From: Pseudomonas resinovorans NBRC 106553
GTDB lineage: Bacteria > Pseudomonadota > Gammaproteobacteria > Pseudomonadales > Pseudomonadaceae
DNA: 64,000 bases
Direction: 5' to 3'
Assembly (NCBI RefSeq): GCF_000412695.1
Contig: NC_021499.1
Span: forward strand, 2,666,001 to 2,730,000
The notes under the pieces were generated by a model. That model was not told the DNA's origin and ran no database searches. It saw only the letters and a program-made list of their open reading frames with translations. Below, in pieces: positions 1 to 64,000 of the stretch (within the stretch, counting starts at the first letter, position 1; each line of letters begins with the position of its first letter). Both the position numbers and the translations under genes were made by a program.

Positions 1-535
1 CCGGGTCGCTGCGCAGCACCTCGCCCAGGGTCTGGGCCTGGCGGTTGCGGATCAGGCCGCTGGTGTAGCTGGCGATGCTGAACGGCGTGTCCTGCATGTC
101 CTGGTTGCCCAGCAGGCCGATGCGCCCGCCACGGGCCACCTGGCCGCCGGCGAATTCGCTGGGCAGGTCCGGGCGGCCGGCGAGCTGGCCGTTGACCAGG
201 GTGCTGTCCAGTTCCATTGCTCCCTGTTCCACGGGCCGGGGCAGCAGGCTGACGGTGCCGTCGGCATCGATGCGGTAGGTCAACCCGCTGCCCTGCAGCA
301 GGCGCTCCAGGCCCTCGGCCACCGAATAATCGCCCTTGAGTGCCGGCGCCGCCTTGCTCCCACGGGTGAGCGAGGCATCGAATAGCAGCCGCACATTGGC
401 CTGCTCGGCGAAATCGGTGAGCGCGGCGTCCAGGCTCTGGGCCGGGACGTCGAGCTCGAGGCCATGGGCGCTCGCCACGCCGAGGGCCAGGGGGAGGGCG
501 GCGAATGCCGGTAGGAGGGAGAAGGTCGACCGCAT
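1..535 (-). CDS. TonB-dependent siderophore receptor, FecA/FpvA type (N-terminal part)
   Basis: Only the first about 178 codons are inside the window; the gene runs off the left edge. The start at 535 gives a signal peptide (MRSTFSLLPAFAALPLALG...ASA). An STN (secretin/TonB short N-terminal) domain follows, with the typical phrases LDAALTDFAEQANVRLLFD and GDYSVAEGLERLLQGSGLTYR, then the beginning of the plug (GLLGNQDMQDTPFSIASYTS). An STN domain marks outer-membrane receptors that signal to a FecR-type anti-sigma factor. The sigma and FecR-like genes lie just upstream on the same strand, so this completes a FecIRA-like set for a ferric siderophore. The ligand cannot be told from this fragment. 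Confidence 0.9.
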   Translation of the reverse strand, partial: MRSTFSLLPAFAALPLALGVASAHGLELDVPAQSLDAALTDFAEQANVRLLFDASLTRGSKAAPALKGDYSVAEGLERLLQGSGLTYRIDADGTVSLLPRPVEQGAMELDSTLVNGQLAGRPDLPSEFAGGQVARGGRIGLLGNQDMQDTPFSIASYTSGLIRNRQAQTLGEVLRSDP

Positions 536-564
536 GCTGAATTCCTGTTCTCGGCTAACTGTTC

Positions 565-581
565 ATGCGAAGTAGTCGCAT
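565..581. promoter_or_regulatory. 6-5-6 dyad in the receptor leader
   Basis: ATGCGA-AGTAG-TCGCAT is a perfect inverted repeat 30-46 nt upstream of the TonB receptor start codon. It may be an operator or a 5' UTR hairpin. It does not resemble a canonical Fur box, and no function is proven. Confidence 0.3.
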
Positions 582-690
582 TTGCAGATACGGAAGACGA
601 AAGCGCTGCGGGAATCTGAACCGCGAATGGAAAATTTTTTTGTGGGGGCTTCGAGTGGGGTAATGCATTGGTTAATACGGGATGGGCAAA

Positions 691-783
691 TTCGTGTGAT
701 TGCCCTGCCTGGCTCCCAACCGGCGGATGCTTCCCTCTCCCCCGCCCCTCTCCCGGAGGGCGAGGGGTGACTCGCGCCGGCTA
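691..783. repeat. Dispersed intergenic repeat, copy 1
   Basis: Contains ttgccctgcctg, ccctctccc...ccctctcccggag and ggcgaggggtgactc. The reverse complement of 18021-18100 has the same segments in the same order, so these are two copies of one repeat family in inverted orientation about 17.3 kb apart. Confidence 0.6.
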
Positions 784-1154
784 GGCACAAGAATCCCGAT
801 GCCCACTCATGGCCTGCAACCTTGCTGAAGAAGTGAGGCAGGGACTCCGCCCCTTCAGGAGGCCGAGTGGAATCCTTGCGCAGGGGGACGAGCGGCATGG
901 ATGCCGCGAGAGCCGCGCAGGGCCATGGATGGCCCTTCGCGGCGGGCCCCCGGAGCAAGGATGGAGCAAGGGGAGTTTGGCGAAGCCAAACCCGGATGTC
1001 GGGGCAAGCCTTTTGCTTCCTTTGGGGCGACTGCCAAAGGAAGTCGCCCGGGTGGGCGAAACAAAAAACCGCAGCCTGCTCGGCAATGAACTGGGCAACC
1101 GAACCGCACACCAGCTTCGTCGCTCAGATGAAATCCGGAAATTGTCGGCACCCA

Positions 1155-2090
1155 TCAAGGCGCGCGGGAGGCCACCAGGATCAATCCGGGCAGGCGCACC
1201 AGGCGCACCGGCAGGTGGCCTTCGATGGCGCGCAGCACGGCTTGCGGGTCGTCGAGGGCGAACACGCCGGTCACCTGCAATTGCCGTACGGCGTCGTCGA
1301 GGAAGACCACGCGGGCACCCTGGCTGCGCTGCAGGTCGGCGAAGACGTCGGCCAGGGGACGGTCGCGGAACACCAGTTTGCCCCGTTGCCAGGCCAGGCG
1401 TTGCTGGGCGTCCAGCGGCTCCACGGCCTGCAGGCGGCCGTCCTGCCAGCTCACCTGCTGGCCGGCCTTCACCGCCACGGGCGCACCGCTGTCGGCCGCC
1501 TGGACATGGCCCTGGGTCACTGACAAGTCGACCCGCTCGCCGCTGCGGTTGACGTCGAAGCGGGTGCCGGTCACGCGGATGCGCGCCGGGCCTGCGGTGA
1601 TCAGGAAGGGGTGGTTGGCGTCCGGGAACACCTGGAAGTCCGCTTCGCCACGGTACAGGCGCACCTCGCGGCGGCCGTCGACGAAGTTCCAGTCCAGCGC
1701 GGTATCGCCGTTCAAGGTCAGGACCGAGCCATCTTCCAGGCGCAGTTCGCGGACTTCCCCGGGTGCGGTGTGGGCGTCGGCGTAGAGCCCGAGCCAGACG
1801 CCCTGGGGCAGCCAGACCGCGAGGAGCAACGCGGCAGCGCTGGCGAGGGGTACGGCCCAGCGCACCACCTTGCGGCGCCGGGCCAGGGGCACCACGGTGG
1901 CCGACTCCCGTGGGAGCTGCACCTGGCCGAGCAGCGCCCAGAGTTTTTCCACCTCGCCCATGGCCTGCTCGTGCTCGGGCGCGGCCTGGCGCCAGGCGGC
2001 CAGGGCCTCGCGGTCGGCGGCGGTGGCGCGGCCGGAGTGCAGCAGCACTTGCCATTCCCTGGCGCGGGCGAGGTGGGGGGATTGTGTCAC
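1155..2090 (-). CDS. FecR-family anti-sigma factor / signal transducer
   Basis: 311 aa. The GTG start at 2090 overlaps the stop of the upstream sigma gene by 4 nt (GTGA), implying translational coupling. The N-terminus carries the DUF4880-like segment (AREWQVLLHSGRATAADREALAAW). A single membrane span sits at about residues 76-98 (VVRWAVPLASAAALLLAVWL), followed by the periplasmic FecR domain (GEVRELRLEDGSVLTLNGDTALD, RIRVTGTRFDV) and a C-terminal STN-like interaction region (LADVFADLQRSQGARVVF). The family holds an ECF sigma factor inactive until the liganded TonB receptor signals. It sits between its sigma factor and the receptor gene. Confidence 0.9.
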   Translation of the reverse strand: MTQSPHLARAREWQVLLHSGRATAADREALAAWRQAAPEHEQAMGEVEKLWALLGQVQLPRESATVVPLARRRKVVRWAVPLASAAALLLAVWLPQGVWLGLYADAHTAPGEVRELRLEDGSVLTLNGDTALDWNFVDGRREVRLYRGEADFQVFPDANHPFLITAGPARIRVTGTRFDVNRSGERVDLSVTQGHVQAADSGAPVAVKAGQQVSWQDGRLQAVEPLDAQQRLAWQRGKLVFRDRPLADVFADLQRSQGARVVFLDDAVRQLQVTGVFALDDPQAVLRAIEGHLPVRLVRLPGLILVASRAP

Positions 2091-2593
2091 GGCGAGACGT
2101 CCATAAGCTGCTGGCAGCGTTCGAGGGCCTTGAGGATATAGCGTCCGGCCATGCTTTCCGAGACACCCAGGCGTTCGCCGATTTCCCGTTGGGTCAGGCC
2201 TTCCAGGCGGTTCCACAAGAGTGCCTGGCGCAGGTGCGGTGGCAGCTCCTGGAGGATGTCCTGCAACTGCTCCAGGCGCTGGGCGTCGCTGGCGACCCGC
2301 TCGGGGCCGGGCTGCTCGCTGGGCAGCTCGACGGAGATTTCTTCCTGGGCCGGGCGGGCGTCCTGCTGCCGGCGGTGATCGATGATCAGGTTGCGGGCGA
2401 TGCGGTAGAGGAAGGCCCGCAGGTTGCCGATTTCCTCGCCGGGTTCGCGGCGGCGCAAGCGCAGCCAGGTTTCCTGGCGCAGGTCGGCCGCCAGTTCCGC
2501 GCACTTGACCTGCCGCGTGAGGAAGCGCAGCAGCTCACCGGAGTGGCGCTGGAACTGACCGTCGGCGGACTGGGGATCGGATGGCGTGGTCAC
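2087..2593 (-). CDS. ECF sigma factor, FecI-like (iron-starvation group)
   Basis: 168 aa from a GTG at 2593. Region 2 reads LAADLRQETWLRLRRRE...NLRAFLYRIARNLIIDHRRQQ. Region 4 reads LPPHLRQALLWNRLEGLTQREIGERLGVSESMAGRYILKALERC, the usual FecI-type promoter-recognition helix-turn-helix. The family directs transcription of the partner TonB receptor gene after release by FecR. It is the first gene of a leftward set (sigma, FecR, receptor). The upstream region around 2626-2660 is AT-rich and could hold a Fur site, but the match is too weak to call. Confidence 0.92.
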   Translation of the reverse strand: MTTPSDPQSADGQFQRHSGELLRFLTRQVKCAELAADLRQETWLRLRRREPGEEIGNLRAFLYRIARNLIIDHRRQQDARPAQEEISVELPSEQPGPERVASDAQRLEQLQDILQELPPHLRQALLWNRLEGLTQREIGERLGVSESMAGRYILKALERCQQLMDVSP

Positions 2594-2680
2594 GGCGGCG
2601 TGGCAAGGCTGGGAAGGGTCGCGAAAATATATCAAGTGATAATTGTTTGCAATTGCGACTTTCGCGGTCCCAGCGCCACA

Positions 2681-2709
2681 CCGGTCGAAGGTCAGGAACC
2701 TTCGACCGG
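2681..2709. terminator. Perfect 12-bp inverted repeat at 3' end of the GGDEF gene
   Basis: ccggtcgaaggt at 2681-2692 pairs with accttcgaccgg at 2698-2709 around a 5-nt loop. It overlaps the last codons and stop of the diguanylate cyclase gene. There is no clear T tract, so termination may be weak or factor-dependent. Confidence 0.5.
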
Positions 2710-3675
2710 TTCCACCTGCGCCGTGATGCTCCCGGTGGATGCCCAGGTGGCGGATTCCAGGCGGTTGCGACCCTGCTGCTTGGCCTGGTAGAGCAGGCGG
2801 TCGACAGCCTGGATGAAGGGCAGGGCGGCGTCGCCGTGGCCCGGCGCGATGGTGCCTACCCCCAGGCTTATGGTGAGCAGGGAAGCGATGGCGGATCTTT
2901 CGTGGGGGATGCACTGTTCGCGGATCAGCTTGCGGCAGCGCTCGGCCACCTGGCGGGCGGCCGGTTCGTCGGTGGCGGGCAGGATCAGTACGAATTCCTC
3001 GCCGCCGAAGCGGGCGACGAAATCACGGGGACGGATGGCCGCGTTCATCAGCGCCTGGCCCACGCTTTTGAGGCAGTCGTCGCCCTGGATATGGCCGTAG
3101 TGGTCGTTGTACTGCTTGAAGTAGTCGATATCCAGGAGGATCAGCGACAGCGACTCGCCGGTGCGCTGGGCGTTGGCCCATTCCACGTCCAGCATGGAGT
3201 CGAACATGCGGCGGTTGGCGACGCCGGTCAGGCCGTCCTTGTAGGAATACTCTTCCAGCTGCTTCTGCAGGTCGATCAGTTGCTGTTCGGCCTGCTTGCG
3301 CTCGCTGATGTCGAACATGAAGCCGATCAGGGCCTCCACCTCGCCCTCGGGGTTGCGCATGACGTGCACCACGTCGCGGATCCACACGTAGTCGCCGTTG
3401 GCGGTCAGGGCGCGGTAGTCCGCCTCGTGGTCGGTGCCGGACTGGGACTGGGAGACGCAGAAGGCGACCACGGCGTCGCGGTCGTCCGGGTGCATGCGCT
3501 CGGCCCAGTCATTGACCGATATCCAGCTGGACTGGCTCCAGCCCAGCAGCGCCTCGATCTGCGGGCCGATGTAGGCGAAGGTCATGGTCTTCCAGTCGAT
3601 CTTCCAGGGAATCGCCTGGGTGGACTCCAGCAAGGCCTTGTAGACCTCCTGGGTGGTATCGGCTTTGTCGCTCAT
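2692..3675 (-). CDS. PAS-GGDEF diguanylate cyclase
   Basis: 327 aa, no signal peptide or membrane span, so cytoplasmic. A PAS fold (PAS_3 type) covers about residues 20-125, ending in the PAC-like phrase ALIGFMFDISERKQAEQQL, then a short coiled linker and a GGDEF domain from about 145. The active-site motif is intact as GGEEF (224-228), and the inhibitory I-site RxxD is present as RPRD (215-218), five residues before it. It should therefore make c-di-GMP under product inhibition. No EAL domain. The PAS domain presumably senses a small ligand or redox state; which is unknown. Confidence 0.92.
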   Translation of the reverse strand: MSDKADTTQEVYKALLESTQAIPWKIDWKTMTFAYIGPQIEALLGWSQSSWISVNDWAERMHPDDRDAVVAFCVSQSQSGTDHEADYRALTANGDYVWIRDVVHVMRNPEGEVEALIGFMFDISERKQAEQQLIDLQKQLEEYSYKDGLTGVANRRMFDSMLDVEWANAQRTGESLSLILLDIDYFKQYNDHYGHIQGDDCLKSVGQALMNAAIRPRDFVARFGGEEFVLILPATDEPAARQVAERCRKLIREQCIPHERSAIASLLTISLGVGTIAPGHGDAALPFIQAVDRLLYQAKQQGRNRLESATWASTGSITAQVEPVEGS

Positions 3676-3751
3676 GGCTGCCCCCGTGCTGCCCGGTTCG
3701 GTTGGCGCGTTCTCGTGCGCGAAGCCCTCTTATACCTAATCCGGTGAGGTT

Positions 3752-4258
3752 TCAGGCAGTGGCTTCGAAGGCCAAGTGGTAGCTCACCTCGCCCTGAGGC
3801 CAATCGCCGCTGAAGGACAGGGCCTGGAAATACTCCGGCGGCACGCCGGGCAGCACCAGGCCGGGCTGCGGGGCGAAGCCGAAGCGCGCGTACCAAGCCG
3901 GGTCGCCCAGCAGCACGCAGCCCTGCGCACCCAGCTCGCGCAGCCCGGTCAGGGCTGCCTCCATCAGCCGCGCGCCAATGCCCTGGCCCTGGCGTGCCGG
4001 TGCCACCGAGATGGGCCCCAGGCCGTACCAGCCGCTGGCGCCGGAGGATATCCGCACCGGCGACAGGGCCACATGGCCGACGATGGCGCCGTCGTCCTCG
4101 GCTACCAGGGAGATCGACAGCTGCCCGGCGCGACGCAGGGCGTTGACGATGTACTGTTCGGTGCCGCTGCTGTGGGGCGCCGTGGCGAAGGCGGCGGCGG
4201 TGAGGGCTTCGATGGCGGCAATGTCGCCGGCGCGCTCGGCACGGATGACGAGGCTCAC
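3752..4258 (-). CDS. GNAT N-acetyltransferase (YhbS-like)
   Basis: 168 aa. The acetyl-CoA binding signature is clear as ISVAPARQGQGIGARLMEAAL, with the following GDPAWYARFGFAP typical of YhbS-type acetyltransferases. Its ATG overlaps the stop of the upstream mltA gene by 4 nt, so the two are probably co-translated, although no functional link is obvious. The substrate is unknown. The divergent promoter region to the GGDEF gene is absent because both read leftward; the gap between them is 76 nt. Confidence 0.88.
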   Translation of the reverse strand: MSLVIRAERAGDIAAIEALTAAAFATAPHSSGTEQYIVNALRRAGQLSISLVAEDDGAIVGHVALSPVRISSGASGWYGLGPISVAPARQGQGIGARLMEAALTGLRELGAQGCVLLGDPAWYARFGFAPQPGLVLPGVPPEYFQALSFSGDWPQGEVSYHLAFEATA

Positions 4259-5433
4259 GTGCGTTTTTCCTGGGCCGGCGCCGGGGCCGTGTTGGGCAGG
4301 GGCACGCCCTTGGGCCAGAGCAGCCAGATCTGTCCCTGCTGCTTCATGTTGCCCGCCAGCTCGCCGGCCTCCATGCCGGTACCCCAGAAAAGGTCGGCGC
4401 GGACTTCGCCGGCGATGGCGCCGCCGGTGTCCTGGGCCGCCACGGGGCGGATCACCGGGTTGCCGTCCGGGGTGCTGGTGGAGAGCCAGAGCAGGCTGCC
4501 CAGCGGGATCACCTTGCGGTCGATGGCCACGCTGTAGCCGGCGGTCAGCGGCACGTTGAGGGAGCCGCGCGGGCCTTCGTTGCTGTCCGGGTTGAGGCCG
4601 AAGAACACGAAGCTGGGGTTGCTCGCCAGCAGCTCCGGCACCCGTTGCGGGTTGGCCCGGGCCCAGTCGCGGATGCTGCCCATGCTCACCTGCTCCTGCT
4701 TCAACTGGCCCTGTTCCACCAACCAGCGCCCCACGGGGCGGTAGGGGTGGCCGTTCTGGTCGGCGTAGCCGATGCGCAGCTGGCGGCCGCTTTCCAGCTG
4801 GATACGGCCGGAACCCTGGATCTGCAGGAACTGCAGGTCCATGGGGTCGGTCAGCCAGGCCAGCACCGGCGCGTTGACGCCGTTGCTACGGATGGCGGCG
4901 GCATCGTCGTAGGGCTTGAGCACACGGCCTTCCAGGCGGCCGCGCAGGCGCTTGCCCTTGAGTTCGGGATAGAGACTGTCGAGGGACACCACTATGAGGT
5001 CCTCGGGGATGCCGTAGACCGGCACCGGGGTCTGCTCGCTCTGTTCCAGGCTGCCGGCGTACACCGGTTCGTAGTAGCCGGTGATCAAGCCCTGGGGGCT
5101 GTTGCGGGCATTGCGCAGGCTGAAGACCTCCAGTTGCGCCTTGAGGAAGGCGCGGATCGCCGCCGGGTCTTCCGGCACCTGGACGGCGCTGGCGCAGGTG
5201 GGAGCCCAGACCGGGTCCTTGGCCAGGCGCGCGCAGGCCGAGCGCCAGGCGTTGAAACCGGCGAGCAGGTCGGCGTCGCTGGTGACGGGGAGTTCGTCCC
5301 AGCTGGCGCGGGTGTAGGTGTCGACCTTGGGCGGCTCGGGCTTGGCGGGTTCCTTGTCGCAACCGGCGACCAGGGTGAGCAGGGCGGCGACGCACAGCGC
5401 CAGTCGGCCCCGGCGGAAGAGGGGGGCAATCAC
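4255..5433 (-). CDS. mltA: Membrane-bound lytic murein transglycosylase A
   Basis: 392 aa lipoprotein. The signal sequence ends in the lipobox LVAGC (Cys about residue 25), so it is anchored in the outer membrane. The MltA barrel domain (LITGYYEPVYAGS..., LAWLTDPMDLQFLQIQGSGRIQL) is followed by the C-terminal 3D domain carrying its Asp residues (AAQDTGGAIAGEVRADLFWGTG). It cleaves the MurNAc-GlcNAc bond of peptidoglycan with formation of 1,6-anhydro-MurNAc. Length and domain order are normal for the family. It precedes and overlaps the acetyltransferase gene. Confidence 0.95.
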   Translation of the reverse strand: MIAPLFRRGRLALCVAALLTLVAGCDKEPAKPEPPKVDTYTRASWDELPVTSDADLLAGFNAWRSACARLAKDPVWAPTCASAVQVPEDPAAIRAFLKAQLEVFSLRNARNSPQGLITGYYEPVYAGSLEQSEQTPVPVYGIPEDLIVVSLDSLYPELKGKRLRGRLEGRVLKPYDDAAAIRSNGVNAPVLAWLTDPMDLQFLQIQGSGRIQLESGRQLRIGYADQNGHPYRPVGRWLVEQGQLKQEQVSMGSIRDWARANPQRVPELLASNPSFVFFGLNPDSNEGPRGSLNVPLTAGYSVAIDRKVIPLGSLLWLSTSTPDGNPVIRPVAAQDTGGAIAGEVRADLFWGTGMEAGELAGNMKQQGQIWLLWPKGVPLPNTAPAPAQEKRT

Positions 5434-5589
5434 GTCTTGATGTCCTGGTGGGGGATCAGAAGCCGGTTAGCTTGGTGAATGGCCGCTGCATCGTCAAATC
5501 GGATGCACCGATCCATTGATCCAAGCCACTGAAACGAAAAGGAAATATTCATCTAATAGGGTGCTCGCAGTTTTCTAGAGACCTCTGTC

Positions 5590-5781
5590 GTGACCCGTAC
5601 GGTAAGAAATTTTCGCAAGACCCTGGATGCGGTAGCGACCAACAACGAGGCCGCGGCCATCGCGGTGATGCGCGCGGCGGACCGTATCGGCGACCAGGCC
5701 CTGAAGGAGCAACTGTTCAATGTGATCCAGCGGATGAACCAGGATGCGGCCGAGTTGCGGGTGGTGCGCGATCACGTCTGA
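5590..5781 (+). CDS. Conserved-looking 63-aa protein of unknown function
   Basis: Starts with GTG at 5590. Predicted to be all alpha-helical (TVRNFRKTLDAVATNNEAAA, ALKEQLFNVIQRMNQDAAEL), with no signal peptide or membrane segment. It lies divergent from mltA and just before the ilvA leader promoter. Codon use looks like its neighbours, which supports a real gene. I do not recognise the family. Confidence 0.6.
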   Translation: MTRTVRNFRKTLDAVATNNEAAAIAVMRAADRIGDQALKEQLFNVIQRMNQDAAELRVVRDHV

Positions 5782-5816
5782 GGGATGAATTCCGTTGGTC
5801 TGTATGAAATTGTTGC

Positions 5817-5846
5817 TTGACCTGAAGGAGTGCGTCCCTCTAGATT
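5817..5846 (+). promoter_or_regulatory. Probable sigma70 promoter of the ilvA leader
   Basis: TTGACC at 5817-5822 and TAGATT at 5841-5846 (18-nt spacer), or TCTAGA at 5839-5844 (16-nt spacer). The predicted transcription start is at about 5851-5854, directly at the ATG of the leader peptide, so the leader would be translated from an almost leaderless RNA. Confidence 0.55.
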
Positions 5847-5853
5847 GCCCGCC

Positions 5854-5919
5854 ATGACTAAATCCCCTTGGTTGTCCGGCCCCGCGATTATTACCGCCAT
5901 TCCAGCAGTGGCGGGTTAG
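5854..5919 (+). CDS. Ile-rich leader peptide of ilvA (candidate)
   Basis: A 21-codon reading frame whose distal half reads A-I-I-T-A-I-P-A-V-A-G before TAG. It holds three Ile codons (5887, 5890, 5899), one Thr and one Val, matching the end products or substrate of the pathway encoded downstream. No Shine-Dalgarno lies close to the ATG (an AAGGAG is 25 nt upstream), consistent with leaderless translation if transcription begins near 5852. The stop codon overlaps the proposed antiterminator arm. Too short for ordinary gene calling. Confidence 0.6.
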   Translation: MTKSPWLSGPAIITAIPAVAG

Positions 5920-5960
5920 CCGACGACCAAACAGAAACCCGCCCTCGAGGCGGGTTTTTT
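5910..5960 (+). terminator. ilvA attenuator: antiterminator arm and intrinsic terminator
   Basis: The terminator stem aaacccgcc (5935-5943) pairs with ggcgggttt (5949-5957) around a CTCGA loop and runs into T residues to 5960. The same 5' arm (5936-5943) can instead pair with ggcgggtt at 5910-5917, which lies in the last codons and stop of the leader peptide. A ribosome stalled at the Ile codons would leave 5910-5917 free and favour antitermination; a ribosome reaching the stop would cover it and allow termination before ilvA. Confidence 0.65.
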
Positions 5961-6003
5961 CCTTCTGTCTCCTGGGCGCCGAAATCGAAACCAGGAGCCC
6001 AGC

Positions 6004-7584
6004 ATGACCACCTTCACTACCCGACCCGGCGACGGACTCAGCGAGCAACCTCTGAATGAACGCGAGGGGCTGCTCAAGCACTACGTGCGCAAGATCCTCG
6101 CCGCACCGGTGTACGACGTCGCCATCGAGACCCCGTTGCAGCCGGCGCGGCAGCTGTCCGAGCGACTGGGCAACCAGGTGTTGCTCAAGCGCGAGGACCT
6201 GCAGCCGGTCTATTCCTTCAAGATCCGCGGCGCCTACAACCGCGTGGTGCAGCTGAGCGCCGAGGAGCGCGCGCGCGGGGTGATCGCCGCGTCGGCGGGC
6301 AACCATGCCCAGGGCCTGGCCCTGGCCGCCCGCGAACTGGGCGTGCAGGCGACCATCGTGATGCCGTGCACCACCCCCGAGCTTAAGGTCCAGGGTGTGC
6401 GCTCCCGTGGCGGCAAGGTGGTGCTGCACGGCGACGCCTTCCCCGATGCCCTGGCCCACGCGCTGCACCTGGCCGAGGAGAAGGGCCTGACCTTCGTGCC
6501 GCCCTACGACGACCCGGACGTGATCGCCGGGCAGGGCACCGTGGCCATGGAAATCCTCCGCCAGCACGGCGGCCCGCTGCACGCCATCTTCGTGCCGGTG
6601 GGGGGCGGCAGCCTGATTGCCGGCATCGCCGCCTACGTGAAGTACCTGCGCCCGGAGGTGAAGGTGATCGGCGTCGAGCCGGAGGACTCCAACTGCCTGC
6701 AGGCCGCCCTGGCCGCCGGCGAGCGGGTGGTGCTGAGCCAGGTGGGGCTGTTCGCCGATGGCGTGGCGGTGGCACAGATCGGCGCGCACAACTTCGAGGT
6801 CTGCCGGCATTTCGTCGATGAGGTGCTGACGGTGAGCACCGACGAGATCTGCGCGGCGATCAAGGACATCTACGACGACACCCGCTCCATCACCGAACCC
6901 GCCGGCGCCCTGGCCGTGGCCGGGATCAAGCGCTACGTGGAGCGCGAAGGCCTGAGCGGGGAGCATCTGGTGGCCATCGACTCGGGGGCCAACATCAACT
7001 TCGACCGCCTGCGTCATGTGGCCGAGCGCGCCGAACTGGGCGAGCAGCGCGAGGCGATCATCGCCGTGACCCTGCCAGAGCGCCCCGGCGCCTTCCGCGC
7101 CTTCTGCCAGGCGCTGGGCCGGCGGCAGATCACCGAGTTCAACTACCGCTACAACTCAGGCTCAGAGGCGCACATCTTCGTCGGCGTGCAGACCCATCCG
7201 CAGAACGACCCGCGCGCCGCCCTGGTGGAGGGCCTGCAGGTTCAGGGTTTCCCGGTGCTGGACCTGACCGACAACGAACTGGCCAAGCTGCACGTGCGGC
7301 ACATGGTGGGCGGCCGCGCGCCGCAGACCGGCGACGAGATGCTGCTGCGCTTCGAATTCCCCGAGCGGCCGGGGGCCTTGTTCAACTTCCTCGACAAGCT
7401 GGGCGGGCGCTGGAACATCACCCTGTTCCACTACCGCAACCACGGCGCCGCCGATGGCCGCGTGCTGGCGGGCCTGGCGGTACCGGTGGAAGAGCGCGGG
7501 GCGGTGCGCGAGGCCCTGGACGCCATCGGCTACCCCTACTGGGACGAGAGCGACAACCCGGCCTGCAAGCTGTTCCTGGGCTAG
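6004..7584 (+). CDS. ilvA: Threonine ammonia-lyase, biosynthetic (threonine dehydratase)
   Basis: 526 aa. Converts L-threonine to 2-oxobutanoate and ammonia, the first committed step to isoleucine. The PLP lysine is in SFKIRGAYN (K73), and the glycine-rich phosphate loop is VPVGGGSLIAGIA. Two C-terminal ACT-like regulatory domains (about residues 345-526; EAIIAVTLPERPGAF and MLLRFEFPERPGALF) mark the Ile-inhibited biosynthetic form. A GGAG site precedes the ATG. A leader peptide and terminator lie immediately upstream, so expression is probably attenuated by Ile supply. The N-terminus is about 20 residues longer than the shortest homologues. Confidence 0.95.
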   Translation: MTTFTTRPGDGLSEQPLNEREGLLKHYVRKILAAPVYDVAIETPLQPARQLSERLGNQVLLKREDLQPVYSFKIRGAYNRVVQLSAEERARGVIAASAGNHAQGLALAARELGVQATIVMPCTTPELKVQGVRSRGGKVVLHGDAFPDALAHALHLAEEKGLTFVPPYDDPDVIAGQGTVAMEILRQHGGPLHAIFVPVGGGSLIAGIAAYVKYLRPEVKVIGVEPEDSNCLQAALAAGERVVLSQVGLFADGVAVAQIGAHNFEVCRHFVDEVLTVSTDEICAAIKDIYDDTRSITEPAGALAVAGIKRYVEREGLSGEHLVAIDSGANINFDRLRHVAERAELGEQREAIIAVTLPERPGAFRAFCQALGRRQITEFNYRYNSGSEAHIFVGVQTHPQNDPRAALVEGLQVQGFPVLDLTDNELAKLHVRHMVGGRAPQTGDEMLLRFEFPERPGALFNFLDKLGGRWNITLFHYRNHGAADGRVLAGLAVPVEERGAVREALDAIGYPYWDESDNPACKLFLG

Positions 7585-7600
7585 GCCGCCACGGCTTGTT

Positions 7601-7694
7601 GTAGGGGCGAATTCATTCGCCGAGGGCGGCCTAGCCGCCCCGACATGCGTCGGGCGGACCCGCGGTCCGCTTGGCGATTGAAATCGCCCCTACA
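7601..7694. repeat. REP pair (convergent palindromes)
   Basis: Begins gtaggggcgaattcattcgcc and ends ggcgattgaaatcgcccctac, with a GC-rich palindrome between the two. Typical Pseudomonas REP doublet, located between ilvA and the decarboxylase promoter. Confidence 0.8.
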
Positions 7695-7732
7695 GGCTTC
7701 GTCCCGTGCTCAAACGGATTCCGACAAAAGCG

Positions 7733-7748
7733 ATGTTAACGCTAACAA
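7733..7748. promoter_or_regulatory. LacI/GntR-type operator upstream of the decarboxylase gene
   Basis: ATGTTAACGCTAACAA, core GTTA-N4-TAAC, about 52 nt before the ATG at 7800. It closely resembles the GntR consensus ATGTTACCSGTAACAT (from memory) and matches the site at 13465-13480 before lutA. The LacI-family gene at 9596 is the likely cognate repressor. Confidence 0.65.
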
Positions 7749-7799
7749 TCTGGTGTTAGAGTGCGCCCATTCGTTGACCGATCCCTTGGAGGACTGCCC

Positions 7800-9410
7800 A
7801 TGTTGACCTGCGGAGAACTGCTGGTTGAGCTGCTGGAAGGATTTGGCGTGGATACCGTGTTCGGTATCCCTGGCGTACACACGGTGGAGCTGTATCGCGG
7901 CCTGCCCAATACCCGTATCCGTCATGTGACGCCGCGCCACGAGCAGGGCGCCGGCTTCATGGCCGACGGCTACGCCCGCGTTTCCGGCAAGCCAGGCGTG
8001 TGCTTCATCATCACCGGCCCGGGCATGACCAACATCACCACCGCCATGGGCCAGGCCTATGCAGACTCCATCCCGATGCTGGTGATTTCCGCCGTCAACA
8101 ACACCGAGCAACTGGGCATGGGCGGCGGCCGCCTGCACGAGCTGCCGTCCCAAAGCAACCTGGTGTCCGGTGTCGCCGCCTTCAGCCACACCCTGATGCG
8201 TCCGGACGAGCTGCCGGAGGTGCTGACCCGCGCATTCGCCGTGTTCAACGGCGCCCGTCCGCGCCCGGTGCACATCGAGATCCCGATCGACGTGATCACG
8301 GCGCCGGCCGACCACGTACGCCGCAAGCTGGGCGCGCTGCCGAGCCGTCCCGGCCCTTGCCCGGACGCCATCCAGCGCGCCGCGCAGCTGCTCAAGGCGG
8401 CCAAGCGTCCGCTGGTGCTGCTGGGTGGCGGCTGCGCCGACGCCGATGGCGAGGCCCAGCGCCTGGTCGAGGCCCTGGATGCGCCCACCGCCTACACCAT
8501 CAATGCCAAGGGCGTGCTGCCCAAGGGCCACCCGCTGGCGCTGGGCTGCAACCAGGCCTGGGTGCCGGTGCGCCAGATGGTGCTGGAGTCGGACCTGATC
8601 CTGGCCATCGGCACCGAGCTGGGCGAGACCGACTACGACGTGGTGTTCGACGGCAACTTCCGTATCGAGAGCAAGCTGATTCGCGTTGACATCGACGCCG
8701 AGCAGCTCAATCGCAACTACCCCGCCGACGTGGCCATCCTCAGCGACTCGTGCCTGGCGATGAAGGCGCTGCTGGCCGCACTCGACCCGGCGCCGGCCTT
8801 CAGCGCCGACAGCGTCGGCTGCCAGCGCGCCGCCAAGGTGCGCGACGAGCTGGAGGCCCAGTGGCCGCAAACCTGGAACGGCCAGCGCAAGGTGCTGGAT
8901 ACCCTCCAGCGCACCCTGCCGGACCTGATCGTGGCGGGTGACTCCACCCAGCCGGTGTATTCGGGCAACCACCTGTTCGAAGCCACTCGCACCCGCAGCT
9001 GGTTCAACTCCGCCACCGGCTACGGCACCCTCGGCTACGGCCTGCCGGCCGCCATCGGCGCCAAGCTGGCGGCACCGGAGCGCCCGGTGATCGCGCTGAT
9101 CGGCGACGGCGGCATCCAGTTCACCCTGCCGGAACTGGCCTCGGCGGTGGAAGCCGGCGCGCCGATCATCGTGCTGCTGTGGAACAACAGCGGCTACGGC
9201 GAGATCAAGCGCTACATGCAGAACCGCGACATCCCCACCATCGGCGTCGACATCTACACCCCGGACTTCCAGGGCCTGGCCCGTGCCTTCGGCTGCAACG
9301 CCGAAACGGCCACCAGCCTGGAGCACCTGGAAGAGCTGCTGAAGAGCGCCGCCAAGGCCGACCGCCCAACCTTGATCGAGGTATGGGAGCACGCCGAGTT
9401 CCTGGCCTGA
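7800..9410 (+). CDS. ThDP-dependent decarboxylase, AruI-like (5-guanidino-2-oxopentanoate decarboxylase family)
   Basis: 536 aa, three-domain acetolactate-synthase/pyruvate-decarboxylase fold. The catalytic Glu is in RHEQGAGFMADGYAR (E48), and the ThDP/Mg motif GDGGIQF...WNN is near residue 430. The start after GGAGGACTGCCC is well supported. The closest family I recognise is the 2-ketoarginine decarboxylase AruI group, which makes 4-guanidinobutyraldehyde, but the substrate here is uncertain: no aru transaminase gene is adjacent, and the shared operator points to co-regulation with L-lactate oxidation (lutABC). Preceded by a LacI/GntR-type operator. Confidence 0.8.
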   Translation: MLTCGELLVELLEGFGVDTVFGIPGVHTVELYRGLPNTRIRHVTPRHEQGAGFMADGYARVSGKPGVCFIITGPGMTNITTAMGQAYADSIPMLVISAVNNTEQLGMGGGRLHELPSQSNLVSGVAAFSHTLMRPDELPEVLTRAFAVFNGARPRPVHIEIPIDVITAPADHVRRKLGALPSRPGPCPDAIQRAAQLLKAAKRPLVLLGGGCADADGEAQRLVEALDAPTAYTINAKGVLPKGHPLALGCNQAWVPVRQMVLESDLILAIGTELGETDYDVVFDGNFRIESKLIRVDIDAEQLNRNYPADVAILSDSCLAMKALLAALDPAPAFSADSVGCQRAAKVRDELEAQWPQTWNGQRKVLDTLQRTLPDLIVAGDSTQPVYSGNHLFEATRTRSWFNSATGYGTLGYGLPAAIGAKLAAPERPVIALIGDGGIQFTLPELASAVEAGAPIIVLLWNNSGYGEIKRYMQNRDIPTIGVDIYTPDFQGLARAFGCNAETATSLEHLEELLKSAAKADRPTLIEVWEHAEFLA

Positions 9411-9432
9411 TACCGGGGCGCTGATCGGGCCT

Positions 9433-9526
9433 GTAGGGGCGAATTCATTCGCCAGGGGCGGCGCAGCCGCCCTGTGGGGCCGCGGGGCGAACCTGCGGTC
9501 CGCTTGGCGATTGAAATCGCCCCTAC
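9433..9526. repeat. REP pair
   Basis: Same arrangement as at 7601-7694: gtaggggcgaattcattcgcc at the left end and ggcgattgaaatcgcccctac at the right. Together the two doublets bracket the decarboxylase gene. Confidence 0.8.
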
Positions 9527-9595
9527 GGGGATTTGCCCCACGCCCAAGGCAGTTCAGGGATAATGCGCCCCCTCGATTTGGCGCCAGAGGCCAGG

Positions 9596-10624
9596 ATGTC
9601 CACCAAGAGCAAACCCGCCACCCTGCAGGACGTCGCCCTGTTGGCCGGTGTTTCCGGCATGACGGTGTCGCGGGCGCTGTCCAAGCCGGACATGGTTTCC
9701 CAGCGCACTCGCGAGAAGGTCGAGCAGGCGGTGCGCGAGCTGGGCTACGTGCCCAACCTGGCCGCCAGCCAGTTGGTGACCGGCCGCAGCGGCATCATCG
9801 GCGCGCTGATCACCACCATCACCAACCCCATCCTCGCCACCACCATCGAAGTGCTCCAGCAGGGCCTGGCCCGGGCCGGCTTCCACCTGCTGATCGGCGA
9901 GACCCGCTTCTCCCAGGAAGAGGAGGGCAAGCTGTTGCGGGCCTTCCTCGGCCGCCAGCTGGACGGCCTGATCCTCGCCTATGGCTACCACGCGCCGGAA
10001 ACCCTGGAACTGCTCCAGGCCACCGATATCCCCCTGATCGAACTCTGGGACCTGCCCGAGGGCGAAGTGCCCCGCCAGCCGGTAGGGCAGGTGGTGGGCT
10101 TCTCCAACTGGGCGGCCGGCGCCGCGGCCGGGCGTCATCTGGTGGAGTGCGGCTATCGCAGGCCGGCGTTCTTCGGTTTCGACGACGAGCGCGAGAACCT
10201 GCGCTTCGAAGGCTTCCGCCAGGCGGTGCAAGAGGGGCTGGGTATCGAGCCATTGCGCCTGAACACCTCGCCCGTGCCGCATATCGACGACGGCGTGGAG
10301 GTGATCCAGCGTTTCGCCCGTGGCGAGATCGACTGCGACGGGGCCTTCTTCACCAACGACATGCCGGCCATTGGCGCGCTTTTCACCTGCCAGCGCCTGG
10401 GGATCAGGGTGCCGGACCAGCTCGGCATCTGCGGCTTCGGCGACCTGCCCATCGCCCGCGTCGCCACGCCGTCCCTGACCAGCGTGCGGATTCCCGCCGA
10501 ACGGGTGGCCAACGCCACGGTGGATCTGCTCTGCCAGCGCATTCGCGGCGACCAGCAGTGGGACGCCCTGGTGGATGTGGGCAGCGAGCTGGTGGCGCGG
10601 GAGTCGACGGCGCTGCGGCGCTGA
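9596..10624 (+). CDS. LacI/GntR-family transcriptional repressor
   Basis: 342 aa. The N-terminal LacI helix-turn-helix and hinge are textbook (TLQDVALLAGVSGMTVSRALSKPDMVSQRTREKV; GYVPNLAASQLVTGRSGIIG). A periplasmic-binding-protein-like effector domain follows (GICGFGDLPIARVATPSLTSVRIP). The recognition helix SGMTVSRAL is of the gluconate repressor GntR type, consistent with the ATGTTA..TAACAT sites at 7733 and 13465. It lies between the decarboxylase gene and the convergent lutABC operon and probably represses both. The effector is unknown. Start chosen at MSTKSKPATLQDV. Confidence 0.9.
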   Translation: MSTKSKPATLQDVALLAGVSGMTVSRALSKPDMVSQRTREKVEQAVRELGYVPNLAASQLVTGRSGIIGALITTITNPILATTIEVLQQGLARAGFHLLIGETRFSQEEEGKLLRAFLGRQLDGLILAYGYHAPETLELLQATDIPLIELWDLPEGEVPRQPVGQVVGFSNWAAGAAAGRHLVECGYRRPAFFGFDDERENLRFEGFRQAVQEGLGIEPLRLNTSPVPHIDDGVEVIQRFARGEIDCDGAFFTNDMPAIGALFTCQRLGIRVPDQLGICGFGDLPIARVATPSLTSVRIPAERVANATVDLLCQRIRGDQQWDALVDVGSELVARESTALRR

Positions 10625-10628
10625 ATCC

Positions 10629-11249
10629 TCAGTTCCGGTCTTCCACCAGCAGCACGTGAACGGCACGCGGCCCATGCGCGCCATAGAGCAGGTGGCCGCC
10701 GATGTCGGCGGTGCTGGAAGGGCCGCCTACCAGGTGCACGGCCTCGCCCGGTTGCCCATCCAGTAGCGGCCACAGCTGTTCCAGGCGGCCCAGCAGGCGT
10801 CGCTTGGACAGCACCACCAGATGATGCTCCGGCAGGAAGCCCGAGCGCGGCGGATGATCTGGCCCGGCCAGAAACACCAGGCTGCCGCTGGCCGCCACGG
10901 CGGCGAAGGCGCGCGTCACTGCTACCTGGTGATGGGGCAGGGCGCCGCCCACGTCCACGGCCAGCCCCTGCCATCTCTCGTTCGCCAACCCGGGCGCCAG
11001 GGCCACCGCGTTGTTGAGGCCATGGCGCGCCAGGTAGGCCGTCACGGCGCCGGCGAGTTCGTCCAGGCTGGCCAGGGTCTGCAGGCTCACGCCGGTGAGC
11101 GTCAAGCGCTCAGCTAGGCGTTGTGCCAGGTCGGCGCCATCGCCCGTGGCGATTGCGGCGGGCAGCGGTGGCGGCGGGACCGGGTCGCCCTGGTTGCGGC
11201 CGAGCGCCTGGCGCACCTTGCCGAGAATGGCTGCACGTGACGACGTCAT
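10629..11249 (-). CDS. lutC: Lactate utilization protein C
   Basis: 206 aa LUD-domain protein (MTSSRAAILGKVRQAL..., AAVAASGSLVFLAGPDHPPRSGFLPEHHLVV). Third subunit of the LutABC (YkgEFG-type) iron-sulfur L-lactate oxidising complex. Its ATG overlaps the lutB stop by 4 nt (ATGA). The gene ends 4 nt from the stop of the convergent LacI gene, leaving no room for a separate terminator. Confidence 0.9.
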   Translation of the reverse strand: MTSSRAAILGKVRQALGRNQGDPVPPPPLPAAIATGDGADLAQRLAERLTLTGVSLQTLASLDELAGAVTAYLARHGLNNAVALAPGLANERWQGLAVDVGGALPHHQVAVTRAFAAVAASGSLVFLAGPDHPPRSGFLPEHHLVVLSKRRLLGRLEQLWPLLDGQPGEAVHLVGGPSSTADIGGHLLYGAHGPRAVHVLLVEDRN

Positions 11250-12658
11250 TGGTGCTTTTCCTTCTGCTGTCGTTGCCAGAGTTGCTGGAAAGTGGCGCCC
11301 TGGGGCGCGGGCATGTCGCGCTCGGCGGTCCAGGCGCCGGCCAGTGGCAGGCGGCGTAGCCGGCCCCGGCTGCCCGCAATCAGTTTCAGGCCGCGGGCGA
11401 GCAGGGCGGTGACCCGGTGGTACAGCGCCGGCCGCCGCGCCAGCGCCGCCCACAGGCGCAGGCCCAGACGATTGCCGGTGGGCGTCAGCTGCCGCCGCCA
11501 TTGCTGGTCGCGCAGTTCGCGGAGCATGTCGGGGAGGGGAATCTGCATGGGACAGACTTCCTTGCAGCGGCCGTTCAGGGTGCAGGCGTTGGGCAGGTCG
11601 CGGGTCTCTTCCAGGCCGACCAGGTTCGGTGTCCAGACCGAGCCCATGGGGCCGGGGTAGATCCAGCCGTAGGCATGGCCGCCGACCCAGTTGTACACGG
11701 GGCAGTTGTCCATGCAGGCGGCGCAGCGGATGCAGCGCAGCATGGGGCGGAAGGCGCCGGCGAGCATCTCGCTGCGGCCGTTGTCCAGCAGCACCACGTG
11801 GCATTGCGCGGGGCCGTCGGGATCGGCGCCGCCGTACACCGAGGTGTAGCTGGTCAGCGGCTGGCCGGTGGCGCTCAGGGCCAGCAGCTGCAGGTGGGTG
11901 CCGGCATCGTCCAGGGTCGGCAGCACCTTCTCGATGCTGGCCAGGACGATACGGACCGGCGGCAGCAGGCTGGTAAGGTCGCCGTTGCCTTCGTTGGTCA
12001 CCAGCACATGGGTGCCGTCCTCGGCGATGAGGAAGTTGGCCCCGGTGATGCCCACGTCGGCCGCCAGGAAGTGCCCGCGCAGCAGGCGCCTGGCCTCGGC
12101 CAGGAGCTCCGCCGGGTCCTCCAGGTAGTGCTCGCGGCCTAGCTCCTGGTGATGCTGGTGGAAGAGTTCCTGCACCTGGCGCAGGGTTTTGTGGATCGCC
12201 GGGCCGTTGATATGGCTTGGCGGCTCGTCGGCCAATTGCAGGATGTACTCGCCGAGATCGGTCTCGAAGCGCTGGATGCCGGCACGGGCGAGCGCCGCGT
12301 TGATGCCCATCTCCTCGCCGATCATGGTCTTGCCCTTGATCACCCTGCGCGCACCGGCCTGGCGGCAGATGGCGAGCACCTGCTGCTGGGCTTCTTCCGG
12401 GGTGGCGGCCCAGTGCACCTGGATGCCCCGCGCTTGTGCGCTCGCTTCATAGCGTTCCAGGTAGTGGTCGAGGTGGGCCAGGGTGTGGTCCTTGATGGCC
12501 TTGGCGCGTTCACGCAGGGCCTGGAAGTTGCCGCTGGCAGCTACCTGTTCACGCACGTGGGCGGCGAAGCGGCGGTTGTCGGCCATGGCCTCCTGCAGGT
12601 CCGGATCGAACAGGGCTGCGCGGGCATTGGGCTGGAAATGGGCGGAGCGCAGTTCCAT
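11246..12658 (-). CDS. lutB: Lactate utilization iron-sulfur protein B
   Basis: 470 aa. An N-terminal LUD domain (GARRVIKGKTMIGEEMGINAAL, DVGITGANFLIAEDGTHVLVTNEGNGD) is followed by ferredoxin-like 4Fe-4S ligands CIRCAACMDNCPVY and CTLNGRCKEVCP at about residues 300-370, then a C-terminal tail. Electron-transfer subunit of the L-lactate dehydrogenase complex. It overlaps lutA by one base (TGATG) and lutC by 4 nt. Normal length for the family. Confidence 0.92.
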   Translation of the reverse strand: MELRSAHFQPNARAALFDPDLQEAMADNRRFAAHVREQVAASGNFQALRERAKAIKDHTLAHLDHYLERYEASAQARGIQVHWAATPEEAQQQVLAICRQAGARRVIKGKTMIGEEMGINAALARAGIQRFETDLGEYILQLADEPPSHINGPAIHKTLRQVQELFHQHHQELGREHYLEDPAELLAEARRLLRGHFLAADVGITGANFLIAEDGTHVLVTNEGNGDLTSLLPPVRIVLASIEKVLPTLDDAGTHLQLLALSATGQPLTSYTSVYGGADPDGPAQCHVVLLDNGRSEMLAGAFRPMLRCIRCAACMDNCPVYNWVGGHAYGWIYPGPMGSVWTPNLVGLEETRDLPNACTLNGRCKEVCPMQIPLPDMLRELRDQQWRRQLTPTGNRLGLRLWAALARRPALYHRVTALLARGLKLIAGSRGRLRRLPLAGAWTAERDMPAPQGATFQQLWQRQQKEKHQ

Positions 12659-13431
12659 CAGGGCCTCCCGCCTTCGCCGATGGCCGGGGCGTCGGTCATG
12701 TCGGCCAGCACCTCGGCGGTATGGAATACCCGCACCGGATGGCCCTGGCGGGTCAGCCGGCCACTGATGTTGAGGAGGCAGCCGAGGTCGCCGCCGAGCA
12801 GGGTGTCGGCGCCGCTGGCGTGGAGGTTGGCGACCTTCTGGCTGGCCATGCGTGCGGAAATGTCCGGATACTTGATGCAGAAGGTGCCGCCAAAGCCGCA
12901 GCAGGTCTCCGCTTCCGGCATCTCCACGAGTTCCAGCCCCGCCACGCCGGCCAGCAATCGCCGTGGCTGTTGCTTGATGCCCAGCTCGCGCAGGCCGGAG
13001 CAGCTGTCGTGATAGGCGACACTGCCGGGGTAAGCGCTGTCGGGGCACCAGTCCATCACCTCGTCGAGGAAGCTCAGCAGCTCATGGCTGCGCTCGGCCA
13101 GGGCCTGGGCGCGGGAATGCCAAGCGGGGTCGTCCTGCAGCAGTGCGGGGTAGTGCCGCTTGATCATGCCGAGGCAGGAGCCCGAAGGGGCCACCAGGTA
13201 GTCGAAGGCCTCGAAGGCCTCGATCAGCCGTTTCGCGAGCGCGCGGACCAGGTCGCCAGCGCCGCTGTTGTAGGCCGGCTGGCCGCAGCAGGTCTGGGTT
13301 TCCGGCACCTCGACCCGGCAACCCGCCTGTTCCAGAAGGCGCACGGCGGCGAAGCCGACGCTGGGGCGGTGCAGGTCCACCAGGCAGGTAACGAACAGCC
13401 CCACACGGGGTTTTCTCTGGCTGATGGACAT
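12658..13431 (-). CDS. lutA: Lactate utilization protein A (CCG-domain Fe-S protein)
   Basis: 257 aa with two cysteine-rich CCG domains: ETQTCCGQPAYNSG with SGSCLGMIKRHYP, and DSCSGLRELG with AETCCGFGGTFCIKYP. These ligate the catalytic-side Fe-S clusters of LutABC-type L-lactate dehydrogenase, which oxidises L-lactate to pyruvate. First gene of the leftward lutABC operon. A near-perfect GntR-like operator lies about 35 nt upstream of its start. No lactate permease gene is adjacent. Confidence 0.92.
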   Translation of the reverse strand: MSISQRKPRVGLFVTCLVDLHRPSVGFAAVRLLEQAGCRVEVPETQTCCGQPAYNSGAGDLVRALAKRLIEAFEAFDYLVAPSGSCLGMIKRHYPALLQDDPAWHSRAQALAERSHELLSFLDEVMDWCPDSAYPGSVAYHDSCSGLRELGIKQQPRRLLAGVAGLELVEMPEAETCCGFGGTFCIKYPDISARMASQKVANLHASGADTLLGGDLGCLLNISGRLTRQGHPVRVFHTAEVLADMTDAPAIGEGGRP

Positions 13432-13464
13432 GGGACGTCTCCAAAGGAAAGGGGCGAATAATCT

Positions 13465-13480
13465 ATGTTAGCGATAACAT
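13465..13480. promoter_or_regulatory. LacI/GntR-type operator upstream of lutA
   Basis: ATGTTAGCGATAACAT, with perfectly symmetrical outer arms ATGTTA/TAACAT around 4 nt. It matches the GntR consensus and the site at 7733-7748, linking lutABC to the same regulator as the ThDP decarboxylase. Confidence 0.7.
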
Positions 13481-13561
13481 TTTCGTCAAATACGAATCCC
13501 GAGAGTTGGCCCGCAGCCTGGGCTGTCGGACAATGGGCGCCTTTGAGCGCCACGAGACGAG

Positions 13562-14371
13562 TTGCCCTTGACCGCCCAAGCCTTCGACCTGGCCCGCTGG
13601 CTGAGCCAGGAAGCCCCGCTGATCGAGGCCATCGGCCGCGCCGATTTCCCCGCGCGGCTGCTGGCATCGCTGTTTGCGGCGGTGCCCATCGACACCGCCT
13701 TCATCGTCGCCCATGTGCCCGGACGGCCGCCGGCGATGCTAGAGGCGGGCCGGGTGCTGCCCGAACGGCGGGAGGAGATCCAGCGCTACCTGGTGGGGCC
13801 CTACCTGCTGGACCCGGTGCGCCAGGCCTGCATCGAAGGCCGCAGGGGCCTGCTGCGGCTGGCGGACATCGCTCCGGACCGCTTCCAGGAATCTGAGTAC
13901 TACCGCAGCTTCTACGTGTCCCACGGGCTGGCGGATGAAGTGGACATCCTCATCGACCTGGCCGGTACCGGCGGTCTGGCCCTGTCCATGGGGCGCCTCG
14001 CCGCCCATGGCGCCTTCGACGAGGTCGAGCTGGCGACCCTGCGCGCGATCGAACCCCTCGTCGGGGCGGCCGCCCGCCGGCACTGGGGCACCAGCCCGGT
14101 GGACGGGGAGGGCACGGGGCAGGCCCTGCACCGGCAGCTGGAACGCGCCTTCGAGCGTTTCGGTGATGGATGCCTGACCGAGCGGGAGGCGGAGGTGGCG
14201 CGCTTGATCCTGCGTGGGCACTCCTCCAAGTCGGTGGCCCACGAGCTGGCCATCTCGACCGATACGGTGGGCGTCCACCGCAAGAACATCCATGCCAAGC
14301 TCGGCATCAGCTCCCAGGGCGAGCTGTTCTCCCTGTTCCTTGCCAGCGCCACCGCTTCCGGCGCGGCCTGA
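13562..14371 (+). CDS. LuxR-family transcriptional regulator
   Basis: About 269 aa. The C-terminal LuxR/NarL helix-turn-helix is clear (LTEREAEVARLILRGHSSKS, STDTVGVHRKNIHAKLGISSQ). The N-terminal about 190 residues look like a GAF-type sensor, not a receiver and not an obvious acyl-homoserine-lactone domain. The start is uncertain: both candidates (13562 and 13568) are TTG codons after a weak purine stretch. It precedes the carbamoylase and deiminase genes by 108 nt on the same strand and likely activates them. Confidence 0.82.
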   Translation: MPLTAQAFDLARWLSQEAPLIEAIGRADFPARLLASLFAAVPIDTAFIVAHVPGRPPAMLEAGRVLPERREEIQRYLVGPYLLDPVRQACIEGRRGLLRLADIAPDRFQESEYYRSFYVSHGLADEVDILIDLAGTGGLALSMGRLAAHGAFDEVELATLRAIEPLVGAAARRHWGTSPVDGEGTGQALHRQLERAFERFGDGCLTEREAEVARLILRGHSSKSVAHELAISTDTVGVHRKNIHAKLGISSQGELFSLFLASATASGAA

Positions 14372-14479
14372 ACCGGGCCTTACCCTGATCCGGGTATGGT
14401 TGGGTTGGCCCGCCGACTCTAGGCTGCCTCTCGAATCCACCGCCGGCCCCATGCCGGTGGTCAGTCGGGAGAGCGCCCA

Positions 14480-15727
14480 ATGGCCAATACCAACATCCAA
14501 TCACTTCGCATCGACGGCGAGCGACTCTGGGCTCGCCTCATGGAGATGGCGCGCATCGGCGCCACCGCCCAGGGCGGCTGCAACCGCCAGGCCCTGACCG
14601 ACCTCGACAGGGCCGGTCGCGACCTCTTCGTCGGTTGGTGCCGTGAAGCCCGCTGCACGGTGAGCGTCGACCGCATGGGCAATATCTTCGCCCGCCGCGC
14701 CGGGCTCGACGACAGCCTGCCGCCGGTACTCACCGGTTCCCATCTGGACACCCAGCCCACCGGCGGACGCTTCGATGGCGTCTATGGCGTGCTGGCCGGC
14801 CTGGAGGTGATCCAGACGCTGAACGACGCCGGCCTGCGCACCCGCGCTCCGCTGGAGGTGGCGGTGTGGACCAACGAGGAGGGCGCGCGCTTCTCGCCAG
14901 CGATGATCGGCTCCGGCGTCTGGGCCGGCGCCTTCGACCTCGCCTATGGCCATGGCCGCACCGACCGCCAGGGGCTGAGCATCGGCAATGAGCTTGAACG
15001 CATCGGCTACCTCGGCGACCAACCGGCCAGCGTGCGCCCTCTGGCCGCCGCCTTCGAAGTCCATATCGAGCAAGGCCCCATCCTGGAAGCAGAGGGCCTG
15101 ACCGTGGGCGTGGTGACCGGGGTGCAGGGTATCCGCTGGTACGACCTGACCCTCACCGGCCAACCGGTGCATGCCGGACCGACGCCGATGACCGTGCGCC
15201 GCGATCCCTTCATGGGCCTGGCCGGCATTCTCCCGCGTCTGTACCGCCTGGCCGAGGAACACGGGCCCTGGGCCAGGGTGACCTTCGGTGACATTCGCGC
15301 CGAACCCGGCTCACGCAACACGGTGCCGGAGCGCCTGGTGCTGGCGGTGGACCTGCGCCACCCCGAACAGGCGGTGCTGGACCGGCTGGACGCGGCCTTC
15401 CGCGCCATTGTCGCCGAGGAAGCCGAGCGCTTGCGCCTTGCGGCCGATATCCGAGAGGAGTGGCATTCGCCGGCGGTGGCCTTCGATGCCGACTGCGTGG
15501 CCGCGGTGCAGGGCGCCGTGGAGCAGCTGGGCTACTCGCACATGCCCATGTGCAGTGGCGCCGGCCACGATTCGGTGTACCTGTCGCGGGTCGCCCCCAC
15601 CAGCATGATCTTCGTCCCCTGCAAGGGGGGCATCAGCCACAACGAGGCGGAAGACGCCGCCCCCGCCGACCTCGAGGCCGGCGCCAACGTATTGCTGCAC
15701 GCCATGTTGCGCATGGCCCATTCCTGA
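14480..15727 (+). CDS. M20-family Zn-dependent amidase/carbamoylase (allantoate amidohydrolase / N-carbamoyl-L-amino-acid hydrolase)
   Basis: 415 aa. Metal ligands are visible as H88 (TGSHLDTQPTGGRFDG, with D99 bridging), E133/E134 (WTNEEGARFSP), a His in FEVHIEQGPILE and a C-terminal His in GISHNEAED. The dimerisation domain sits between. The family removes carbamoyl groups from N-carbamoyl amino acids or ureido compounds, giving amino acid, CO2 and ammonia. The next gene (14 nt away) is a guanidino-modifying hydrolase whose product would be a ureido compound, so the two could act in sequence. GGGAGAGCGCCCA gives a usable ribosome site. Confidence 0.88.
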   Translation: MANTNIQSLRIDGERLWARLMEMARIGATAQGGCNRQALTDLDRAGRDLFVGWCREARCTVSVDRMGNIFARRAGLDDSLPPVLTGSHLDTQPTGGRFDGVYGVLAGLEVIQTLNDAGLRTRAPLEVAVWTNEEGARFSPAMIGSGVWAGAFDLAYGHGRTDRQGLSIGNELERIGYLGDQPASVRPLAAAFEVHIEQGPILEAEGLTVGVVTGVQGIRWYDLTLTGQPVHAGPTPMTVRRDPFMGLAGILPRLYRLAEEHGPWARVTFGDIRAEPGSRNTVPERLVLAVDLRHPEQAVLDRLDAAFRAIVAEEAERLRLAADIREEWHSPAVAFDADCVAAVQGAVEQLGYSHMPMCSGAGHDSVYLSRVAPTSMIFVPCKGGISHNEAEDAAPADLEAGANVLLHAMLRMAHS

Positions 15728-15740
15728 CCTGGAGAACACC

Positions 15741-16652
15741 ATGAGTGCATTCACCCTCAAGCACCGCCGTGACGGCGGCGACACCCCGCGCCTGGAAAGC
15801 TGGGGCGCGAACTCCGAATACGGCACCCTGCGTGACGTGCTGCTGGGCCCGGTGGACCATTACCACTGGCTTGAAACCAGCTCCATCTCGAAGAAGAGCC
15901 TGCGCCTGGGCTACCGCTTCGACGCCGCCGTGGCCCGCACCCAGCACGCCGAGATGGTCGACGCCTACCGCGAGGCGGGGGTGAAGGTGCACATGCTGCC
16001 CACCGACCCGAACCTCAAGTACCAGGTGTTCGCCCGTGACTCGAGCGTCATGACGCCCTTCGGCCCGATCGTCACCCAGATGGCCCAGTGGTGGCGCCGT
16101 GGCGAGTACGCCCCGGTGATCCAGTTCTACAAGGACAAGGACATCCCGATCTACGACATGATCAGCGCCGGCTCCTTCGAGGGCGGCGACTTCATGATGC
16201 TGCAGCCGGGGGTGATCCTCTGCGGCTATACCGGCGAGCGCTCCCAGGAGCCGGCGGTGCAGCAGATGAAGGGCTGGCTGGAAGCCGAGGGTTGGGAAGT
16301 GAAGCTCTATGGCATGGACCCTTTCTTCGTGCACATGGACGCGCTCTGCGTGATGCTCGCCGAGCGCCTGGCGGCGGTCTGCGTCGATGCGGTGGAGCCC
16401 GAGCTGGTGGACTGGCTGAAGGCCAAGGGCATCGAGATCGTCGACATCCCTTTCAAGGACGCCATGGAGCTGGGTTGCAACGTGGTGGCCCTGGGCGAGG
16501 GCAGGGTGCTGCTGCCGTCCACCAGCCTGACTCTGAAGGAGAAATGCCTGGCCTTGGGGCTGAAGGTCTATGACCCGGACATCAGCATGATCGCCAAGGG
16601 CGGTGGTGGCGTGCACTGCATGTGCCAGCCGCTGCGTCGGGATCTGGTGTAG
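15741..16652 (+). CDS. Arginine-deiminase/DDAH-like guanidino hydrolase
   Basis: 303 aa of the amidinotransferase/deiminase (pentein) superfamily. Catalytic residues are recognisable: D100 in FARD, the EGGD motif at 147-150, H198 in FVHMDALCV and C293 in GGGVHCMCQPL. Such enzymes hydrolyse a guanidinium to a ureido group plus ammonia or methylamine, or transfer the amidino group. The adjacent carbamoylase favours hydrolysis to a ureido (N-carbamoyl) product. A GGAG site precedes the ATG. The substrate is not identifiable; dimethylarginine, an N-amidino amino acid or another guanidino acid are possible. Confidence 0.82.
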   Translation: MSAFTLKHRRDGGDTPRLESWGANSEYGTLRDVLLGPVDHYHWLETSSISKKSLRLGYRFDAAVARTQHAEMVDAYREAGVKVHMLPTDPNLKYQVFARDSSVMTPFGPIVTQMAQWWRRGEYAPVIQFYKDKDIPIYDMISAGSFEGGDFMMLQPGVILCGYTGERSQEPAVQQMKGWLEAEGWEVKLYGMDPFFVHMDALCVMLAERLAAVCVDAVEPELVDWLKAKGIEIVDIPFKDAMELGCNVVALGEGRVLLPSTSLTLKEKCLALGLKVYDPDISMIAKGGGGVHCMCQPLRRDLV

Positions 16653-16687
16653 TCGCATACACACTCAGGTTTTCAGCAACCTGGAAT

Positions 16688-16740
16688 GGGTCGAGCTTGC
16701 GATATCCCTCAGATGGGTATCGCTTCGCTCGACCCATCCT
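16688..16740. repeat. REP-type palindrome (second family), left half of a copy split by the IS element
   Basis: gggtcgagc...gatgggtatcgcttcgctcgacccatcct. The continuation of this repeat (acgaa) is found on the far side of the IS element at 17939. Unbroken relatives at 27338-27447 and 58225-58296 read cccatcctacgaa across the point of insertion. Confidence 0.8.
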
Positions 16741-16921
16741 TGTATCTCTCCAGGGCAATGAGGTTAGCTACCTTGATGCCCAAGGCCGGGAAAGCCGTTC
16801 CCATCCTGAGAGCCTGACTCTGTTTCGTAGATTGTGCTCCCGGCCCACTTCTCCAACTCCTGAATGGTATCCAAGCCCCTCCAGCGGAGTGAGGCTGTAT
16901 GAACAAGGCAAGGATCGAGAG
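16741..16921 (+). ncRNA. Bridge RNA (left-end guide RNA) of the IS110 element
   Basis: Structure seen: a 5' stem-loop (gggca 16753-16757 with tgccc 16777-16781; aggt/acct inside). A target loop is closed by ggccggg (16784-16790) and cccggcc (16839-16845). A second, donor-side loop spans about 16856-16912. Target guides: cccatcct (16800-16807) is identical to the left target, and ttcgtag (16824-16830) is complementary to the right target ctacgaa. Donor guides: atggtatc (16864-16871) equals the right-end tail at 17930-17937, and acaag (16903-16907) complements the left-end start cttgt. Exact RNA ends are not known. Confidence 0.82.
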
Positions 16922-17902
16922 ATGGCGGTTATTGGAATCGATGTCAGCAAGCAAAAGCTCGACTGTCTGTGGCTACGCGACCCGGAAAGTCTGAAGGTCA
17001 AAACCAAGGTATTTACCAATCAAGTGGACGACTTCGCCGCGTTGGTTGATTGGTGTTGCACGCACACCGGAGCCACAGCCGGGGAACTGAAGGTGTTCCT
17101 TGAGGCCACCGGGGTCTATCACGAATCCTTGGCGTATTACCTGCACGAGCGCGGCGTTCAAGTCTTTGTCCTGAACCCGGCGCAGGTCCGCGACTATGCG
17201 CGCAGCCAGGGCATTCGTGGTAAGACGGACAAACAAGACAGCCTGGTGCTCGCCCGTTTTGGCGCAACCCAGAAGGCCCGGCGCTGGTTGCCGGAAGCGC
17301 GGGAAATCCGCGAGCTGAAAGCGATGATCGTGCGCTATGAGGCGCTGCAAGAGGACCTTCAGCGCGAACTGAACCGGCGGGAAAAGGCCGAGGTCAGTCA
17401 GGCCAGCCTCAGCGTAATGGCCTCCATCGATACGATGCTCAGTGCGTTGCGCCAGGAAGCCGAGCGCCTGAAACAAGAGATCGACGATCACATCGACCGG
17501 CACGACCAGCTCAAACGCAACCGACAGCTGCTGCAGAGCATCCAGGGCATCGGGGATGTCCTCTCCCGTCATCTGCTGGCGTTTCTGCACAGCCGCGACT
17601 TTGGCACTGCCCGACAATGCGCGGCTTTTGCGGGCCTGGTGCCACGACCTTGGGACTCCGGCTCATCGGTGAAGGGCAAACCTCGTTTGACCAAGGCGGG
17701 GCAGCCTCGACTGCGGGCCAAGCTCTACATGGCCGCGATTGTCGCCAAGCAGTACAACCCCACGGTTAGAGCGCTTTACCAACGTCTACTGGCGCGGGGA
17801 AAAGCCAAGATGAGCGCCCTGGGTGCCGCCATGCGCAAGCTGTTGCAGATTGCCTATGGCGTGCTCAAGACGCAGACACCCTATCAGCCGCAACCGACCT
17901 GA
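16922..17902 (+). CDS. IS110-family transposase (DEDD/RuvC-like plus Tnp_20 domain)
   Basis: 326 aa from MAVIGIDVSKQKLD. DEDD residues: D7 in GIDVSK, E in FLEATGVYHE, and the paired Asp in GKTDKQDSLVLARF. A coiled-coil linker (about 140-200) leads to the C-terminal transposase_20 domain with the serine region PRPWDSGSSVKGKPRLTK, which supplies the nucleophile in this family. The frame is intact, so the element may be active. The long non-coding region lies upstream rather than downstream of the gene, as in the IS110 subgroup (IS621 type) rather than IS1111. Only 36 nt separate the stop from the right end. Confidence 0.93.
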   Translation: MAVIGIDVSKQKLDCLWLRDPESLKVKTKVFTNQVDDFAALVDWCCTHTGATAGELKVFLEATGVYHESLAYYLHERGVQVFVLNPAQVRDYARSQGIRGKTDKQDSLVLARFGATQKARRWLPEAREIRELKAMIVRYEALQEDLQRELNRREKAEVSQASLSVMASIDTMLSALRQEAERLKQEIDDHIDRHDQLKRNRQLLQSIQGIGDVLSRHLLAFLHSRDFGTARQCAAFAGLVPRPWDSGSSVKGKPRLTKAGQPRLRAKLYMAAIVAKQYNPTVRALYQRLLARGKAKMSALGAAMRKLLQIAYGVLKTQTPYQPQPT

Positions 17903-18020
17903 TAGGGTCGGTTGCATCTGATCGGAGAGATGGTATCTACGAACCGAACGGGCGCTTTGCGCGGCGTCATCCTCTCTGCTTCGTTTCAGGCCGGTTTAGG
18001 TATCAGACCTGCTTCGCGCT

Positions 18021-18100
18021 CGCCGGCGAGAGTCACCCCTCGCCCTCCGGGAGAGGGGATGGGGGAGAGGGTGGTTTCCGCAGGCAGGGCGATAATTCGT
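18021..18100. repeat. Dispersed intergenic repeat, copy 2 (inverted relative to copy 1)
   Basis: Reads gagtcacccctcgcc, ctccgggagagggg, ggagaggg and caggcagggcgat; the reverse complement matches the segment order of 691-783. Lies in the gap between the IS element and the LysR gene. Confidence 0.6.
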
Positions 18101-18122
18101 GCTTGGTTGATCGTGCCGGATG

Positions 18123-19028
18123 TCAATCCGACTGCGGCTCCGCCCATTGGAGCAACCACTCGGCGAAGTGCTTCGCCTTGGGGTCTTGGCTCTGCTTGGG
18201 CCACACCACGTAGTACCTGCCCGCCACCAGCGGCTCCTGGCAGGCGATCACCAGGTGGCCTTCGGATACTTCCCGCTCGACGAAGAAGCGCGGCAGCACC
18301 GTGACGCCGAGCCCGTGCAGGGCGGCGTCGAGCACGAACTGGAAATGCTCCAGGCGCTGGCCGGGCAGGGCCTCGACTTCCTTGGTCGACAGGCCGGCCG
18401 TGTGCAGCCAGAGCTGGGTGGATGATTTGGTCAGGTCGGTGAGGGAGCTGTGGTGCAGCAGCGGATAGCGCAGGATGTCGCGGCGCTCGACGATGGGCCC
18501 GAAACGCTCCAGCAGGTCAGGGGTGCACACCGCGACCATCTCCCCGTCCATCAGCAGGCGCGACTCGAACTCCGTCCATTCGCCGTCGCCGTAGAGAATC
18601 CCCACGTCATAGCCTTCGTGCCGGTCATAGAGGCGACGCAGGTCGTTCATGATCTCCAGCTCGATCTCGGGGTGTTCCCGGGCGTACGCCTTGAGCTTGG
18701 GCAGCAGCCAGCGGGTGGTGAAGGAGGGCTCGGCGCCAACCCGTAGGCGACCGGAATGGCTGCTGCGCACGCGCATGGTGGCGGCTTCCAGCTGGTCCAG
18801 CAGCAGGGCGACCTCCTGCACGTATTCGCGGCCCTTGTCGGTCAGTAGCAGACGCTGGCGCACCTTTTCCACCAGGGGGCAGCCGAGCATGTCCTCGAGA
18901 TTCTTGATCTGCCGGCTCACGGCGCTCTGGGTGAGGCTCAGCTCCTCGGCAGCACGGGTCACGCTCATGTGCCGGGCGAAGGCGGCAAAGCAGCAGAGGG
19001 AAATCATGCTGGGGAGCTGTCGGCGCAT
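18123..19028 (-). CDS. LysR-family transcriptional regulator
   Basis: 301 aa. N-terminal HTH: MISLCCFAAFARHMSVTRAAEELSLTQSAVSRQIKNLEDML, with the GcvA-like order and a LysR_substrate domain (LRVGAEPSFTTRWLLPKLKAYAREHPEIELEI; LDAALHGLGVTVLPRFFVE). The GcvA-type phrase FTTRWLLP suggests that subgroup. It is divergent from the aldolase-transporter-amidohydrolase-GTPase genes with a 183-nt shared region, and is the obvious candidate regulator of that operon. Confidence 0.9.
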   Translation of the reverse strand: MRRQLPSMISLCCFAAFARHMSVTRAAEELSLTQSAVSRQIKNLEDMLGCPLVEKVRQRLLLTDKGREYVQEVALLLDQLEAATMRVRSSHSGRLRVGAEPSFTTRWLLPKLKAYAREHPEIELEIMNDLRRLYDRHEGYDVGILYGDGEWTEFESRLLMDGEMVAVCTPDLLERFGPIVERRDILRYPLLHHSSLTDLTKSSTQLWLHTAGLSTKEVEALPGQRLEHFQFVLDAALHGLGVTVLPRFFVEREVSEGHLVIACQEPLVAGRYYVVWPKQSQDPKAKHFAEWLLQWAEPQSD

Positions 19029-19211
19029 CTGAGTTCATGACGTTTTGGAATGAATATCTGCAAGATAAATCGATATTCGCACCTGGGCAAGGGCCCTAAT
19101 CTGCGACCTCGAAGGACCATAGACGGGTAGGCGCATCGCAAGCGGTGCGTAGGCATCAGGGATGCGCCGTACTGCCCTGCGATGTCCGTACCTGACCGGC
19201 TGGATGGCTCC

Positions 19212-19952
19212 ATGACTACAACAATGAACGAACAGATGCTCCGCACCGATCTCGCCGCCGCCTACCGGCTGCTTGAGGTCAACGGCTGGAGCGACCAGGT
19301 CTTCACCCACATCTCGGTCAGGCTGCCGACGGACGAGCCAGCCTTCCTGATCAACCAGTATGGCCTGCGTCCCGGCGAGGTCTGCGCCTCCAATCTGGTG
19401 GCCATCGACGTCAACGGCCGCAAGCTGGACGACAACGCCCCCGAGGTGAACCCCGCCGGTTTCACCGTGCACAGCGCCGTGCACATGAGCCGCCACGACG
19501 CCGTGTGCGTGATGCACACCCACACCATGGCCGGCATGGCCGTCGCCGCCATGGAAGAGGGCCTGCTGCCGCTCAACCAGACCAACATGATGTTCTACGA
19601 CCGCGTGGCCTACTACGACTACGAAGGCGTTCCCCTGGACCTGGAAGTGCGCCAGCGCATCGTCGCCGCCTTGGGCGACAAGCACAGCGCCATCCTGCGT
19701 AACCACGGCCTGCTCACCGTCGGCCGCAGCGTCGCCGAAGCCTATTTCCGCATGTACTACCTGGACCAGGCGTGCCGCATTCAGCTGGAAGCCATGAAGA
19801 CCGGCCGCCCGCTGACCGTCCCGGACCACGACGCCTGCGAGTTCACCGCACGGCAACTGGAGAACGAGCGCTACCACCTGGAAAGCGTCGACCTGGTCTG
19901 GAAGGCCGAACTGCGCCGGCTTGACCGCCTGGATGCCACCTTCCGCGCCTGA
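19212..19952 (+). CDS. Class II aldolase/adducin-family protein
   Basis: About 246 aa (an in-frame ATG at 19224 is an alternative start). Zn-site histidines are visible in VCVMHTHTMAGMAV and AILRNHGLLTVG, with the acid in the segment between them; fold phrases are QVFTHISVRLP and FLINQYGLRPGEV. The family includes fuculose-phosphate aldolase, ribulose-5-phosphate epimerase and decarboxylases of hydroxy-acids. This longer adducin-like branch is rarely assigned a substrate. First gene of a rightward operon under the divergent LysR gene. Confidence 0.85.
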   Translation: MTTTMNEQMLRTDLAAAYRLLEVNGWSDQVFTHISVRLPTDEPAFLINQYGLRPGEVCASNLVAIDVNGRKLDDNAPEVNPAGFTVHSAVHMSRHDAVCVMHTHTMAGMAVAAMEEGLLPLNQTNMMFYDRVAYYDYEGVPLDLEVRQRIVAALGDKHSAILRNHGLLTVGRSVAEAYFRMYYLDQACRIQLEAMKTGRPLTVPDHDACEFTARQLENERYHLESVDLVWKAELRRLDRLDATFRA

Positions 19953-20050
19953 GCCCATCCGTTCCACCGTGAAATACCCAACCCCTTTGCCAGCGTGCCG
20001 GTGCCCCAGCCGGTGCCAGGTCCACTACAACTACAAAAAGGTGTGAGCCC

Positions 20051-21442
20051 ATGAACGAACAACCCGAAGCCGGGGTGGCGCTGCCACAGGCCGGAGGCCT
20101 CTTGAGCCAATACAGCCCAGCCCAGTTGCTGCGCTTCCTGATCCCCTCGTTGATCGGCGTGATGCTGTTCCTGGTGCCGATGGAGATCAACGGCAAGAGC
20201 AACATCCTGATCGCCTTCCTGATCGACTACATCAACGACGTGGTCAAGCCGCTGATGGTGCCGGTGACCGTTGGCGTCGCCACCATTCCCAGCCTGCTCA
20301 CCGTGCTGGTCACCTTCAGCTCGCTGAAGAACAACCCCAACCGCTTCGTCCAGCTGTTCAACCCGGGCATGGGCTGGACGATCGTGCGCGTCATCGGCGC
20401 CGTGCTGATGGTGATGACCTACTGGAAGATCGGCCCGGAGTGGGTCTGGCATCGCAACACCGGCGGCGTGATGCTCTATGACGTCGGCCCGGTGGTCCTG
20501 GCCATCTATTTCCTTTCCGCCGTGCTGCTGCCGCTGCTCACCGACTATGGCCTGATGGAGTTCGTCGGTAGCCTGGTCAGCCGTGGCTTCGAGAAGCTCT
20601 TCGGCCTGCCTGGCCGCGCCGCGGTGGACTGCCTGGCCTCCTGGCTGGCCGCCTCCAGCGTCGGCATCATCCTCACCACCCAGCAGTACCGCCAGGGCTT
20701 CTACACCAGCCGCGAAGCCTGCGTGATCGCCACCAACTTCTCCATCGTGTCGATCGCCTATTCCTACCTGCTGCTGAAACTGATCGGCATGGAGCACGTG
20801 TTCCTGCCCTGGTACGGCGCTGTTGCCGTCACCGGCCTGGTCTGCGCCCTGATCGTGCCCAAGCTGCCGCCCCTGCGTGGCAAGCCCAACGCCTACGACC
20901 CGATCGTCGGCAAGCAGCTGCGCACCGACCGCCGCGAAGGTGAAGGCCTGGTGGCCCTGGGCCTGCGCCGCGCCATCGAGCGCGCCGATACCGCGCCGTC
21001 GATCCTCACCCAGCTGCGCCATGGCGTGCATGTGAGCCTGGACATCGCCATCTCCGTCTACCCGGCGATGATGGTGATCGGCTGCCTGGGCCTGTCGCTC
21101 GTGGAATTCACTCCGCTGTTCAAGTACCTGTCGATGCCGCTGGTGCCCTACATGGAGCTGCTGCAGTTGCCGGAAGCCGAGAAGGCCGCGCCCGCGCTGC
21201 TGGCCGGCATGGTCGACAGCATCATGCCGTCGATCCTCGGTGCGTCCATCCAGAGCGAAGTGACTCGCTTCGTCATGGTGGGTGTAGCGGTCAACCAGAT
21301 CATCTTCTTCACTGAAGCCGCCATCCTGCTGATTCGTGCCGACATTGGCCTGAAACCGCTGGACCTGCTGATGATCTACGTCGTGCGAGTGCTCGTGTCC
21401 CTGCCGATCCTCGCCCTGTTCGGCCACCTGATCGTCGGCTGA
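20051..21442 (+). CDS. YjiH-family membrane transporter (nucleoside-recognition/gate domains)
   Basis: 463 aa with about 10-11 membrane segments (e.g. LLRFLIPSLIGVMLFLVPM, WTIVRVIGAVLMVMTYW, VVLAIYFLSAVLLPLL, VLVSLPILALFGHLIVG). The N-terminal part resembles E. coli YjiH and the C-terminal part YjiG, joined here in one chain. In E. coli yjiH-yjiG sit with the isoaspartyl dipeptidase gene iadA; here an amidohydrolase gene follows in the same place. It probably carries the substrate of this pathway, which is unknown. A GGTGTGAGCCC stretch precedes the ATG. Confidence 0.8.
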   Translation: MNEQPEAGVALPQAGGLLSQYSPAQLLRFLIPSLIGVMLFLVPMEINGKSNILIAFLIDYINDVVKPLMVPVTVGVATIPSLLTVLVTFSSLKNNPNRFVQLFNPGMGWTIVRVIGAVLMVMTYWKIGPEWVWHRNTGGVMLYDVGPVVLAIYFLSAVLLPLLTDYGLMEFVGSLVSRGFEKLFGLPGRAAVDCLASWLAASSVGIILTTQQYRQGFYTSREACVIATNFSIVSIAYSYLLLKLIGMEHVFLPWYGAVAVTGLVCALIVPKLPPLRGKPNAYDPIVGKQLRTDRREGEGLVALGLRRAIERADTAPSILTQLRHGVHVSLDIAISVYPAMMVIGCLGLSLVEFTPLFKYLSMPLVPYMELLQLPEAEKAAPALLAGMVDSIMPSILGASIQSEVTRFVMVGVAVNQIIFFTEAAILLIRADIGLKPLDLLMIYVVRVLVSLPILALFGHLIVG

Positions 21443-21513
21443 TGCCCCACCGGAGCGCCCCGCGGCGCTCCGGCCCATAACCAGAAAATTCCCTCGCTTC
21501 GGATTCGACTGCC

Positions 21514-23250
21514 ATGGACCAACACACCGACTACCGCTCCAGCAACGTGCCCGGCCCGGCCGGCGCCGCCGACCTGGTGCTGACCAACGGCCGCATCTAC
21601 ACGGTGGATGCCGCCAACTACTGGGCCGAAGCGGTGGCTATCCGCGGCGGACGCTTCATCGCTGTCGGCGGCAGTGCCGACATGGATGGTCTGATCGGTC
21701 CGCGCACCCAGGTGCTGGACCTCAAGGGCCGCTTCGTGATGCCGGGCCTGTACGACATGCACACCCACCCGGACCTCAAGCTGGCGCCGGGCTATGCGGG
21801 CTATCTGGAAGTGGGCCTGGAAGACCCGACGCCGGAACAGGTGCGCCAGGCCATCCTCGACTACGCCGCCGCCCACCCCGGCGATGGCTGGGTCTATGGC
21901 CAGTACTTCGTCCGCTACACCTTCAAGCAGGCCGGCCTGGTGCCGGACCGCGCCTGGCTGGACAGCGTCCTGCCGGACCGCCCGGTGGCCATCCTCGACC
22001 GCTCCTGGGGCTGCATGATGGTCAACTCCAAGGCCCTGGAGCTGGCCGGCATCGACGCCGAAACCCTCGACCCGCGCCATGGCTACATCGAGCGTGACAG
22101 CGTCACCGGAGAGCCCACCGGCATCCTGGTGGACGGCGCCTATGCGCTGATCCATGCCGCCATGCCGCCCACCCCGCAGCACGCGCTCAAGCGCGCCTAC
22201 CGCGAGGGGGTGTGGTTCCAGAGCGGCCACGGCGTGGTGGGCACCAAGTACGTCCACGTCTGCGAACACCGCCTGAATGCGCTGAAGTCCATCGACCAGG
22301 TGGGCGAGCTGTCGGTGCGGGTGGAAGCCGCCATCAGCTGGCAGGACGACATTTTCCCGGTGAAGCGCCGCTGGGAGCTGCTGGCCGGCGAACGGCACTA
22401 CTACCGCAGCGCGCGGCTGAACGCCAACGCGGTGAAGTTCCACTTCGACGGCACCCACGAATCCCGCTCGTCCTACCTGTCCAGCGCCTGGCCGGGTGAC
22501 GAAAGCTGGCGCGGCCACCTCAACATGACCCCGGAACACATCACCGACATGGTGGTGGACATGGACCGTCGCGGCATCCGCGTGATCGCCCACTGCACCG
22601 GCGACGGCGCTTCCGACCTGTTCCTCGACGCCGTGGCCGAGGCCCGCCGGCGCAACGGCTACAGCGGCGTGCGCCACCAGTGCGCCCACAGCACCACCTT
22701 GCTGGACGCCAACCTGCCGCGCTTCGCCGAGCTCAACGTCACCGCCGAGTTCTCCCCGGTGGGCTGGTTCCCATCCTCCTTCGCCTACGCCCGCGCGGTG
22801 TTCGGCGAGGACCGCATGCAACGCGCCTACAACTTCAAGGGTGTGCTGGAACACGGCGGCGTGGCGGTGATGGGCACCGACTGGCCGGTCTCCAGCATCA
22901 ACCCCTGGATCGGCTTCGAAGCCATGGTCACCCGCGAGAACCCTTTCGGCGAGGAGGCGGGCTGCTTCTACGGCCAGCCCATCAGCCTGGAGCAAGCCAT
23001 CCGCGTGATGACCCTCAACGGTGCCTGGTGCATGGGCATCGAGGACAAGGCCGGGTCCATCGAGGTGGGCAAATCCGCCGACCTCATCGTGCTCGACCGC
23101 AACCTGTTCGAGGTGGAGCCCAAGGGCAACATCCACAACGCCCAGGTGCAACTGACCCTGCTGGAAGGCGAGGTGACCTGGGACCGCCACGGCGAGTTCG
23201 CCGGCACCGCCCATGCCGCCACCTGGCAGGGCGAGCTGCCGAATTTCTGA
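21514..23250 (+). CDS. Amidohydrolase family protein (YtcJ-like)
   Basis: 578 aa, cytoplasmic. Starts with the small beta domain (DLVLTNGRIYTVDAANYW). Metal-binding residues of the amidohydrolase barrel follow: HxH in LYDMHTHPD, a Lys in NAVKFHFDGTHES, His in VIAHCTGDG and in RHQCAHSTTLLD, and the final Asp in MGTDWPVSSINPW. C-terminal GSIEVGKSADLIVLDRN closes the fold. The family hydrolyses amide or ring C-N bonds; the YtcJ branch is poorly characterised. The next gene encodes a COG0523 GTPase that may load its metal. Confidence 0.87.
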   Translation: MDQHTDYRSSNVPGPAGAADLVLTNGRIYTVDAANYWAEAVAIRGGRFIAVGGSADMDGLIGPRTQVLDLKGRFVMPGLYDMHTHPDLKLAPGYAGYLEVGLEDPTPEQVRQAILDYAAAHPGDGWVYGQYFVRYTFKQAGLVPDRAWLDSVLPDRPVAILDRSWGCMMVNSKALELAGIDAETLDPRHGYIERDSVTGEPTGILVDGAYALIHAAMPPTPQHALKRAYREGVWFQSGHGVVGTKYVHVCEHRLNALKSIDQVGELSVRVEAAISWQDDIFPVKRRWELLAGERHYYRSARLNANAVKFHFDGTHESRSSYLSSAWPGDESWRGHLNMTPEHITDMVVDMDRRGIRVIAHCTGDGASDLFLDAVAEARRRNGYSGVRHQCAHSTTLLDANLPRFAELNVTAEFSPVGWFPSSFAYARAVFGEDRMQRAYNFKGVLEHGGVAVMGTDWPVSSINPWIGFEAMVTRENPFGEEAGCFYGQPISLEQAIRVMTLNGAWCMGIEDKAGSIEVGKSADLIVLDRNLFEVEPKGNIHNAQVQLTLLEGEVTWDRHGEFAGTAHAATWQGELPNF

Positions 23251-23275
23251 AGCCGACCGGGCAGGAGACAGGACC

Positions 23276-24241
23276 ATGAGCAGACAGGCCACCATTCCGG
23301 TCACCCTGGTGTCGGGATTTCTCGGCGCCGGCAAGACCACCTTGCTGAACCGCATCCTCACCAGCGACCACGGCTTGCGCATGGCGGTGATGGTCAATGA
23401 CTTCGGTGCGATCAACATCGACAGCCAGCTGATCGTCAGTCAGACCCAGACCACCCTGAGCCTGGCCAACGGCTGCATCTGCTGCACCGTGGAGAGCGAC
23501 CTGATCGAACAGCTCGGCCGGATGCTCGACGACCGTGTCAATCGCCCGGAGTACATCATCATCGAGGCGAGCGGGGTGTCCAACCCGAGCAAGATCGCCA
23601 ATACCCTGCGCTATCCGCAGTTCCGCGAGGCGCTGGCCATCGACAGCATCCTCACGGTGGTGGATGCCGAGCAGTTCGGCGACCTGCAGGGTGAGATGGC
23701 GCAGTTGGCCATGGAACAGCTGGATGTGGCGGACATCATCGTCCTGAACAAGACCGACCGGGTCAGCCGCGAGCAACTGGATGCGCTCAAGGCGCGCTGG
23801 CTCTACCCCAGCGCCCGCCTGCTGGAATGCGCCCATGGCGACGTGCCCCTGGAGCTGGTACTGGGTGTCGGTCGCCACCAGGCCGGCTGGCGCCTGCGCC
23901 CGGTGCCCGCCACGGCGGGCAAGCTGGCGACGGGGCCGGAGGACCACTCGCAACTCTTCGACACCTGGAGCTTCAGCAGCGAGCGACCCTTGTCGCTGAA
24001 AGCGCTGCGCGCGGCACTGGCCGCCTTGCCGGTGGAGATCTACCGAGCCAAGGGCGTGTGCCAGATCGCCGAGGCGCCAGGCAAGCGCTGCATCGTCCAT
24101 GTGGTGGGCAACCGCACTGAGATAAAACCGGAGGACGGTTGGGAGGGTGGGGCGCCTTATACCCAGCTGATCTTCATCGGCCGGCGCGGGTCCATCGATG
24201 GGGCGGCGTTGCAGGCATCGTTCGAGGGTTGCCTGGTTTAG
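23276..24241 (+). CDS. COG0523 metal-chaperone GTPase (CobW/YjiA family)
   Basis: 321 aa from MSRQATIPVTLVSGFLGAGKTT. Walker A is GFLGAGKTT (14-22), the metal-binding CxCC is NGCICCTV (C67, C69, C70), the guanine-specificity motif is VLNKTDRV, and a CobW C-terminal domain is present. The family delivers zinc or another metal to partner enzymes. Only 25 nt after the amidohydrolase gene, which suggests that enzyme as client. YjiA in E. coli lies near yjiG-yjiH-iadA, an echo of this gene set. Followed by a clear terminator. Confidence 0.9.
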   Translation: MSRQATIPVTLVSGFLGAGKTTLLNRILTSDHGLRMAVMVNDFGAINIDSQLIVSQTQTTLSLANGCICCTVESDLIEQLGRMLDDRVNRPEYIIIEASGVSNPSKIANTLRYPQFREALAIDSILTVVDAEQFGDLQGEMAQLAMEQLDVADIIVLNKTDRVSREQLDALKARWLYPSARLLECAHGDVPLELVLGVGRHQAGWRLRPVPATAGKLATGPEDHSQLFDTWSFSSERPLSLKALRAALAALPVEIYRAKGVCQIAEAPGKRCIVHVVGNRTEIKPEDGWEGGAPYTQLIFIGRRGSIDGAALQASFEGCLV

Positions 24242-24269
24242 GGGGCACCGAGCAAACCCCGGAAATGAA

Positions 24270-24295
24270 AGAAGGCGCCACAGTGGGCGCCTTCT
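24270..24295 (+). terminator. Intrinsic terminator after the COG0523 gene
   Basis: agaaggcgcc (24270-24279) pairs with ggcgccttct (24286-24295) around ACAGTG, followed by gccttt. It also lies downstream of the convergent repeat-protein gene and may serve both strands. Confidence 0.8.
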
Positions 24296-24348
24296 GCCTT
24301 TCAGGGAATGCATACATCGTGATTGCCTGCCTCTGAAGTGCTCCGGGA

Positions 24349-24939
24349 TCAGCTGATACGGTTGGCACCCGTGCGGTCGGCACCACCTTCGGCGACATCG
24401 AAGCCTTTGGTGCGATCAGAGCCGCCTTCAGCTACGTCGAAGGCCTTGGTGCGGTCGGAGCCGCCTTCGGCGACATCGAAGCCTTTGGTGCGATCAGAGC
24501 CGCCTTCAGCTACGTCGAAGGCCTTGGTGCGGTCGGAACCGCCTTCAGCGACATCGATGCCTTTGGTGCGGTCGGAACCACCTTCGGCGACATCGAAGGC
24601 CTTGGTGCGGTCGGAACCACCTTCGGCTACGTCGAAGGCCTTGGTGCGGTCGGAACCGCCTTCGGCTACGTCGAAGCCTTTGGTGCGGTCGGAACCACCT
24701 TCGGCTACGTCGAAAGCCTTGGTGCGATCGGAACCACCTTCAGCGACACGCAGCGATTGGGAGCGCTCGGCGCCATTTTCGGCGATGCGGTTGGCACCGG
24801 TGCGATCAGCACCGCCTTCGGCGACGCGGTGGATGCTGGTGCGGTCGGAACCACCTTCAGCAACGGTGCCCTGGGGCAGAGCAAAAGCAGTGGCGGACAG
24901 GCTGGCGATGAACAGGCTGGCGAGGATTTGCTTTTTCAT
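24349..24939 (-). CDS. Exported repeat protein, thirteen 13-residue VAEGGSDRTKAFD-type repeats
   Basis: 196 aa. The ATG at 24939 follows AAGGTG by 6 nt; an in-frame GTG at 24948 is less likely. A signal peptide (MKKQILASLFIASLSATAFA) is followed by LPQGT and then exactly thirteen 13-residue units and a terminal IS. Repeats 1-3 are diverged, repeats 4-12 are nearly identical VAEGGSDRTK[AG][FI]D, and repeat 13 (VAEGGADRTGANR) equals repeat 2. No cysteines and no membrane segment after the signal, so probably periplasmic or secreted. Each unit has the same acidic/basic pattern (E..SDRTK..D), so it may form an extended charged fibre or solenoid. I do not recognise a function. Confidence 0.85.
   Translation of the reverse strand: MKKQILASLFIASLSATAFALPQGTVAEGGSDRTSIHRVAEGGADRTGANRIAENGAERSQSLRVAEGGSDRTKAFDVAEGGSDRTKGFDVAEGGSDRTKAFDVAEGGSDRTKAFDVAEGGSDRTKGIDVAEGGSDRTKAFDVAEGGSDRTKGFDVAEGGSDRTKAFDVAEGGSDRTKGFDVAEGGADRTGANRIS
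24358..24864. repeat. Thirteen tandem 39-bp repeats inside the exported repeat-protein gene
   Basis: 507 bp = 13 x 39 bp, in frame with the gene. The central nine units differ mostly at synonymous positions and at the Ala/Gly codon, suggesting recent duplication or gene conversion. Copy number is likely to vary between strains. Confidence 0.9.
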
Positions 24940-25372
24940 TTTGGGCACCTTGGTGAAGAGGGGGTTGGAATTCGTCTACGGGGCCCATGTTACTGATGTG
25001 ATTTCGATGAAGAAGTGATGCTCGATGATGGTTGCCATCGACGTTAATGATAGTTGTATCGTGTCTATATAAAACAAATAGTTAGCCTGTTTTATGGGGC
25101 GTAATTACCTGAGATGGAATAGCCTTTTCCTTGGATTGGTATAATCGATAAAGTCGATCAATCTGCGCGATAGACTCGCTGCATCGTTGCCGATCCCGAG
25201 TGCTCGACCTGTCGCGATGCCGCTTGGTCCCCTCTGCAGGTGCCGTTCCAGAGCGCTCGTGGCGCTTTCGGCAGGTTGCCGGTAGTCCTGTCGCCAGCGC
25301 TGGAATTGAGCGCTTTTCTCCCCAGGCTGCGGGGACTAGGCTATTGGCACTTTTCAGCAAACGGATAGTGCT
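24940..25372. other. 433-bp gap between repeat-protein gene and yceH
   Basis: Holds the leftward promoter of the repeat protein and the rightward promoter of yceH. Bases about 25010-25160 are clearly AT-richer than the surroundings (for example tctatataaaacaaatagtt at 25064-25083). I see no gene, hairpin terminator or known RNA here. Confidence 0.4.
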
Positions 25373-26032
25373 ATGTCCACCGAGATCCATGCCCAGTTCG
25401 CCGACGCCCCTCTCTCTGCCATCGAGGCCCGGCTGCTTGGCAGCCTGATCGAGAAGCAGGCGACCACCCCCGAGTCCTACCCGCTGACCCTCAACGCGCT
25501 GGTGCTGGCCAGCAACCAGAAGACCAGCCGCGAGCCAGTGATGAACGTCACCCCCGGCCAGGCTGGCCAGGCGCTGCGCAACCTGGAGTCGCGCGGCCTG
25601 GTGAAGCTGGTGATGGGCAGTCGCGCCGACCGCTGGGAACAGCGCACCGACAAGGCACTGGAAGTGGTGCAGCCGCAATTGATCCTGATCGGTCTGTTGC
25701 TGTTGCGTGGCCCCCAGACCCTCGGCGAGCTGCTGACCCGCAGCAACCGCATGGCCGATTTCGACGACACTGAAGATGTGCGCCATCAGCTGGAACGCCT
25801 GGTTGCCCGTGGCCTGGTGGTGCTGATGCCGCGCCAGGGTGGCCAGCGCGAAGACCGCTACATGCACCTGATGGGTGAGCCGGCCGATCTCGAGGCGCTG
25901 CTGGAGGCCCGTGCCAGCCAGCCGGAGCGCGGCGACTCCCGTGCCGCGTCCGACAGCCGTCTCGAGGAGCTGGAAGCTCGGATCGTCGACCTGGAAGCGC
26001 GGCTGGCGCGTCTGGAGCAGCAGGGCGAGTGA
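25373..26032 (+). CDS. yceH: YceH family protein (DUF480)
   Basis: 219 aa. Two winged-helix modules typical of DUF480 ([45 protein letters not shown] and [19 protein letters not shown]), then a C-terminal coiled coil ([21 protein letters not shown]). Conserved in gammaproteobacteria; the function is not established, though the fold suggests nucleic-acid or protein binding. Length is normal for the family. Followed after 107 nt by the M14 peptidase gene. Confidence 0.93.
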
Positions 26033-26139
26033 GCCTGGCACGGGGCGGCGGCTGTCCGTCGATGTCGCCCCGACGATTTCCCACTGCGGCGCGACCTGCG
26101 ATCCTGCACTTACCGTGAAACACCGCCCCTGAGGTATCC

Positions 26140-27270
26140 ATGAAGATCAGCTCGGACTTCGACAGCGGCAACATCGAAGTGATTGATGCCAGCAATCCGC
26201 AACAGGTGCTGCTGGCCATGCGCCCGGACCTGAAGAGCCATCACTTCCAGTGGTTCCACTTCAAGGTCGAGGGCCTGACCCCCGGCCAGCGCCATGGCTT
26301 CAGCCTGACCAACGCCGGGCAGTCGGCCTATAGCCACGCCTGGACCGGCTACAACGCCGCCGCTTCCTACGATCAGGTGAACTGGTTCCGTGTTCCCAGC
26401 AGCTTCGACGAGAAGGGTCTGCATTTCGCCCTGGAACCCACCCACGAGCAGATCTGGTTCGCCTACTTCGAACCCTACAGCCGCGCCCGCCACGACTGGC
26501 TGATCAGCGAGGCCCTGGACAAGGCCGACGCCGAGATCGTCGCCATCGGCAAGAGCATCGAGGGTCGCGAGATCCCCCTGCTGCGGATCAGCCGCAACCC
26601 CGAGGCACAGCGCAAGGTCTGGATCATCGCCCAGCAGCACCCCGGCGAGCATATGGCCGAGTGGTACATGGAGGGCGTGATCGAGCGCCTGTCGCGCCGC
26701 GACGATGGGGAGATGGACGCGCTGCTGGCCAAGGCCGACCTCTACCTGGTGCCGAACATGAACCCGGATGGCGCCTACCGTGGTCACCTGCGCACCAACG
26801 CCGCCGGCAAGGACCTCAACCGTGCCTGGCAGTCGGCCGACGACAGCGAGACCCCCGAGGTGTTCTTCGTCCAGCAGCAGATGCGCAAGGTGGGCGTGGA
26901 CCTGTTCCTCGACATCCACGGCGACGAGGAAATCCCCCACGTGTTCACGGCCGGCTGCGAAGGCAACCCCGGCTACACGCCGCGCCTGGAGGCCCTGGAA
27001 AGCGAGTTCCGCCAGCGCCTGGTGGACATGGGCGCCGAGTTCCAGATCGCGTTCGGCTATCCGCGCGACGAGCCGGGCAAGGCCAATACCACCCTGGCCT
27101 GCAACGCCGTGGGCATGGCTTTCGACTGCCTGTCGTTCACCATCGAGATGCCGTTCAAGGACCACGACGACAACCCGCACCCGCGCACGGCCTGGAACGG
27201 CGAGCGCTCCAAGCGCCTGGGCAAGGATGTGCTGTCGGTGGTGGCGGCCATGGTGGACAAGCTGCGCTGA
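26140..27270 (+). CDS. M14-family zinc carboxypeptidase (cytosolic carboxypeptidase-like)
   Basis: 376 aa, no signal peptide. An N-terminal beta domain (residues 1-130) is typical of the M14D/Nna1-like group. Zn ligands are H167 and E170 in QQHPGEHMAEW and the His of LFLDIHGDEEIPH; the catalytic Glu is in LSFTIEMPFKD. NPDGAYRGHLRTNAAGKDLNRAW matches the M14 substrate-binding stretch. The eukaryotic relatives trim C-terminal glutamates; the bacterial substrate is unknown. Followed directly by an intrinsic terminator. Confidence 0.92.
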   Translation: MKISSDFDSGNIEVIDASNPQQVLLAMRPDLKSHHFQWFHFKVEGLTPGQRHGFSLTNAGQSAYSHAWTGYNAAASYDQVNWFRVPSSFDEKGLHFALEPTHEQIWFAYFEPYSRARHDWLISEALDKADAEIVAIGKSIEGREIPLLRISRNPEAQRKVWIIAQQHPGEHMAEWYMEGVIERLSRRDDGEMDALLAKADLYLVPNMNPDGAYRGHLRTNAAGKDLNRAWQSADDSETPEVFFVQQQMRKVGVDLFLDIHGDEEIPHVFTAGCEGNPGYTPRLEALESEFRQRLVDMGAEFQIAFGYPRDEPGKANTTLACNAVGMAFDCLSFTIEMPFKDHDDNPHPRTAWNGERSKRLGKDVLSVVAAMVDKLR

Positions 27271-27285
27271 GTGCGCGGTGACAGA

Positions 27286-27311
27286 AAAACGGCCCCTGAT
27301 GGGGCCGTTTT
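27286..27311. terminator. Intrinsic terminator after the M14 peptidase gene
   Basis: aaaacggcccc / ggggccgtttt with a TGAT loop; A-rich on one side and T-rich on the other, so it can work in both directions. Confidence 0.88.
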
Positions 27312-27337
27312 CGTTGGTGGCGCTGAACTACGAATCG

Positions 27338-27447
27338 ATGGGTTTCGCTTCGCTCGCGGAACGCCGCCCGACCCATCCTACGAAAAGCACTGGGCCACCC
27401 GTAGGATGGGTTGAGGAACGATACCCATCGGCCATGTCCGGCCGATA
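27338..27447. repeat. REP-type pair, second family (GATGGGT...ACCCATCCTACGAA)
   Basis: Contains gatgggtttcgcttcgctcg, then cgacccatcctacgaa at about 27368-27384, followed by an inverted copy gtaggatgggttgagg...gatacccatc. It keeps an intact version of the target occupied by the IS110 element at 16740. Confidence 0.75.
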
Positions 27448-27450
27448 GGC

Positions 27451-28392
27451 TCAAACCCCGCTTTCGTTCTGCAGGTTGGCCTGGGTGATATTGCTGCCTT
27501 CCGGCACGCTGCGGGTCAGCCAGACGTTGCCGCCGATGGTCGAGCCCTTGCCGATGGTGATGCGGCCGAGGATGGTGGCGCCGGCGTAGATCACCACTTC
27601 GTCTTCCACTATCGGATGGCGCGGCTGGCCCTTCTGCAGGTTGCCTTCCTCATCCGCCGGGAAGCGCTTGGCGCCCAGGGTGACCGCCTGGTAGATGCGT
27701 ACCCGCTCGCCGATGATGGCCGTCTCGCCGATCACCACGCCCGTACCGTGGTCGATGAAGAAGCTCTTGCCGATGGTGGCGCCGGGGTGGATGTCGATGC
27801 CGGTGGCGGAATGGGCGATCTCCGCGATCATCCGCGCCAGCAGCGGCAGGCCGGCCTTGTAGAAGTAATGGGCGAGGCGGTGGTGGATCACCGCATGCAC
27901 ACCCGGATAGCAGATCAGCACCTCGTCCACGCTGCGCGCCGCCGGGTCGCCCTGGAAGGCGGCGAGCACGTCGGTATCCAGCAGGATGCGCAGCTGGGGG
28001 AGGGTGGCGGCGAAGCCCTTGACGATCTCGATGGCCTGGCAGGCGATGTCGTCGCCGCTGGCCCCGTTGTGCCGGGCGGCATAGGACAGTTCGCGGCGTA
28101 CCTCGCCGGCCAGGGCGTTCAGCGCCACGTCCAGGGTATGGCCAACGTAGAAGTCTTCGCTTTCCTCACGCAGGTCGGCCGGGCCGAGGCGCATGGGGAA
28201 CAGGGCACCGGACAGGGCTTCGATGATGTGCCCGACCGTGACCCGCGAAGGCAGCTCGCGGCCGCCGCGGTCCTGCAGTCGGCCATGCTGGCTGCGCCAT
28301 TGGGCGCGGGCGTCGCGCAGCTCATTGACGATCTGGTCGAGCTGCCAATTGACCGGCCGGCAGCCGGTGGCGACATAGGGGAGTCTGTTCAT
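27451..28392 (-). CDS. epsC: Serine O-acetyltransferase, EpsC type
   Basis: 313 aa. An N-terminal helical domain is followed by hexapeptide-repeat left-handed beta helix (GIDIHPGATIGKSFFIDHGTGVVIGETAIIGERVRIYQAVTLGAKRF; GATILGRITIGKGSTIGGNVWLT). Catalytic His residues sit in IDHGTGVVIGE and HPGA. It transfers acetyl from acetyl-CoA to L-serine, giving O-acetylserine for cysteine synthesis. The insert KRFPADEEGNLQKGQPRHPIVEDEV is typical of EpsC rather than CysE. The isolated location fits a second, non-cysE serine acetyltransferase. Confidence 0.92.
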   Translation of the reverse strand: MNRLPYVATGCRPVNWQLDQIVNELRDARAQWRSQHGRLQDRGGRELPSRVTVGHIIEALSGALFPMRLGPADLREESEDFYVGHTLDVALNALAGEVRRELSYAARHNGASGDDIACQAIEIVKGFAATLPQLRILLDTDVLAAFQGDPAARSVDEVLICYPGVHAVIHHRLAHYFYKAGLPLLARMIAEIAHSATGIDIHPGATIGKSFFIDHGTGVVIGETAIIGERVRIYQAVTLGAKRFPADEEGNLQKGQPRHPIVEDEVVIYAGATILGRITIGKGSTIGGNVWLTRSVPEGSNITQANLQNESGV

Positions 28393-28482
28393 TGGGGTAC
28401 CTGTAAGGCGCGGTCCGGATCGCTATAGCGTGCGGAGAATCACCTGTTCTGCGCAAGAGGTGATTCGCCGGAAATGCCCGTT

Positions 28483-29373
28483 TCAGTCGGCGGGCAGGGG
28501 TTGAACCTGCTTGCGTGGAGCCGTGGTGACGGTACAGCCGACGGAGGCGAGGATGATGCAGAGAATCGCCAGCCATTGCAGCGCCGTCAGGTGCTCGCCG
28601 AGGAACAACAGCCCGGAGAGCGCGCCGAACGCCGGCTCGATGCTCATCAGGGTGCCGAAGGTCTGCGCCGGCAGGCGGGTCAGGGCGACCATTTCCAGGG
28701 TGTAGGGAATGGCGGTGGAGAGCAGGGCGACCCCCAGGGCCACGGGCAGCAGCTCGGGTCGCAGCAGGTCGGCGCCTGCGTGAACGATGCCCACCGGGGC
28801 GATGAAGACGGCCGCCACCAGTACGCCGAGGGCCGCGCCCTGCATGCCGTGGTCGCTGCCGGCGCGAGCGCCGTAGATGATGTAGAGCGCCCAGCAGACA
28901 CCCGCGCCCAGGGCATAGGCCATGCCGGTCGGGTCCAGATGCGCTTCGGTCTTGCCCAGGGGCAGCAGGAGCCAGAGGCCGAGCGCGGCCAGGCCGATCC
29001 AGACGAAGTCGATGGTGCGACGCGACGCGAACAATGCGACGGCCAGCGGCCCGGTGAACTCCAGGGCCACGGCGATCCCCAGCGGGATAGTGCGCAGGGA
29101 CATGTAGAACAGCAGGTTCATGCCGCCCAGTGCCACGCCGTACATCAGCAGCGCGGGCAGGGACGACTTGCTGATCCGGGCGCGCCAGGGCCGCAGGATC
29201 AGCACCAGGAAGATGGCGGCGAACACCAGGCGCAGGGTGGTGGTGCCCTGGGCGCCGATCACCGGGAACAGGGTCTTGGCCAGGGAGGCCCCGCTCTGGA
29301 TGGAGGCCATGGCGACCAGGAGGACGGAAACGGGCAGTAAGGTGGAAGCGAAGCGACTCGACAGCGACGACAT
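28483..29373 (-). CDS. rhtA: RhtA-like threonine/homoserine exporter (EamA/DMT family)
   Basis: 296 aa with ten membrane segments in two EamA halves (LLPVSVLLVAMASIQSGASLAKTLFPVIG...; GAALGVLVAAVFIAPVGIVHAG...). Length and the start SRFASTLLPVSVLLVAMASIQ match RhtA closely. Predicted to export threonine, homoserine or related amino acids at the inner membrane. Divergent from an XRE-cupin regulator, with a perfect 6-3-6 dyad between the two start codons. Confidence 0.85.
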   Translation of the reverse strand: MSSLSSRFASTLLPVSVLLVAMASIQSGASLAKTLFPVIGAQGTTTLRLVFAAIFLVLILRPWRARISKSSLPALLMYGVALGGMNLLFYMSLRTIPLGIAVALEFTGPLAVALFASRRTIDFVWIGLAALGLWLLLPLGKTEAHLDPTGMAYALGAGVCWALYIIYGARAGSDHGMQGAALGVLVAAVFIAPVGIVHAGADLLRPELLPVALGVALLSTAIPYTLEMVALTRLPAQTFGTLMSIEPAFGALSGLLFLGEHLTALQWLAILCIILASVGCTVTTAPRKQVQPLPAD

Positions 29374-29418
29374 GGGGCGAATCCGGGCGATGGCCAGGGG
29401 GCTGGCGCGTTGGAATGG

Positions 29419-29433
29419 TTATGTGCAACATAA
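29419..29433. promoter_or_regulatory. Dyad operator between rhtA-like gene and XRE-cupin gene
   Basis: TTATGT-GCA-ACATAA, perfect 6-3-6 inverted repeat. A weaker related dyad gcaatatgttgc lies at 29455-29466, inside the regulator's first codons. Likely binding site of the XRE-cupin regulator for autoregulation and exporter control. Confidence 0.55.
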
Positions 29434-29450
29434 TGCGCAAAAGGCAGGGT

Positions 29451-30023
29451 ATGAGCAATATGTTGCCCAAGACAGATGAACGCCCCAATGTCCTCGAGCA
29501 CGTCTCCGAGAATGTCCGCCGCCTGCGTCGCGCCGCTGGCCTCAGCCAGGAGGCCCTGGCGACCGCTGCGGGGGTCAGCCGGCGCATGCTGGTGGGTATC
29601 GAGGGCGGCGATGTAAACGTCAGCCTGGCCACCCTCGACCGCATCGCCGCCGCGCTGGGCGTACTGTTTCCGGACCTGGTCCAGCAGCCCGACCGTCCCG
29701 ATCGCTCGCGGATCAACGCCGTGGCCTGGGTCGGCAGCAAGCCGGGCAGCCGCGCCACGCTCCTGGCGAGCACGGCGGCGCGGCGCGAGGTGGAACTCTG
29801 GAGCTGGTCCCTGGCGCCGGGCGAGCGCTACCGGGCGGAACCGGACGCCGAAGGCTGGCGCGAGATGATCTATGTGATCGAGGGCTGCCTGAGCGTGCAC
29901 AGCGGTGATGAGTGCAAGCGGGTGGAGGCCGGGGATTTCCTGGTGTTCGGCAGCGACCGCTCCTACGTCTACGCCAACGAGGGCGACGAGCCGGTGCGGT
30001 TCATCCGCAACGTACTGACCTGA
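29451..30023 (+). CDS. XRE-family regulator with cupin sensor domain
   Basis: 190 aa from MSNMLPKTDE. Helix-turn-helix: VSENVRRLRRAAGLSQEALATAAGVSRRMLVGIEGGDVNVSLATLDRIAAALGV. C-terminal cupin barrel: ELWSWSLAPGERYRAEPDAEGWREMIYVIEGCLSVHSGDE...FLVFGSDRSYVYANEG. In this family the cupin binds a small effector, often an amino acid. Divergent from the RhtA-like exporter, which it presumably regulates through the TTATGT-GCA-ACATAA site. Confidence 0.9.
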   Translation: MSNMLPKTDERPNVLEHVSENVRRLRRAAGLSQEALATAAGVSRRMLVGIEGGDVNVSLATLDRIAAALGVLFPDLVQQPDRPDRSRINAVAWVGSKPGSRATLLASTAARREVELWSWSLAPGERYRAEPDAEGWREMIYVIEGCLSVHSGDECKRVEAGDFLVFGSDRSYVYANEGDEPVRFIRNVLT

Positions 30024-30026
30024 ACC

Positions 30027-30497
30027 TCAGAAGTAGACCCCGACGTTGACCATCAGCGCCGCCGCCCCCAGCAGCACCACCTCGCCTCCGACCCGGCCGA
30101 GCTGCACCCCCAGCGAGGGGATGATGGCCGGCGCTACGTGAAAGCGGTTCAGCGGAATCTTGTCGCGGTAATCGCCCCGGTAGCCTTGCAGGGCACCGGC
30201 GGAAATCTTGAAGTAGAAGGGCGTGTCTTCGAAGTTGAAACGCTTGCCGGCATAGACGTATTGGCTGCGCTGGTAGAACGAGTTTTTGAAGGTCGCGCCC
30301 CCGATGATCAGGTCGTTTCTGGTGGTGTACTCCAGGCCGATCAGCTCCTGGTGGTTGTTGTGGTCGGGGTCGTGATTGAAGTGTGTGGTGTAGGCGCTGG
30401 TCTGCAGGTACCAGTTCCATTCCTCGGCCCAACTGGTCTGGGCGAGCGTTGCGGTCAGCGCCAACGTGAGGACTGTCGGTAGTCGGACGGATTTCAT
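30027..30497 (-). CDS. Small outer-membrane beta-barrel protein
   Basis: 156 aa from MKSVRLP (GAGGAG about 12 nt upstream). A signal peptide ends near QTSWAEE, followed by short amphipathic strands with aromatic edges (WNWYLQTSAYTTHF, QELIGLEYTTRNDLIIGGATF, FYFKISAGALQGY) and a terminal ...VNVGVYF ending in Phe, as outer-membrane barrels do. Relatives are often labelled 'sn-glycerol-3-phosphate transporter' in Pseudomonas, a label I consider unproven. PagP/PagL-like size, but the catalytic motifs of those enzymes are not evident. Confidence 0.7.
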   Translation of the reverse strand: MKSVRLPTVLTLALTATLAQTSWAEEWNWYLQTSAYTTHFNHDPDHNNHQELIGLEYTTRNDLIIGGATFKNSFYQRSQYVYAGKRFNFEDTPFYFKISAGALQGYRGDYRDKIPLNRFHVAPAIIPSLGVQLGRVGGEVVLLGAAALMVNVGVYF

Positions 30498-30570
30498 GGG
30501 ACAGGCGCTCCTCGCCTTCAAGATGCCTCCTTACTATAGAGGCCATCGCGCGCGCAGGAGCGTTTTCGTT

Positions 30571-30611
30571 GTGGGGGCGAATTCATTCGCCAAGGGCGGC
30601 CTGGCTGCCCC
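30571..30611. repeat. Single REP element
   Basis: gtgggggcgaattcattcgcc followed by aagggcggcctggctgcccc; first half of the doublets seen elsewhere in the window. Confidence 0.7.
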
Positions 30612-30633
30612 TGCAAGGTATCAGGGCGGACGC

Positions 30634-30969
30634 TCAGTCCTGCGCGTCTTCGTCCTCATCCTCGGCATCGCCGCCGAAGGCATCCAGGCAGCGCAGGGCG
30701 TGCTCGGCGTCGCTGCCGGCGAGCTTCCAGCAACCGCTTTCGGCATCGAAGCGCGCGGCCTGCACGGCGGCCTGGGTGAAGCGCCATTCGCGACGGTTGC
30801 GGCCGTCCATGCACTCCACACGCAGCAGCTGCGCGTCGGGCTCGCCCGGCTGACCCGCTTCCAGTGCGTCCAGCAGGGACTCGTCCAGGTCGAACTCCCA
30901 GGCGTGCAGGTCGTCGATTTCGAGCATGTCGGCGGCCAGCAGGGCGTCCAGCAGGGTTTCGTGGGGCAT
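30634..30969 (-). CDS. Acidic hypothetical protein (DUF5629-like)
   Basis: 111 aa, start MPHETLLDALLAADMLEIDDLHAW at 30969. Strongly acidic, ending GGDAEDEDEDAQD, with no signal or membrane span. I recognise the opening as a Pseudomonas-restricted DUF5629-like family, from memory. Lies 55 nt downstream of the 2OG-oxygenase gene and is probably co-transcribed with it. Function unknown. Confidence 0.7.
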   Translation of the reverse strand: MPHETLLDALLAADMLEIDDLHAWEFDLDESLLDALEAGQPGEPDAQLLRVECMDGRNRREWRFTQAAVQAARFDAESGCWKLAGSDAEHALRCLDAFGGDAEDEDEDAQD

Positions 30970-31024
30970 CGGTGTTCTTCCATCAGGGGGCGGAGGGGCG
31001 CGGCATGATAAGACAGGACGCCCC

Positions 31025-32125
31025 TCATTGCTCGGCCGGGCTCTCCAGGTACTGCTGGTTCTCGTCGCGGATTCGCTTGCCCGCTTCGTCATAGAGGAAG
31101 GGCAGGAACATGTAGCGGCAGCCGGCGCTGACTGGCGTGGCCTCGTGCAGCAGTGAGCAGGAGAACACCACGGCGCCGCCGGTGGGGGCGCTGTAGAGAC
31201 TGTGGCCGAACTCCGGGAAGCGCAGGCAGCCGCCCTCGTATTCGCCGCTGTTGAGGAACAGGGAAACCGCGAAGCGGCGATGGGCGGTGCCCTTGGTGGT
31301 GTTGTCGCGATGGGGGCGGAAGTGGCCGCCTTCAGCGGCGTCGTAGCAGGCCACCAGATAGCGCTCCATGCGTGTGGCCTGGAACTGGAAGGCCTTGTGG
31401 ATTTCCGGTACCAGGCGCGTGGTGATGCGCTGCATGCAAGCCTGGCGCAGCGTTTCGTCCTCCACGGCGCAGTCGCGGCGGCGCTTGTGCTCGTGCTTCT
31501 GCATCTGCACCGTCTTGCCATCGCGCTCGACCATGAAGCCCGACTCGCTGCCTCCAAAGCGCTGGTAGTAACCGATCAGCTCCCGGCACAGCTCCGGCTC
31601 GAAGATCCGTGGGATCACCAGCACCGGCGCCTGTACCCGGGCGCCGGCCGTAGCGGGGATCGGCTCCTGGGCCCGGAGCAGGGCCAGCAAGGCGTCGACA
31701 TGGCCTTCGCCACCGGGGGCGATGGGGAGCACGGCGATCACCCGCAGGCGCGGGTCCAGCAGGTAGCTCATCTGGCGGATGGCGCCGTCCGGACGCTGCG
31801 CGCCGTAGAGGCCACAGATGCTGCGGTCCATGTCCCAGAAGAAGCGGATGCCCGGCAACAGGTCGCGCAGGCGCTGCTGCTCGCGGTCCCGCGGGTCCAC
31901 GGTGACGCCGAAGAAGCTCGCCTGGTCGTCGTCGAAATGCTCGCGGCGCGCCAGCAGGTCAGCGAGGACCCGCGAGGCGGTGGGGTCGGCGGAGGAACCG
32001 AGAAAACTGAGGACGATGTAGCGCCCGGCAGCGGTGTCGAAGGTGAAGCGCTCGCGGCTGGGTGTGCTGCTGGTGAACCAGGGCACCGCTTCGCCCGGGC
32101 CCACGGGTGAGTTGCGCTGGGTCAT
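31025..32125 (-). CDS. Fusion: peroxiredoxin-like domain + 2OG-Fe(II) prolyl-hydroxylase-like oxygenase
   Basis: 366 aa. Residues 10-155 have the thioredoxin/AhpC-TSA fold (ERFTFDTAAGRYIVLSFLGSS..., FFGVTVDPRDREQQRLRD, MSYLLDPRLRVIAV), but the peroxidatic Cys position (SFLGSSADPTASR) holds no Cys, so it is unlikely to be an active peroxidase. Residues 165-360 form a 2OG-Fe(II) dioxygenase with iron ligands H272 and D274 (FRPHRDN), H327 (LLHEATP) and 2OG-binding R337 (GCRYMF). Probably hydroxylates a protein or small substrate; the target is unknown. Confidence 0.85.
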   Translation of the reverse strand: MTQRNSPVGPGEAVPWFTSSTPSRERFTFDTAAGRYIVLSFLGSSADPTASRVLADLLARREHFDDDQASFFGVTVDPRDREQQRLRDLLPGIRFFWDMDRSICGLYGAQRPDGAIRQMSYLLDPRLRVIAVLPIAPGGEGHVDALLALLRAQEPIPATAGARVQAPVLVIPRIFEPELCRELIGYYQRFGGSESGFMVERDGKTVQMQKHEHKRRRDCAVEDETLRQACMQRITTRLVPEIHKAFQFQATRMERYLVACYDAAEGGHFRPHRDNTTKGTAHRRFAVSLFLNSGEYEGGCLRFPEFGHSLYSAPTGGAVVFSCSLLHEATPVSAGCRYMFLPFLYDEAGKRIRDENQQYLESPAEQ

Positions 32126-32244
32126 GATTGCCTCCGGTAGCCTGACCTCAAGCTAGCCGAAATGCCGAACTCCTGCCTTGCCGGGGCGCCGGACGCGGCT
32201 TCGCGAGGTCTGAGCGGCACTCTGCCCGCCCCGGATGATCCTCA

Positions 32245-32565
32245 TCAGGGCTTGCGCGGCGCCGCCAGTGTGTCGGCTTCGGCGATGTGGGCCTTGTGCG
32301 ACTTGCGCTCGTACAGGCATAGCTCGCGGCCACGCTGGTTCTTCATGTGCGGCTGCGGGTAGCGGCCTTCCAGCAGCAGGGCGGTGAGCCCGAGGCGGTC
32401 GTCGAACAACACCGGTGCGCCGGCGGGGCGGACATCCTTCAGGCCGCTGGCGGCCTTGCAGGCATTCAGGAGGCGGGCGTCGTGGTCCTTCCAGGCCTGG
32501 TCGCCGGAGGCGTTGGCCTGGGCGGCGAAGAGGGTGGCGGCAAGCAGCAGGTAGCGGATATCCAA
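32245..32565 (-). CDS. Small exported hypothetical protein
   Basis: 106 aa. Start inferred at TTG 32565, 8 nt after GAGGAA, because it begins a good signal peptide (LDIRYLLLAATLFAAQANAS). The mature part has two Cys (LLNACKAASG, RELCLYERKSHK) that could form a disulfide, and a SHKAHIAEAD tail. No family recognised. The same TTG-start problem could lead annotation pipelines to miss or mis-start it. Confidence 0.65.
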   Translation of the reverse strand: MDIRYLLLAATLFAAQANASGDQAWKDHDARLLNACKAASGLKDVRPAGAPVLFDDRLGLTALLLEGRYPQPHMKNQRGRELCLYERKSHKAHIAEADTLAAPRKP

Positions 32566-32650
32566 GGGGTGTTCCTCGCTTTCGGGTTGGCGATCCTGCC
32601 ATGGACATCCGCGAGCGCCCATCGGTTTCCCGATTCGGCGTCAAATCCCT

Positions 32651-32708
32651 GTAGGAGCGAGCTTTGCTCGCGAACGGCGTCTCCTCCCGAGTGGAGCCCG
32701 CTCCTACG
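32651..32708. repeat. REP pair (GTAGGAGCGAGCT type)
   Basis: gtaggagcgagctttgctcgcg at the left and cccgctcctacg at the right; the subtype with GAGCGAGCTCTGCTCGCG also seen near 36111, 36642 and 40515. Confidence 0.7.
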
Positions 32709-32717
32709 AGGCACTGC

Positions 32718-32975
32718 TCAATAGTCGTTCTTGCACCCGGTTCCCCAGACCAGGTACTCGATCGTCCTCTCCTGCATCTGGCTGTCCTCGAAGGTCATGC
32801 GCGCCGGCCCGATGCCACAGAAGGTGGTCAGGTCGGTCATTTGCACTACCCGTTGGATGTCCAGGCGCATGCCGTACTCGTATTCCGTTACCGGCTGCGT
32901 CGCCTGGTCCGTGGTGGCGGCCAGGGTGGCAGTGGAAGCAAGGCTGAGAGTCAAGGCGACGACAAGGGTTTTCAT
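32718..32975 (-). CDS. DUF2790 family periplasmic protein
   Basis: 85 aa. Signal peptide MKTLVVALTLSLASTATLAA; the mature part holds the DUF2790 pattern YEYGMRLDIQRVVQM...CGIGPARMTFEDSQM. A good AGGAG site precedes the ATG. The family is essentially confined to Pseudomonas and has no known function; some members are copper- or stress-responsive (from memory). It lies between the exported small protein and the cytochrome b561 operon. Confidence 0.88.
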   Translation of the reverse strand: MKTLVVALTLSLASTATLAATTDQATQPVTEYEYGMRLDIQRVVQMTDLTTFCGIGPARMTFEDSQMQERTIEYLVWGTGCKNDY

Positions 32976-33022
32976 GGTGGATTCTCCTACTGGAGAGGGG
33001 GAGGTTGCGGGAAGTCCCGCGC

Positions 33023-33583
33023 CTACTGACCGTCAGGCAACCTGCGGATGCCAGTGCCGGTGGTCATGCTCGATAGCACCCCATCCCTGCGGATGAGTGC
33101 GTGGTAGAGGGCCGCCGCCAGGTGCGCCAGGATGCCGATGAACAGCAGGTACGCCAGTACAGTGTGGGCCAGGCGCAGCGCGGCATAGAGCTGTGCGTCG
33201 TGCGGGACGATGGGCGGCAGTAGCAGACGCTCGTGAAGCGCCACCGGGTAACCCCCGGCGGACTGCATCGCCCAGCCCACCAGGGGCAGGGCGATCATCA
33301 GCGCGTAGAGCAACAGATGGGACAGCTTGGCCAGGCGTTGCTGCCAGGACGGCATGTCCGCCGGCAGCGGCGGCAGGGGGCGGGCCAGACGCACCGCCAG
33401 GCGCACCAGCGCCAGTGCCAGCAGGGCTATCCCCAGGGGCTTGTGCAGGGCCACCAGCGCGTCATGGCGCGGCGACAGGTCGCCCACCATGCTTATGCCG
33501 ATGAACAGCATGGCCAGCAGCAGGATCGCCATCAGCCAGTGGATGACCCGCAGCAGCGGGGCGAAATGGGTGGGCGCGGTCAT
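33023..33583 (-). CDS. Cytochrome b561
   Basis: 186 aa, four membrane helices. Haem-ligand histidines are visible in LRVIHWLMAILLLAM, ALHKPLGIALLALAL, LAKLSHLLLYALMIALPLVGWAM and RLAHTVLAYLLFIGILAHLAAALYH. Di-haem quinol oxidase-type membrane protein that can pass electrons from ubiquinol to a periplasmic partner. Its start overlaps the stop of the catalase-family peroxidase gene by 4 nt, so it probably feeds that enzyme. Confidence 0.93.
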   Translation of the reverse strand: MTAPTHFAPLLRVIHWLMAILLLAMLFIGISMVGDLSPRHDALVALHKPLGIALLALALVRLAVRLARPLPPLPADMPSWQQRLAKLSHLLLYALMIALPLVGWAMQSAGGYPVALHERLLLPPIVPHDAQLYAALRLAHTVLAYLLFIGILAHLAAALYHALIRRDGVLSSMTTGTGIRRLPDGQ

Positions 33584-34638
33584 GGCCGGACTCCTGTCTC
33601 GGGCTGGGGCGCACCTTCGCGGGTGCGGCGGTTGTAGGACACGGCATAGGCGGCCGAGCGCGCCGCGAGGATCGGGTCGCCCGAGGCCTGGATTCCGTCC
33701 GGCAGCACCAGCGGGTCGTAATTGATGTCGCGGCAGGCGCCGTTGGCCTGGGCTTCGGCGCTTTCCACCACCAGGGTGCCGGCGTTCACCTGGCGGCGTT
33801 CGGCCGGCCACTGGCGGGTGGCGTCGTCGGTGGGGTCGCCGGGTTCGGCCAGGGTCAGCACCAGGCGCCAGCGCAGCGGCCCCTGGGCCAGGCGCTGCTG
33901 CAGGTCATGGCTGAGGAAGTCCGGGTCCGTGCCGGCATCTCCCAGGGGCTCGAAGGGCGCCTCCGGCAGCACCGACCAGCGCACGTACCGGGCGTTGCCG
34001 GCGGCGTCCACCAGGCGGAAGGCGTTGATGCCGTTGTAGGCGATATTGGCGAAGCTGTTGCTGGGCTTGGCGCCCTGGGCCCACTGGCGGAAGGCCGCGC
34101 TTTCCGGGTGGGCGGCGAAGAAGGCCTGCATCTTCGCTGGGTCCGGCTTGCCGGTTGCCGGGTCGGGTCGGCCGGCCAGCACCTGCTCGTAGAAGGCCTC
34201 CGGGGTGGCTACCGGCAGCACCGGCGGTGTGTTCATGGCGGTGCGCCATTGCTCGCCGCCCGGCAGCTGGAAGAGCAGCGCCATGCTGCGCACGGGTACG
34301 CCGGCATCCGGCGCGTGGGGGTTGCTGCCGCCGATGGCCAGGCGGCCTATGACCGGTACTGTGCCGGGGGCGAACACACTGGCGCGGGACAGCCCGGCAG
34401 CCTCGCCGCTGCTTTCGAAGTGCCCGGCAATGCAGATGCCCTTTGCGTGATTCTTGCGGTAGCCGGGGAACTTGCCGGCGTTGGCTTCGAAGGTGTCGAT
34501 GATTCGTTGCGGGGTCAGGCGTTCGCCGCCGATCCAGCCGGCGGCATAGGCGAAGCCTGCGGCCAGGCCGCCGACGGCCAGGCCGATCAGTGCCAGTCGC
34601 GCCGCCAGGTCGATCTCCTTGGGTGGTGCCTTGCTCAT
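33580..34638 (-). CDS. Membrane-anchored catalase-family peroxidase
   Basis: 352 aa from MSKAPPKEID (GGGAG 6 nt upstream). An N-terminal anchor (LALIGLAVGGLAAGFAYAAGW) puts the haem domain in the periplasm. Catalase-like core: GKFPGYRKNHAKGICIAGHFESSG, with the distal His in this region, and SRASVFAPGTVPVIGRLAIGGSNPHAPD. About 350 aa is short for catalases but usual for the peroxidase branch (SrpA-like). Co-translated with cytochrome b561 as probable electron donor. Divergent from an ECF sigma/anti-sigma operon that probably controls it. Confidence 0.9.
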   Translation of the reverse strand: MSKAPPKEIDLAARLALIGLAVGGLAAGFAYAAGWIGGERLTPQRIIDTFEANAGKFPGYRKNHAKGICIAGHFESSGEAAGLSRASVFAPGTVPVIGRLAIGGSNPHAPDAGVPVRSMALLFQLPGGEQWRTAMNTPPVLPVATPEAFYEQVLAGRPDPATGKPDPAKMQAFFAAHPESAAFRQWAQGAKPSNSFANIAYNGINAFRLVDAAGNARYVRWSVLPEAPFEPLGDAGTDPDFLSHDLQQRLAQGPLRWRLVLTLAEPGDPTDDATRQWPAERRQVNAGTLVVESAEAQANGACRDINYDPLVLPDGIQASGDPILAARSAAYAVSYNRRTREGAPQPETGVRP

Positions 34639-34678
34639 GCGATACTCCCGGGCCACATGCCCTTGTCCATGAGCCGGT

Positions 34679-34706
34679 GAGACGCAGGCCCCGGGGATTT
34701 ATTCCC
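34679..34706 (-). promoter_or_regulatory. Predicted ECF promoter of the catalase-cytochrome b561 operon
   Basis: Reading leftward: GGGAATAA (34706-34699), 14 nt, CGTCTC (34684-34679). It has exactly the same elements and spacing as the divergent promoter at 34711-34738, as expected for targets of one ECF sigma factor. Confidence 0.65.
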
Positions 34707-34710
34707 GGCC

Positions 34711-34738
34711 GGGAATAAAATCCCGGCTCGCGCGTCTG
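34711..34738 (+). promoter_or_regulatory. Predicted ECF promoter of the sigma/anti-sigma operon
   Basis: GGGAATAA (34711-34718), 14 nt, CGTCTG (34733-34738), 40 nt before the sigma start codon. With its mirror it forms the perfect palindrome ttattcccgg/ccgggaataa at 34699-34718. Supports autoregulation. Confidence 0.65.
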
Positions 34739-34777
34739 CCTGTCGCACCTACGGCAAGAGCAGCACACGACCTGGCT

Positions 34778-35284
34778 ATGAACATGATCGATGACGCGGA
34801 ACTACGGGAGTTGTTACAGCGGCTGCGGCGCTTCGCCCTGTGGCTGACGCGTAACGCCAGCAGCGCCGACGACCTCGTCCAGGGGACCCTGGAGCGGGCG
34901 CTTTCGCGCTGGAGCAGCAAGGGCGAGGGCAACCTGCGGGCCTGGCTGTTTTCCATCCTCTACCGGCAGTTCCTCGACGGCCAGCGCAAGGCCCGGCGCC
35001 ATGCGCGGTTGCTGGAATTCTTCGGCGGGCGCACGGAGGAAGCGCCGTCCACCGAGGACCTGGTGGTCAACCAGGCCACCCTGGAAGCCTTCTCCCGCCT
35101 GCCCGCCGAACAGCGCGCGCTGCTGTTGCTGGTGAGCGTGGAGGGGCTCAGCTACAAGGAGGCCGCACAGGCCCTCGACATACCCATCGGCACCGTGATG
35201 TCCCGGCTCTCCCGCGCGCGCAAGGCGCTGCGCGAACTGGCCGAGGGCGAAGTATCCAACCCCCAGCTGCGGGTACTCAAATGA
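34778..35284 (+). CDS. ECF RNA polymerase sigma factor
   Basis: 168 aa. Region 2: FALWLTRNASSADDLVQGTLERALSRWSS...NLRAWLFSILYRQFLDGQRK. Region 4: LPAEQRALLLLVSVEGLSYKEAAQALDIPIGTVMSRLSRARKALRE. First gene of a two-gene operon with its anti-sigma factor (4-nt overlap). The divergent neighbours encode a peroxidase and cytochrome b561, a combination that recurs in proteobacteria, so an oxidative-stress role is likely. Promoter elements GGGAATAA-N14-CGTCT lie on both sides of the shared region. Confidence 0.93.
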   Translation: MNMIDDAELRELLQRLRRFALWLTRNASSADDLVQGTLERALSRWSSKGEGNLRAWLFSILYRQFLDGQRKARRHARLLEFFGGRTEEAPSTEDLVVNQATLEAFSRLPAEQRALLLLVSVEGLSYKEAAQALDIPIGTVMSRLSRARKALRELAEGEVSNPQLRVLK

Positions 35285-36024
35285 ACACATTCCATCCCAG
35301 CGAAGATGACCTGCACGCCTACCTCGATGGCCAGCTCGACCCCGAGCAACGCCAGATGGTGGAGGCCTATCTGGCCGCCAACCCCGAGGTGGCGGCCCAG
35401 GTGGAGGCCTGGCGGCGGGACGCCCAGTCGCTTCGCGCGGCCTTGGCCAACCCGGCCCTGGCGCCCAATCCACGGCTAGACCCACTGGCCATCCGTGCCG
35501 GACTGCGCGCCCGCAAGCAACGCCGCCTGGCCCTGGCCGCTTCCTTCGTGCTGGCGCTCGGCGCTGGCGGCCTGGGCGGCTGGCAGGCGCGGGACATGAG
35601 CCTGCTGGCGGCCAACCCACCCATGCAGGACGCCCTGCAGGCCCATCGCCTGTTCGCCGCGAGCCCCGTGGTGGACATCCAGGCGCGCCAGCCCGGCGAA
35701 CTCCAGGCCTGGCTGGACCAGCGCTTCAGCCACGCCGCGCGCATCCCCGACCTCACGCCCTACGGCTTCAGCCCGGTGGGCGGCCGCTGGCTGGTGACCG
35801 AGCAGGGCGCGGCGGCGCTGATGCTGTTCGAAGACGGCCAGGGACAGCGGGTGAGCCTCTACCTGCGCGCGCCCGGCTCCCTCTACCCGACCATGCCCAA
35901 GGGCCAGCGCCGCGACGGCGAACTGGAAGCGCGCTACTGGTCACGGGACGGCTACAACTACGCCCTGGTCAGCCGCGAAGGAGACCCGCGCGGCGAGGTG
36001 CTGGGCAAGGCGTTGGCGTTCTAG
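35281..36024 (+). CDS. Membrane anti-sigma factor
   Basis: 247 aa. The N-terminal anti-sigma domain (HPSEDDLHAYLDGQLDPEQRQMVEAYLAANPEVAAQVEAW) lacks the full zinc HxxxCxxC motif. One membrane helix at about 80-102 (LALAASFVLALGAGGLGGW) is followed by a periplasmic domain ending VSREGDPRGEVLGKALAF. The start overlaps the sigma stop (ATGA). It should hold the sigma factor at the membrane and release it on an envelope signal. Family members often sit beside catalase/cytochrome b561 genes. Confidence 0.9.
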   Translation: MNTFHPSEDDLHAYLDGQLDPEQRQMVEAYLAANPEVAAQVEAWRRDAQSLRAALANPALAPNPRLDPLAIRAGLRARKQRRLALAASFVLALGAGGLGGWQARDMSLLAANPPMQDALQAHRLFAASPVVDIQARQPGELQAWLDQRFSHAARIPDLTPYGFSPVGGRWLVTEQGAAALMLFEDGQGQRVSLYLRAPGSLYPTMPKGQRRDGELEARYWSRDGYNYALVSREGDPRGEVLGKALAF

Positions 36025-36026
36025 GC

Positions 36027-36137
36027 GTAGGAGCGATTTCAATCGCGATCAACCTCGCGACGTCGATCCATGCCGTAGGGTGCGCCGCACCCTACCTGCT
36101 GGAGGACCGCCGTAGGAGCGAGCTCTGCTCGCGAACG
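36027..36137. repeat. Cluster of three short palindromes (REP types)
   Basis: gtaggagcgatttcaatcgcg (36027-36047), gtagggtgcg/cgcaccctac (36075-36095) and gtaggagcgagctctgctcgcg (36112-36133). Three different REP subtypes in about 110 bp. Confidence 0.7.
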
Positions 36138-36156
36138 ACCCTCATCCCCAGCAACG

Positions 36157-36182
36157 AAAAAGCCCGCTCGACGCGGGCTTTT
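36157..36182. terminator. Bidirectional terminator between convergent genes
   Basis: aaaagcccgc (36157-36166) with gcgggctttt (36173-36182), between the anti-sigma gene and the leftward 82-aa gene. Confidence 0.88.
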
Positions 36183-36200
36183 GACAGAACACCAGTCCGG

Positions 36201-36449
36201 TTACTTCTCCTCGGTCTCCACCACCGACGACAAATCCTTGAAGTCCACCGTGAACTGAATGTTGTTATTGACGACCGGATCACCGTTCGGGCGGTCGCGG
36301 AAATGGAAGGTCCAGACATCCTGCTTGCCGGTCTTGAGGAAGTCCTCGAATTTGACCCGGATGTTCACGGGGCCGGGACTGGATACCTGGCGATGAATGA
36401 ACTGGATTTCTTTCCCTGACTTGTACTGCACAACGAATCTGGTTGGCAT
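36201..36449 (-). CDS. Hypothetical protein, 82 aa
   Basis: Start MPTRFVVQYKSGKEIQF at 36449, 4 nt after GAGGGA. No signal peptide or membrane segment. Predicted beta-rich (RVKFEDFLKTGKQDVWTFHFRDRP, NNIQFTVDFKDLSS), with an acidic end. Its 3' end faces a bidirectional terminator, which supports a real transcription unit. No family recognised. Confidence 0.65.
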   Translation of the reverse strand: MPTRFVVQYKSGKEIQFIHRQVSSPGPVNIRVKFEDFLKTGKQDVWTFHFRDRPNGDPVVNNNIQFTVDFKDLSSVVETEEK

Positions 36450-36752
36450 GCTTCCCTCGGGTGAATGCTCATGGCTGTCGGGAGTCAATCCTAGACAGCG
36501 GGCAGGCGTGATTTCAATCCGCCATCTCTGTAGAGGCGAATTCATTTGCTAAACGCTAGACCCAATCGGCAATCCCCAGCACGACCGATCCAAACGCCAA
36601 AATCATCCCGTAGGGTGCGCCGAGCGCACCGGGGCACTGTCGTAGGAGCGAGCTCTGCTCGCGATCTGCCTCGCTGCCCCAAATAACGGCCCCTCTTCCA
36701 ACACGGAAGAGGGACCAAGCCTCACTTCACCCCAGCGGCAACACCTCCATCT
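36450..36752. other. 303-bp gap with REP fragments and a terminator
   Basis: Contains REP fragments at 36530-36549, 36610-36630 and 36642-36665, and a leftward terminator at 36691-36713. I see no gene here. Confidence 0.5.
36691..36713 (-). terminator. Terminator downstream of the leftward GNAT gene
   Basis: ccctcttcc (36691-36699) pairs with ggaagaggg (36705-36713); reading leftward it is followed by gccgttattt. Confidence 0.75.
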
Positions 36753-37238
36753 TCACCAACAGTCAAAAGTCCCCACCAGACTTTTTCGCATGGGTATACA
36801 GGCCAATTGGAGCCCGGAAGGTGATTGATAAGTTGACTCCACATCGCCAGTGAAGCCGCACCGTTGGTAAAAGTCGACCGCGTTCAGCGTTGCTTCAAGG
36901 TGCACGTCGGTCAATCCGGCAGCACGAGCCAAGTCCTCAAGATGCGCGATCATGTTCTTTCCTACGCCCCGTTTCATAAATTCGGGAAGGACGAAGAGTG
37001 CACCTATCTCTCCCTTCTCGAGATCAATCATGCCTGTGGCGATGGGTCGGCCCTTAATGCATGCCAGATAAAAGTGGCTCTCCACCAGATCTCTGTACCA
37101 ATTGGAAAGGGGTACGGCAGTCCAGGCTCGAACTTGTTCGGCGGAATACGCAGTGCCGCACTGATGCCGTATCGCTTGCAGACGAATATCGTAGGCAGCT
37201 TGGGCATCGCACCGCCAGGCTCGTCGGATCTCCAGCAT
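36753..37238 (-). CDS. GNAT N-acetyltransferase
   Basis: 161 aa from MLEIRRAWRCDAQAAYDIRL; GGAGA lies 6 nt upstream of 37238. Acetyl-CoA motif: IGALFVLPEFMKRGVGKNMIAHLEDLAR, followed by LEATLNAVDFYQRCGF, characteristic of the family. The local base composition is less GC-rich than its neighbours (AAAGTGGCTC, ACGAATATCGTAGG), which hints at more recent acquisition. Substrate unknown. Confidence 0.85.
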   Translation of the reverse strand: MLEIRRAWRCDAQAAYDIRLQAIRHQCGTAYSAEQVRAWTAVPLSNWYRDLVESHFYLACIKGRPIATGMIDLEKGEIGALFVLPEFMKRGVGKNMIAHLEDLARAAGLTDVHLEATLNAVDFYQRCGFTGDVESTYQSPSGLQLACIPMRKSLVGTFDCW

Positions 37239-37278
37239 ATTGATTCTCCATTCGTTGGCCATAGCGGACGGAGAATTG

Positions 37279-37309
37279 AAAAGCCCCGTCCATTTCTGGC
37301 GGGGCTTTT
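37279..37309. terminator. Intrinsic terminator
   Basis: aaaagccccg (37279-37288) with cggggctttt (37300-37309), loop 11 nt. It terminates leftward transcription from the tautomerase gene before the acetyltransferase gene and is symmetrical enough to act both ways. Confidence 0.8.
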
Positions 37310-37483
37310 GGGTTATACGCTGACTCCTGAATGCGCACGACCTCATGGCCCGCCAGAGGCGGTCATGAAAAGGCACATCATGTTCAGGCGGCAGAAGCGA
37401 TTCATGGGGGGAATAGTCTCTGTGGTGCCAAGGCTTGTCAATTTGGGCGGAAACGCCGGAGAGTGAAGTCTGCGCGCCCTACC

Positions 37484-37876
37484 TCACTCCCTCGGCACGT
37501 ACTGCATCTCCCCATTGCCGAATGACCAGTCCTCGCGGTTCACCTCCACCAGATTGATCCAGATGTCCTCCTTGCGCCGTCCGGTTTTCGCGTGGATGCC
37601 ATCGGCGATGGCCTGGTAGAGGGCTCGCTTGACCTCGGTGCTCCTGCCGGTGCTCCAGGTGATCTGGATGAACACGATCTGCTCGGAGTAGGTGATGCCC
37701 AGGTATCCCGCCGCCGGGTAGACCAGTTCATCCCGGGCGTGGCGGCTGATGACCTGGAACTTGTCGTGCTCGGGCACATTGGCCGTGCTGCGCAGGGCCT
37801 CATAGACGACGTCGCCGATCACGGCAGCGGTTTCGGCGGAGGTATCGGCGGCAAGATCGATTCTGACCAAGGGCAT
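37484..37876 (-). CDS. Tautomerase family protein (4-oxalocrotonate tautomerase-like, long form)
   Basis: 130 aa starting MPLVRIDLAAD, so the catalytic Pro becomes residue 1 after Met removal. GAGCGCTCC precedes the ATG. The length is about double the 62-aa 4-OT unit and matches the tautomerase_2 group (KRALYQAIADGIHAKTGRRKEDIWINLVEVNREDWSFGNGEMQYV). Likely keto-enol isomerase or related hydrolase of a catabolic intermediate. It lies downstream of a LysR gene on the same strand. Confidence 0.85.
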   Translation of the reverse strand: MPLVRIDLAADTSAETAAVIGDVVYEALRSTANVPEHDKFQVISRHARDELVYPAAGYLGITYSEQIVFIQITWSTGRSTEVKRALYQAIADGIHAKTGRRKEDIWINLVEVNREDWSFGNGEMQYVPRE

Positions 37877-38030
37877 GGAGCGCTCCTGCTGGGAGGGTTG
37901 GGCGGTTCGATGCGGTGTTCGTCTGCGGATGGTTTCAACCGGGCACCAGTGCCCAGCACCAGCAATCAATAAAGCACGTAAGCCAACGGGCTGCCGCTGA
38001 TGCCGGTGAATGGGGGTAACGTCTGGAGGG

Positions 38031-38927
38031 TCAGGTCAGGCTGCTGCTGGAAATCAGGCCTTCGGTCAGCAGCGACACCAACGGCTGCACCAGATGCTGG
38101 GTGCGGGTTTCATCACCGATGACCACCACTTCGGTGGTCGGCAGCGCGGGCAGCTTTTCCGAGGGCTCGATGATCCGCATGTCTTCCTGCAGGAAGGACG
38201 TACCCAGCGCGGTGATGCCCAGCCCAGCCGCCACGGCGGCTTGTACGCCAATCAGGCTGCTCGCCAGGCAGGCCGACGTCCACTCGCGCCGTACCGAGGC
38301 CAGGGCTTCGACCATGACGGCGCGGTAGGCGCAGGGCGGTCGCATCATCACCAGGCGCACCGGGCGCGACGCTTCGATCTGGTAATCCCTGGCGGCCATC
38401 CATACCAGCGGTTCGCGCCAGATCATTCTGCCGCGCTGGGCTGTGGCGCTGGTTCTGCGCTTGGCGATCACCACATCCAGCAGCCCTGCCTCGTAGTCGA
38501 CCAACAGGTCGCTGCCAAGGCCAGTGGTGAGCTCCAGCTGAATGTCCGGGTAAAGCCTGGTGAAGCGTGACAGCAGCTTGGGCAACTGGGTGGGCACGAG
38601 GTTTTCGGAGAACCCGAGGCGCAGCACCTTCACCTGCACCGGCTCGCTGAACTCCCGGAGGAAATCGTCGAAGTGCAGGATCATTTTGCGCGCGCCCACC
38701 AACAGGCGCTCGCCGTCCGGCGTCAGCGCCAAGGCCCGGCTGGTGCGCTCGAACACCCGTAGGCCAAGGGCCGCTTCCAGGCGGATGATCTTCTGGCTTA
38801 CCGCTGATTGCGATCGAGAGATCACCTCGGCCGCCGCGGTGAAACTCCCCGTTTCCGCGACCGCCACGAAGGCCCGCAGCAAATCGATTTCCACACCACC
38901 GGCTTGCATGATTGATTCGTTATTCAA
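38031..38927 (-). CDS. LysR-family transcriptional regulator
   Basis: 298 aa. HTH: EIDLLRAFVAVAETGSFTAAAEVISRSQSAVSQKIIRLEAALGLRVFERTSRALALT. The effector domain starts VLRLGFSENLVPTQLPKLLSRFTRLYPDIQLEL. A second in-frame Met (MQAGGVEID) is a possible start. Its neighbours are a tautomerase gene downstream and a divergent L,D-transpeptidase gene; neither is an obvious regulatory target. Confidence 0.88.
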   Translation of the reverse strand: MNNESIMQAGGVEIDLLRAFVAVAETGSFTAAAEVISRSQSAVSQKIIRLEAALGLRVFERTSRALALTPDGERLLVGARKMILHFDDFLREFSEPVQVKVLRLGFSENLVPTQLPKLLSRFTRLYPDIQLELTTGLGSDLLVDYEAGLLDVVIAKRRTSATAQRGRMIWREPLVWMAARDYQIEASRPVRLVMMRPPCAYRAVMVEALASVRREWTSACLASSLIGVQAAVAAGLGITALGTSFLQEDMRIIEPSEKLPALPTTEVVVIGDETRTQHLVQPLVSLLTEGLISSSSLT

Positions 38928-39139
38928 CTAGATGGAATTAAGGTTATGCGTTTGTCTGCTGGATAACAAACACCGAACATCGCGCCCCGTGGTTTCGAAT
39001 CAGCCTGCCCGCATCGTCTTCGCCGCCGAAAACAGTGGCCGGCAGCGAGCCACCGCCAATACACCATGCTTATTGAGGGGCACGCTTGATGATCAACGCG
39101 GTACGGGCATTTCCGTTCAGTGAAGGAGGCGGTTCGAAG

Positions 39140-39856
39140 ATGCGTCGGGTGCGGCTGGCATCCGCACTGGTAGCGAGCCTGTTGTCTGGGCCGGGGTTGG
39201 CCGCCCGCTTCGAACTTCCGTCCGATGGCAGTTCAGTGGTGGGTGCCAGGCAGGTCGTCATCGCGCGTTATGAAGACACCTTTGCCGATCTGGCGGAGCG
39301 CTTCGATCTCGGCTATCAGGAAATGCTCGACGCCAATCCCGGCGTGGATGCCTGGTTGCCGAAGGTCGGTACGCCGATTCAGATCCCCACCCAGTTCTCC
39401 CTGCCGCAGGGGCCACGTGAAGGGGTGGTGATCGACCTGGCTGCACTCCGTCTCTACTACTTCCCGAGCGGAACCCGGCTTGTTTACACCTACCCGCTAG
39501 GCATTGGCCGCGAAGGGTGGGCCTCACCGGTGGGCACGACCCGCATCACGGAGAAGGTCGCCAACCCCTCCTGGTTCCCTACGCCGTCGATTCGCGCCGA
39601 GCACGCGGCGGAGGGTGATCCGTTGCCAAGCCGCGTGCGGCCTGGGCCGGACAATCCACTCGGCCCCTACAAGATACGGTTGGGAATACCTGCGTACCTG
39701 ATTCACGGTTCAAACAAGAAGTTCGGCATCGGCACCCGTACCAGCCATGGTTGTTTCCGCATGTACAACCAGGATGTCGCAGAGTTTTTCGCGAACGTGA
39801 AGGTTGGCACAAAAGTGCGAATCATCGAGGGAGTCAGGGTCGCGAAAGCTGAGTAG
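39140..39856 (+). CDS. L,D-transpeptidase (YkuD domain)
   Basis: 238 aa. AAGGAGG about 10 nt before the ATG at 39140 and the signal peptide MRRVRLASALVASLLSGPGLAA decide the start over in-frame upstream codons. A LysM-like segment (YEDTFADLAERFDLGYQEMLDANPGVDAWLPKVGTPIQIP) is followed by the YkuD domain with active site SHGCFRMYN (H203, G204, C205, R207). Periplasmic; forms 3-3 peptidoglycan links or attaches lipoprotein to the wall. ErfK/YbiS-like length is somewhat longer, so this is a short member. Confidence 0.93.
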   Translation: MRRVRLASALVASLLSGPGLAARFELPSDGSSVVGARQVVIARYEDTFADLAERFDLGYQEMLDANPGVDAWLPKVGTPIQIPTQFSLPQGPREGVVIDLAALRLYYFPSGTRLVYTYPLGIGREGWASPVGTTRITEKVANPSWFPTPSIRAEHAAEGDPLPSRVRPGPDNPLGPYKIRLGIPAYLIHGSNKKFGIGTRTSHGCFRMYNQDVAEFFANVKVGTKVRIIEGVRVAKAE

Positions 39857-39975
39857 GGTAGGGGCGGCAGCACGCACCCGGCGACGCTTCGCTGGCAATC
39901 CGATAGCCTCGTCATCAGCCGCCGTTGGTGAACGAAACCCGTGCGGTGCCAACCCACGAACTGAAGGATCAGCGA

Positions 39976-40401
39976 ATGAGTACCCGTATCGAGATTGCGA
40001 CGAACCCGGGCGAGGAAGAGCGCGCGGCCATCCTCAGGCCCTTGCGGGCTCATAACCTGGCCAAGGCGGGAGATCCGAAGCCGGAGGCGGTCGCCCTCGT
40101 CGTCCGCGATGAGCAGAGCGACGAGATCATTGGCGGACTCTCCGGCGAGATTTTTTATCGTTGGCTGTTCATCGAACTGCTGGCCATCCCTGAGCAAGCG
40201 AAGGGGCAGGGTATCGGAGCCCGGTTGATGAAGATGGCTGAAGACCTGGCGCGCGAGAAAGGCTGCGTCGGCATCTGGCTGGATACCTTCGATTTCCAGG
40301 CGCCGGGCTTCTACCAGAAGCTTGGCTATACCGAGTTCGGTCATCTCGATGATTTTCCGCCCGGGCACAAGCGCTTCTATTTCCAGAAGCGCTTGGGCTG
40401 A
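39976..40401 (+). CDS. GNAT N-acetyltransferase
   Basis: 141 aa from MSTRIEIATNPGEEER. Acetyl-CoA motif: ELLAIPEQAKGQGIGARLMKMAEDLAREKGCVGIWLDTFDFQAPGFYQKLGYTEFG. The C-terminal GHKRFYFQKRL phrase is usual for this small group. Cytoplasmic; substrate unknown. Stands alone between the L,D-transpeptidase gene and a REP region. Confidence 0.88.
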   Translation: MSTRIEIATNPGEEERAAILRPLRAHNLAKAGDPKPEAVALVVRDEQSDEIIGGLSGEIFYRWLFIELLAIPEQAKGQGIGARLMKMAEDLAREKGCVGIWLDTFDFQAPGFYQKLGYTEFGHLDDFPPGHKRFYFQKRLG

Positions 40402-40416
40402 CGCGCACCACCGCTC

Positions 40417-40449
40417 GTTGGGTTTCGCTTCGCTCTACCCAACCTACGA
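40417..40449. repeat. REP-type element, second family (half)
   Basis: ttgggtttcgcttcgctctacccaacctacgaaag. Relative of 27338 and 58225; its potential IS110 target reads cccaacctacgaa, one mismatch from the guide in the bridge RNA. Confidence 0.6.
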
Positions 40450-40514
40450 AAGCGAGGGGCGTGTGCGGGCGGAGGAGGCCCGTCATCAATGCACGTCGTG
40501 GATTCTCCGAACCC

Positions 40515-40560
40515 GTAGGAACGAGCTCTGCTCGCGAAGGGGAGCTCGACTCCTGCGGGA
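40515..40560. repeat. REP element (GAGCTCTGCTCGCG type)
   Basis: gtaggaacgagctctgctcgcg followed by gagctcgactcctgcgggat, a degenerate doublet downstream of lpd. Confidence 0.6.
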
Positions 40561-40568
40561 TGGGAGGG

Positions 40569-41969
40569 TCAGGCCTGCATGGCGGCGTCGTGCACATCCA
40601 TGGCCGCCTGGCGCAGGGCCTCGGAGCGGGTCGGGTGGGGGTGGCAGGTGAGGGCGATGTCTTCGGCGGAGGCGGAGAACTCCATGGCTACGCAGTATTC
40701 GCCGATCATCTCGCTGACGCTCGGGCCCACCATGTGCACGCCGAGGATTTCGTCGGTGCGCTCGTCCGCCAGGACCTTCACGAAGCCTTCGGTCTCGTGG
40801 TTGATCTTGGCCCGGCTGTTGGCGGTGAAGGGGAACTTGCCCACCTTGTAGGGGCGTCCTTCGGCCTTCAGCTGTTCCTCGCTCTTGCCCACAGTGGCCA
40901 CTTCCGGACGGGTGTAGATGACGCTGGGGATGAGGTTGTAGTTCACCTCGGCGGCCTGGCCGGCGATGCGTTCGATGCAGACGATGCCTTCGTCCTCGGC
41001 CTTGTGCGCCAGCATCGCGCCGGAGGTGACGTCGCCGATCACCCAGATCCCGGCCGCGCTGGCCTGGTGGCGGTCGTTGGCGAGCATGCCGCGGCTGTCG
41101 GTGGCCAGGCCCACGGTTTCCAGGCCCAGGCCTGCGGTGTAGGGGCGGCGGCCGATGGCTACCAGCACGTAATCGGCCTTCACGGTCTCGGCCAGGCCGC
41201 CGGCGGCAGGTTCGATGGAGAGCTCGACGCCGGTCTTGCTGGTCTTGGCGCCGGTGACCTTGGAGCTGAGCTTGAAGCTCATGCCTTGTTTGGTCAGGGA
41301 GCGCTGCAGGGTCTTGCCGGCTTCGTCGTCGAGGCCGGGGCAGATGCGGCCGAGGTATTCCACCACCGTCACCTGGGCACCCAGGCGACGCCAGACCGAG
41401 CCCAGTTCCAGGCCGATCACCCCGGCACCGATTACTACCAGGTGCTTGGGCACTTCCGGCAGGGAGAGAGCGCCGGTGGAGTCGAGGATGCGTTTGTTGT
41501 CGATGGTCACGCCGGGCAACGGGGTGGGTTCGGAGCCTGTGGCGATGACGATATTGCGCGCTTCCAGGGTCTGCTCGGAGCCGTCGGCGGCGGTCACCAC
41601 CACCTTGCCGGCGCCGGCGATGCGGCCCCAGCCCTTGACCCATTCCACCTTGTTCTTGCGGAACAGGAACTCGATGCCCTTGGTCAGGGCGGCGACGCTG
41701 TCGGCCTTCTGTTTCATCATCTGCGCCAGGTCGAGCTTGGGCTCCACCTGGATGCCCAGGGTGGCGAATTCCTTGCCCGCCGCCGCTTCATACAGCTCGG
41801 AGGCGTGGAGCAGGGCCTTGGAGGGCATGCAGCCGACGTTCAGGCAGGTACCGCCCAGGGTTTCCCGGCCCTCGATGCAGGCCACCTTCATGCCCTGCTG
41901 GCCGGCCTTGATGGCCGCGTTGTAGCCGCCCGGGCCTCCGCCTATCACCACCACGTCGTATGCGCTCAT
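40569..41969 (-). CDS. lpd: Dihydrolipoyl dehydrogenase (Lpd3-like)
   Basis: 466 aa from MSAYDVVVIGGGPGGYNAA. FAD-binding GGGPGG; redox disulfide in GGTCLNVGCMPSKALL (C45/C50 region); NAD domain VVIGAGVIGLELGSVWRRLG; catalytic C-terminal His-Glu dyad in LTCHPHPTRSEALRQAAM. Reoxidises dihydrolipoamide with NAD+. It stands alone, without E1/E2 genes, like the lpd3 gene of P. aeruginosa, so its complex is uncertain. Confidence 0.93.
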   Translation of the reverse strand: MSAYDVVVIGGGPGGYNAAIKAGQQGMKVACIEGRETLGGTCLNVGCMPSKALLHASELYEAAAGKEFATLGIQVEPKLDLAQMMKQKADSVAALTKGIEFLFRKNKVEWVKGWGRIAGAGKVVVTAADGSEQTLEARNIVIATGSEPTPLPGVTIDNKRILDSTGALSLPEVPKHLVVIGAGVIGLELGSVWRRLGAQVTVVEYLGRICPGLDDEAGKTLQRSLTKQGMSFKLSSKVTGAKTSKTGVELSIEPAAGGLAETVKADYVLVAIGRRPYTAGLGLETVGLATDSRGMLANDRHQASAAGIWVIGDVTSGAMLAHKAEDEGIVCIERIAGQAAEVNYNLIPSVIYTRPEVATVGKSEEQLKAEGRPYKVGKFPFTANSRAKINHETEGFVKVLADERTDEILGVHMVGPSVSEMIGEYCVAMEFSASAEDIALTCHPHPTRSEALRQAAMDVHDAAMQA

Positions 41970-42108
41970 GGGTTGTTCCTCGGTTGAGATTCGCAAGTTG
42001 AAAGCAGAAGCCTAGTGGACAACGCCGAGCCTTCCAGCCTGGCAATATCCTGCGTGTATTATGGTCGTAATATTATTCTTGCCATGCGTTCCGTCAAGGT
42101 CCGCCGGC

Positions 42109-42990
42109 TTACCAGTCCAGGCGCAGGCGGCTGTCGAAACGGCGCGCTTGGCCGCTGATGGGGTCGATGAAGTCCAGGCTGCGGGCCAGCAGCTTGAGCG
42201 GGCGCTGGTAGTCGTCCGGGCCGCCCTTGTCGGTCAGTTCGGGGTAGAAACCGTCGTTGCAGATGGGCGCACCCAAGGCGGCGAGGTGCACGCGCAGCTG
42301 GTGCTGCTTGCCGGTGATGGGGGACAGGTCGTAACGCCAGAGGTCGCCGTGCTTCTCCAGCACTTCGAGGCGGGTGCGGCTATTGGGCTCGCCGGCGACC
42401 TCCTGCATGCGGAAGAAAGGCTCGCCCTTGGCCAGGCGGGTCTCCCGCAGCAACGGGAAGTCCAGGCCGGGCAGGGCGGGGGCGATGGCTTCGTAGCGCT
42501 TGTGGATCTCGCGGTCGCGGAACAGCGCATGGTAGATGTTGCGACTGGCCGGGTTGGCGGAGAACAGCACCAGGCCGGCGGTGTGCCGGTCGATACGGTG
42601 CAGCGGCACCAGGTGCGGGTTGCCCAGGCGCCGCGTCAGGCGTGCCTGCAGGGTTTCCTCGACGTACTCGCCGGCCGGCATCACCGGCAGGAAGTGCGGC
42701 TTGTCGGCCACCACCAGGTGCTCGTCGACGTGCAGCACCTGTTCCTCGAAGGGAATCGCCCGCTCGCCCTTCACCTCGCGGTAGTAATGTACCCGCAGCG
42801 CTTCCCGGTAGGGATGCGCAGGACCCAGCGGATTGCCCGCACCGTCCGTCACCTTGCCGCTGTTCATGCGCTCCAGCCAGGTCTCGCGGGGGATGGCGGG
42901 AAAGCGCGCGCAGAGGCAGTCGAGCACCGTGGGCCAGTCGCCCTGGGGCAGGTGGAGGATGCTGGGACGGATGCTGGGGGTGTGGGACAT
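42109..42990 (-). CDS. RluA-family pseudouridine synthase
   Basis: 293 aa. Catalytic Asp motif HRIDRHTAGLVLFSAN; the RluA-type phrases YEAIAPALPGLDFPLLRETRLAKGEP and LSPITGKQHQLRVHLAALGAPICND are intact. No clear N-terminal S4 domain, as in the RluA/YhcT-like branch. Isomerises specific uridines in rRNA or tRNA; the target site cannot be told. Single-gene unit. Confidence 0.9.
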   Translation of the reverse strand: MSHTPSIRPSILHLPQGDWPTVLDCLCARFPAIPRETWLERMNSGKVTDGAGNPLGPAHPYREALRVHYYREVKGERAIPFEEQVLHVDEHLVVADKPHFLPVMPAGEYVEETLQARLTRRLGNPHLVPLHRIDRHTAGLVLFSANPASRNIYHALFRDREIHKRYEAIAPALPGLDFPLLRETRLAKGEPFFRMQEVAGEPNSRTRLEVLEKHGDLWRYDLSPITGKQHQLRVHLAALGAPICNDGFYPELTDKGGPDDYQRPLKLLARSLDFIDPISGQARRFDSRLRLDW

Positions 42991-43159
42991 GGAGTGTTTC
43001 GGCGAGTTTCAGGGGCGAGGCATTAGGCCGCAGCGGACTGACCGGAGTCAAAGGCAGAGGATAGAATGCACCGGCCGTGCGCCCGCGGGCAGGAGCCCCG
43101 CCGCGATGGACGCCCCGTTGCAGGCGCACGCCAGGATATTTTCAGAAGAGGATCGATTC

Positions 43160-43483
43160 ATGTACTTCAAACCCGTTTCCCTCAGTCTCGCCCTGGCCGG
43201 CCTGCTCCTGGCCGGCTGCAGCTCGACCGACAAGCCCGCCACTCCCGCAGCCGAACAAGCCCCGAGCGCAGCGCTCTCCGGTACCTGCGACAGCGCCGCC
43301 GTGGCTTCCCTGGTGGGCAAGAGCGCCGATACCGCCCTGGTGGAACAGGCCAAACGCCAGTCCGGCGCCGAAACCGCCCGTGTGCTGCAACCCCACCAGC
43401 CGGTGACCATGGACTACAACTCCCGCCGCCTGAACATCGACGTCGATGACGCTGGTGTGGTCAAGCAGTTCTCCTGCGGCTAG
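43160..43483 (+). CDS. I78-family peptidase inhibitor lipoprotein
   Basis: 107 aa. A lipoprotein signal ends in LLAGCSS (Cys about 20), then a low-complexity linker (TDKPATPAAEQAPSAALSG). The I78 inhibitor domain follows, with the conserved end phrase QPHQPVTMDYNSRRLNIDVDDAGVV and two Cys (GTCDSA, QFSCG) likely forming a disulfide. Family members inhibit serine proteases such as elastase-type enzymes. The stop overlaps the stop of the convergent EamA gene by 4 nt. Confidence 0.88.
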   Translation: MYFKPVSLSLALAGLLLAGCSSTDKPATPAAEQAPSAALSGTCDSAAVASLVGKSADTALVEQAKRQSGAETARVLQPHQPVTMDYNSRRLNIDVDDAGVVKQFSCG

Positions 43484-44325
43484 AGCAGCCGCAACAGCGC
43501 CACGCCTGCCGCGATCACCCCGCATGCCAGCAGGCGGATCGGCGGCAGCGGCTCCTTGAGCAGCAGCGCGCCGATCAGCAGGGCGAACAGCACGCTGGTT
43601 TCCCGTAACGCGGAAACCAGCGCCACCGGGGCCTGGGTCATGGCCCAGATGGCGATGCTGTAGGCCGCCAGGGACATCGCCCCACCCGCCAGGCCGCCGC
43701 GCCAGTGGGGCCCGAGTTGCAGAAAGGTCCCTGGCCCCCGGGTCAGGGCGATCACCGCCGCCATCACCGCACCGTTCACCGCGAACAACCACATCGAGTA
43801 GGACAGCGCATCGCCATTGCTGCGCGCCCCCGTGGCATCGGCCAGGGTGTAGCCGGCGATGAACGCCGCCGTCATCAGCGCGCAGCCCAGCAGCGAGCGG
43901 TTGAGCCCGCTCTTGCCGTGTCCGCCGCGTACCGCCATCAGCCAGATGCCACCCACCAGCACCAGCAGCCCGGCCAGTTCGCCGGCGGTGAGGCGGTCGC
44001 CCAGGAGCAGCACCGCCAGCAACGCCACCAGCAGGGGCGAGCTGCCCCGCGCCAGTGGGTAGACCTGGCCCAGGTCACCATGCTGGTAGGCACGGGCCAG
44101 GTAGCTGTTGTAGCCGATATGCAGCAACGCGGAGAGGCCGATCCAGGGCCAGGCTTCGGGCTTGGGGAAGGCCACGAAAGGCAGCGCCGCCAGGGCGACG
44201 AGGCCGGCCGCGATCTGGATCAGGGAGGCGGTGAGGAAGCGATCGAGACCGATCTTCAGCAGGGCGTTCCAGCCGGCGTGCAGGGCGGCGGCGGTGATGA
44301 CCAGGAGGAATACCGGGGTGTCCAC
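43480..44325 (-). CDS. EamA/DMT-family transporter
   Basis: 281 aa, about ten membrane helices in two halves (FLLVITAAALHAGWNALLKIG..., GLAGGAMSLAAYSIAIWAMTQAPVALVSALRETSVLFALLIGALLLKEPL). Inner-membrane drug/metabolite exporter type; substrate unknown. Tail-to-tail with the I78 lipoprotein gene, their stop codons overlapping, so transcription must collide or end within the genes. Confidence 0.87.
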   Translation of the reverse strand: MDTPVFLLVITAAALHAGWNALLKIGLDRFLTASLIQIAAGLVALAALPFVAFPKPEAWPWIGLSALLHIGYNSYLARAYQHGDLGQVYPLARGSSPLLVALLAVLLLGDRLTAGELAGLLVLVGGIWLMAVRGGHGKSGLNRSLLGCALMTAAFIAGYTLADATGARSNGDALSYSMWLFAVNGAVMAAVIALTRGPGTFLQLGPHWRGGLAGGAMSLAAYSIAIWAMTQAPVALVSALRETSVLFALLIGALLLKEPLPPIRLLACGVIAAGVALLRLL

Positions 44326-44430
44326 GCGGGGCTGTCCTTGGCACGGGGGAAAGGGATGGATAGTGCCATAGGACGGTGGGGGGCAGGGGAGCCCTCACAG
44401 GTGGAAGGCGACCGCGCGGTGCAGATTTTT

Positions 44431-44525
44431 GTGGGGGCGATTTCAATCGCCAAGCGGGCCGCAGGTCCGCCGTTGGGCATGGCCGGGGCAGCTGCGCTGC
44501 CCTTGGCGAATGAATTCGCCCCCAC
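44431..44525. repeat. REP pair
   Basis: Mirror order of the 7601 doublet: gtgggggcgatttcaatcgcc first and ggcgaatgaattcgcccccac last. Lies between the EamA gene and the chemoreceptor gene. Confidence 0.8.
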
Positions 44526-44547
44526 AGACTTTGCAAAGGCGGGGGGC

Positions 44548-46440
44548 TCAGATCCGGAAGCTGCCCACCAGTTGCTGCAGGCGTGCGGCCTGCTGGTCGA
44601 GGTCGGCGCAGGCGCGCAGGGTGGCCTGGAGGTTTTCCACGCCTTCCTGGTTGAGGGTGTTGATCTCGGTGATGTCCATGTTCAGCGAGTCGACCACGGC
44701 AGTCTGCTCCTCGGTGGCGGTGGCCACCGACTGGTTCATGCCGTCGATCTCGCCGATGCGGTTGGTCACGCTGCCCAGGCGTTCGCCGGCCTGGTTGGCG
44801 ATTTCCACGCTCTGCTCGCTGTAGCGCTGGCTCTCGGTCATGGTGCTGACCGCCTCGCGGGCGCCCACCTGTAGTTCCTCGATCATCTGCTGGATTTCCT
44901 GGGCCGACTCCTGGGTGCGGTGGGCCAGGTTGCGCACCTCATCCGCCACCACGGCGAAGCCACGGCCGGCTTCCCCGGCGCGCGCCGCTTCGATGGCGGC
45001 GTTGAGCGCCAGCAGGTTGGTCTGCTCGGAAATGCCTTTGATCACTTCGAGGATCTGGCCGATGTTCACCGTCTTGCTGTTCAGGGTCTCGATGTTGCCG
45101 CAGGAGGCACGGATCTTCCCGGACAGCTCGTTCATCGCCGAGATGGTGCGCTCCACCACCTGGCGGCCGTCTTCGGCCAGGGTGCGCGCGGAGGAGGCCT
45201 GGTGCGAGGCGTCGGCGGCGTTGCGGGCGATCTCCTGGGCGGCGGCGCCCAGCTCGTTGATCGCCGCGGCGACGCTGTTGGTGCGATTGGCCTGCTCGTC
45301 GGAGTTGCTCATGGACGAGTTGGAGGCGTTGAGCACCAGCTTGGCCACCTGGTTGACCTGGGTGGTGGCCGAGGACACCTCGCGGATCGAGCCGTGGATA
45401 CGCTCGACGAAGCGGTTGAAGGAGGTCGCCACGGCGCCGAATTCGTCGTGGGCCTGCACGGTCAGGCGCTTGGTCAGGTCGCCGTCGCCTTCGGCGATGT
45501 CGCGCATGGCGTGGCCGAGCTGATGCAGCGGTTGCATCAGCAGGCGGATCAGCATGCCCAGCAGCAGCACGGTGGCGGCCACGGCGATCAGGGTGGCGAT
45601 GATGGCCGAGGTGCGCACTTCGTCGAGCATGGCGAAGGCGGCATCCTGGTCGAGCACCAGGGCCACGTACCAGTTGGCCGAGGGCAGGCCCTCCAGCGGG
45701 GTGAAGGCGATGAACTGGGTCTTGCCGTCCACCTCGATCTCGCTGACGCCGGCCTGCACCTTCGGGGTGTCCTGGGGGTAGACCGTGTCGATGCCCTTGA
45801 GGATGTAGCGGCTGTCCGGGTGCAGCAGCACCTTGCCCTGGGCGCTGACCAGGAAGGCATGGCCGTGGCCCTGGAACTTCAGCGAATCCAGCAGCTGGGC
45901 GATGCTCGCCAGCTCCATGTCGGCGCCGGCCACGCCGACCATCTGGCCGTCCTGGCGCACCGGGGTGGCGATGGTGATCACCAGTTTCTGCGAGGACGCG
46001 GCCACGTAGGGCTCGGTGAGCGCGCTGCCCTGGGCGGCGTTGGCCGCCTGGTACCAGCCACGGGCGCGCGGGTCGTAGTCGGCGGGGCGGTTGCCGGCGG
46101 GCACCGAGGTCATGGCGCCATCCGCGCCGCCGAAGTAGGTGAGCTGGAAGCGCTGGCCGTACACCGGCAGATTCAGCGCGGCGTGCAGCGGATCGCCCTG
46201 CTGGCCGTTGGCCGAGAGCTGCTGGGCCAGGGACTCCACCAGCTGGATGCGACCTTCCAGCCAGGTCTTGATATTGCGGGTGGCCAGGCTGCCCACTTCT
46301 TCCAGAGAGGCGTGCACGTCGGCGTTCAGGGCCTGGCGCTGGCGGTAGTCGTTGAACAGCACGAAGAGGGTGAAGGCCACGATCATGACCAGCGAGGCGG
46401 CCAGCAGGATCTTCTGGCTGAACTTCAGGGTGGAGGGCAT
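44548..46440 (-). CDS. Methyl-accepting chemotaxis protein, PctA/PctB/PctC-like amino-acid receptor
   Basis: 630 aa. TM1 about 10-30; periplasmic dCache_1 domain to about 275; TM2, HAMP ([23 protein letters not shown]) and a signalling domain with the hairpin tip [35 protein letters not shown]. The amino-acid binding motif is complete: Y122, R127, W129, Y130 ([10 protein letters not shown]), Tyr in EPYV, Asp in GADM. These are shifted by one from PctA numbering as I remember it. It should sense L-amino acids directly. The alanine dehydrogenase gene is the next leftward unit upstream. Confidence 0.92.
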
Positions 46441-46830
46441 CGCAAGGTATCCGTCCTAGGTGTCGGCGGGGTACGCCGGTGGCCGCGCGCAGGTTGTGCC
46501 TGCGGCGGGTCAGTCGATCCAGGGGCGCGCACCACGGGTTTATCCCGGCGCCGCAAAGCGGGTCGGGGAGGCGGGAACGGGGTGCTGGGGGCTGCCTGGA
46601 TCACGGCCGCCGGGGTATCGACGTGCCGCGTGCCCTCACCGGTTGATGGTTATTGTCCGGAGTGGGGCGATTTTCGCGCTCCCGGCAGAGCTGCCGGGAG
46701 CGGGGTGCGAATGCTGGCATTTTGACGTCAAATGCAGAATCGCCGTTAGTCGGATTTGCGGCAAAGATGTGCAGCATTGAGTCGGGGCAGGGGTGTTGTG
46801 GGGGCGAATGCATTCGCCCCCACAGGTTCG
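46441..46830. other. 390-bp gap between chemoreceptor and ald
   Basis: Holds the chemoreceptor promoter, a strong 12-bp hairpin at 46677-46702 (cgctcccggcag / ctgccgggagcg) with no neighbouring gene end to terminate, an 8-bp palindrome tgacgtca at 46723-46730, and a REP palindrome at 46798-46823. I see no gene. Confidence 0.5.
46798..46823. repeat. Perfect REP palindrome at the 3' end of ald
   Basis: gtgggggcgaatg with its exact complement cattcgcccccac, 26 bp in all, 7 nt beyond the ald stop codon. May double as a transcription terminator or mRNA 3' stabiliser. Confidence 0.75.
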
Positions 46831-47952
46831 TCACAGCTGTTTCAGCATCTCCTCCAGGTGCACGTACTCCATGTGGTGCGCGGCGGCGACGCTGCCATTG
46901 GTGAGGCGCCCCTTGGCCACGTTGAGGCCGTGGCGCAGGTGCAGGTCGTCTTCCAGGGCGCGGCGGGTGCCTTTCTGCGCCAGGGCGATGACGAAGGGCA
47001 GGGTGGCGTTGTTCAGCGCCAGGGTGGAGGTGCGCGCCACGGCGCCGGGCATGTTCGCCACGCAGTAGTGCACCACGCCATCGACTACATAGGTGGGCTC
47101 GGCATGGGTGGTGGCCCGCGAGGTTTCCGCGCAGCCGCCCTGGTCGATGGCCACGTCCACCAGCACCGCGCCTTCCTGCATGCGCGCCACCATTTCCGCG
47201 CTGACCAACTTGGGTGCCGCCGCGCCGGGAATCAGCACGCCGCCGATCACCAGGTCCGCCGCCAGCACCTGTTCGCGCACGGTAGCGTGGGTGGAGTAGA
47301 GGGTGGTGATGCGATTGCCGTAGAGGGCATCGAGCCGGCGCAGCGCATCGACGTTCTTGTCCAGCACGCTGACATCGGCGCCCAGGCCCACCGCCATGGC
47401 CAGGGCATGGGTGCCCACTACGCCGCCGCCGAGCACCACGATCTTGCCCGGTGCCACGCCCGGCACGCCGCCGAGCAATACGCCACGGCCTCCACGGGCT
47501 TTTTCCAGGCAGCTGGCGCCGGCCTGGATCGACATGCGTCCGGCCACTTCCGACATGGGCGCCAGCAGGGGCAGGCGACCATGGCTGTCGGTGACGGTCT
47601 CGTAGGCGATGCAGGTGGCGCCGCAGGCGATCAGTTCTTCGGTCTGGGGCCGGTCGGGTGCCAGGTGCAGGTAGGTGAAGAGGGTCTGCTCGGGGCGCAG
47701 TCGCGCGCGTTCCTGGGTCAGGGGTTCCTTGACCTTGACGATCAGTTGGGCCTGCTCGAAGACCTCCCCGGCGCTGCTGGCCACCTTGGCACCGGCCGCG
47801 CGGTAATCCTCGTCGTCGAAGCCGATGGCGGCGCCCGCCCTGGTTTCAACCCAGACGTCATGCCCGAGGCGGGTCAATTCGGCCACTGATTGCGGGGTCA
47901 GGCCGACCCGGTATTCGTGGTTCTTGATCTCCTTTGGCACTCCGATACGCAT
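46831..47952 (-). CDS. ald: Alanine dehydrogenase
   Basis: 373 aa. Opening [20 protein letters not shown] is diagnostic; substrate residues ([18 protein letters not shown]) and the NAD fold [30 protein letters not shown] are present, with the His in the usual HLA phrase. Reversibly converts L-alanine to pyruvate and ammonia. Single-gene unit, followed by a REP palindrome. In this organism it may serve growth on alanine, in keeping with the amino-acid receptor encoded next to it. Confidence 0.95.
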
Positions 47953-48085
47953 GGCGACCTCCAGGGTTCTTGTTGTCCTTTGACAAGTGTAGAAACCCGG
48001 CCGGGGCGGCCCCGCCGAATACTGGTGGGTTTTCAGGGGATCTCCCTGAAAAATGCGGGGAAAACAGGGCGTAACGGAAAGACGG

Positions 48086-48853
48086 TCACTCTCCCTGGTC
48101 CTTTTTTTCGCTCCTGTGGATGCCGCCGAGCAACTCCACTGGCATGGGGAAGACGATGGTGTTGGTCTTGTCGGTGGCGATCGAGCCCAGGGTCTGCATG
48201 TAGCGCAGCTGCATGGCGCCGGGCTGGCGGCTGAGCATTTCCGCCGCTTGCATGAGCTTTTCCGAGGCCTGCAGCTCGCCTTCGGCGTGGATCACCTTGG
48301 CCCGCCGCTCGCGCTCCGCCTCGGCCTGGCGGGCGATGGCGCGGATCATGGATTCATTGAGGTCGACGTGCTTGATCTCGACGTTGGAGACCTTGATCCC
48401 CCAGGCGTCGGTCTGGGCGTCCAGGGCCTGCTGGATATCGACGTTGAGGCGTTCGCGCTCGGCGAGCATCTCGTCCAACTCGTGCTTGCCGAGCACCGCG
48501 CGCAGGGTGGTCTGGGCGAGCTGGCTGGTGGCCATGAGGAAATTCTCCACCTGGATGATGGCGCGCTGGGGGTCTAGCACGCGGAAGTAGACCACCGCGT
48601 TGACCTTCACCGAGACGTTGTCGCGGGAGATGACGTCCTGGGGCGGCACATCCAGCACCACGGTGCGCAGGTCCACCCGCACCATCTGCTGGATGGCCGG
48701 GATGATCAGCACCAGCCCCGGTCCCTTGACCATCCAGAAGCGCCCGAGCTGGAACACCACGCCCCGCTCGTACTCGCGCAGGACGCGGATGGCCGAAGCC
48801 GCCAGCACGATGGCCAGGAACAGGAGGGTGGCAAAACTCAGGGGAACAGCCAT
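48086..48853 (-). CDS. Slipin (stomatin/SPFH-domain membrane protein)
   Basis: 255 aa. An N-terminal hydrophobic anchor ([21 protein letters not shown]) is followed by the stomatin core ([66 protein letters not shown]) and a C-terminal oligomerising helix region ([24 protein letters not shown]). Partner of the NfeD protease encoded 2 nt upstream. Such pairs organise or clear membrane protein complexes. Confidence 0.95.
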
Positions 48854-48855
48854 GG

Positions 48856-50238
48856 TCAGTCTCCTTGGGGCGGTCGGTCGTCCGCCGTCACGTCCAGCAT
48901 CAGTCCGTTGCGCGCCAGCACACGCACGCGCTGGCCGCTCTTCAGGGGCTGGGCGCTGCGTACCTGCCAGCGCTCGCCCTGCAATTGCACCCAGCCACTG
49001 CGCGGGTCGTCCAGGGTCTGTTCGAGCAGGGTGGCCTCGCTGCCCACCAGGCCGGCGTCGCCGCTGACCAGGGCTTTTCGCCGGGCGCGCAGGGCCATGG
49101 CGAGAATGGCGAAGATCACCAGCGCGCTGGCCAGCGCGATGGTGATGATCAGTGCGAGGGGGATGCCGTAGCCGGGCACGTCGGTGTCGATCAGGATCAC
49201 CGCGCCTACCACGAACGCGGCGATGCCGCCGAAGCCGATGATGCCGAAACTGGGCATGAAGGCTTCCGCCACCATGAACAGGATGCCGAGCAGGATCAGC
49301 GCGACCCCGGCGAAGTTCACCGGCATCAGCTGCAAGGCGTAGAGCGCGAGGATCAGGCAGATGCCGCCGACCACGCCGCCGACCGCGCTGCCCGGGTTGG
49401 AGAATTCGAAGATCAGCCCGTAGACGCCGATCATCATCAGGATCAGCGCCACGCTGGGGTTGGCGATGACCGCCAGGATCCGCGCGCGCCAGTCCGGCTC
49501 ACGCTGCACCAGCGGCGCACCGGCGGTGGCCAGGGTGATCTTCTGCCCGGCGACTTCCAGGGTGCGGCCATCCAGTTGGCGGAGCAGGTCGGGGATGTCA
49601 CGGGCCAGCAGGTCCACCACCTTCAGGTGCTGGGCATCGCTGGCGGACAGGCTGACCGACTCGCGCACCGCCCGCTCGGCCCAGGTCGCGTTGCGCCCGC
49701 GCATTTGCGCCAGGCCACGGATATAGGCGGCGGCATCGTTGACCTGCTTGCGGGTGAGGGTTTCCTGGTCATCCGCCGGCTTGGCCTTGTCGTCCTTGGA
49801 TTTTTCGTCCTTGTCGGCGGCCGGCTTGTCGCCTTGCGGTTGGCCGGGCATGCCGCCGATTTGCACCGGCGTCGCCGCGCCCAGGTTGGTACCGGGCGCC
49901 ATGGCGGCGATATGGCTGGCGTAGAGGATGTAGGTGCCGGCGCTGGCGGCGCGCGCTCCACTGGGGGCGACGAAGCTCGCCACCGGCACCGGGCTGGCGA
50001 GGATCGCCTTGATGATGCTGCGCATGGAGGTGTCGAGGCCGCCGGGGGTGTCGATCTGGATGACCACCAACTGCGCCTTGTCGGCCTCGGCGCGTTGGAT
50101 GCCACGGGTCAGGTAATCGGCCGTGGCCGGGCCGATCGGACCGTCCACGGTCAGCACCGTGACGCTTGCGGCGGCCAGCAGGGGGCCGGGCGCCAGCAGG
50201 GCCAGACACAGGAGCCGGCCGAGCAGCCAGCGGATCAT
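48856..50238 (-). CDS. NfeD-family membrane serine protease (ClpP-class)
   Basis: 460 aa; start at [16 protein letters not shown] after GGGAGG. Signal peptide, then a ClpP-like periplasmic protease domain with the nucleophile region [15 protein letters not shown] and oxyanion stretch [13 protein letters not shown] charged low-complexity insert ([20 protein letters not shown], about 145-175) is followed by four membrane helices and a C-terminal NfeD OB-fold ([38 protein letters not shown]). Cleaves stomatin-type partners; co-transcribed with the slipin gene. Confidence 0.93.
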
Positions 50239-50313
50239 GGGGGCCTCCCGAAATGCCGTGTTCACCTACAGCATAGTTGAGGCCTTTTGTCGGGTATTCG
50301 GGGCACGAGCCTT

Positions 50314-50385
50314 GTAGGAGCGAATTCATTCGCGATGGGGACCACGCCGGCCTCCGGCCTGCTTCGCGAATGAATTCGCTCCTAC
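50314..50385. repeat. REP pair
   Basis: gtaggagcgaattcattcgcg ... cgcgaatgaattcgctcctac; both arms are of the same subtype, making one large inverted repeat. Confidence 0.8.
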
Positions 50386-50412
50386 GGCGTGTCTTCCTGT
50401 TGGATTCGTCCG

Positions 50413-51390
50413 TTAGAGAGCGGCGTGGAACAGCGGCTTGCACGCCTTGGCGATCTGCTCGATATGGCGCTGGTCGGTGCCGCAACAGCCGCCCATGACA
50501 TTGATCTGTGGCAGGCGCTGGCGTAGCCGGGCGTACTGGGCCCCCAGTTCCGCGGGGTCGCCGCTGTCCAGGGCGACGGCATCGTTCAGCTCGGCGTGGC
50601 TCTTGCGCGAGGCGTTGGCGCGCAGACCGCGTATGCGTTGCACCCGGCGATTGCTCGGCGTCAGCACAGCCTCGAAATGGTCCGGGTGGGCGCAATTGAT
50701 CATGTAGTAGGCGGGGTAGGAAGCGGTGGCGCTGTCGACGGCCTCGATGGCCTCCAGCAGGCCCTGGCCGGTGGGCAGCCTGCCGTCGGTTTCCACGGTG
50801 AAGGCGATTACCACGGGCATGTGCGCGTCCCGGGCCGCCAGGGCGATGCCCACGGCTTCGTCGGCGTAGTTCATGGTGAGGGCGGTGATCATATCGGCGG
50901 CGGTCTCGGCGAATATGCCGATCTGTTCGCTGTGGTATTGCTGGGCCTGGAAGGGGTCCATGACGTCGTCCGGGATGTAGCCGTCGCCCCGGGGGCCGAT
51001 GCAGCCGCTGATCACGATGGGGATGTTGGCGCTGCCCGCTTCACCGCCCACTTCGCTGCGCAGTGCCTGGAGCAGGGCGATGGCCTGGCGGTTGGCGTCG
51101 GCCAAGCCCTGGGGCGTGAAGCCAAGGTGATTGGCCCAGTCAGGGTTGGCGCGCCAGGTGGGGCTTTCCAGGATCAGGCCGGTGCCGTACTGGCGGGCGA
51201 TGGCGCAGTAGCTGAGGAAGTACTTGCGCAGGGCTTCCTGGCCATCGGGGTAGTTGAGCAGCACGAAGGCGGCGAAGTCCGGCAGGGCGATGCCCTCGTG
51301 GAAGACCAGGGTGGTCTCGATGCCGCCATCGGTAAGGAAGAGTTCGCCCTGCAGCTGTGGCAGGGCGCCGCGAAACTGGGCCATCAGCAT
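50413..51390 (-). CDS. Homocysteine S-methyltransferase family protein
   Basis: 325 aa; AGGAG 3-7 nt before the ATG at 51390. The opening FLTDGGIETTLVFHEGIALP and Zn ligands (Cys in YMINCAHPDHF and the pair in NVMGGCCGTDQRHI) are of the betaine/homocysteine S-methyltransferase fold. It uses S-methylmethionine, betaine or a related donor to methylate homocysteine or a similar thiol. Cytoplasmic, single gene. I saw no riboswitch pattern in its leader. Confidence 0.9.
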   Translation of the reverse strand: MLMAQFRGALPQLQGELFLTDGGIETTLVFHEGIALPDFAAFVLLNYPDGQEALRKYFLSYCAIARQYGTGLILESPTWRANPDWANHLGFTPQGLADANRQAIALLQALRSEVGGEAGSANIPIVISGCIGPRGDGYIPDDVMDPFQAQQYHSEQIGIFAETAADMITALTMNYADEAVGIALAARDAHMPVVIAFTVETDGRLPTGQGLLEAIEAVDSATASYPAYYMINCAHPDHFEAVLTPSNRRVQRIRGLRANASRKSHAELNDAVALDSGDPAELGAQYARLRQRLPQINVMGGCCGTDQRHIEQIAKACKPLFHAAL

Positions 51391-51701
51391 GACTCCTGAC
51401 CTGTGGACGTTGGCTGTCCGCAGTGGGCTTCATGGCGAAGGTGGTGCGGGCAACCGCTTGGCCTCGGGCGGGTTCCGTGGTGGTTGGGCTGGCCCGTAGG
51501 CGCCACGCCGGGCGGGCTTTTGCGTTCGGCGGGTAACAGAAAAGGCTAGCACCCGCGCGGGGCGCGGCCCAGCGGGCTGATGGGTGGGGATTCGGGGTGT
51601 GGTCTTTCTTGTGGGGGCGAATTCATTCGCCAAGCAGACCGTAGGTCTGCCATTCGATCATCGAGGGGCAGCTGCGCTGCCCTTGGCGAATGAATTCGCC
51701 C
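51391..51701. other. 311-bp gap with a REP pair
   Basis: Holds the promoter region of the homocysteine methyltransferase gene, a possible hairpin gcgccacgccgggcgggc near 51508-51525, and the REP doublet 51611-51705. No gene seen. Confidence 0.5.
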
Positions 51702-51705
51702 CTAC
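51611..51705. repeat. REP pair overlapping a stop codon
   Basis: gtgggggcgaattcattcgcc ... ggcgaatgaattcgcccctac; the last bases include the stop codon (TAG on the minus strand, 51702-51704) of the catalase-like gene. Confidence 0.8.
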
Positions 51706-52829
51706 TGGTTGCGCTCGTGACGGTAGGCGCTCACCGCTTCGTAGACCGACTTGCGCAGGCGGTTGATGCCGCCGATGGGGCGGTGCTCCGGCAGCCCGTG
51801 CCAGGGGTTGAAGGAGAGGTTGTCGCAGGCCAGGTTCTGCTCGCGGCTGTCGAAGTCCTGGGCCGGGACGCGGATGGTGGCGACGGTCACGAAGGGCGAA
51901 ATGGATTCATCCCACTCGACGCTGGTGTCCTCGATAGGCATGTAGTACTGGGCGTTCTGCTTCTGCACCTGGAGGGCGAAGCAGGCCGGCACGCGGTCCA
52001 GGGACAACTGCTGGTAGAGGGCGTTGCGGAGGAAGTTGGGCAGCGCGGTGTTCTGCTCGGGCACCTGGTAGGGCGGGCAGCTCTGCGGATCGGGAATGAC
52101 CCGGTACTTGATGTTGGCCGCGCCCAGCTTGTAGGGGGAGATGGAGCTGTAGGTGGCGCTGACCGGGCTGTCCGGGGCCGGGGCCAGGGTCTTCAGGGCG
52201 ATGATCAGGTGGCGGATTTCCCAGCGGCGCGGGTCCAGGCTGGGGAAGAACGCGGCGATCTTCTGGCCGTTGGCCTGGGCGTTGAAGTTCTGCCGGTACT
52301 CGGCCACGTCGCGGACGAAGAACACCGGGTGGTTGAACATCACGAAATCCTGTTCGCCCAGGTGCGTGGCGCCCTTCATCATTTTCTCGCCCGGCACGTC
52401 GAGCAGCTTGATGGCCATGCCACGGGCATCGCGCACGCGGTCGAACTGCGGGAAGGCGTTGCCGTTGGACAGGCGCATCCAGGCCTGCCAGGTTTTCGGC
52501 TCGGCGAAGACACCGGCGCGCAAGTCGGCGTCGAGGCCCGGCAGGACGCTGACCTCGGCCTTCACGCAGCCGTGGGCCTTGGCGTGGGCGTCGCGCAGTA
52601 CGCGGGTGTTGTCGCGGTGCTGTTCGACGATGCGGATGGCGTCGTCGATGATGGCGCGGGTCTGCGCCGCCTCATCGGCGGGGATGACCTCCTCGGTGGA
52701 CACCGGGCCGGAGAATTTCCAGCCGTAATAGGCCTCGCCGGCAATCCAGCCGACCAGGCCGACCACCAGCAATACCAGGAGGAGCTTGCCGACCAGTCGG
52801 CCGAGCCAGAGCCAGAAGCGCTTGAGCAT
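51702..52829 (-). CDS. Catalase-related protein (y4iL-like), membrane-anchored
   Basis: 375 aa. An N-terminal helix (LVGKLLLVLLVVGLVGWIAGEAYY) anchors a catalase-fold domain: HAKAHGCVKAEVSVLPG (distal His region), AGVFAEPKTWQAWMRLSNGNAFPQFDRVRDARGMAIKLL, HPVFFVRDVAEYRQNF. The family lacks full catalase length and is of unknown activity; it may bind haem and act on fatty-acid hydroperoxides. It follows the di-haem cytochrome gene by 24 nt in one leftward operon. Confidence 0.87.
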   Translation of the reverse strand: MLKRFWLWLGRLVGKLLLVLLVVGLVGWIAGEAYYGWKFSGPVSTEEVIPADEAAQTRAIIDDAIRIVEQHRDNTRVLRDAHAKAHGCVKAEVSVLPGLDADLRAGVFAEPKTWQAWMRLSNGNAFPQFDRVRDARGMAIKLLDVPGEKMMKGATHLGEQDFVMFNHPVFFVRDVAEYRQNFNAQANGQKIAAFFPSLDPRRWEIRHLIIALKTLAPAPDSPVSATYSSISPYKLGAANIKYRVIPDPQSCPPYQVPEQNTALPNFLRNALYQQLSLDRVPACFALQVQKQNAQYYMPIEDTSVEWDESISPFVTVATIRVPAQDFDSREQNLACDNLSFNPWHGLPEHRPIGGINRLRKSVYEAVSAYRHERNQ

Positions 52830-52853
52830 GGGTATTCGAGTCCTTTATCCGCT

Positions 52854-54728
52854 TCAGTTGGAGCAATCCGGGCCGGGCGTCCAGGGCCTGGCTTCGACGG
52901 GGGAGAGCCGGCCTTCCAGCTCCGCGTTGCCCAGCACCTTGAGGTACTCGATCAGCGCCAGGCGCTCGTCCGGCTGCAGGGCGCGGCCGATCACGCCGTC
53001 CTTGCGGCAACCGTCGCGGAATTCGTGGCCGCTGTTGCCGTTGCCACGCACGCGGGTATCCAGCAGGAAGCTGCCGGGGAATTCCCGGGTCTGGAATCCG
53101 ACGAACTTTGGGTCGTACTCGAAGCTGCCCACATGGAACTGGCTGGCGCGCTCGCTGACCGGCGAGAGCAGCTGGAACAGGGTGGGCACCGAGCCGTTGT
53201 GCAGGAAGGGCGGGGTGGCCCAGATGCCATCCAGCGGGCGCGCCTTGTAGCCACGTTTCTCCTGCACGCCGATGGGCAGGCCGAAGCCGTTCATGCGCCC
53301 GCGCTCTTCGTCGGAGATGCCGGCCCGCTTGTAGGCCTGGTCTTCCACGAAGGCGGTGATGTAGGCCAGCCCCTTGGCACTGGAAATATTCTTGAAGTCC
53401 ACCTGTTCGAGGGTGGCGCCGAACAGCCTGACGTCGAGCTTGGCCAGTTGCTCGTGGGTCCAGCCCAGCTTGCTGATGTCGAAACGGTGGTCGGCGATGT
53501 TGTCGGCGGTGGTGGTGTCGGTGCCGATCACCTCGATGGGCACGATGCGCAGGTGCCATTCCGGATCGCGGCCGGGGGCCATGCGCTGGTCGGCGGGTAC
53601 CACGTTGGGGGCGTGGCAGTAGGCGCAGTTCTCGGCGAACAGGGCGCGGCCCTGGCTGGCGCGGGCCAGGTCGATCTTGCCGAACACCGCTTCCGGCCAG
53701 GCGGGCGGGGCCAGGTGCTTGAGGGTTTCTTCCAGGGTGTAGAGGTCGCGCACGCGCACGCTGGAGGCGTAGCGATCGGCTTCGGCCACCTGGCCGCCGT
53801 CGGGTTTGAACAGGTGCAGGCTGGCGCCCACGCCCAGGGCTTCGCCCAGGTTGCGCGCCATGGGCTGCATGGCGGAGCCGTTCCACTGCACCCAGTCGAA
53901 CTTCCAGATGTCCCAGAGGTGCGGGTAGCTCACCGGGGCGTCGGCGATGCGGTAGTTGTCGGGGCTGATGACGTCGCCGTAGACGCTGTTGGCGATGCGG
54001 CCGAAGGCGTCGGTGCGGCCGAAGCCTTCCTCGGTGGGGTAGAGGCCGCGGTGGGTGTCGTTCCACGCGGTGCCCAGCAGGCGGTCGAGCACCGCTTTGA
54101 ACTCGCGGCGCAGTTGGTCCTTGCCTTCCGGGTAGCCCTCGCCCAGCACGGCCTTGGCGAAGCGATTGAACTTCAGCGGGTTGTAGTAGGTGAAGGCCAT
54201 GCTCATGCCCAGCGCCTGGCCGAAACCGCCGCCGCGCAGGGTGGGGACGGTGGAGGCGAGGGAGTGCAGCGCGGCGCCGCCGTCGATGCGCACGGCCTGG
54301 CCCTTGTAGCGCAGCTCGCCGGTGTGGCAGGCGGCGCAGCTGATGTCGAGGTACTGCTTGCCGGTGCGCTCGTCCTCGTGGCGGGCCATGCCTACCGGCA
54401 GGTTGCCGGGGTTCAGCGGGGTGGCCTGCTGCTGCGGGTCCACCAGGAAACCGAAGCGCGCGAGGTACTCGGGGCGGGCGAAACGGTCGCTGGAGAAAGG
54501 CAGCTCCAGGGCGGTGAACCACTCGTAGCGCAGGCCTTTAACCGTGGTGCCCTGGGGGGTGTAGTAGTAGGTCTGGCGCTGCTGGTCGCTCCATTGCTGC
54601 AGGTAGTGCAGTTGGCTGGGCGCCTGGTAGGTCGGCAGGTTGGGGTTGGCGACGTAGTAGAGGACAACCGCGAGGCCGGCGAGCAGGAGGAGGAGCACCA
54701 GCCAAAGGACACGGCGTAGGACGCGCAT
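52854..54728 (-). CDS. Membrane-anchored di-haem c-type cytochrome (CcP/MauG/RoxA superfamily)
   Basis: 624 aa. N-terminal anchor (LWLVLLLLLAGLAVVLYYV), then two haem c motifs CAACH (131-135) and CAYCH (368-372). Overall length and the second-motif context (GRALFAENCAYCHAP) fit the cytochrome c peroxidase/MauG superfamily, including the rubber-oxygenase RoxA branch. Faces the periplasm. Co-transcribed with a catalase-like protein, suggesting a joint peroxide or oxygenase reaction. The natural substrate is unknown. Confidence 0.87.
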   Translation of the reverse strand: MRVLRRVLWLVLLLLLAGLAVVLYYVANPNLPTYQAPSQLHYLQQWSDQQRQTYYYTPQGTTVKGLRYEWFTALELPFSSDRFARPEYLARFGFLVDPQQQATPLNPGNLPVGMARHEDERTGKQYLDISCAACHTGELRYKGQAVRIDGGAALHSLASTVPTLRGGGFGQALGMSMAFTYYNPLKFNRFAKAVLGEGYPEGKDQLRREFKAVLDRLLGTAWNDTHRGLYPTEEGFGRTDAFGRIANSVYGDVISPDNYRIADAPVSYPHLWDIWKFDWVQWNGSAMQPMARNLGEALGVGASLHLFKPDGGQVAEADRYASSVRVRDLYTLEETLKHLAPPAWPEAVFGKIDLARASQGRALFAENCAYCHAPNVVPADQRMAPGRDPEWHLRIVPIEVIGTDTTTADNIADHRFDISKLGWTHEQLAKLDVRLFGATLEQVDFKNISSAKGLAYITAFVEDQAYKRAGISDEERGRMNGFGLPIGVQEKRGYKARPLDGIWATPPFLHNGSVPTLFQLLSPVSERASQFHVGSFEYDPKFVGFQTREFPGSFLLDTRVRGNGNSGHEFRDGCRKDGVIGRALQPDERLALIEYLKVLGNAELEGRLSPVEARPWTPGPDCSN

Positions 54729-54812
54729 CAGATACTTCCTTGTAGCTTTGTTTAATTTCCTAGGTTATGCCAATCGGTGGGGGTATTGGCAAGGTGCTAC
54801 TACGTAATAGTG

Positions 54813-55913
54813 CTAAGGGCTTCGCGGATAAAGCACCACGGCCGCGCGCTGCTTGTGCTGGCCGAATCGGCTGATGCGGTCGAATTCCCGGTGGGTGACC
54901 GGCACATGCTGACAGTCCTGCAGGCGCCCTTGCAGGCTGCGCTCGGCGTTGGGGTCGTGCAGGTAGATGAAGTTGCGGTCGCAATCGGTGACCAGCACCC
55001 AGTGGGTCGCGCGGCTGCGGCTGCGACGATGGCCGTCCACCAGCACCAGGGGCTGGCCACCGGCATCCAGCAGGGGGCGCAGGTCCAACTGGTCGCTGAG
55101 GTGCTGCTCGATGTCGGTGTCCTGCAGGGCGCTGCAGAAGTCCTCGTGGGCCTGGCGGATCACCTCGCGCTTGCCGGCGTTGCGGACCTCGTCGAGGAAG
55201 GGCGGCCCCTGGTGGCTCAGTCGCAGGCTGACCCGGTAGCCGCGCCGCCAGGCCGCCAGCGCCAGGCCGTGGGGGCTGCAGCCGCCGTGGCCGCCGGGCA
55301 TGTGCACGCTGCTGGCTTCGCGCCACAGGCGCAATTCGTCTTCGGCGGTTCCGCTGATCACGCTGTCCAGGGCGCCCATGGCCATCAGCAGGCAGGCCGG
55401 GCCGCAGGTGAATTCGGTGGTCTGGTGGTAGTAGGGCACGGCGCGGTGCAGGGCCTGGGGATGCCGCACCACCCGTTTCTCCATGCGCGTGGCTTCGCGG
55501 TGGTCGGGGAAGAAGTCGGTCAGCAGCCCCAGGTCGCTGTAGCCATTGCGCTCGAACAGGGCCACCGCCGGGCGATCGTCAGGGCAGACCTCCAACCGCA
55601 GGTAGGCGCAGTCATGGTCGCGGGCGGCAGTTTCGGCCGCCTCCAGCAGGCGCTGGCCGATACCGTTGCCCCGGGCCCGTGGCTCGGTGGCGATGGAGTG
55701 CAGGCGGGCGAGGGGGCTGCCCTGGCGGAACAGCACCAGGGTGTAGCCGAGGATGCGGCCGTCGCCCTCGGCCAGTATCAGGCTGGCGTTGGCTTGGGCG
55801 AGCATCCAGCGGAACTGCTGGCGACCGAGGCGAGGCGCCTCGAAGCAATGGCCCTCGAGCTCCACCAGCGGCGACAGGTCGTCCAGCGTGGCGGCACGCA
55901 GATTCAGTTTCAT
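54813..55913 (-). CDS. GNAT acetyltransferase - C39-like peptidase fusion
   Basis: 366 aa from MKLNLRAATLDDL. Residues 1-150 form a RimI-type GNAT domain (LHSIATEPRARGNGIGQRLLEAAETAARDH; ALFERNGYSDLG). Residues about 165-360 are a peptidase C39-like papain fold with Cys in TTEFTCGPACLLMAMGAL and His in SRATHWVLVTDCDRNFIYLHDPN. This fusion usually sits with a RimK-type ATP-grasp ligase; none is present here. Possibly modifies or processes a small peptide or protein. Confidence 0.88.
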   Translation of the reverse strand: MKLNLRAATLDDLSPLVELEGHCFEAPRLGRQQFRWMLAQANASLILAEGDGRILGYTLVLFRQGSPLARLHSIATEPRARGNGIGQRLLEAAETAARDHDCAYLRLEVCPDDRPAVALFERNGYSDLGLLTDFFPDHREATRMEKRVVRHPQALHRAVPYYHQTTEFTCGPACLLMAMGALDSVISGTAEDELRLWREASSVHMPGGHGGCSPHGLALAAWRRGYRVSLRLSHQGPPFLDEVRNAGKREVIRQAHEDFCSALQDTDIEQHLSDQLDLRPLLDAGGQPLVLVDGHRRSRSRATHWVLVTDCDRNFIYLHDPNAERSLQGRLQDCQHVPVTHREFDRISRFGQHKQRAAVVLYPRSP

Positions 55914-56139
55914 GGCAGGCCCCGCAAGGCAGGGAGTGAGCTGCCCGAGTATTGGCCTGTATTGGAACGCTGTCGAGACGCTTGTCGGGTAGGGCACAGG
56001 GCCTTAAGCGCGAACGGAAATTGGCCCTATAGAGAAACGTTCCATAGCGCGTCAAAGTTATTGCTAGCGTTACAGATTGAGGCTTCAACCTATTGTTTTT
56101 ATTGATAAATCAATTTTTTGACGTCAAGGAAGGTCTATC

Positions 56140-57423
56140 GTGGAAGCTCCCTCCGCCGCACCGCGACGTCTCTTGGTGGTCGATCCTTGCGATCACTGCC
56201 GGCGAATCCTCCCACACCTCGAAGAGGCGGGCTGGTCGGTTTCCAGCCAGAGCCTCGACCAGGCCCTGGCGGCGAGCTACGACATCGGCCTGCTGCGTCT
56301 GCGCAGCGAGCACCTGGAGCGCCCGGAAGGGGTCAAGCACCTGATCAGCCGCAGCGGCACCGAGTGGATCGCCCTGATCGACCCTGTTGGTGAGCCGGCC
56401 GATGGTATCGAGGAGTTCATCGGTGAATGGTTCTTCGACGCCCTGATCCTGCCGGTGGACCTGCCGCGCCTGCAGGGGCTGCTCGGCCGCGCCTTCGGCA
56501 TCGCCCGCCTGCGCGGCATCGGCAACCGCCGTGGCGACCAGCACGAACTGCTGGGCCAGAGCCGCCCGCTGCGGGACCTGCGCAAGCAGCTGGCGCGCCT
56601 GGGGCCGAGCGAGAAGCCGGTGCTGATCTGCGGTGAAAGCGGCAGCGGCAAGGAGCTGGTGGCGCGGACCCTGCACCGGATGTCGCGACGGGTGGCCGGT
56701 CCATTCGTCAGTTTCAGCTGTGGCGTACTGCCGGATGGGGAAACCGCCAACCTGCTGTTCGGTCACCAGGGCAAGCTGGCCTCGGCCAACGGCGGCACCC
56801 TGTTCCTCGATGCCATCCACGAACTGCCCTCGGGCTCCCAGGAACGCCTGCTCACCTGCCTGCGCGGGAAATCCCTGCATTACGCCGACGGCGAGGTGCT
56901 GCCCCTGGACGTGCGGGTGCTGGCCTCCGCGCGGGACGAACTGGCCGAACTGGTGGAGCAGGGGCGTTTCCATCCGGGGCTGTACCAGTGGCTGGAGCAG
57001 CATCGGCTGGTGATCACGCCATTGCGCAAGCGCCAGGGCGATATCGCTCTGTTGGCGGGGTATTTCGTCGACCTCTACAGCCTGGAGGCCGGGCGCCGGC
57101 CCAGCCATTTCAGCGAGGAGGCGTTGGCCGCCATGGCCCGTCATCGCTGGCCCGGCAATGTGCGCGAGCTGGCCAGCCGGGTGCGGCGTGGCTACGCGCT
57201 TGCGCAGAACGGGCCGATCGAGGCGGATGACCTGGGACTCAAGAGCGCCCCGGTGGACGGCGCCTTGCTGGGAACGCTTGAGGATTACAAGCGCCGGGCG
57301 GAATACCAGGCGCTGTGCGACGCCCTGGCCCACTACAGCAGCAACCTCAGCCTGGCGGCCAAGGTGCTGGGGGTGTCGCGGCCGACGTTCTATCGGCTGT
57401 TGCACAAGCATCAGCTGTTGTAG
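56140..57423 (+). CDS. Degenerate sigma54-activator-like regulator (VpsR-like receiver, no GAFTGA)
   Basis: 427 aa. The N-terminal about 120 residues are a receiver-like domain (RRLLVVDPCDHCRRILPHLEEAGW) similar to VpsR. The AAA+ domain has Walker A GESGSGKE (165-172), but LLFGHQ (205-210) runs straight into GKLASANGGTLFLDAI, so the GAFTGA loop that contacts sigma54 is deleted and the Walker B Glu is Ala. The C-terminal Fis HTH is intact (NLSLAAKVLGVSRPTFYRLLHKH). It probably regulates sigma70 promoters, perhaps responding to c-di-GMP as VpsR and FleQ do; that is inference. Confidence 0.85.
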   Translation: MEAPSAAPRRLLVVDPCDHCRRILPHLEEAGWSVSSQSLDQALAASYDIGLLRLRSEHLERPEGVKHLISRSGTEWIALIDPVGEPADGIEEFIGEWFFDALILPVDLPRLQGLLGRAFGIARLRGIGNRRGDQHELLGQSRPLRDLRKQLARLGPSEKPVLICGESGSGKELVARTLHRMSRRVAGPFVSFSCGVLPDGETANLLFGHQGKLASANGGTLFLDAIHELPSGSQERLLTCLRGKSLHYADGEVLPLDVRVLASARDELAELVEQGRFHPGLYQWLEQHRLVITPLRKRQGDIALLAGYFVDLYSLEAGRRPSHFSEEALAAMARHRWPGNVRELASRVRRGYALAQNGPIEADDLGLKSAPVDGALLGTLEDYKRRAEYQALCDALAHYSSNLSLAAKVLGVSRPTFYRLLHKHQLL

Positions 57424-57431
57424 TCGTGAGG

Positions 57432-57471
57432 GGGCGGCGGTGCCGCCCTTCGCGAATGAATTCGCTCCTAC
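57432..57471. repeat. Single REP element
   Basis: ggcggcggtgccgccc followed by ttcgcgaatgaattcgctcctac, between the regulator gene and the reductase gene. Confidence 0.7.
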
Positions 57472-57485
57472 TGGCCGGCGGCGGG

Positions 57486-58082
57486 TTACATGCCGTTGGC
57501 GAAGGCCGGGATGCTCATGTCGATGGCTTCGCGAACCGGCTTCAACGCGTCGGCATAGCGGGCCAGGATGTCCAGGTCGTAGTCCAGGCGTGCGCGAATG
57601 CGCTCGTCGTCTTCGCTCACCGCTTCGACGTCGTTCAGCACCTTCTCCACGCCGCGCACGATCAGGTGCTCCGGCAGGTAGCAGAGACGGCAGTTCTTGT
57701 AGCTGGACGCGCGCAGCTCGCTGATCGGGTAGCCGCCGCCGATACCGGAGGAGACACCCACCAGCAGGCCCGGCTTGTGCGCCAGCTCCGCCTTGCTGGC
57801 ATAGATGAAGAAGTTCTTGATGGCCGGGCAGGCCATGCCGTTCCACTCGGGAGCGATCACCACCACCGCGTCGGCACTGCGCAGCTGCTGCTGGTACTGG
57901 CTCCAGGGGCCGGTGTCGTCGGCTGGCCAGAGCGGCAGCGGGCCTTCGCCCAGGTCGATGATGCTGCAGCTGCTGGGGCTGGCCTTGTCGAGTTCGATCA
58001 GGCGCTGGCGAATGAAGCGGGCGACCTTGCCCGATTGGCTGTTGGCGCGGCTGGAGCCGGCGATCAGGACGAAGTTCAGCAT
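57486..58082 (-). CDS. NADPH-dependent FMN reductase family protein
   Basis: 198 aa flavodoxin-like fold. FMN phosphate loop LIAGSSRANSQSGKVARFI; the conserved substrate stretch VVVIAPEWNGMACPAIKNFFIYAS; then LLVGVSSGIGGGYPISELRASSYKNCRLCYLP. Reduces flavin or quinones with NAD(P)H. Convergent with the regulator gene. The physiological acceptor is unknown. Confidence 0.88.
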   Translation of the reverse strand: MLNFVLIAGSSRANSQSGKVARFIRQRLIELDKASPSSCSIIDLGEGPLPLWPADDTGPWSQYQQQLRSADAVVVIAPEWNGMACPAIKNFFIYASKAELAHKPGLLVGVSSGIGGGYPISELRASSYKNCRLCYLPEHLIVRGVEKVLNDVEAVSEDDERIRARLDYDLDILARYADALKPVREAIDMSIPAFANGM

Positions 58083-58224
58083 CTTGGGGTTCCTTGTTTA
58101 GACCGCGGGCAGGCTAGCTGGCGGCTGGCTCGCCGGCAAGCGAGAGGGCGCCAGAGTGGAACACCAATGACGCCAGAATGAGGGAGGGTTGGGGTGAGGG
58201 GGCGTCTCGGCACGGACTGCTTTT

Positions 58225-58296
58225 GTAGGATGGGTTGAGGTACGAAACCCATCGAGTCCGAGTGATGGGTATCGCGTCGCTCAACCCATCCTACGA
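58225..58296. repeat. REP-type pair, second family, with intact IS110 target
   Basis: gtaggatgggttgagg...acccatcg followed by gatgggtatcgcgtcgctc and aacccatcctacgaa. The right end keeps the exact cccatc-CT-acgaa sequence recognised by the bridge RNA at 16741. Confidence 0.75.
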
Positions 58297-58314
58297 ATGG
58301 AGAGAGCCGGGAGG

Positions 58315-60459
58315 TCAGGCGCGGAACTGGTCCATCAGCCCCTGCTGGTGGTTGGCCAGGCGGTTCAGGGCCTGGCTGACCTGGGCGGATTCCTGGGCCT
58401 GGCCGGAGAGGGACTCGGTGACATCGCGGATCGCCGCCACGTTGCGGTTGATCTCCTCGGCCACCGCGCTCTGTTCCTCGGCGGCGCTGGCGATCTGCAG
58501 GTTCATGTCGGTGATCACCGTCACCGCATCGCCGATGCGTTGCAGCGCGGCCACCGCCTGCTCCACCTGCTCCACGCTGCCCTGGGCCTGGCGGTGGCTG
58601 CTGTGCATCGAGCCCACCACTTCGCGGGTGCCGTGTTGCAGGCCCTCGATCACCTGGCGGATTTCTTCCACCGAGTCCTGGGTACGCTTGGCCAGGTTGC
58701 GGACTTCGTCCGCCACCACGGCGAAGCCACGCCCGGCCTCACCGGCACGGGCCGCCTCGATGGCGGCGTTGAGCGCCAGCAGGTTGGTCTGTTCGGCGAT
58801 GGCGCGGATCACTTCCAGCACCGAACCGATCTGGTCGCTGCTGACGGAGAGGTTCTGCACTTCTTCCATGGCCGCGCTCATCTCGCTGGCCAGTTGCTCG
58901 ATGGCGCTGGTGGTGCGGCCGATCACGCCAAGGCCCTCGCGGGTGGCATGGTCGGCGCCGCGGGCGGCTTCGGCGGCCTGGGCGGCGCTGCGGGCGACGT
59001 CCTGGGCGGTGGCGCTCATCTCGTGGGAGGCGGTGGCCACCTGGTCGACTTCGCGGTACTGCTGCTGCATGCCGGCGCTGGTCTGGCTGGCGATGGCGGC
59101 GGACTGGTCGGCGGTGCCCCGGGCGTCCTGCACCGAGCGTTTCACGTCGGCGATGATCGGTTGCAGCTTGTCGAGGAAGCGGTTGAACCAGCCGGCCAGC
59201 TCGCCGAGTTCGTCCTGGCGGGCGTAGTCCAGGCGCCGGGTCAGGTCGCCTTCGCCGCTGGCGATGTCCTTGAGCATGCTCGCCACGCCGAGGATCGGCC
59301 GGGTCACGCCACGGGCGGTGAGCCACACCAGCAGCAGGCCGGCGACGGCAGCGGCGAGGCCGATCAGCAGGCCGCTGAGGTTGGCGGTCTGGTTCTGTTG
59401 GGCGAGTTGGGCTTCCAGTTTCAGGGCCGGTGCCTGGAGTACCTTCCCCGGCACTTCCAGCAGCACGCTCCAGGGCGCCGCGGTGGGGATCGGTTTGAAC
59501 GGCTGCATCACCCGCAGCATGCCGGCGTGGTTCATCTCCTCGGCCTTGCCGGCCTGGAGGTTGGCGGCGATTTCCGCCGCATCACTGCCGAAGGCCTTGT
59601 CCAGCTTGGCGCTGAGCAGGCCGGCATCGCGGCTGTGGCCGGCGAGCAGCCCGGCCGGGCTGATGATGCTGACGTGGCCGTTGCCTTCATAGAGTTCGCG
59701 GTTGCCGGCCAGGCTCAGCTGCTGGAGGCTTTCCAGGCTGATGTCGAGGCCCATGACGCCCACGGTCTTACCGTTCAGTTGCAGCGGGAAGGCGATGCTG
59801 GTCATCAGGGTCTTCTTGCCGCCAACGTCATCGAAATACGGGTCCAGCGCGCAGGCCTGGCCGGTTTTCATCGGGCAGGTGTACCAGGCGTTGTAGGGCG
59901 CGCCGCTGGGGCCGATGCTGGCGTCGGCGAGCAGCTCCTCGGTCATGGACTCGGATTCCAGCTTGCCGGGGGTAGGTTGCGCCCAATAGAGGGAGAAACG
60001 GCCCTTGTCGTTGCTGCCCAGTTCCGCCTGGTCGATGAAGAGTTCGTCCTTGCCGTCCAGGGCGTTGGGCTCGAACACCAGGTACAGGCCGAGGATTTCC
60101 GGGTTGGCCTCCAGGCTGGTGCGTACCTGGCGGGTCAGGTCCTCGCGCAGGTCGAAGGCGTCGAGGAAGCGCTTTTCCGCCTGTTCCTTGAGGAACAGCA
60201 CCTGGCGCGAGAAGCCCTTGCCGTACTGGTAGTTGTCCATGAAGTAGCGCTGGATGCGGATGGCCTGCAGCTCGGCGCGGGCCTGCAGGCGCTGGCGTGC
60301 GCTCTGGTCCAGCATCTGGCTGCTCTCGGCCTGCACGAGCTTGGCGCTGCGCTTGGACTGGTAGAGCGATGAACCGATCAGCAGGGTCACGATGGCCAGC
60401 AGGCAGAGGCCGGACAACAGTGTGATCTTCCACTGGATGGACAGGCGATTGAACAGCAT
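58315..60459 (-). CDS. tlpQ: Methyl-accepting chemotaxis protein, TlpQ-like
   Basis: 714 aa. TM1 about 10-32 ([22 protein letters not shown]), a large dCache periplasmic domain (about 35-360; [49 protein letters not shown]), TM2 ([21 protein letters not shown]), HAMP, and the signalling tip [38 protein letters not shown]. Length and gene order (this gene, a transporter, a CtpM-like receptor) match the tlpQ-PA2653-ctpM group of P. aeruginosa as I recall. TlpQ senses histamine and polyamines there. The true start is 60459; a much longer open frame upstream is not real. Confidence 0.88.
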
Positions 60460-60699
60460 TGGTTTTTCCTTCTGTCTCGTCGGAACTACATTCGTTGTCG
60501 GCGCGGGTGGCGATTTCTTGACGCGAAGGCGACGAATAGCCGTGCGGATTGCACGAGGTGGCAATTTGCAGGCAAGAATTATGCACACTGCGCCCAATAT
60601 TCCGAACGCTTTTGACAGGACCCCCTGGTTTCGGCAGAGTGCGCGCTTTTTTTGCGGCCGGGCTGCGGTCGGTCTGGCCAGGAAATTCGAGGTGAAGCG

Positions 60700-62019
60700 A
60701 TGAATGCGGTAGTGGTGGCGGTGGGGCTCATGCTGGTCCTCAGCTTGTGCCGGGTGCATGTGGTGGTGGCGCTGATCATCGGCGCGCTGGCCGGTGGCCT
60801 GGTGGGCGGCCTGGGGATCGAAGGCTCCCTGGCGGCCTTCAACAAGGGCCTGGGCGGCGGTGCCACCGTGGCGCTGTCCTACGCACTGCTGGGCGCGTTC
60901 GCCGTGGCCATCGCCCGCTCCGGCCTGGCCCACGCCCTGGCGGACCGCGCCCTGGCCATGGTGGGTCGGCAGGAAGTGGAGGGCGGCACTGCACTGAAAT
61001 GGGGCCTGGTGGCCTTGCTGCTGTGCGTGGCGGTTTCCTCGCAGAACATCCTGCCGATCCACATCGCCTTCATCCCGCTGCTGGTGCCGCCACTTCTTTA
61101 TGTCATCACGCGCCTGTCGATCGACCGCCGACTGATCGCCTGCGTGATCACCTTCGGCCTGATCACCCCCTACATGTTCCTGCCGGTGGGCTTCGGCAAC
61201 ATCTTCCTCAACGAGATCCTGCTGGCCAATGTGGTGAAAAGTGGCGTCGACGTTACCGGTGTGAGCGTTACCCGGGCCATGTTGATACCGGCCCTGGGCA
61301 TGGTGGTCGGCCTGCTCATCGCGGTGCTGTTCAGCTACCGGAAGAAGCGCGTCTACGACCTGGAGCGCATCGCCCGGGCCGAGGAGGTCACCGTCGCCTA
61401 CAACCCCCGGAGCCTGGCGGTGGCCGGCGTGGCCATCCTGGTCGCCTTCGTGGTGCAGCTGTGGCTGGACTCGATGATCATCGGCGCGCTGCTGGGCTTC
61501 GTGATCTTCTCGCTGTCGGGGGTGGTGCGCTGGAAGGAAGCGGACGACCTGTTCACCGAAGGCATGAAGATGATGGCCATGATCGGCTTCATCATGATCG
61601 CCGCCTCGGGCTTTGCCGAAGTGATGCGCGAGACCGGCCAGGTGGCGACCCTGGTGGAGGCCTCGGCCGGCTGGATCGGCCATGACAAGGCGCTCGGCGC
61701 GTTGCTGATGCTGCTGGTGGGCCTGCTGGTGACCATGGGGATCGGCTCGTCGTTCTCCACCGTGCCGATCATCGCGGCGATCTTCGTGCCGCTGTGCGTG
61801 CAACTGGGCTTCAGCCCGCTGGCCATCGTCAGCATCGTCGGCACCGCGGGCGCCCTGGGCGATGCAGGTTCGCCGGCCTCCGACTCCACCCTGGGCCCGA
61901 CCGCGGGCCTGAACGTGGACGGCCAGCACAGCCACATCTGGGACACCGTGGTGCCCACTTTCCTGCACTACAACCTGCCGCTGCTGGCCTTCGGCTGGGT
62001 GGCCGCCATGGTGCTCTGA
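60700..62019 (+). CDS. Na+/H+ antiporter family transporter (PA2653-like)
   Basis: 439 aa from [40 protein letters not shown] before the ATG. About 11-12 membrane helices with the NhaC-type signatures [36 protein letters not shown] and [27 protein letters not shown]. Members transport organic acids or amino acids with cations despite the family name. It lies between two chemoreceptor genes, so its substrate may be one of their attractants. Followed by a strong terminator. Confidence 0.88.
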
Positions 62020-62073
62020 GCCTCGTCGGCGGTGCCGGCTTAATCATTCTGACCAACCGGTCGCTTAAGGTCC

Positions 62074-62107
62074 GTGCGGGGTTGCCGATAGCTTGGCAAC
62101 CCCGCAC
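62074..62107 (+). terminator. Intrinsic terminator after the transporter gene
   Basis: gtgcggggttgcc (62074-62086) with ggcaaccccgcac (62095-62107), then tgctttctgg. A 13-bp perfect stem. Confidence 0.8.
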
Positions 62108-62140
62108 TGCTTTCTGGCCCCGCCTCCCGAGGATCGCTCG

Positions 62141-63823
62141 ATGCGTTTCACCCTGAAAACCAAAGTTCTGCTGCTGGCCCTGGTGCCGGTGATCCTCTTC
62201 GCGCTGGTGCTGTCCGGCGCCGTGACCCAGGTACTCCGCAACCTGGCCGAAGACGAGGTGCGCAACACGCGGGAGCGCCTGGTGGAGGAAAACCGCCAGG
62301 AGTTGAAGAGCTACATGCAGATCGCCCTGGGTTCGGTGCAGGCCCTGTATGACGGGGCGGCACCCGGTGACATGGCCAGCCGCGAGAAGGCCATCGCCAT
62401 TCTGGCGAAGATCAAGTACGGCAAGGATGGCTACTTCTTCGGCCACGACTCCCAGGTGGTCCGCCTGTTCCGTGGCGACAGCCCGGTGGACGTGGGCAAG
62501 AGCCTCGTCGGCCGCAAGGACCCCAACGGCGTGGCGGTGAACGAGCGTCTGGTGGCCGTGGCCAAGGACGGTTCCAACTATGTGGAATACAGCTCCGCGC
62601 TGCCGGACAACGAGAGCGTGCTTGTGCCCAAGCTGGCCTACAGCTATTACCTGCCCAAGTGGGACATGGCCGTGGGCACCGCGGTGAACCTGGACGGCGT
62701 GGAGGCCGAGGTGGCCGAGGTGCAGCGCGAGATCGAAGAGCGCGTCAGCACCATCGTCACCAGCGTGCTGGTGATCGCCGCCGTGCTGCTGGTGATCTTC
62801 GGCCTGGTGGGTATGGGTCTGGCCAACGCCCTGGTGCGTCCGCTGCAGCGGATCAAGGCGAACCTGGACGATATCGCCGCCGGCGAGGGCGACCTGACCC
62901 GCCGCCTGGTGGTGGACAGCCAGGACGAACTGGGTGACCTGGCCACCTCCTTCAACAGCTTCGTCGAGAAGATCCACGGCCTGGTGCGGCAGATAGTCGA
63001 CATGACCGGTCAGCTCACCGGTCTGGTGGGCGAGGTGGCGGCCCAGGCCCAGCGTTCGGAGCAGGCCATGGAGCGCCAGCGCCAGGAAACCGACCAGGTG
63101 GCCACCGCTATCAATGAAATGTCCGCCGCCGCCCATGAAGTGGCCAAGAGCGCCCAGGGCGCGGCCGAGGCGGCGCAGCAGACCGACCAGGAGGGCCAGG
63201 CCGCCAAGCAGGTGGTGGACGGCAGCATCACCCGCATCCATGCGCTGGTGGGCGACATCCGCAGCAGCGGCGTCTCCCTGGACAGCCTGCAGCAGGACGT
63301 GCAATCCATCGTCAGCGTGCTCGGGGTGATCCGCTCGATCGCCGAACAGACCAACCTGCTGGCGCTCAACGCCGCCATCGAGGCGGCCCGCGCCGGTGAG
63401 GCCGGGCGTGGCTTCGCCGTGGTGGCCGACGAGGTGCGCGCCCTGGCCAGCCGCACCCAGCAGAGCACCCAGGAAATCCAGGGCATGATCGACCGCCTGC
63501 AACAGGGCACCCAGGACGCGGTGACCGCCATGCGCCGTTCCAGCGACGCCGGCGAGACCACCAGTAATCAGGCCAACCAGGCCGGCGCGTCCCTGGATGC
63601 CATCGCCGGCCTGATCGGCACCATCAACGCCATGAACGCGCAGATCGCCAGCGCCGCCGAGGAGCAGACCGCGGTGGCCGAGGAGATCAACCGCAGCGTG
63701 CACCAGATCGCCGTGGCGGTGGACAGCGTGGCGGAAGAGACCCGCCATGGCGCCGACACCGCCCGCAGCCTGGCGCGCCTGGGCGACAGCCTGGGCGGGC
63801 TGGTGCGCCAGTTCCGCATCTGA
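62141..63823 (+). CDS. ctpM: Methyl-accepting chemotaxis protein, sCache, CtpM-like
   Basis: 560 aa from [28 protein letters not shown]1 about 8-28; single-Cache domain (sCache_2) about 40-180 with [41 protein letters not shown]2 ([23 protein letters not shown]); HAMP ([23 protein letters not shown]); signalling domain [38 protein letters not shown]. The C-terminus lacks a CheR-binding pentapeptide. The homologue CtpM of P. aeruginosa senses malate. Symbol given on synteny and size, not on ligand evidence. Confidence 0.82.
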
Positions 63824-63826
63824 GCC

Positions 63827-63854
63827 TGACCGGGCGGCGCTGGCCGCCCGGTCG
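63827..63854 (+). terminator. Terminator after the CtpM-like gene
   Basis: gaccgggcggc and gccgcccggtc form a perfect GC-rich stem around GCTG, followed by gattcctcc; weak T tract. Confidence 0.65.
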
Positions 63855-63966
63855 ATTCCTCCCGCCGGCAACGAGTTGCGCCCAGGGCAGGGCGCAAAAA
63901 ACACTTCGCACTTTCCGGAAGGCGCCACGGACTAAGCTTTAAGTCCCCAACCCCCTCGGCCTCGCC

Positions 63967-64000
63967 ATGGCATCTCGGCGCCAAATGGAAAGCGGCACCC
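63967..64000 (+). CDS. Possible start of a gene leaving the window
   Basis: An ATG at 63967 opens MASRRQMESGT to the window edge. The upstream sequence taagctttaagt at 63934-63945 could be a -10 region, but there is no clear ribosome site. Too short to identify. Confidence 0.25.
   Translation, partial: MASRRQMESGT

Follow-up and report, generated by a model that had tools for sequence, protein, structure and literature searches.

An intact IS110-group insertion sequence of Pseudomonas resinovorans with a left-end bridge RNA whose guides match the edge of a REP-like repeat

RESULTS

The element, its recombinase and its copies

The DNA analysed here, referred to below as the window, is a stretch of 64,000 nt from Pseudomonas resinovorans NBRC 106553 (NC_021499.1, positions 2,666,001 to 2,730,000). 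It carries an insertion sequence of 1,198 bp (16741-17938 in window numbering) which encodes a single protein and is flanked by an arginine-deiminase/DDAH-like gene and a gene for a LysR-type regulator. The element, its gene and its insertion site are as follows.

16741..17938, + strand: IS110-group insertion sequence, found in five copies in the host genome
16922..17902, + strand: IS110 recombinase, 326 aa, with DEDD RuvC-like and Transposase_20 domains
16688..16740 (start approximate), + strand: REP-like repeat with the target at its edge and atgggtNtcgc upstream
16733..16740, + strand: left target cccatcCT, the 3' foot of the REP-like repeat
16739..16740, + strand: CT core of the left junction (final two bases of the left target), CT in 5/5 copies
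17937..17938, + strand: CT core of the right junction, CT in 5/5 copies
17939..17943, + strand: right target acgaa

The recombinase has both domains of the IS110 family, PF01548 (DEDD RuvC-like) and PF02371 (Transposase_20) with its conserved serine, and passes the cut-off of the NCBIfam model 'IS110 family RNA-guided transposase' (208 vs 140 bits). Among solved structures its best match is IS621 (8wt6; 209 bits, recombinase residues 3-322), followed by ISCro4 (PDB 9t56; 193.5 bits, residues 3-322), a homologous recombinase that we compare by the protein alignment only. Residues D7, E61, D103, D106 and S246 align with the catalytic positions of IS621, the first four being named after the DEDD residue numbering of IS621.

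A protein search returned at least 6,064 relatives among 7,999 scored candidates, so the family is common. Four of the 17 same-genus genomes besides its own (G008, G010, G014 and G017) had 9 to 24 matches to such elements each, with two recombinase types apiece in G010 and G014. No close relatives were seen in the scan of viral_contigs, and a search of plasmid DNA yielded a single weak match, in Vibrio halioticoli, covering 12% of the element.

The host genome contains five copies of the element, four of them identical and the fifth (L005, C1:2297612-2298809) differing at one base (A16783G, numbered as in the window). Each of the five has exact ends, is inserted at a REP-like edge and shows CT at both junctions. 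The left target reads cccatcCT in four copies and cacatcCT in one, the right target acgaa in three, acaaa in one and acgga in one, and the bases immediately beyond the target vary from copy to copy. To judge from these sequences, the element has probably been active recently. One could suppose instead that it is a defective relic, no longer mobile, whose RNA is conserved merely by recent ancestry; with five copies at most one base apart at five separate REPs, and with open reading frame and catalytic residues intact, we consider this highly unlikely.

A search with the joined flanks of the window copy against 38 genomes, its own included, found no empty counterpart of the site, the matches being to the neighbouring genes or to dispersed repeats only. 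In three of the four relatives that have the left gene (L235, L236 and L238) both neighbour genes are adjacent without the element; the spacer between them is unrelated and has no repeat. The sequence to the right of the element, 17946-18089, is itself a dispersed repeat with at least 13 further places in the own genome at 80-87% identity, and the joined-flank search gave weaker matches to it in relatives too.

The left end is 181 nt long and the right end extends 36 nt downstream of the stop codon. Such a long left and short right end, as well as the CT dinucleotide core seen in the five copies, are features of the IS110 group (IS621 type). In the IS1111 group the RNA generally lies downstream of the gene, in a long right end, whereas here the RNA is upstream and the right end has 36 nt.

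Structure of the bridge RNA

The following parts of the RNA were delineated in the left end.

16745..16919, + strand: bridge RNA (match of a covariance model built with the own clade left out)
16753..16781, + strand: 5' hairpin (single-sequence fold; loop conserved; not among the alignment-predicted pairs)
16784..16845, + strand: target-binding loop with its stem (fold, RNAalifold pairs, covariance model)
16857..16915 (limits approximate), + strand: donor-binding loop with its stem (RNAalifold pairs, covariance model)

The covariance model made from 14 relatives, with the own clade excluded, matched 16745-16919 with 99.6 bits (E 5.7e-24). There was no other match of this model in the 64-kb window at E up to 10, and in the 6.48-Mb host genome it found exactly the five element copies and nothing more. 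RNAalifold predicted 26 pairs in the alignment of the 14 relatives, 20 of them with changes on both sides. For the 24 pairs that were tested, 91.6% of cells were paired vs 68.1% after shuffling, and both-side changes were present in 20/24 pairs vs 13.1; 0/500 shuffles reached the observed value in either case. Sliding the partner by 1-3 columns lowered pairing to 34.5-54.1%, which is a lenient control, as the structure came from the same alignment. The single-sequence fold gives the 5' hairpin and both loops, yet it is unexceptional (z -1.34, equalled by 19/200 shuffles); it is the comparative evidence that makes the structure secure.

The earlier note on this DNA, made from the letters of the window, had described the left end as a 5' hairpin followed by two loops and had proposed a covariance-model fold as a check. 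The model match at 16745-16919 and the both-side changes in 20/26 pairs bear out the two loops, which also appear in the fold; the hairpin is found in the fold and has a conserved loop, but lies outside the RNAalifold pairs. A 5' hairpin and two stem-loops are the structure of the IS110 group (IS621 type), and here the compensatory changes support the two loops.

The single base change of L005, at 16783, falls directly 5' of the target-loop stem; this copy scores 104 bits with the model vs 99.6 for the others. Rfam 15 has no match at the bridge RNA at the gathering threshold. The sole Rfam match in 16601-18100 at E up to 1, mir-1282 at 18008-18094, was rejected as implausible and far below its cut-off. 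Elsewhere in the window Rfam families matched at 5884-5958 (Pseudomonas sRNA P9, 77.9 bits) and 885-949 (TwoAYGGAY RNA, 47.6 bits).

Guides and their matches

Guide and handshake positions were assigned by reference to the IS621 structure (PMC11208158), from which the layout of the target-loop handshake guide and of the split right donor guide was taken.

16799..16807, + strand: left target guide tcccatcct (sequence match and covariation with targets)
16824..16830, + strand: right target guide ttcgtag, with gtag as core part and three outer bases (sequence match)
16831..16832, + strand: handshake guide of the target loop (at; AU in RNA), which can pair with donor positions 7 and 6
16864..16871, + strand: left donor guide atggtatc (sequence match)
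16899..16907, + strand: right donor guide atgaacaag, with split pairing
16908..16909, + strand: handshake guide of the donor loop (gc), whose g can pair with target position 7 (c)

Four guide words had been claimed in the earlier note, and each was recovered at exactly its coordinates: cccatcct (16800-16807) is identical to the left target at 16733-16740; ttcgtag (16824-16830) is the reverse complement of ctacgaa at 17937-17943; atggtatc (16864-16871) equals the right terminus at 17930-17937; and acaag (16903-16907) is the reverse complement of CT plus tgt, i.e. of the core and 16741-16743. Shuffling the mononucleotides of the 181-nt left end 200,000 times never brought all four words together in one sequence; multiplying the single-word frequencies gives ~8.6e-9, a rough guide, as word lengths were set post hoc. 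The left target guide is better described as 9 nt (16799-16807) with 8/9 paired, position 1 being a U opposite a target A, and the right donor guide (16899-16907) takes the IS621-like split form: A-U, two spare bases, A, CAAG. The proposed IS621-type arrangement holds: the order of the loops, the split in the right donor guide, the handshake positions, the CT core and the REP as target are all shared with IS621.

One could imagine that the guide words merely copy the flanks, through past capture of neighbouring DNA or homologous recombination, since the left guide words are identical to the flank and to the right end. The right guides, on the contrary, are reverse complements rather than copies; the guides occupy fixed places in a conserved structure; and four of the five copies are identical while the sequence beyond the target differs at each. 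We assign this explanation a practically negligible probability.

The word gagagatgg is present at the recombinase start codon (16917-16925) and again in the right end (17925-17933), and L100 and L141 have gagagatg at their gene start as well. It was considered as a fifth guide and rejected, being absent from most relatives examined. The left-end arm atctctc could pair with gagagatgg at the gene start or at the right end; its pairing with the gene start was likewise considered, as a self-standing antisense system, and rejected.

Covariation of guides with targets among relatives

Relatives were collected in family, class, phylum, order and plasmid searches; both ends were located at 97 of 123 loci, and these 97 elements formed 35 clusters at 80% recombinase identity. 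All are relatives of a single query rather than a sample of IS110 elements as a whole. Loci with no ends found or with one end only were dropped (L093-L095, L141, L146, L148, L151, L158-L160, L196, L199, L202, L203, L207, L209, L211, L212, L214, L215, L226 and L227, with the gene possibly misplaced for some of those from L196 on), as were L152, L197, L201 and L206, too uncertain or cut. The elements of Pseudomonas sp. BN417, split over contig ends, are also outside the 97.

For each cluster, the 7-nt flank directly left of the core was matched against all left ends, with the best window within positions 40-110 taken in each. Over the 35 clusters the left target guide agreed with its own flank at 222/245 positions, vs 165 +/- 4.2 when shuffled (maximum 188, 0/20,000); with one element per distinct guide (40) the count was 248/280 vs 187.1 +/- 4.4 (0/20,000). 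The guide segment therefore covaries with the flanking target among relatives of the transposase, as the reading of these segments as guides had implied. Best matches over the 97 elements were 7/7 in 61, 6/7 in 24, 5/7 in 8 and 4/7 in 4, vs 0, 13, 39 and 45, respectively, for a control 7-mer nine bases further out, so that the 12/97 elements with a best match of 5/7 or less are at background level. In the right guide the three outer positions covary weakly (29/75 in 25 clusters vs 21.6, ~0.03). In the close relative in BN417, with a recombinase 94% identical and the same guides as the window element, the junctions read have cccatcct at 8/8 left and acgaa at 6/7 right.

The handshake positions gave a further comparison. 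The base after the right donor guide (these guides being chosen by eye) is complementary to target position 7 in 33/35 clusters. Where the target has C at position 7 the handshake base is G in 28/28 clusters; where it has another base the complement is present in 5/7 (L195, L221, L198, L225 and L204), the exceptions being L220 and L222. Such covariation, seen at the level of sequence, agrees independently with the handshake idea put forward in PMC11208158. The left donor guide follows the right end at donor position 2, with T in both in 6/6 clusters that have T; the two mismatch in L193, L194, L220 and L222 (position 7) and in L142 (position 2), and the guide was not located by pattern in L219, L221, L223, L224 and L204. 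L142, from another genus, has a transposase with internal stops, yet its bridge RNA, guides and inverted repeat are well kept.

These data bear on an explanation in which the recombinase protein recognises the REP palindrome, the left-end RNA regulates translation only, as proposed for ISPpu9, and the guide matches are relics. Insertion of IS110 elements at REPs was reported at a time when guides were still unknown (PMC1525189), the transposase of ISPpu9 is reported to be under sRNA control (PMC8450116), and the fold, in which 16746-16750 pairs with 16917-16921 immediately ahead of the start codon, makes translational control plausible as an extra role. Still, guides change with targets over the 35 clusters, even between elements with 84-85% identical recombinases, and in L220 and L225, on Acinetobacter and Vibrio plasmids with very different flanks, the own guides match 7/7. 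Recognition of REPs by the protein without guides is thus very hard to credit, and the element is an intact member of the known bridge-RNA system (Durrant 2024; Hiraizumi 2024; Siddiquee 2024).

The claim that this is a natural programmable recombinase stands in the sense that guides differ naturally among relatives along with their targets; 'programmable' goes no further than that.

REP targets in the hosts

The target of the element is cccatcctacgaa. The name 'REP' was given to the repeat by its resemblance to the Pseudomonas REPs of the literature. The uninterrupted 13-nt target occurs 40 times in the host genome and its reversed control 0 times; at 30/30 of the target sites read, of the 40, atgggtNtcgc lies within 50 nt upstream. 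The 13-nt target cccatc-CT-acgaa named in the earlier note is indeed used, though its outer GAA looks like a preference rather than a strict need (ACGAA in 3/5 copies, besides ACAAA and ACGGA). GAA outer bases are found in 3/5 own insertions vs at most 40/393 available sites (binomial ~0.009), and from these counts the outer three right-target bases seem to matter in the window element.

The own genome has the 11-mer ACCCATCCTAC 393 times and CGCCAACCTAC 57 times. In G149 (taken as P. schmalbachii), where the recombinase is 84-85% identical and the guide is CGCCAACCT, the counts are 166 and 451; in G014 (taken as BN417), with a recombinase 94% identical and the same guide as in the window, they are 112 and 44. 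In these three genomes the guide fits the commoner of the two REP forms. G017 is a counter-example: the three copies examined are all in ACCCATCCT, yet ACCCATCCTAC occurs 20 times and CGCCAACCTAC 55 times. In G008, G010 and G022 the guides are directed at different words, so that these genomes are not informative in this respect. One could speculate that guides drift toward the REP form common in the host, as fits three of the four hosts that bear on it; we regard this as a weaker idea than the one on the inverted repeat given below.

Expression and proposed cycle

A candidate -35 element was read from the sequence of the right end.

17912..17917, + strand: -35-like ttgcat, which in a circle would stand 16 nt before tatctt (17934-17938 + 16741)

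In a circle of joined ends the promoter-like pair would span the core, with the RNA starting near 16747. A sigma-70-like pair across joined ends was reported for IS621 (PMC11208160), and ttgc or ttga boxes were seen near the -35-like place in right ends of relatives (by eye, uncounted). At its other end the bridge RNA overlaps the ribosome-binding region (aagga, ~16911-16915); given this overlap and the predicted pairing of 16746-16750 with 16917-16921, folding of the RNA and translation may compete.

A hairpin, gcaaccgacc-tgatag-ggtcggttgc (17890-17915), spans the stop codon of the recombinase, and its 3' arm runs into the -35-like box; L100 has a hairpin with altered arms at the equivalent place. 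The hairpin is possibly a terminator or insulator.

By analogy with IS621, to which we owe the transcription, circle, catalysis and strand order of the scheme, the cycle would run as follows. The recombinase would cut the element out as a circle; the joining of right and left ends would create a promoter, with the -35 in the right end and the -10 across the CT core, from which the left end would be transcribed as an RNA of ~170 nt. Two recombinase dimers would bind this bridge RNA. Its first loop would pair with both target strands, cccatc-CT-ac(gaa), at the REP edge, and its second loop with both strands of the joined ends, ATGGTAT-CT-TGTAT; strands would then be cut and exchanged at the CT cores, aided by handshake pairing. 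That the window holds an intact IS110-group insertion sequence with a left-end bridge RNA, which guides insertion at REP edges through a cycle of this kind, we consider almost certain.

Sub-terminal inverted repeat

The arms of an inverted repeat lie close to the two ends.

16744..16751, + strand: left-end arm atctctcc (ATCTCTCC)
17924..17931, + strand: right-end arm ggagagat (GGAGAGAT)

Around the joined ends, i.e. the donor site, these arms form an inverted repeat of 8 bp. PMC11208160 gives sub-terminal inverted repeats of 2-3 bp in the IS110 group and 7-17 bp in IS1111. In PMC11187229 the repeat outside IS1111 is absent, or short and imperfect, with two elements as exceptions that have repeats of IS1111 length and belong to a deep branch classed as IS110. 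The 8 bp of the window element is outside the short or absent repeat of the IS110 group, a descriptive trait rather than a membership criterion, and within the 7-17 bp of the IS1111 group. A search of literature listings with the openings of abstracts, together with parts of the papers cited here, found no other report of IS110-group repeats this long.

Among the relatives the repeat is at least 7 bp in 10/35 clusters and 3 bp in 14/35. Ends used in the repeat tests were chosen without repeat length as a tie-break, except that those of L191 and L193, which the rule had missed, were set by hand after viewing, not blind to the inverted repeat; L193 (9 bp) is a cluster representative, and without its cluster at least 7 bp is found in 9/34. 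The outer arms (-2 to -7) are complementary at 96/210 positions vs 71.5 +/- 6.2 shuffled (0/5,000), a comparison subject to the caveat of shared ancestry. The inner four positions gave 109/140 vs 105.3 (118/5,000), and the stretch intended as control (-8 to -13) was also in milder excess, 66/210 vs 54.2 (77/5,000). For positions -2 to -6 the count was 88/175 vs 63.2 (1/20,000), and with one cluster per distinct arm (18) it was 45/90 vs 31.6 (28/20,000). A slide of the arm by -2, -1 or +1 abolished the signal; a slide of +2 kept a weaker excess (222/20,000; distinct arms 498/20,000).

We tentatively propose, as a reading that we hold plausible though short of probable, that in the IS621-type lineage the repeat is a functional element whose length varies (reaching 10 bp here), selected for self-complementarity, and not a remnant of 2-3 bp. 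The recombinase may contact it symmetrically, immediately beyond the part of the donor that pairs with RNA, and so recognise the joined ends as donor.

DISCUSSION

The closest known system is IS621 of E. coli, as described in PMC11208160 and PMC11208158. The two elements are alike in recombinase domains, catalytic residues, a left-end RNA of ~170-177 nt, loop order, split right donor guide, handshake positions, CT core, REP target and promoter-like boxes at the joined ends. They differ in the target, which is cccatc-CT-acgaa here, whereas the loop of IS621 encodes ATCGGGCCTAC; in the right target guide, of 7 nt here vs 4 in IS621, for which longer natural ones are reported there; and in the sub-terminal inverted repeat, 8 bp here vs the 2-3 bp described for the group. 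The longer form of the right target guide raised specificity for IS621, according to PMC11208160.

The Pseudomonas elements ISPpu9, ISPpu10 and ISPa11, compared here by their description in PMC1525189 and PMC8450116, share with the window element the IS110 family and a fixed place in a REP; they are other elements at other REP positions. With the IS1111 group, or seekRNA elements (PMC11187229), it has in common an RNA-guided DEDD recombinase and a perfect repeat of IS1111 length. In that group, however, the RNA is generally downstream of the gene and its two target-matching words are in reverse order; here the RNA is upstream.

The element is a clean natural case of bridge-RNA targeting, with guides readable from the sequence and a right target guide of 7 nt, and the occurrence of ACCCATCCTAC at 393 copies in one genome adds to its value as an example. 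Its close relatives with different guides and matching targets make up a natural retargeting series. For a specialist the findings should be a moderate surprise; the long covarying repeat is the less expected part and gives them their extra value. Such a repeat raises the question how recombinases of this kind tell their own ends from the target. If the proposal made above is true, one RNA-protein complex would tell donor from target through the repeat, the division into IS110 with short and IS1111 with long repeats would fail in general, and the clade of the window element would combine an IS110-type RNA with an IS1111-type repeat.
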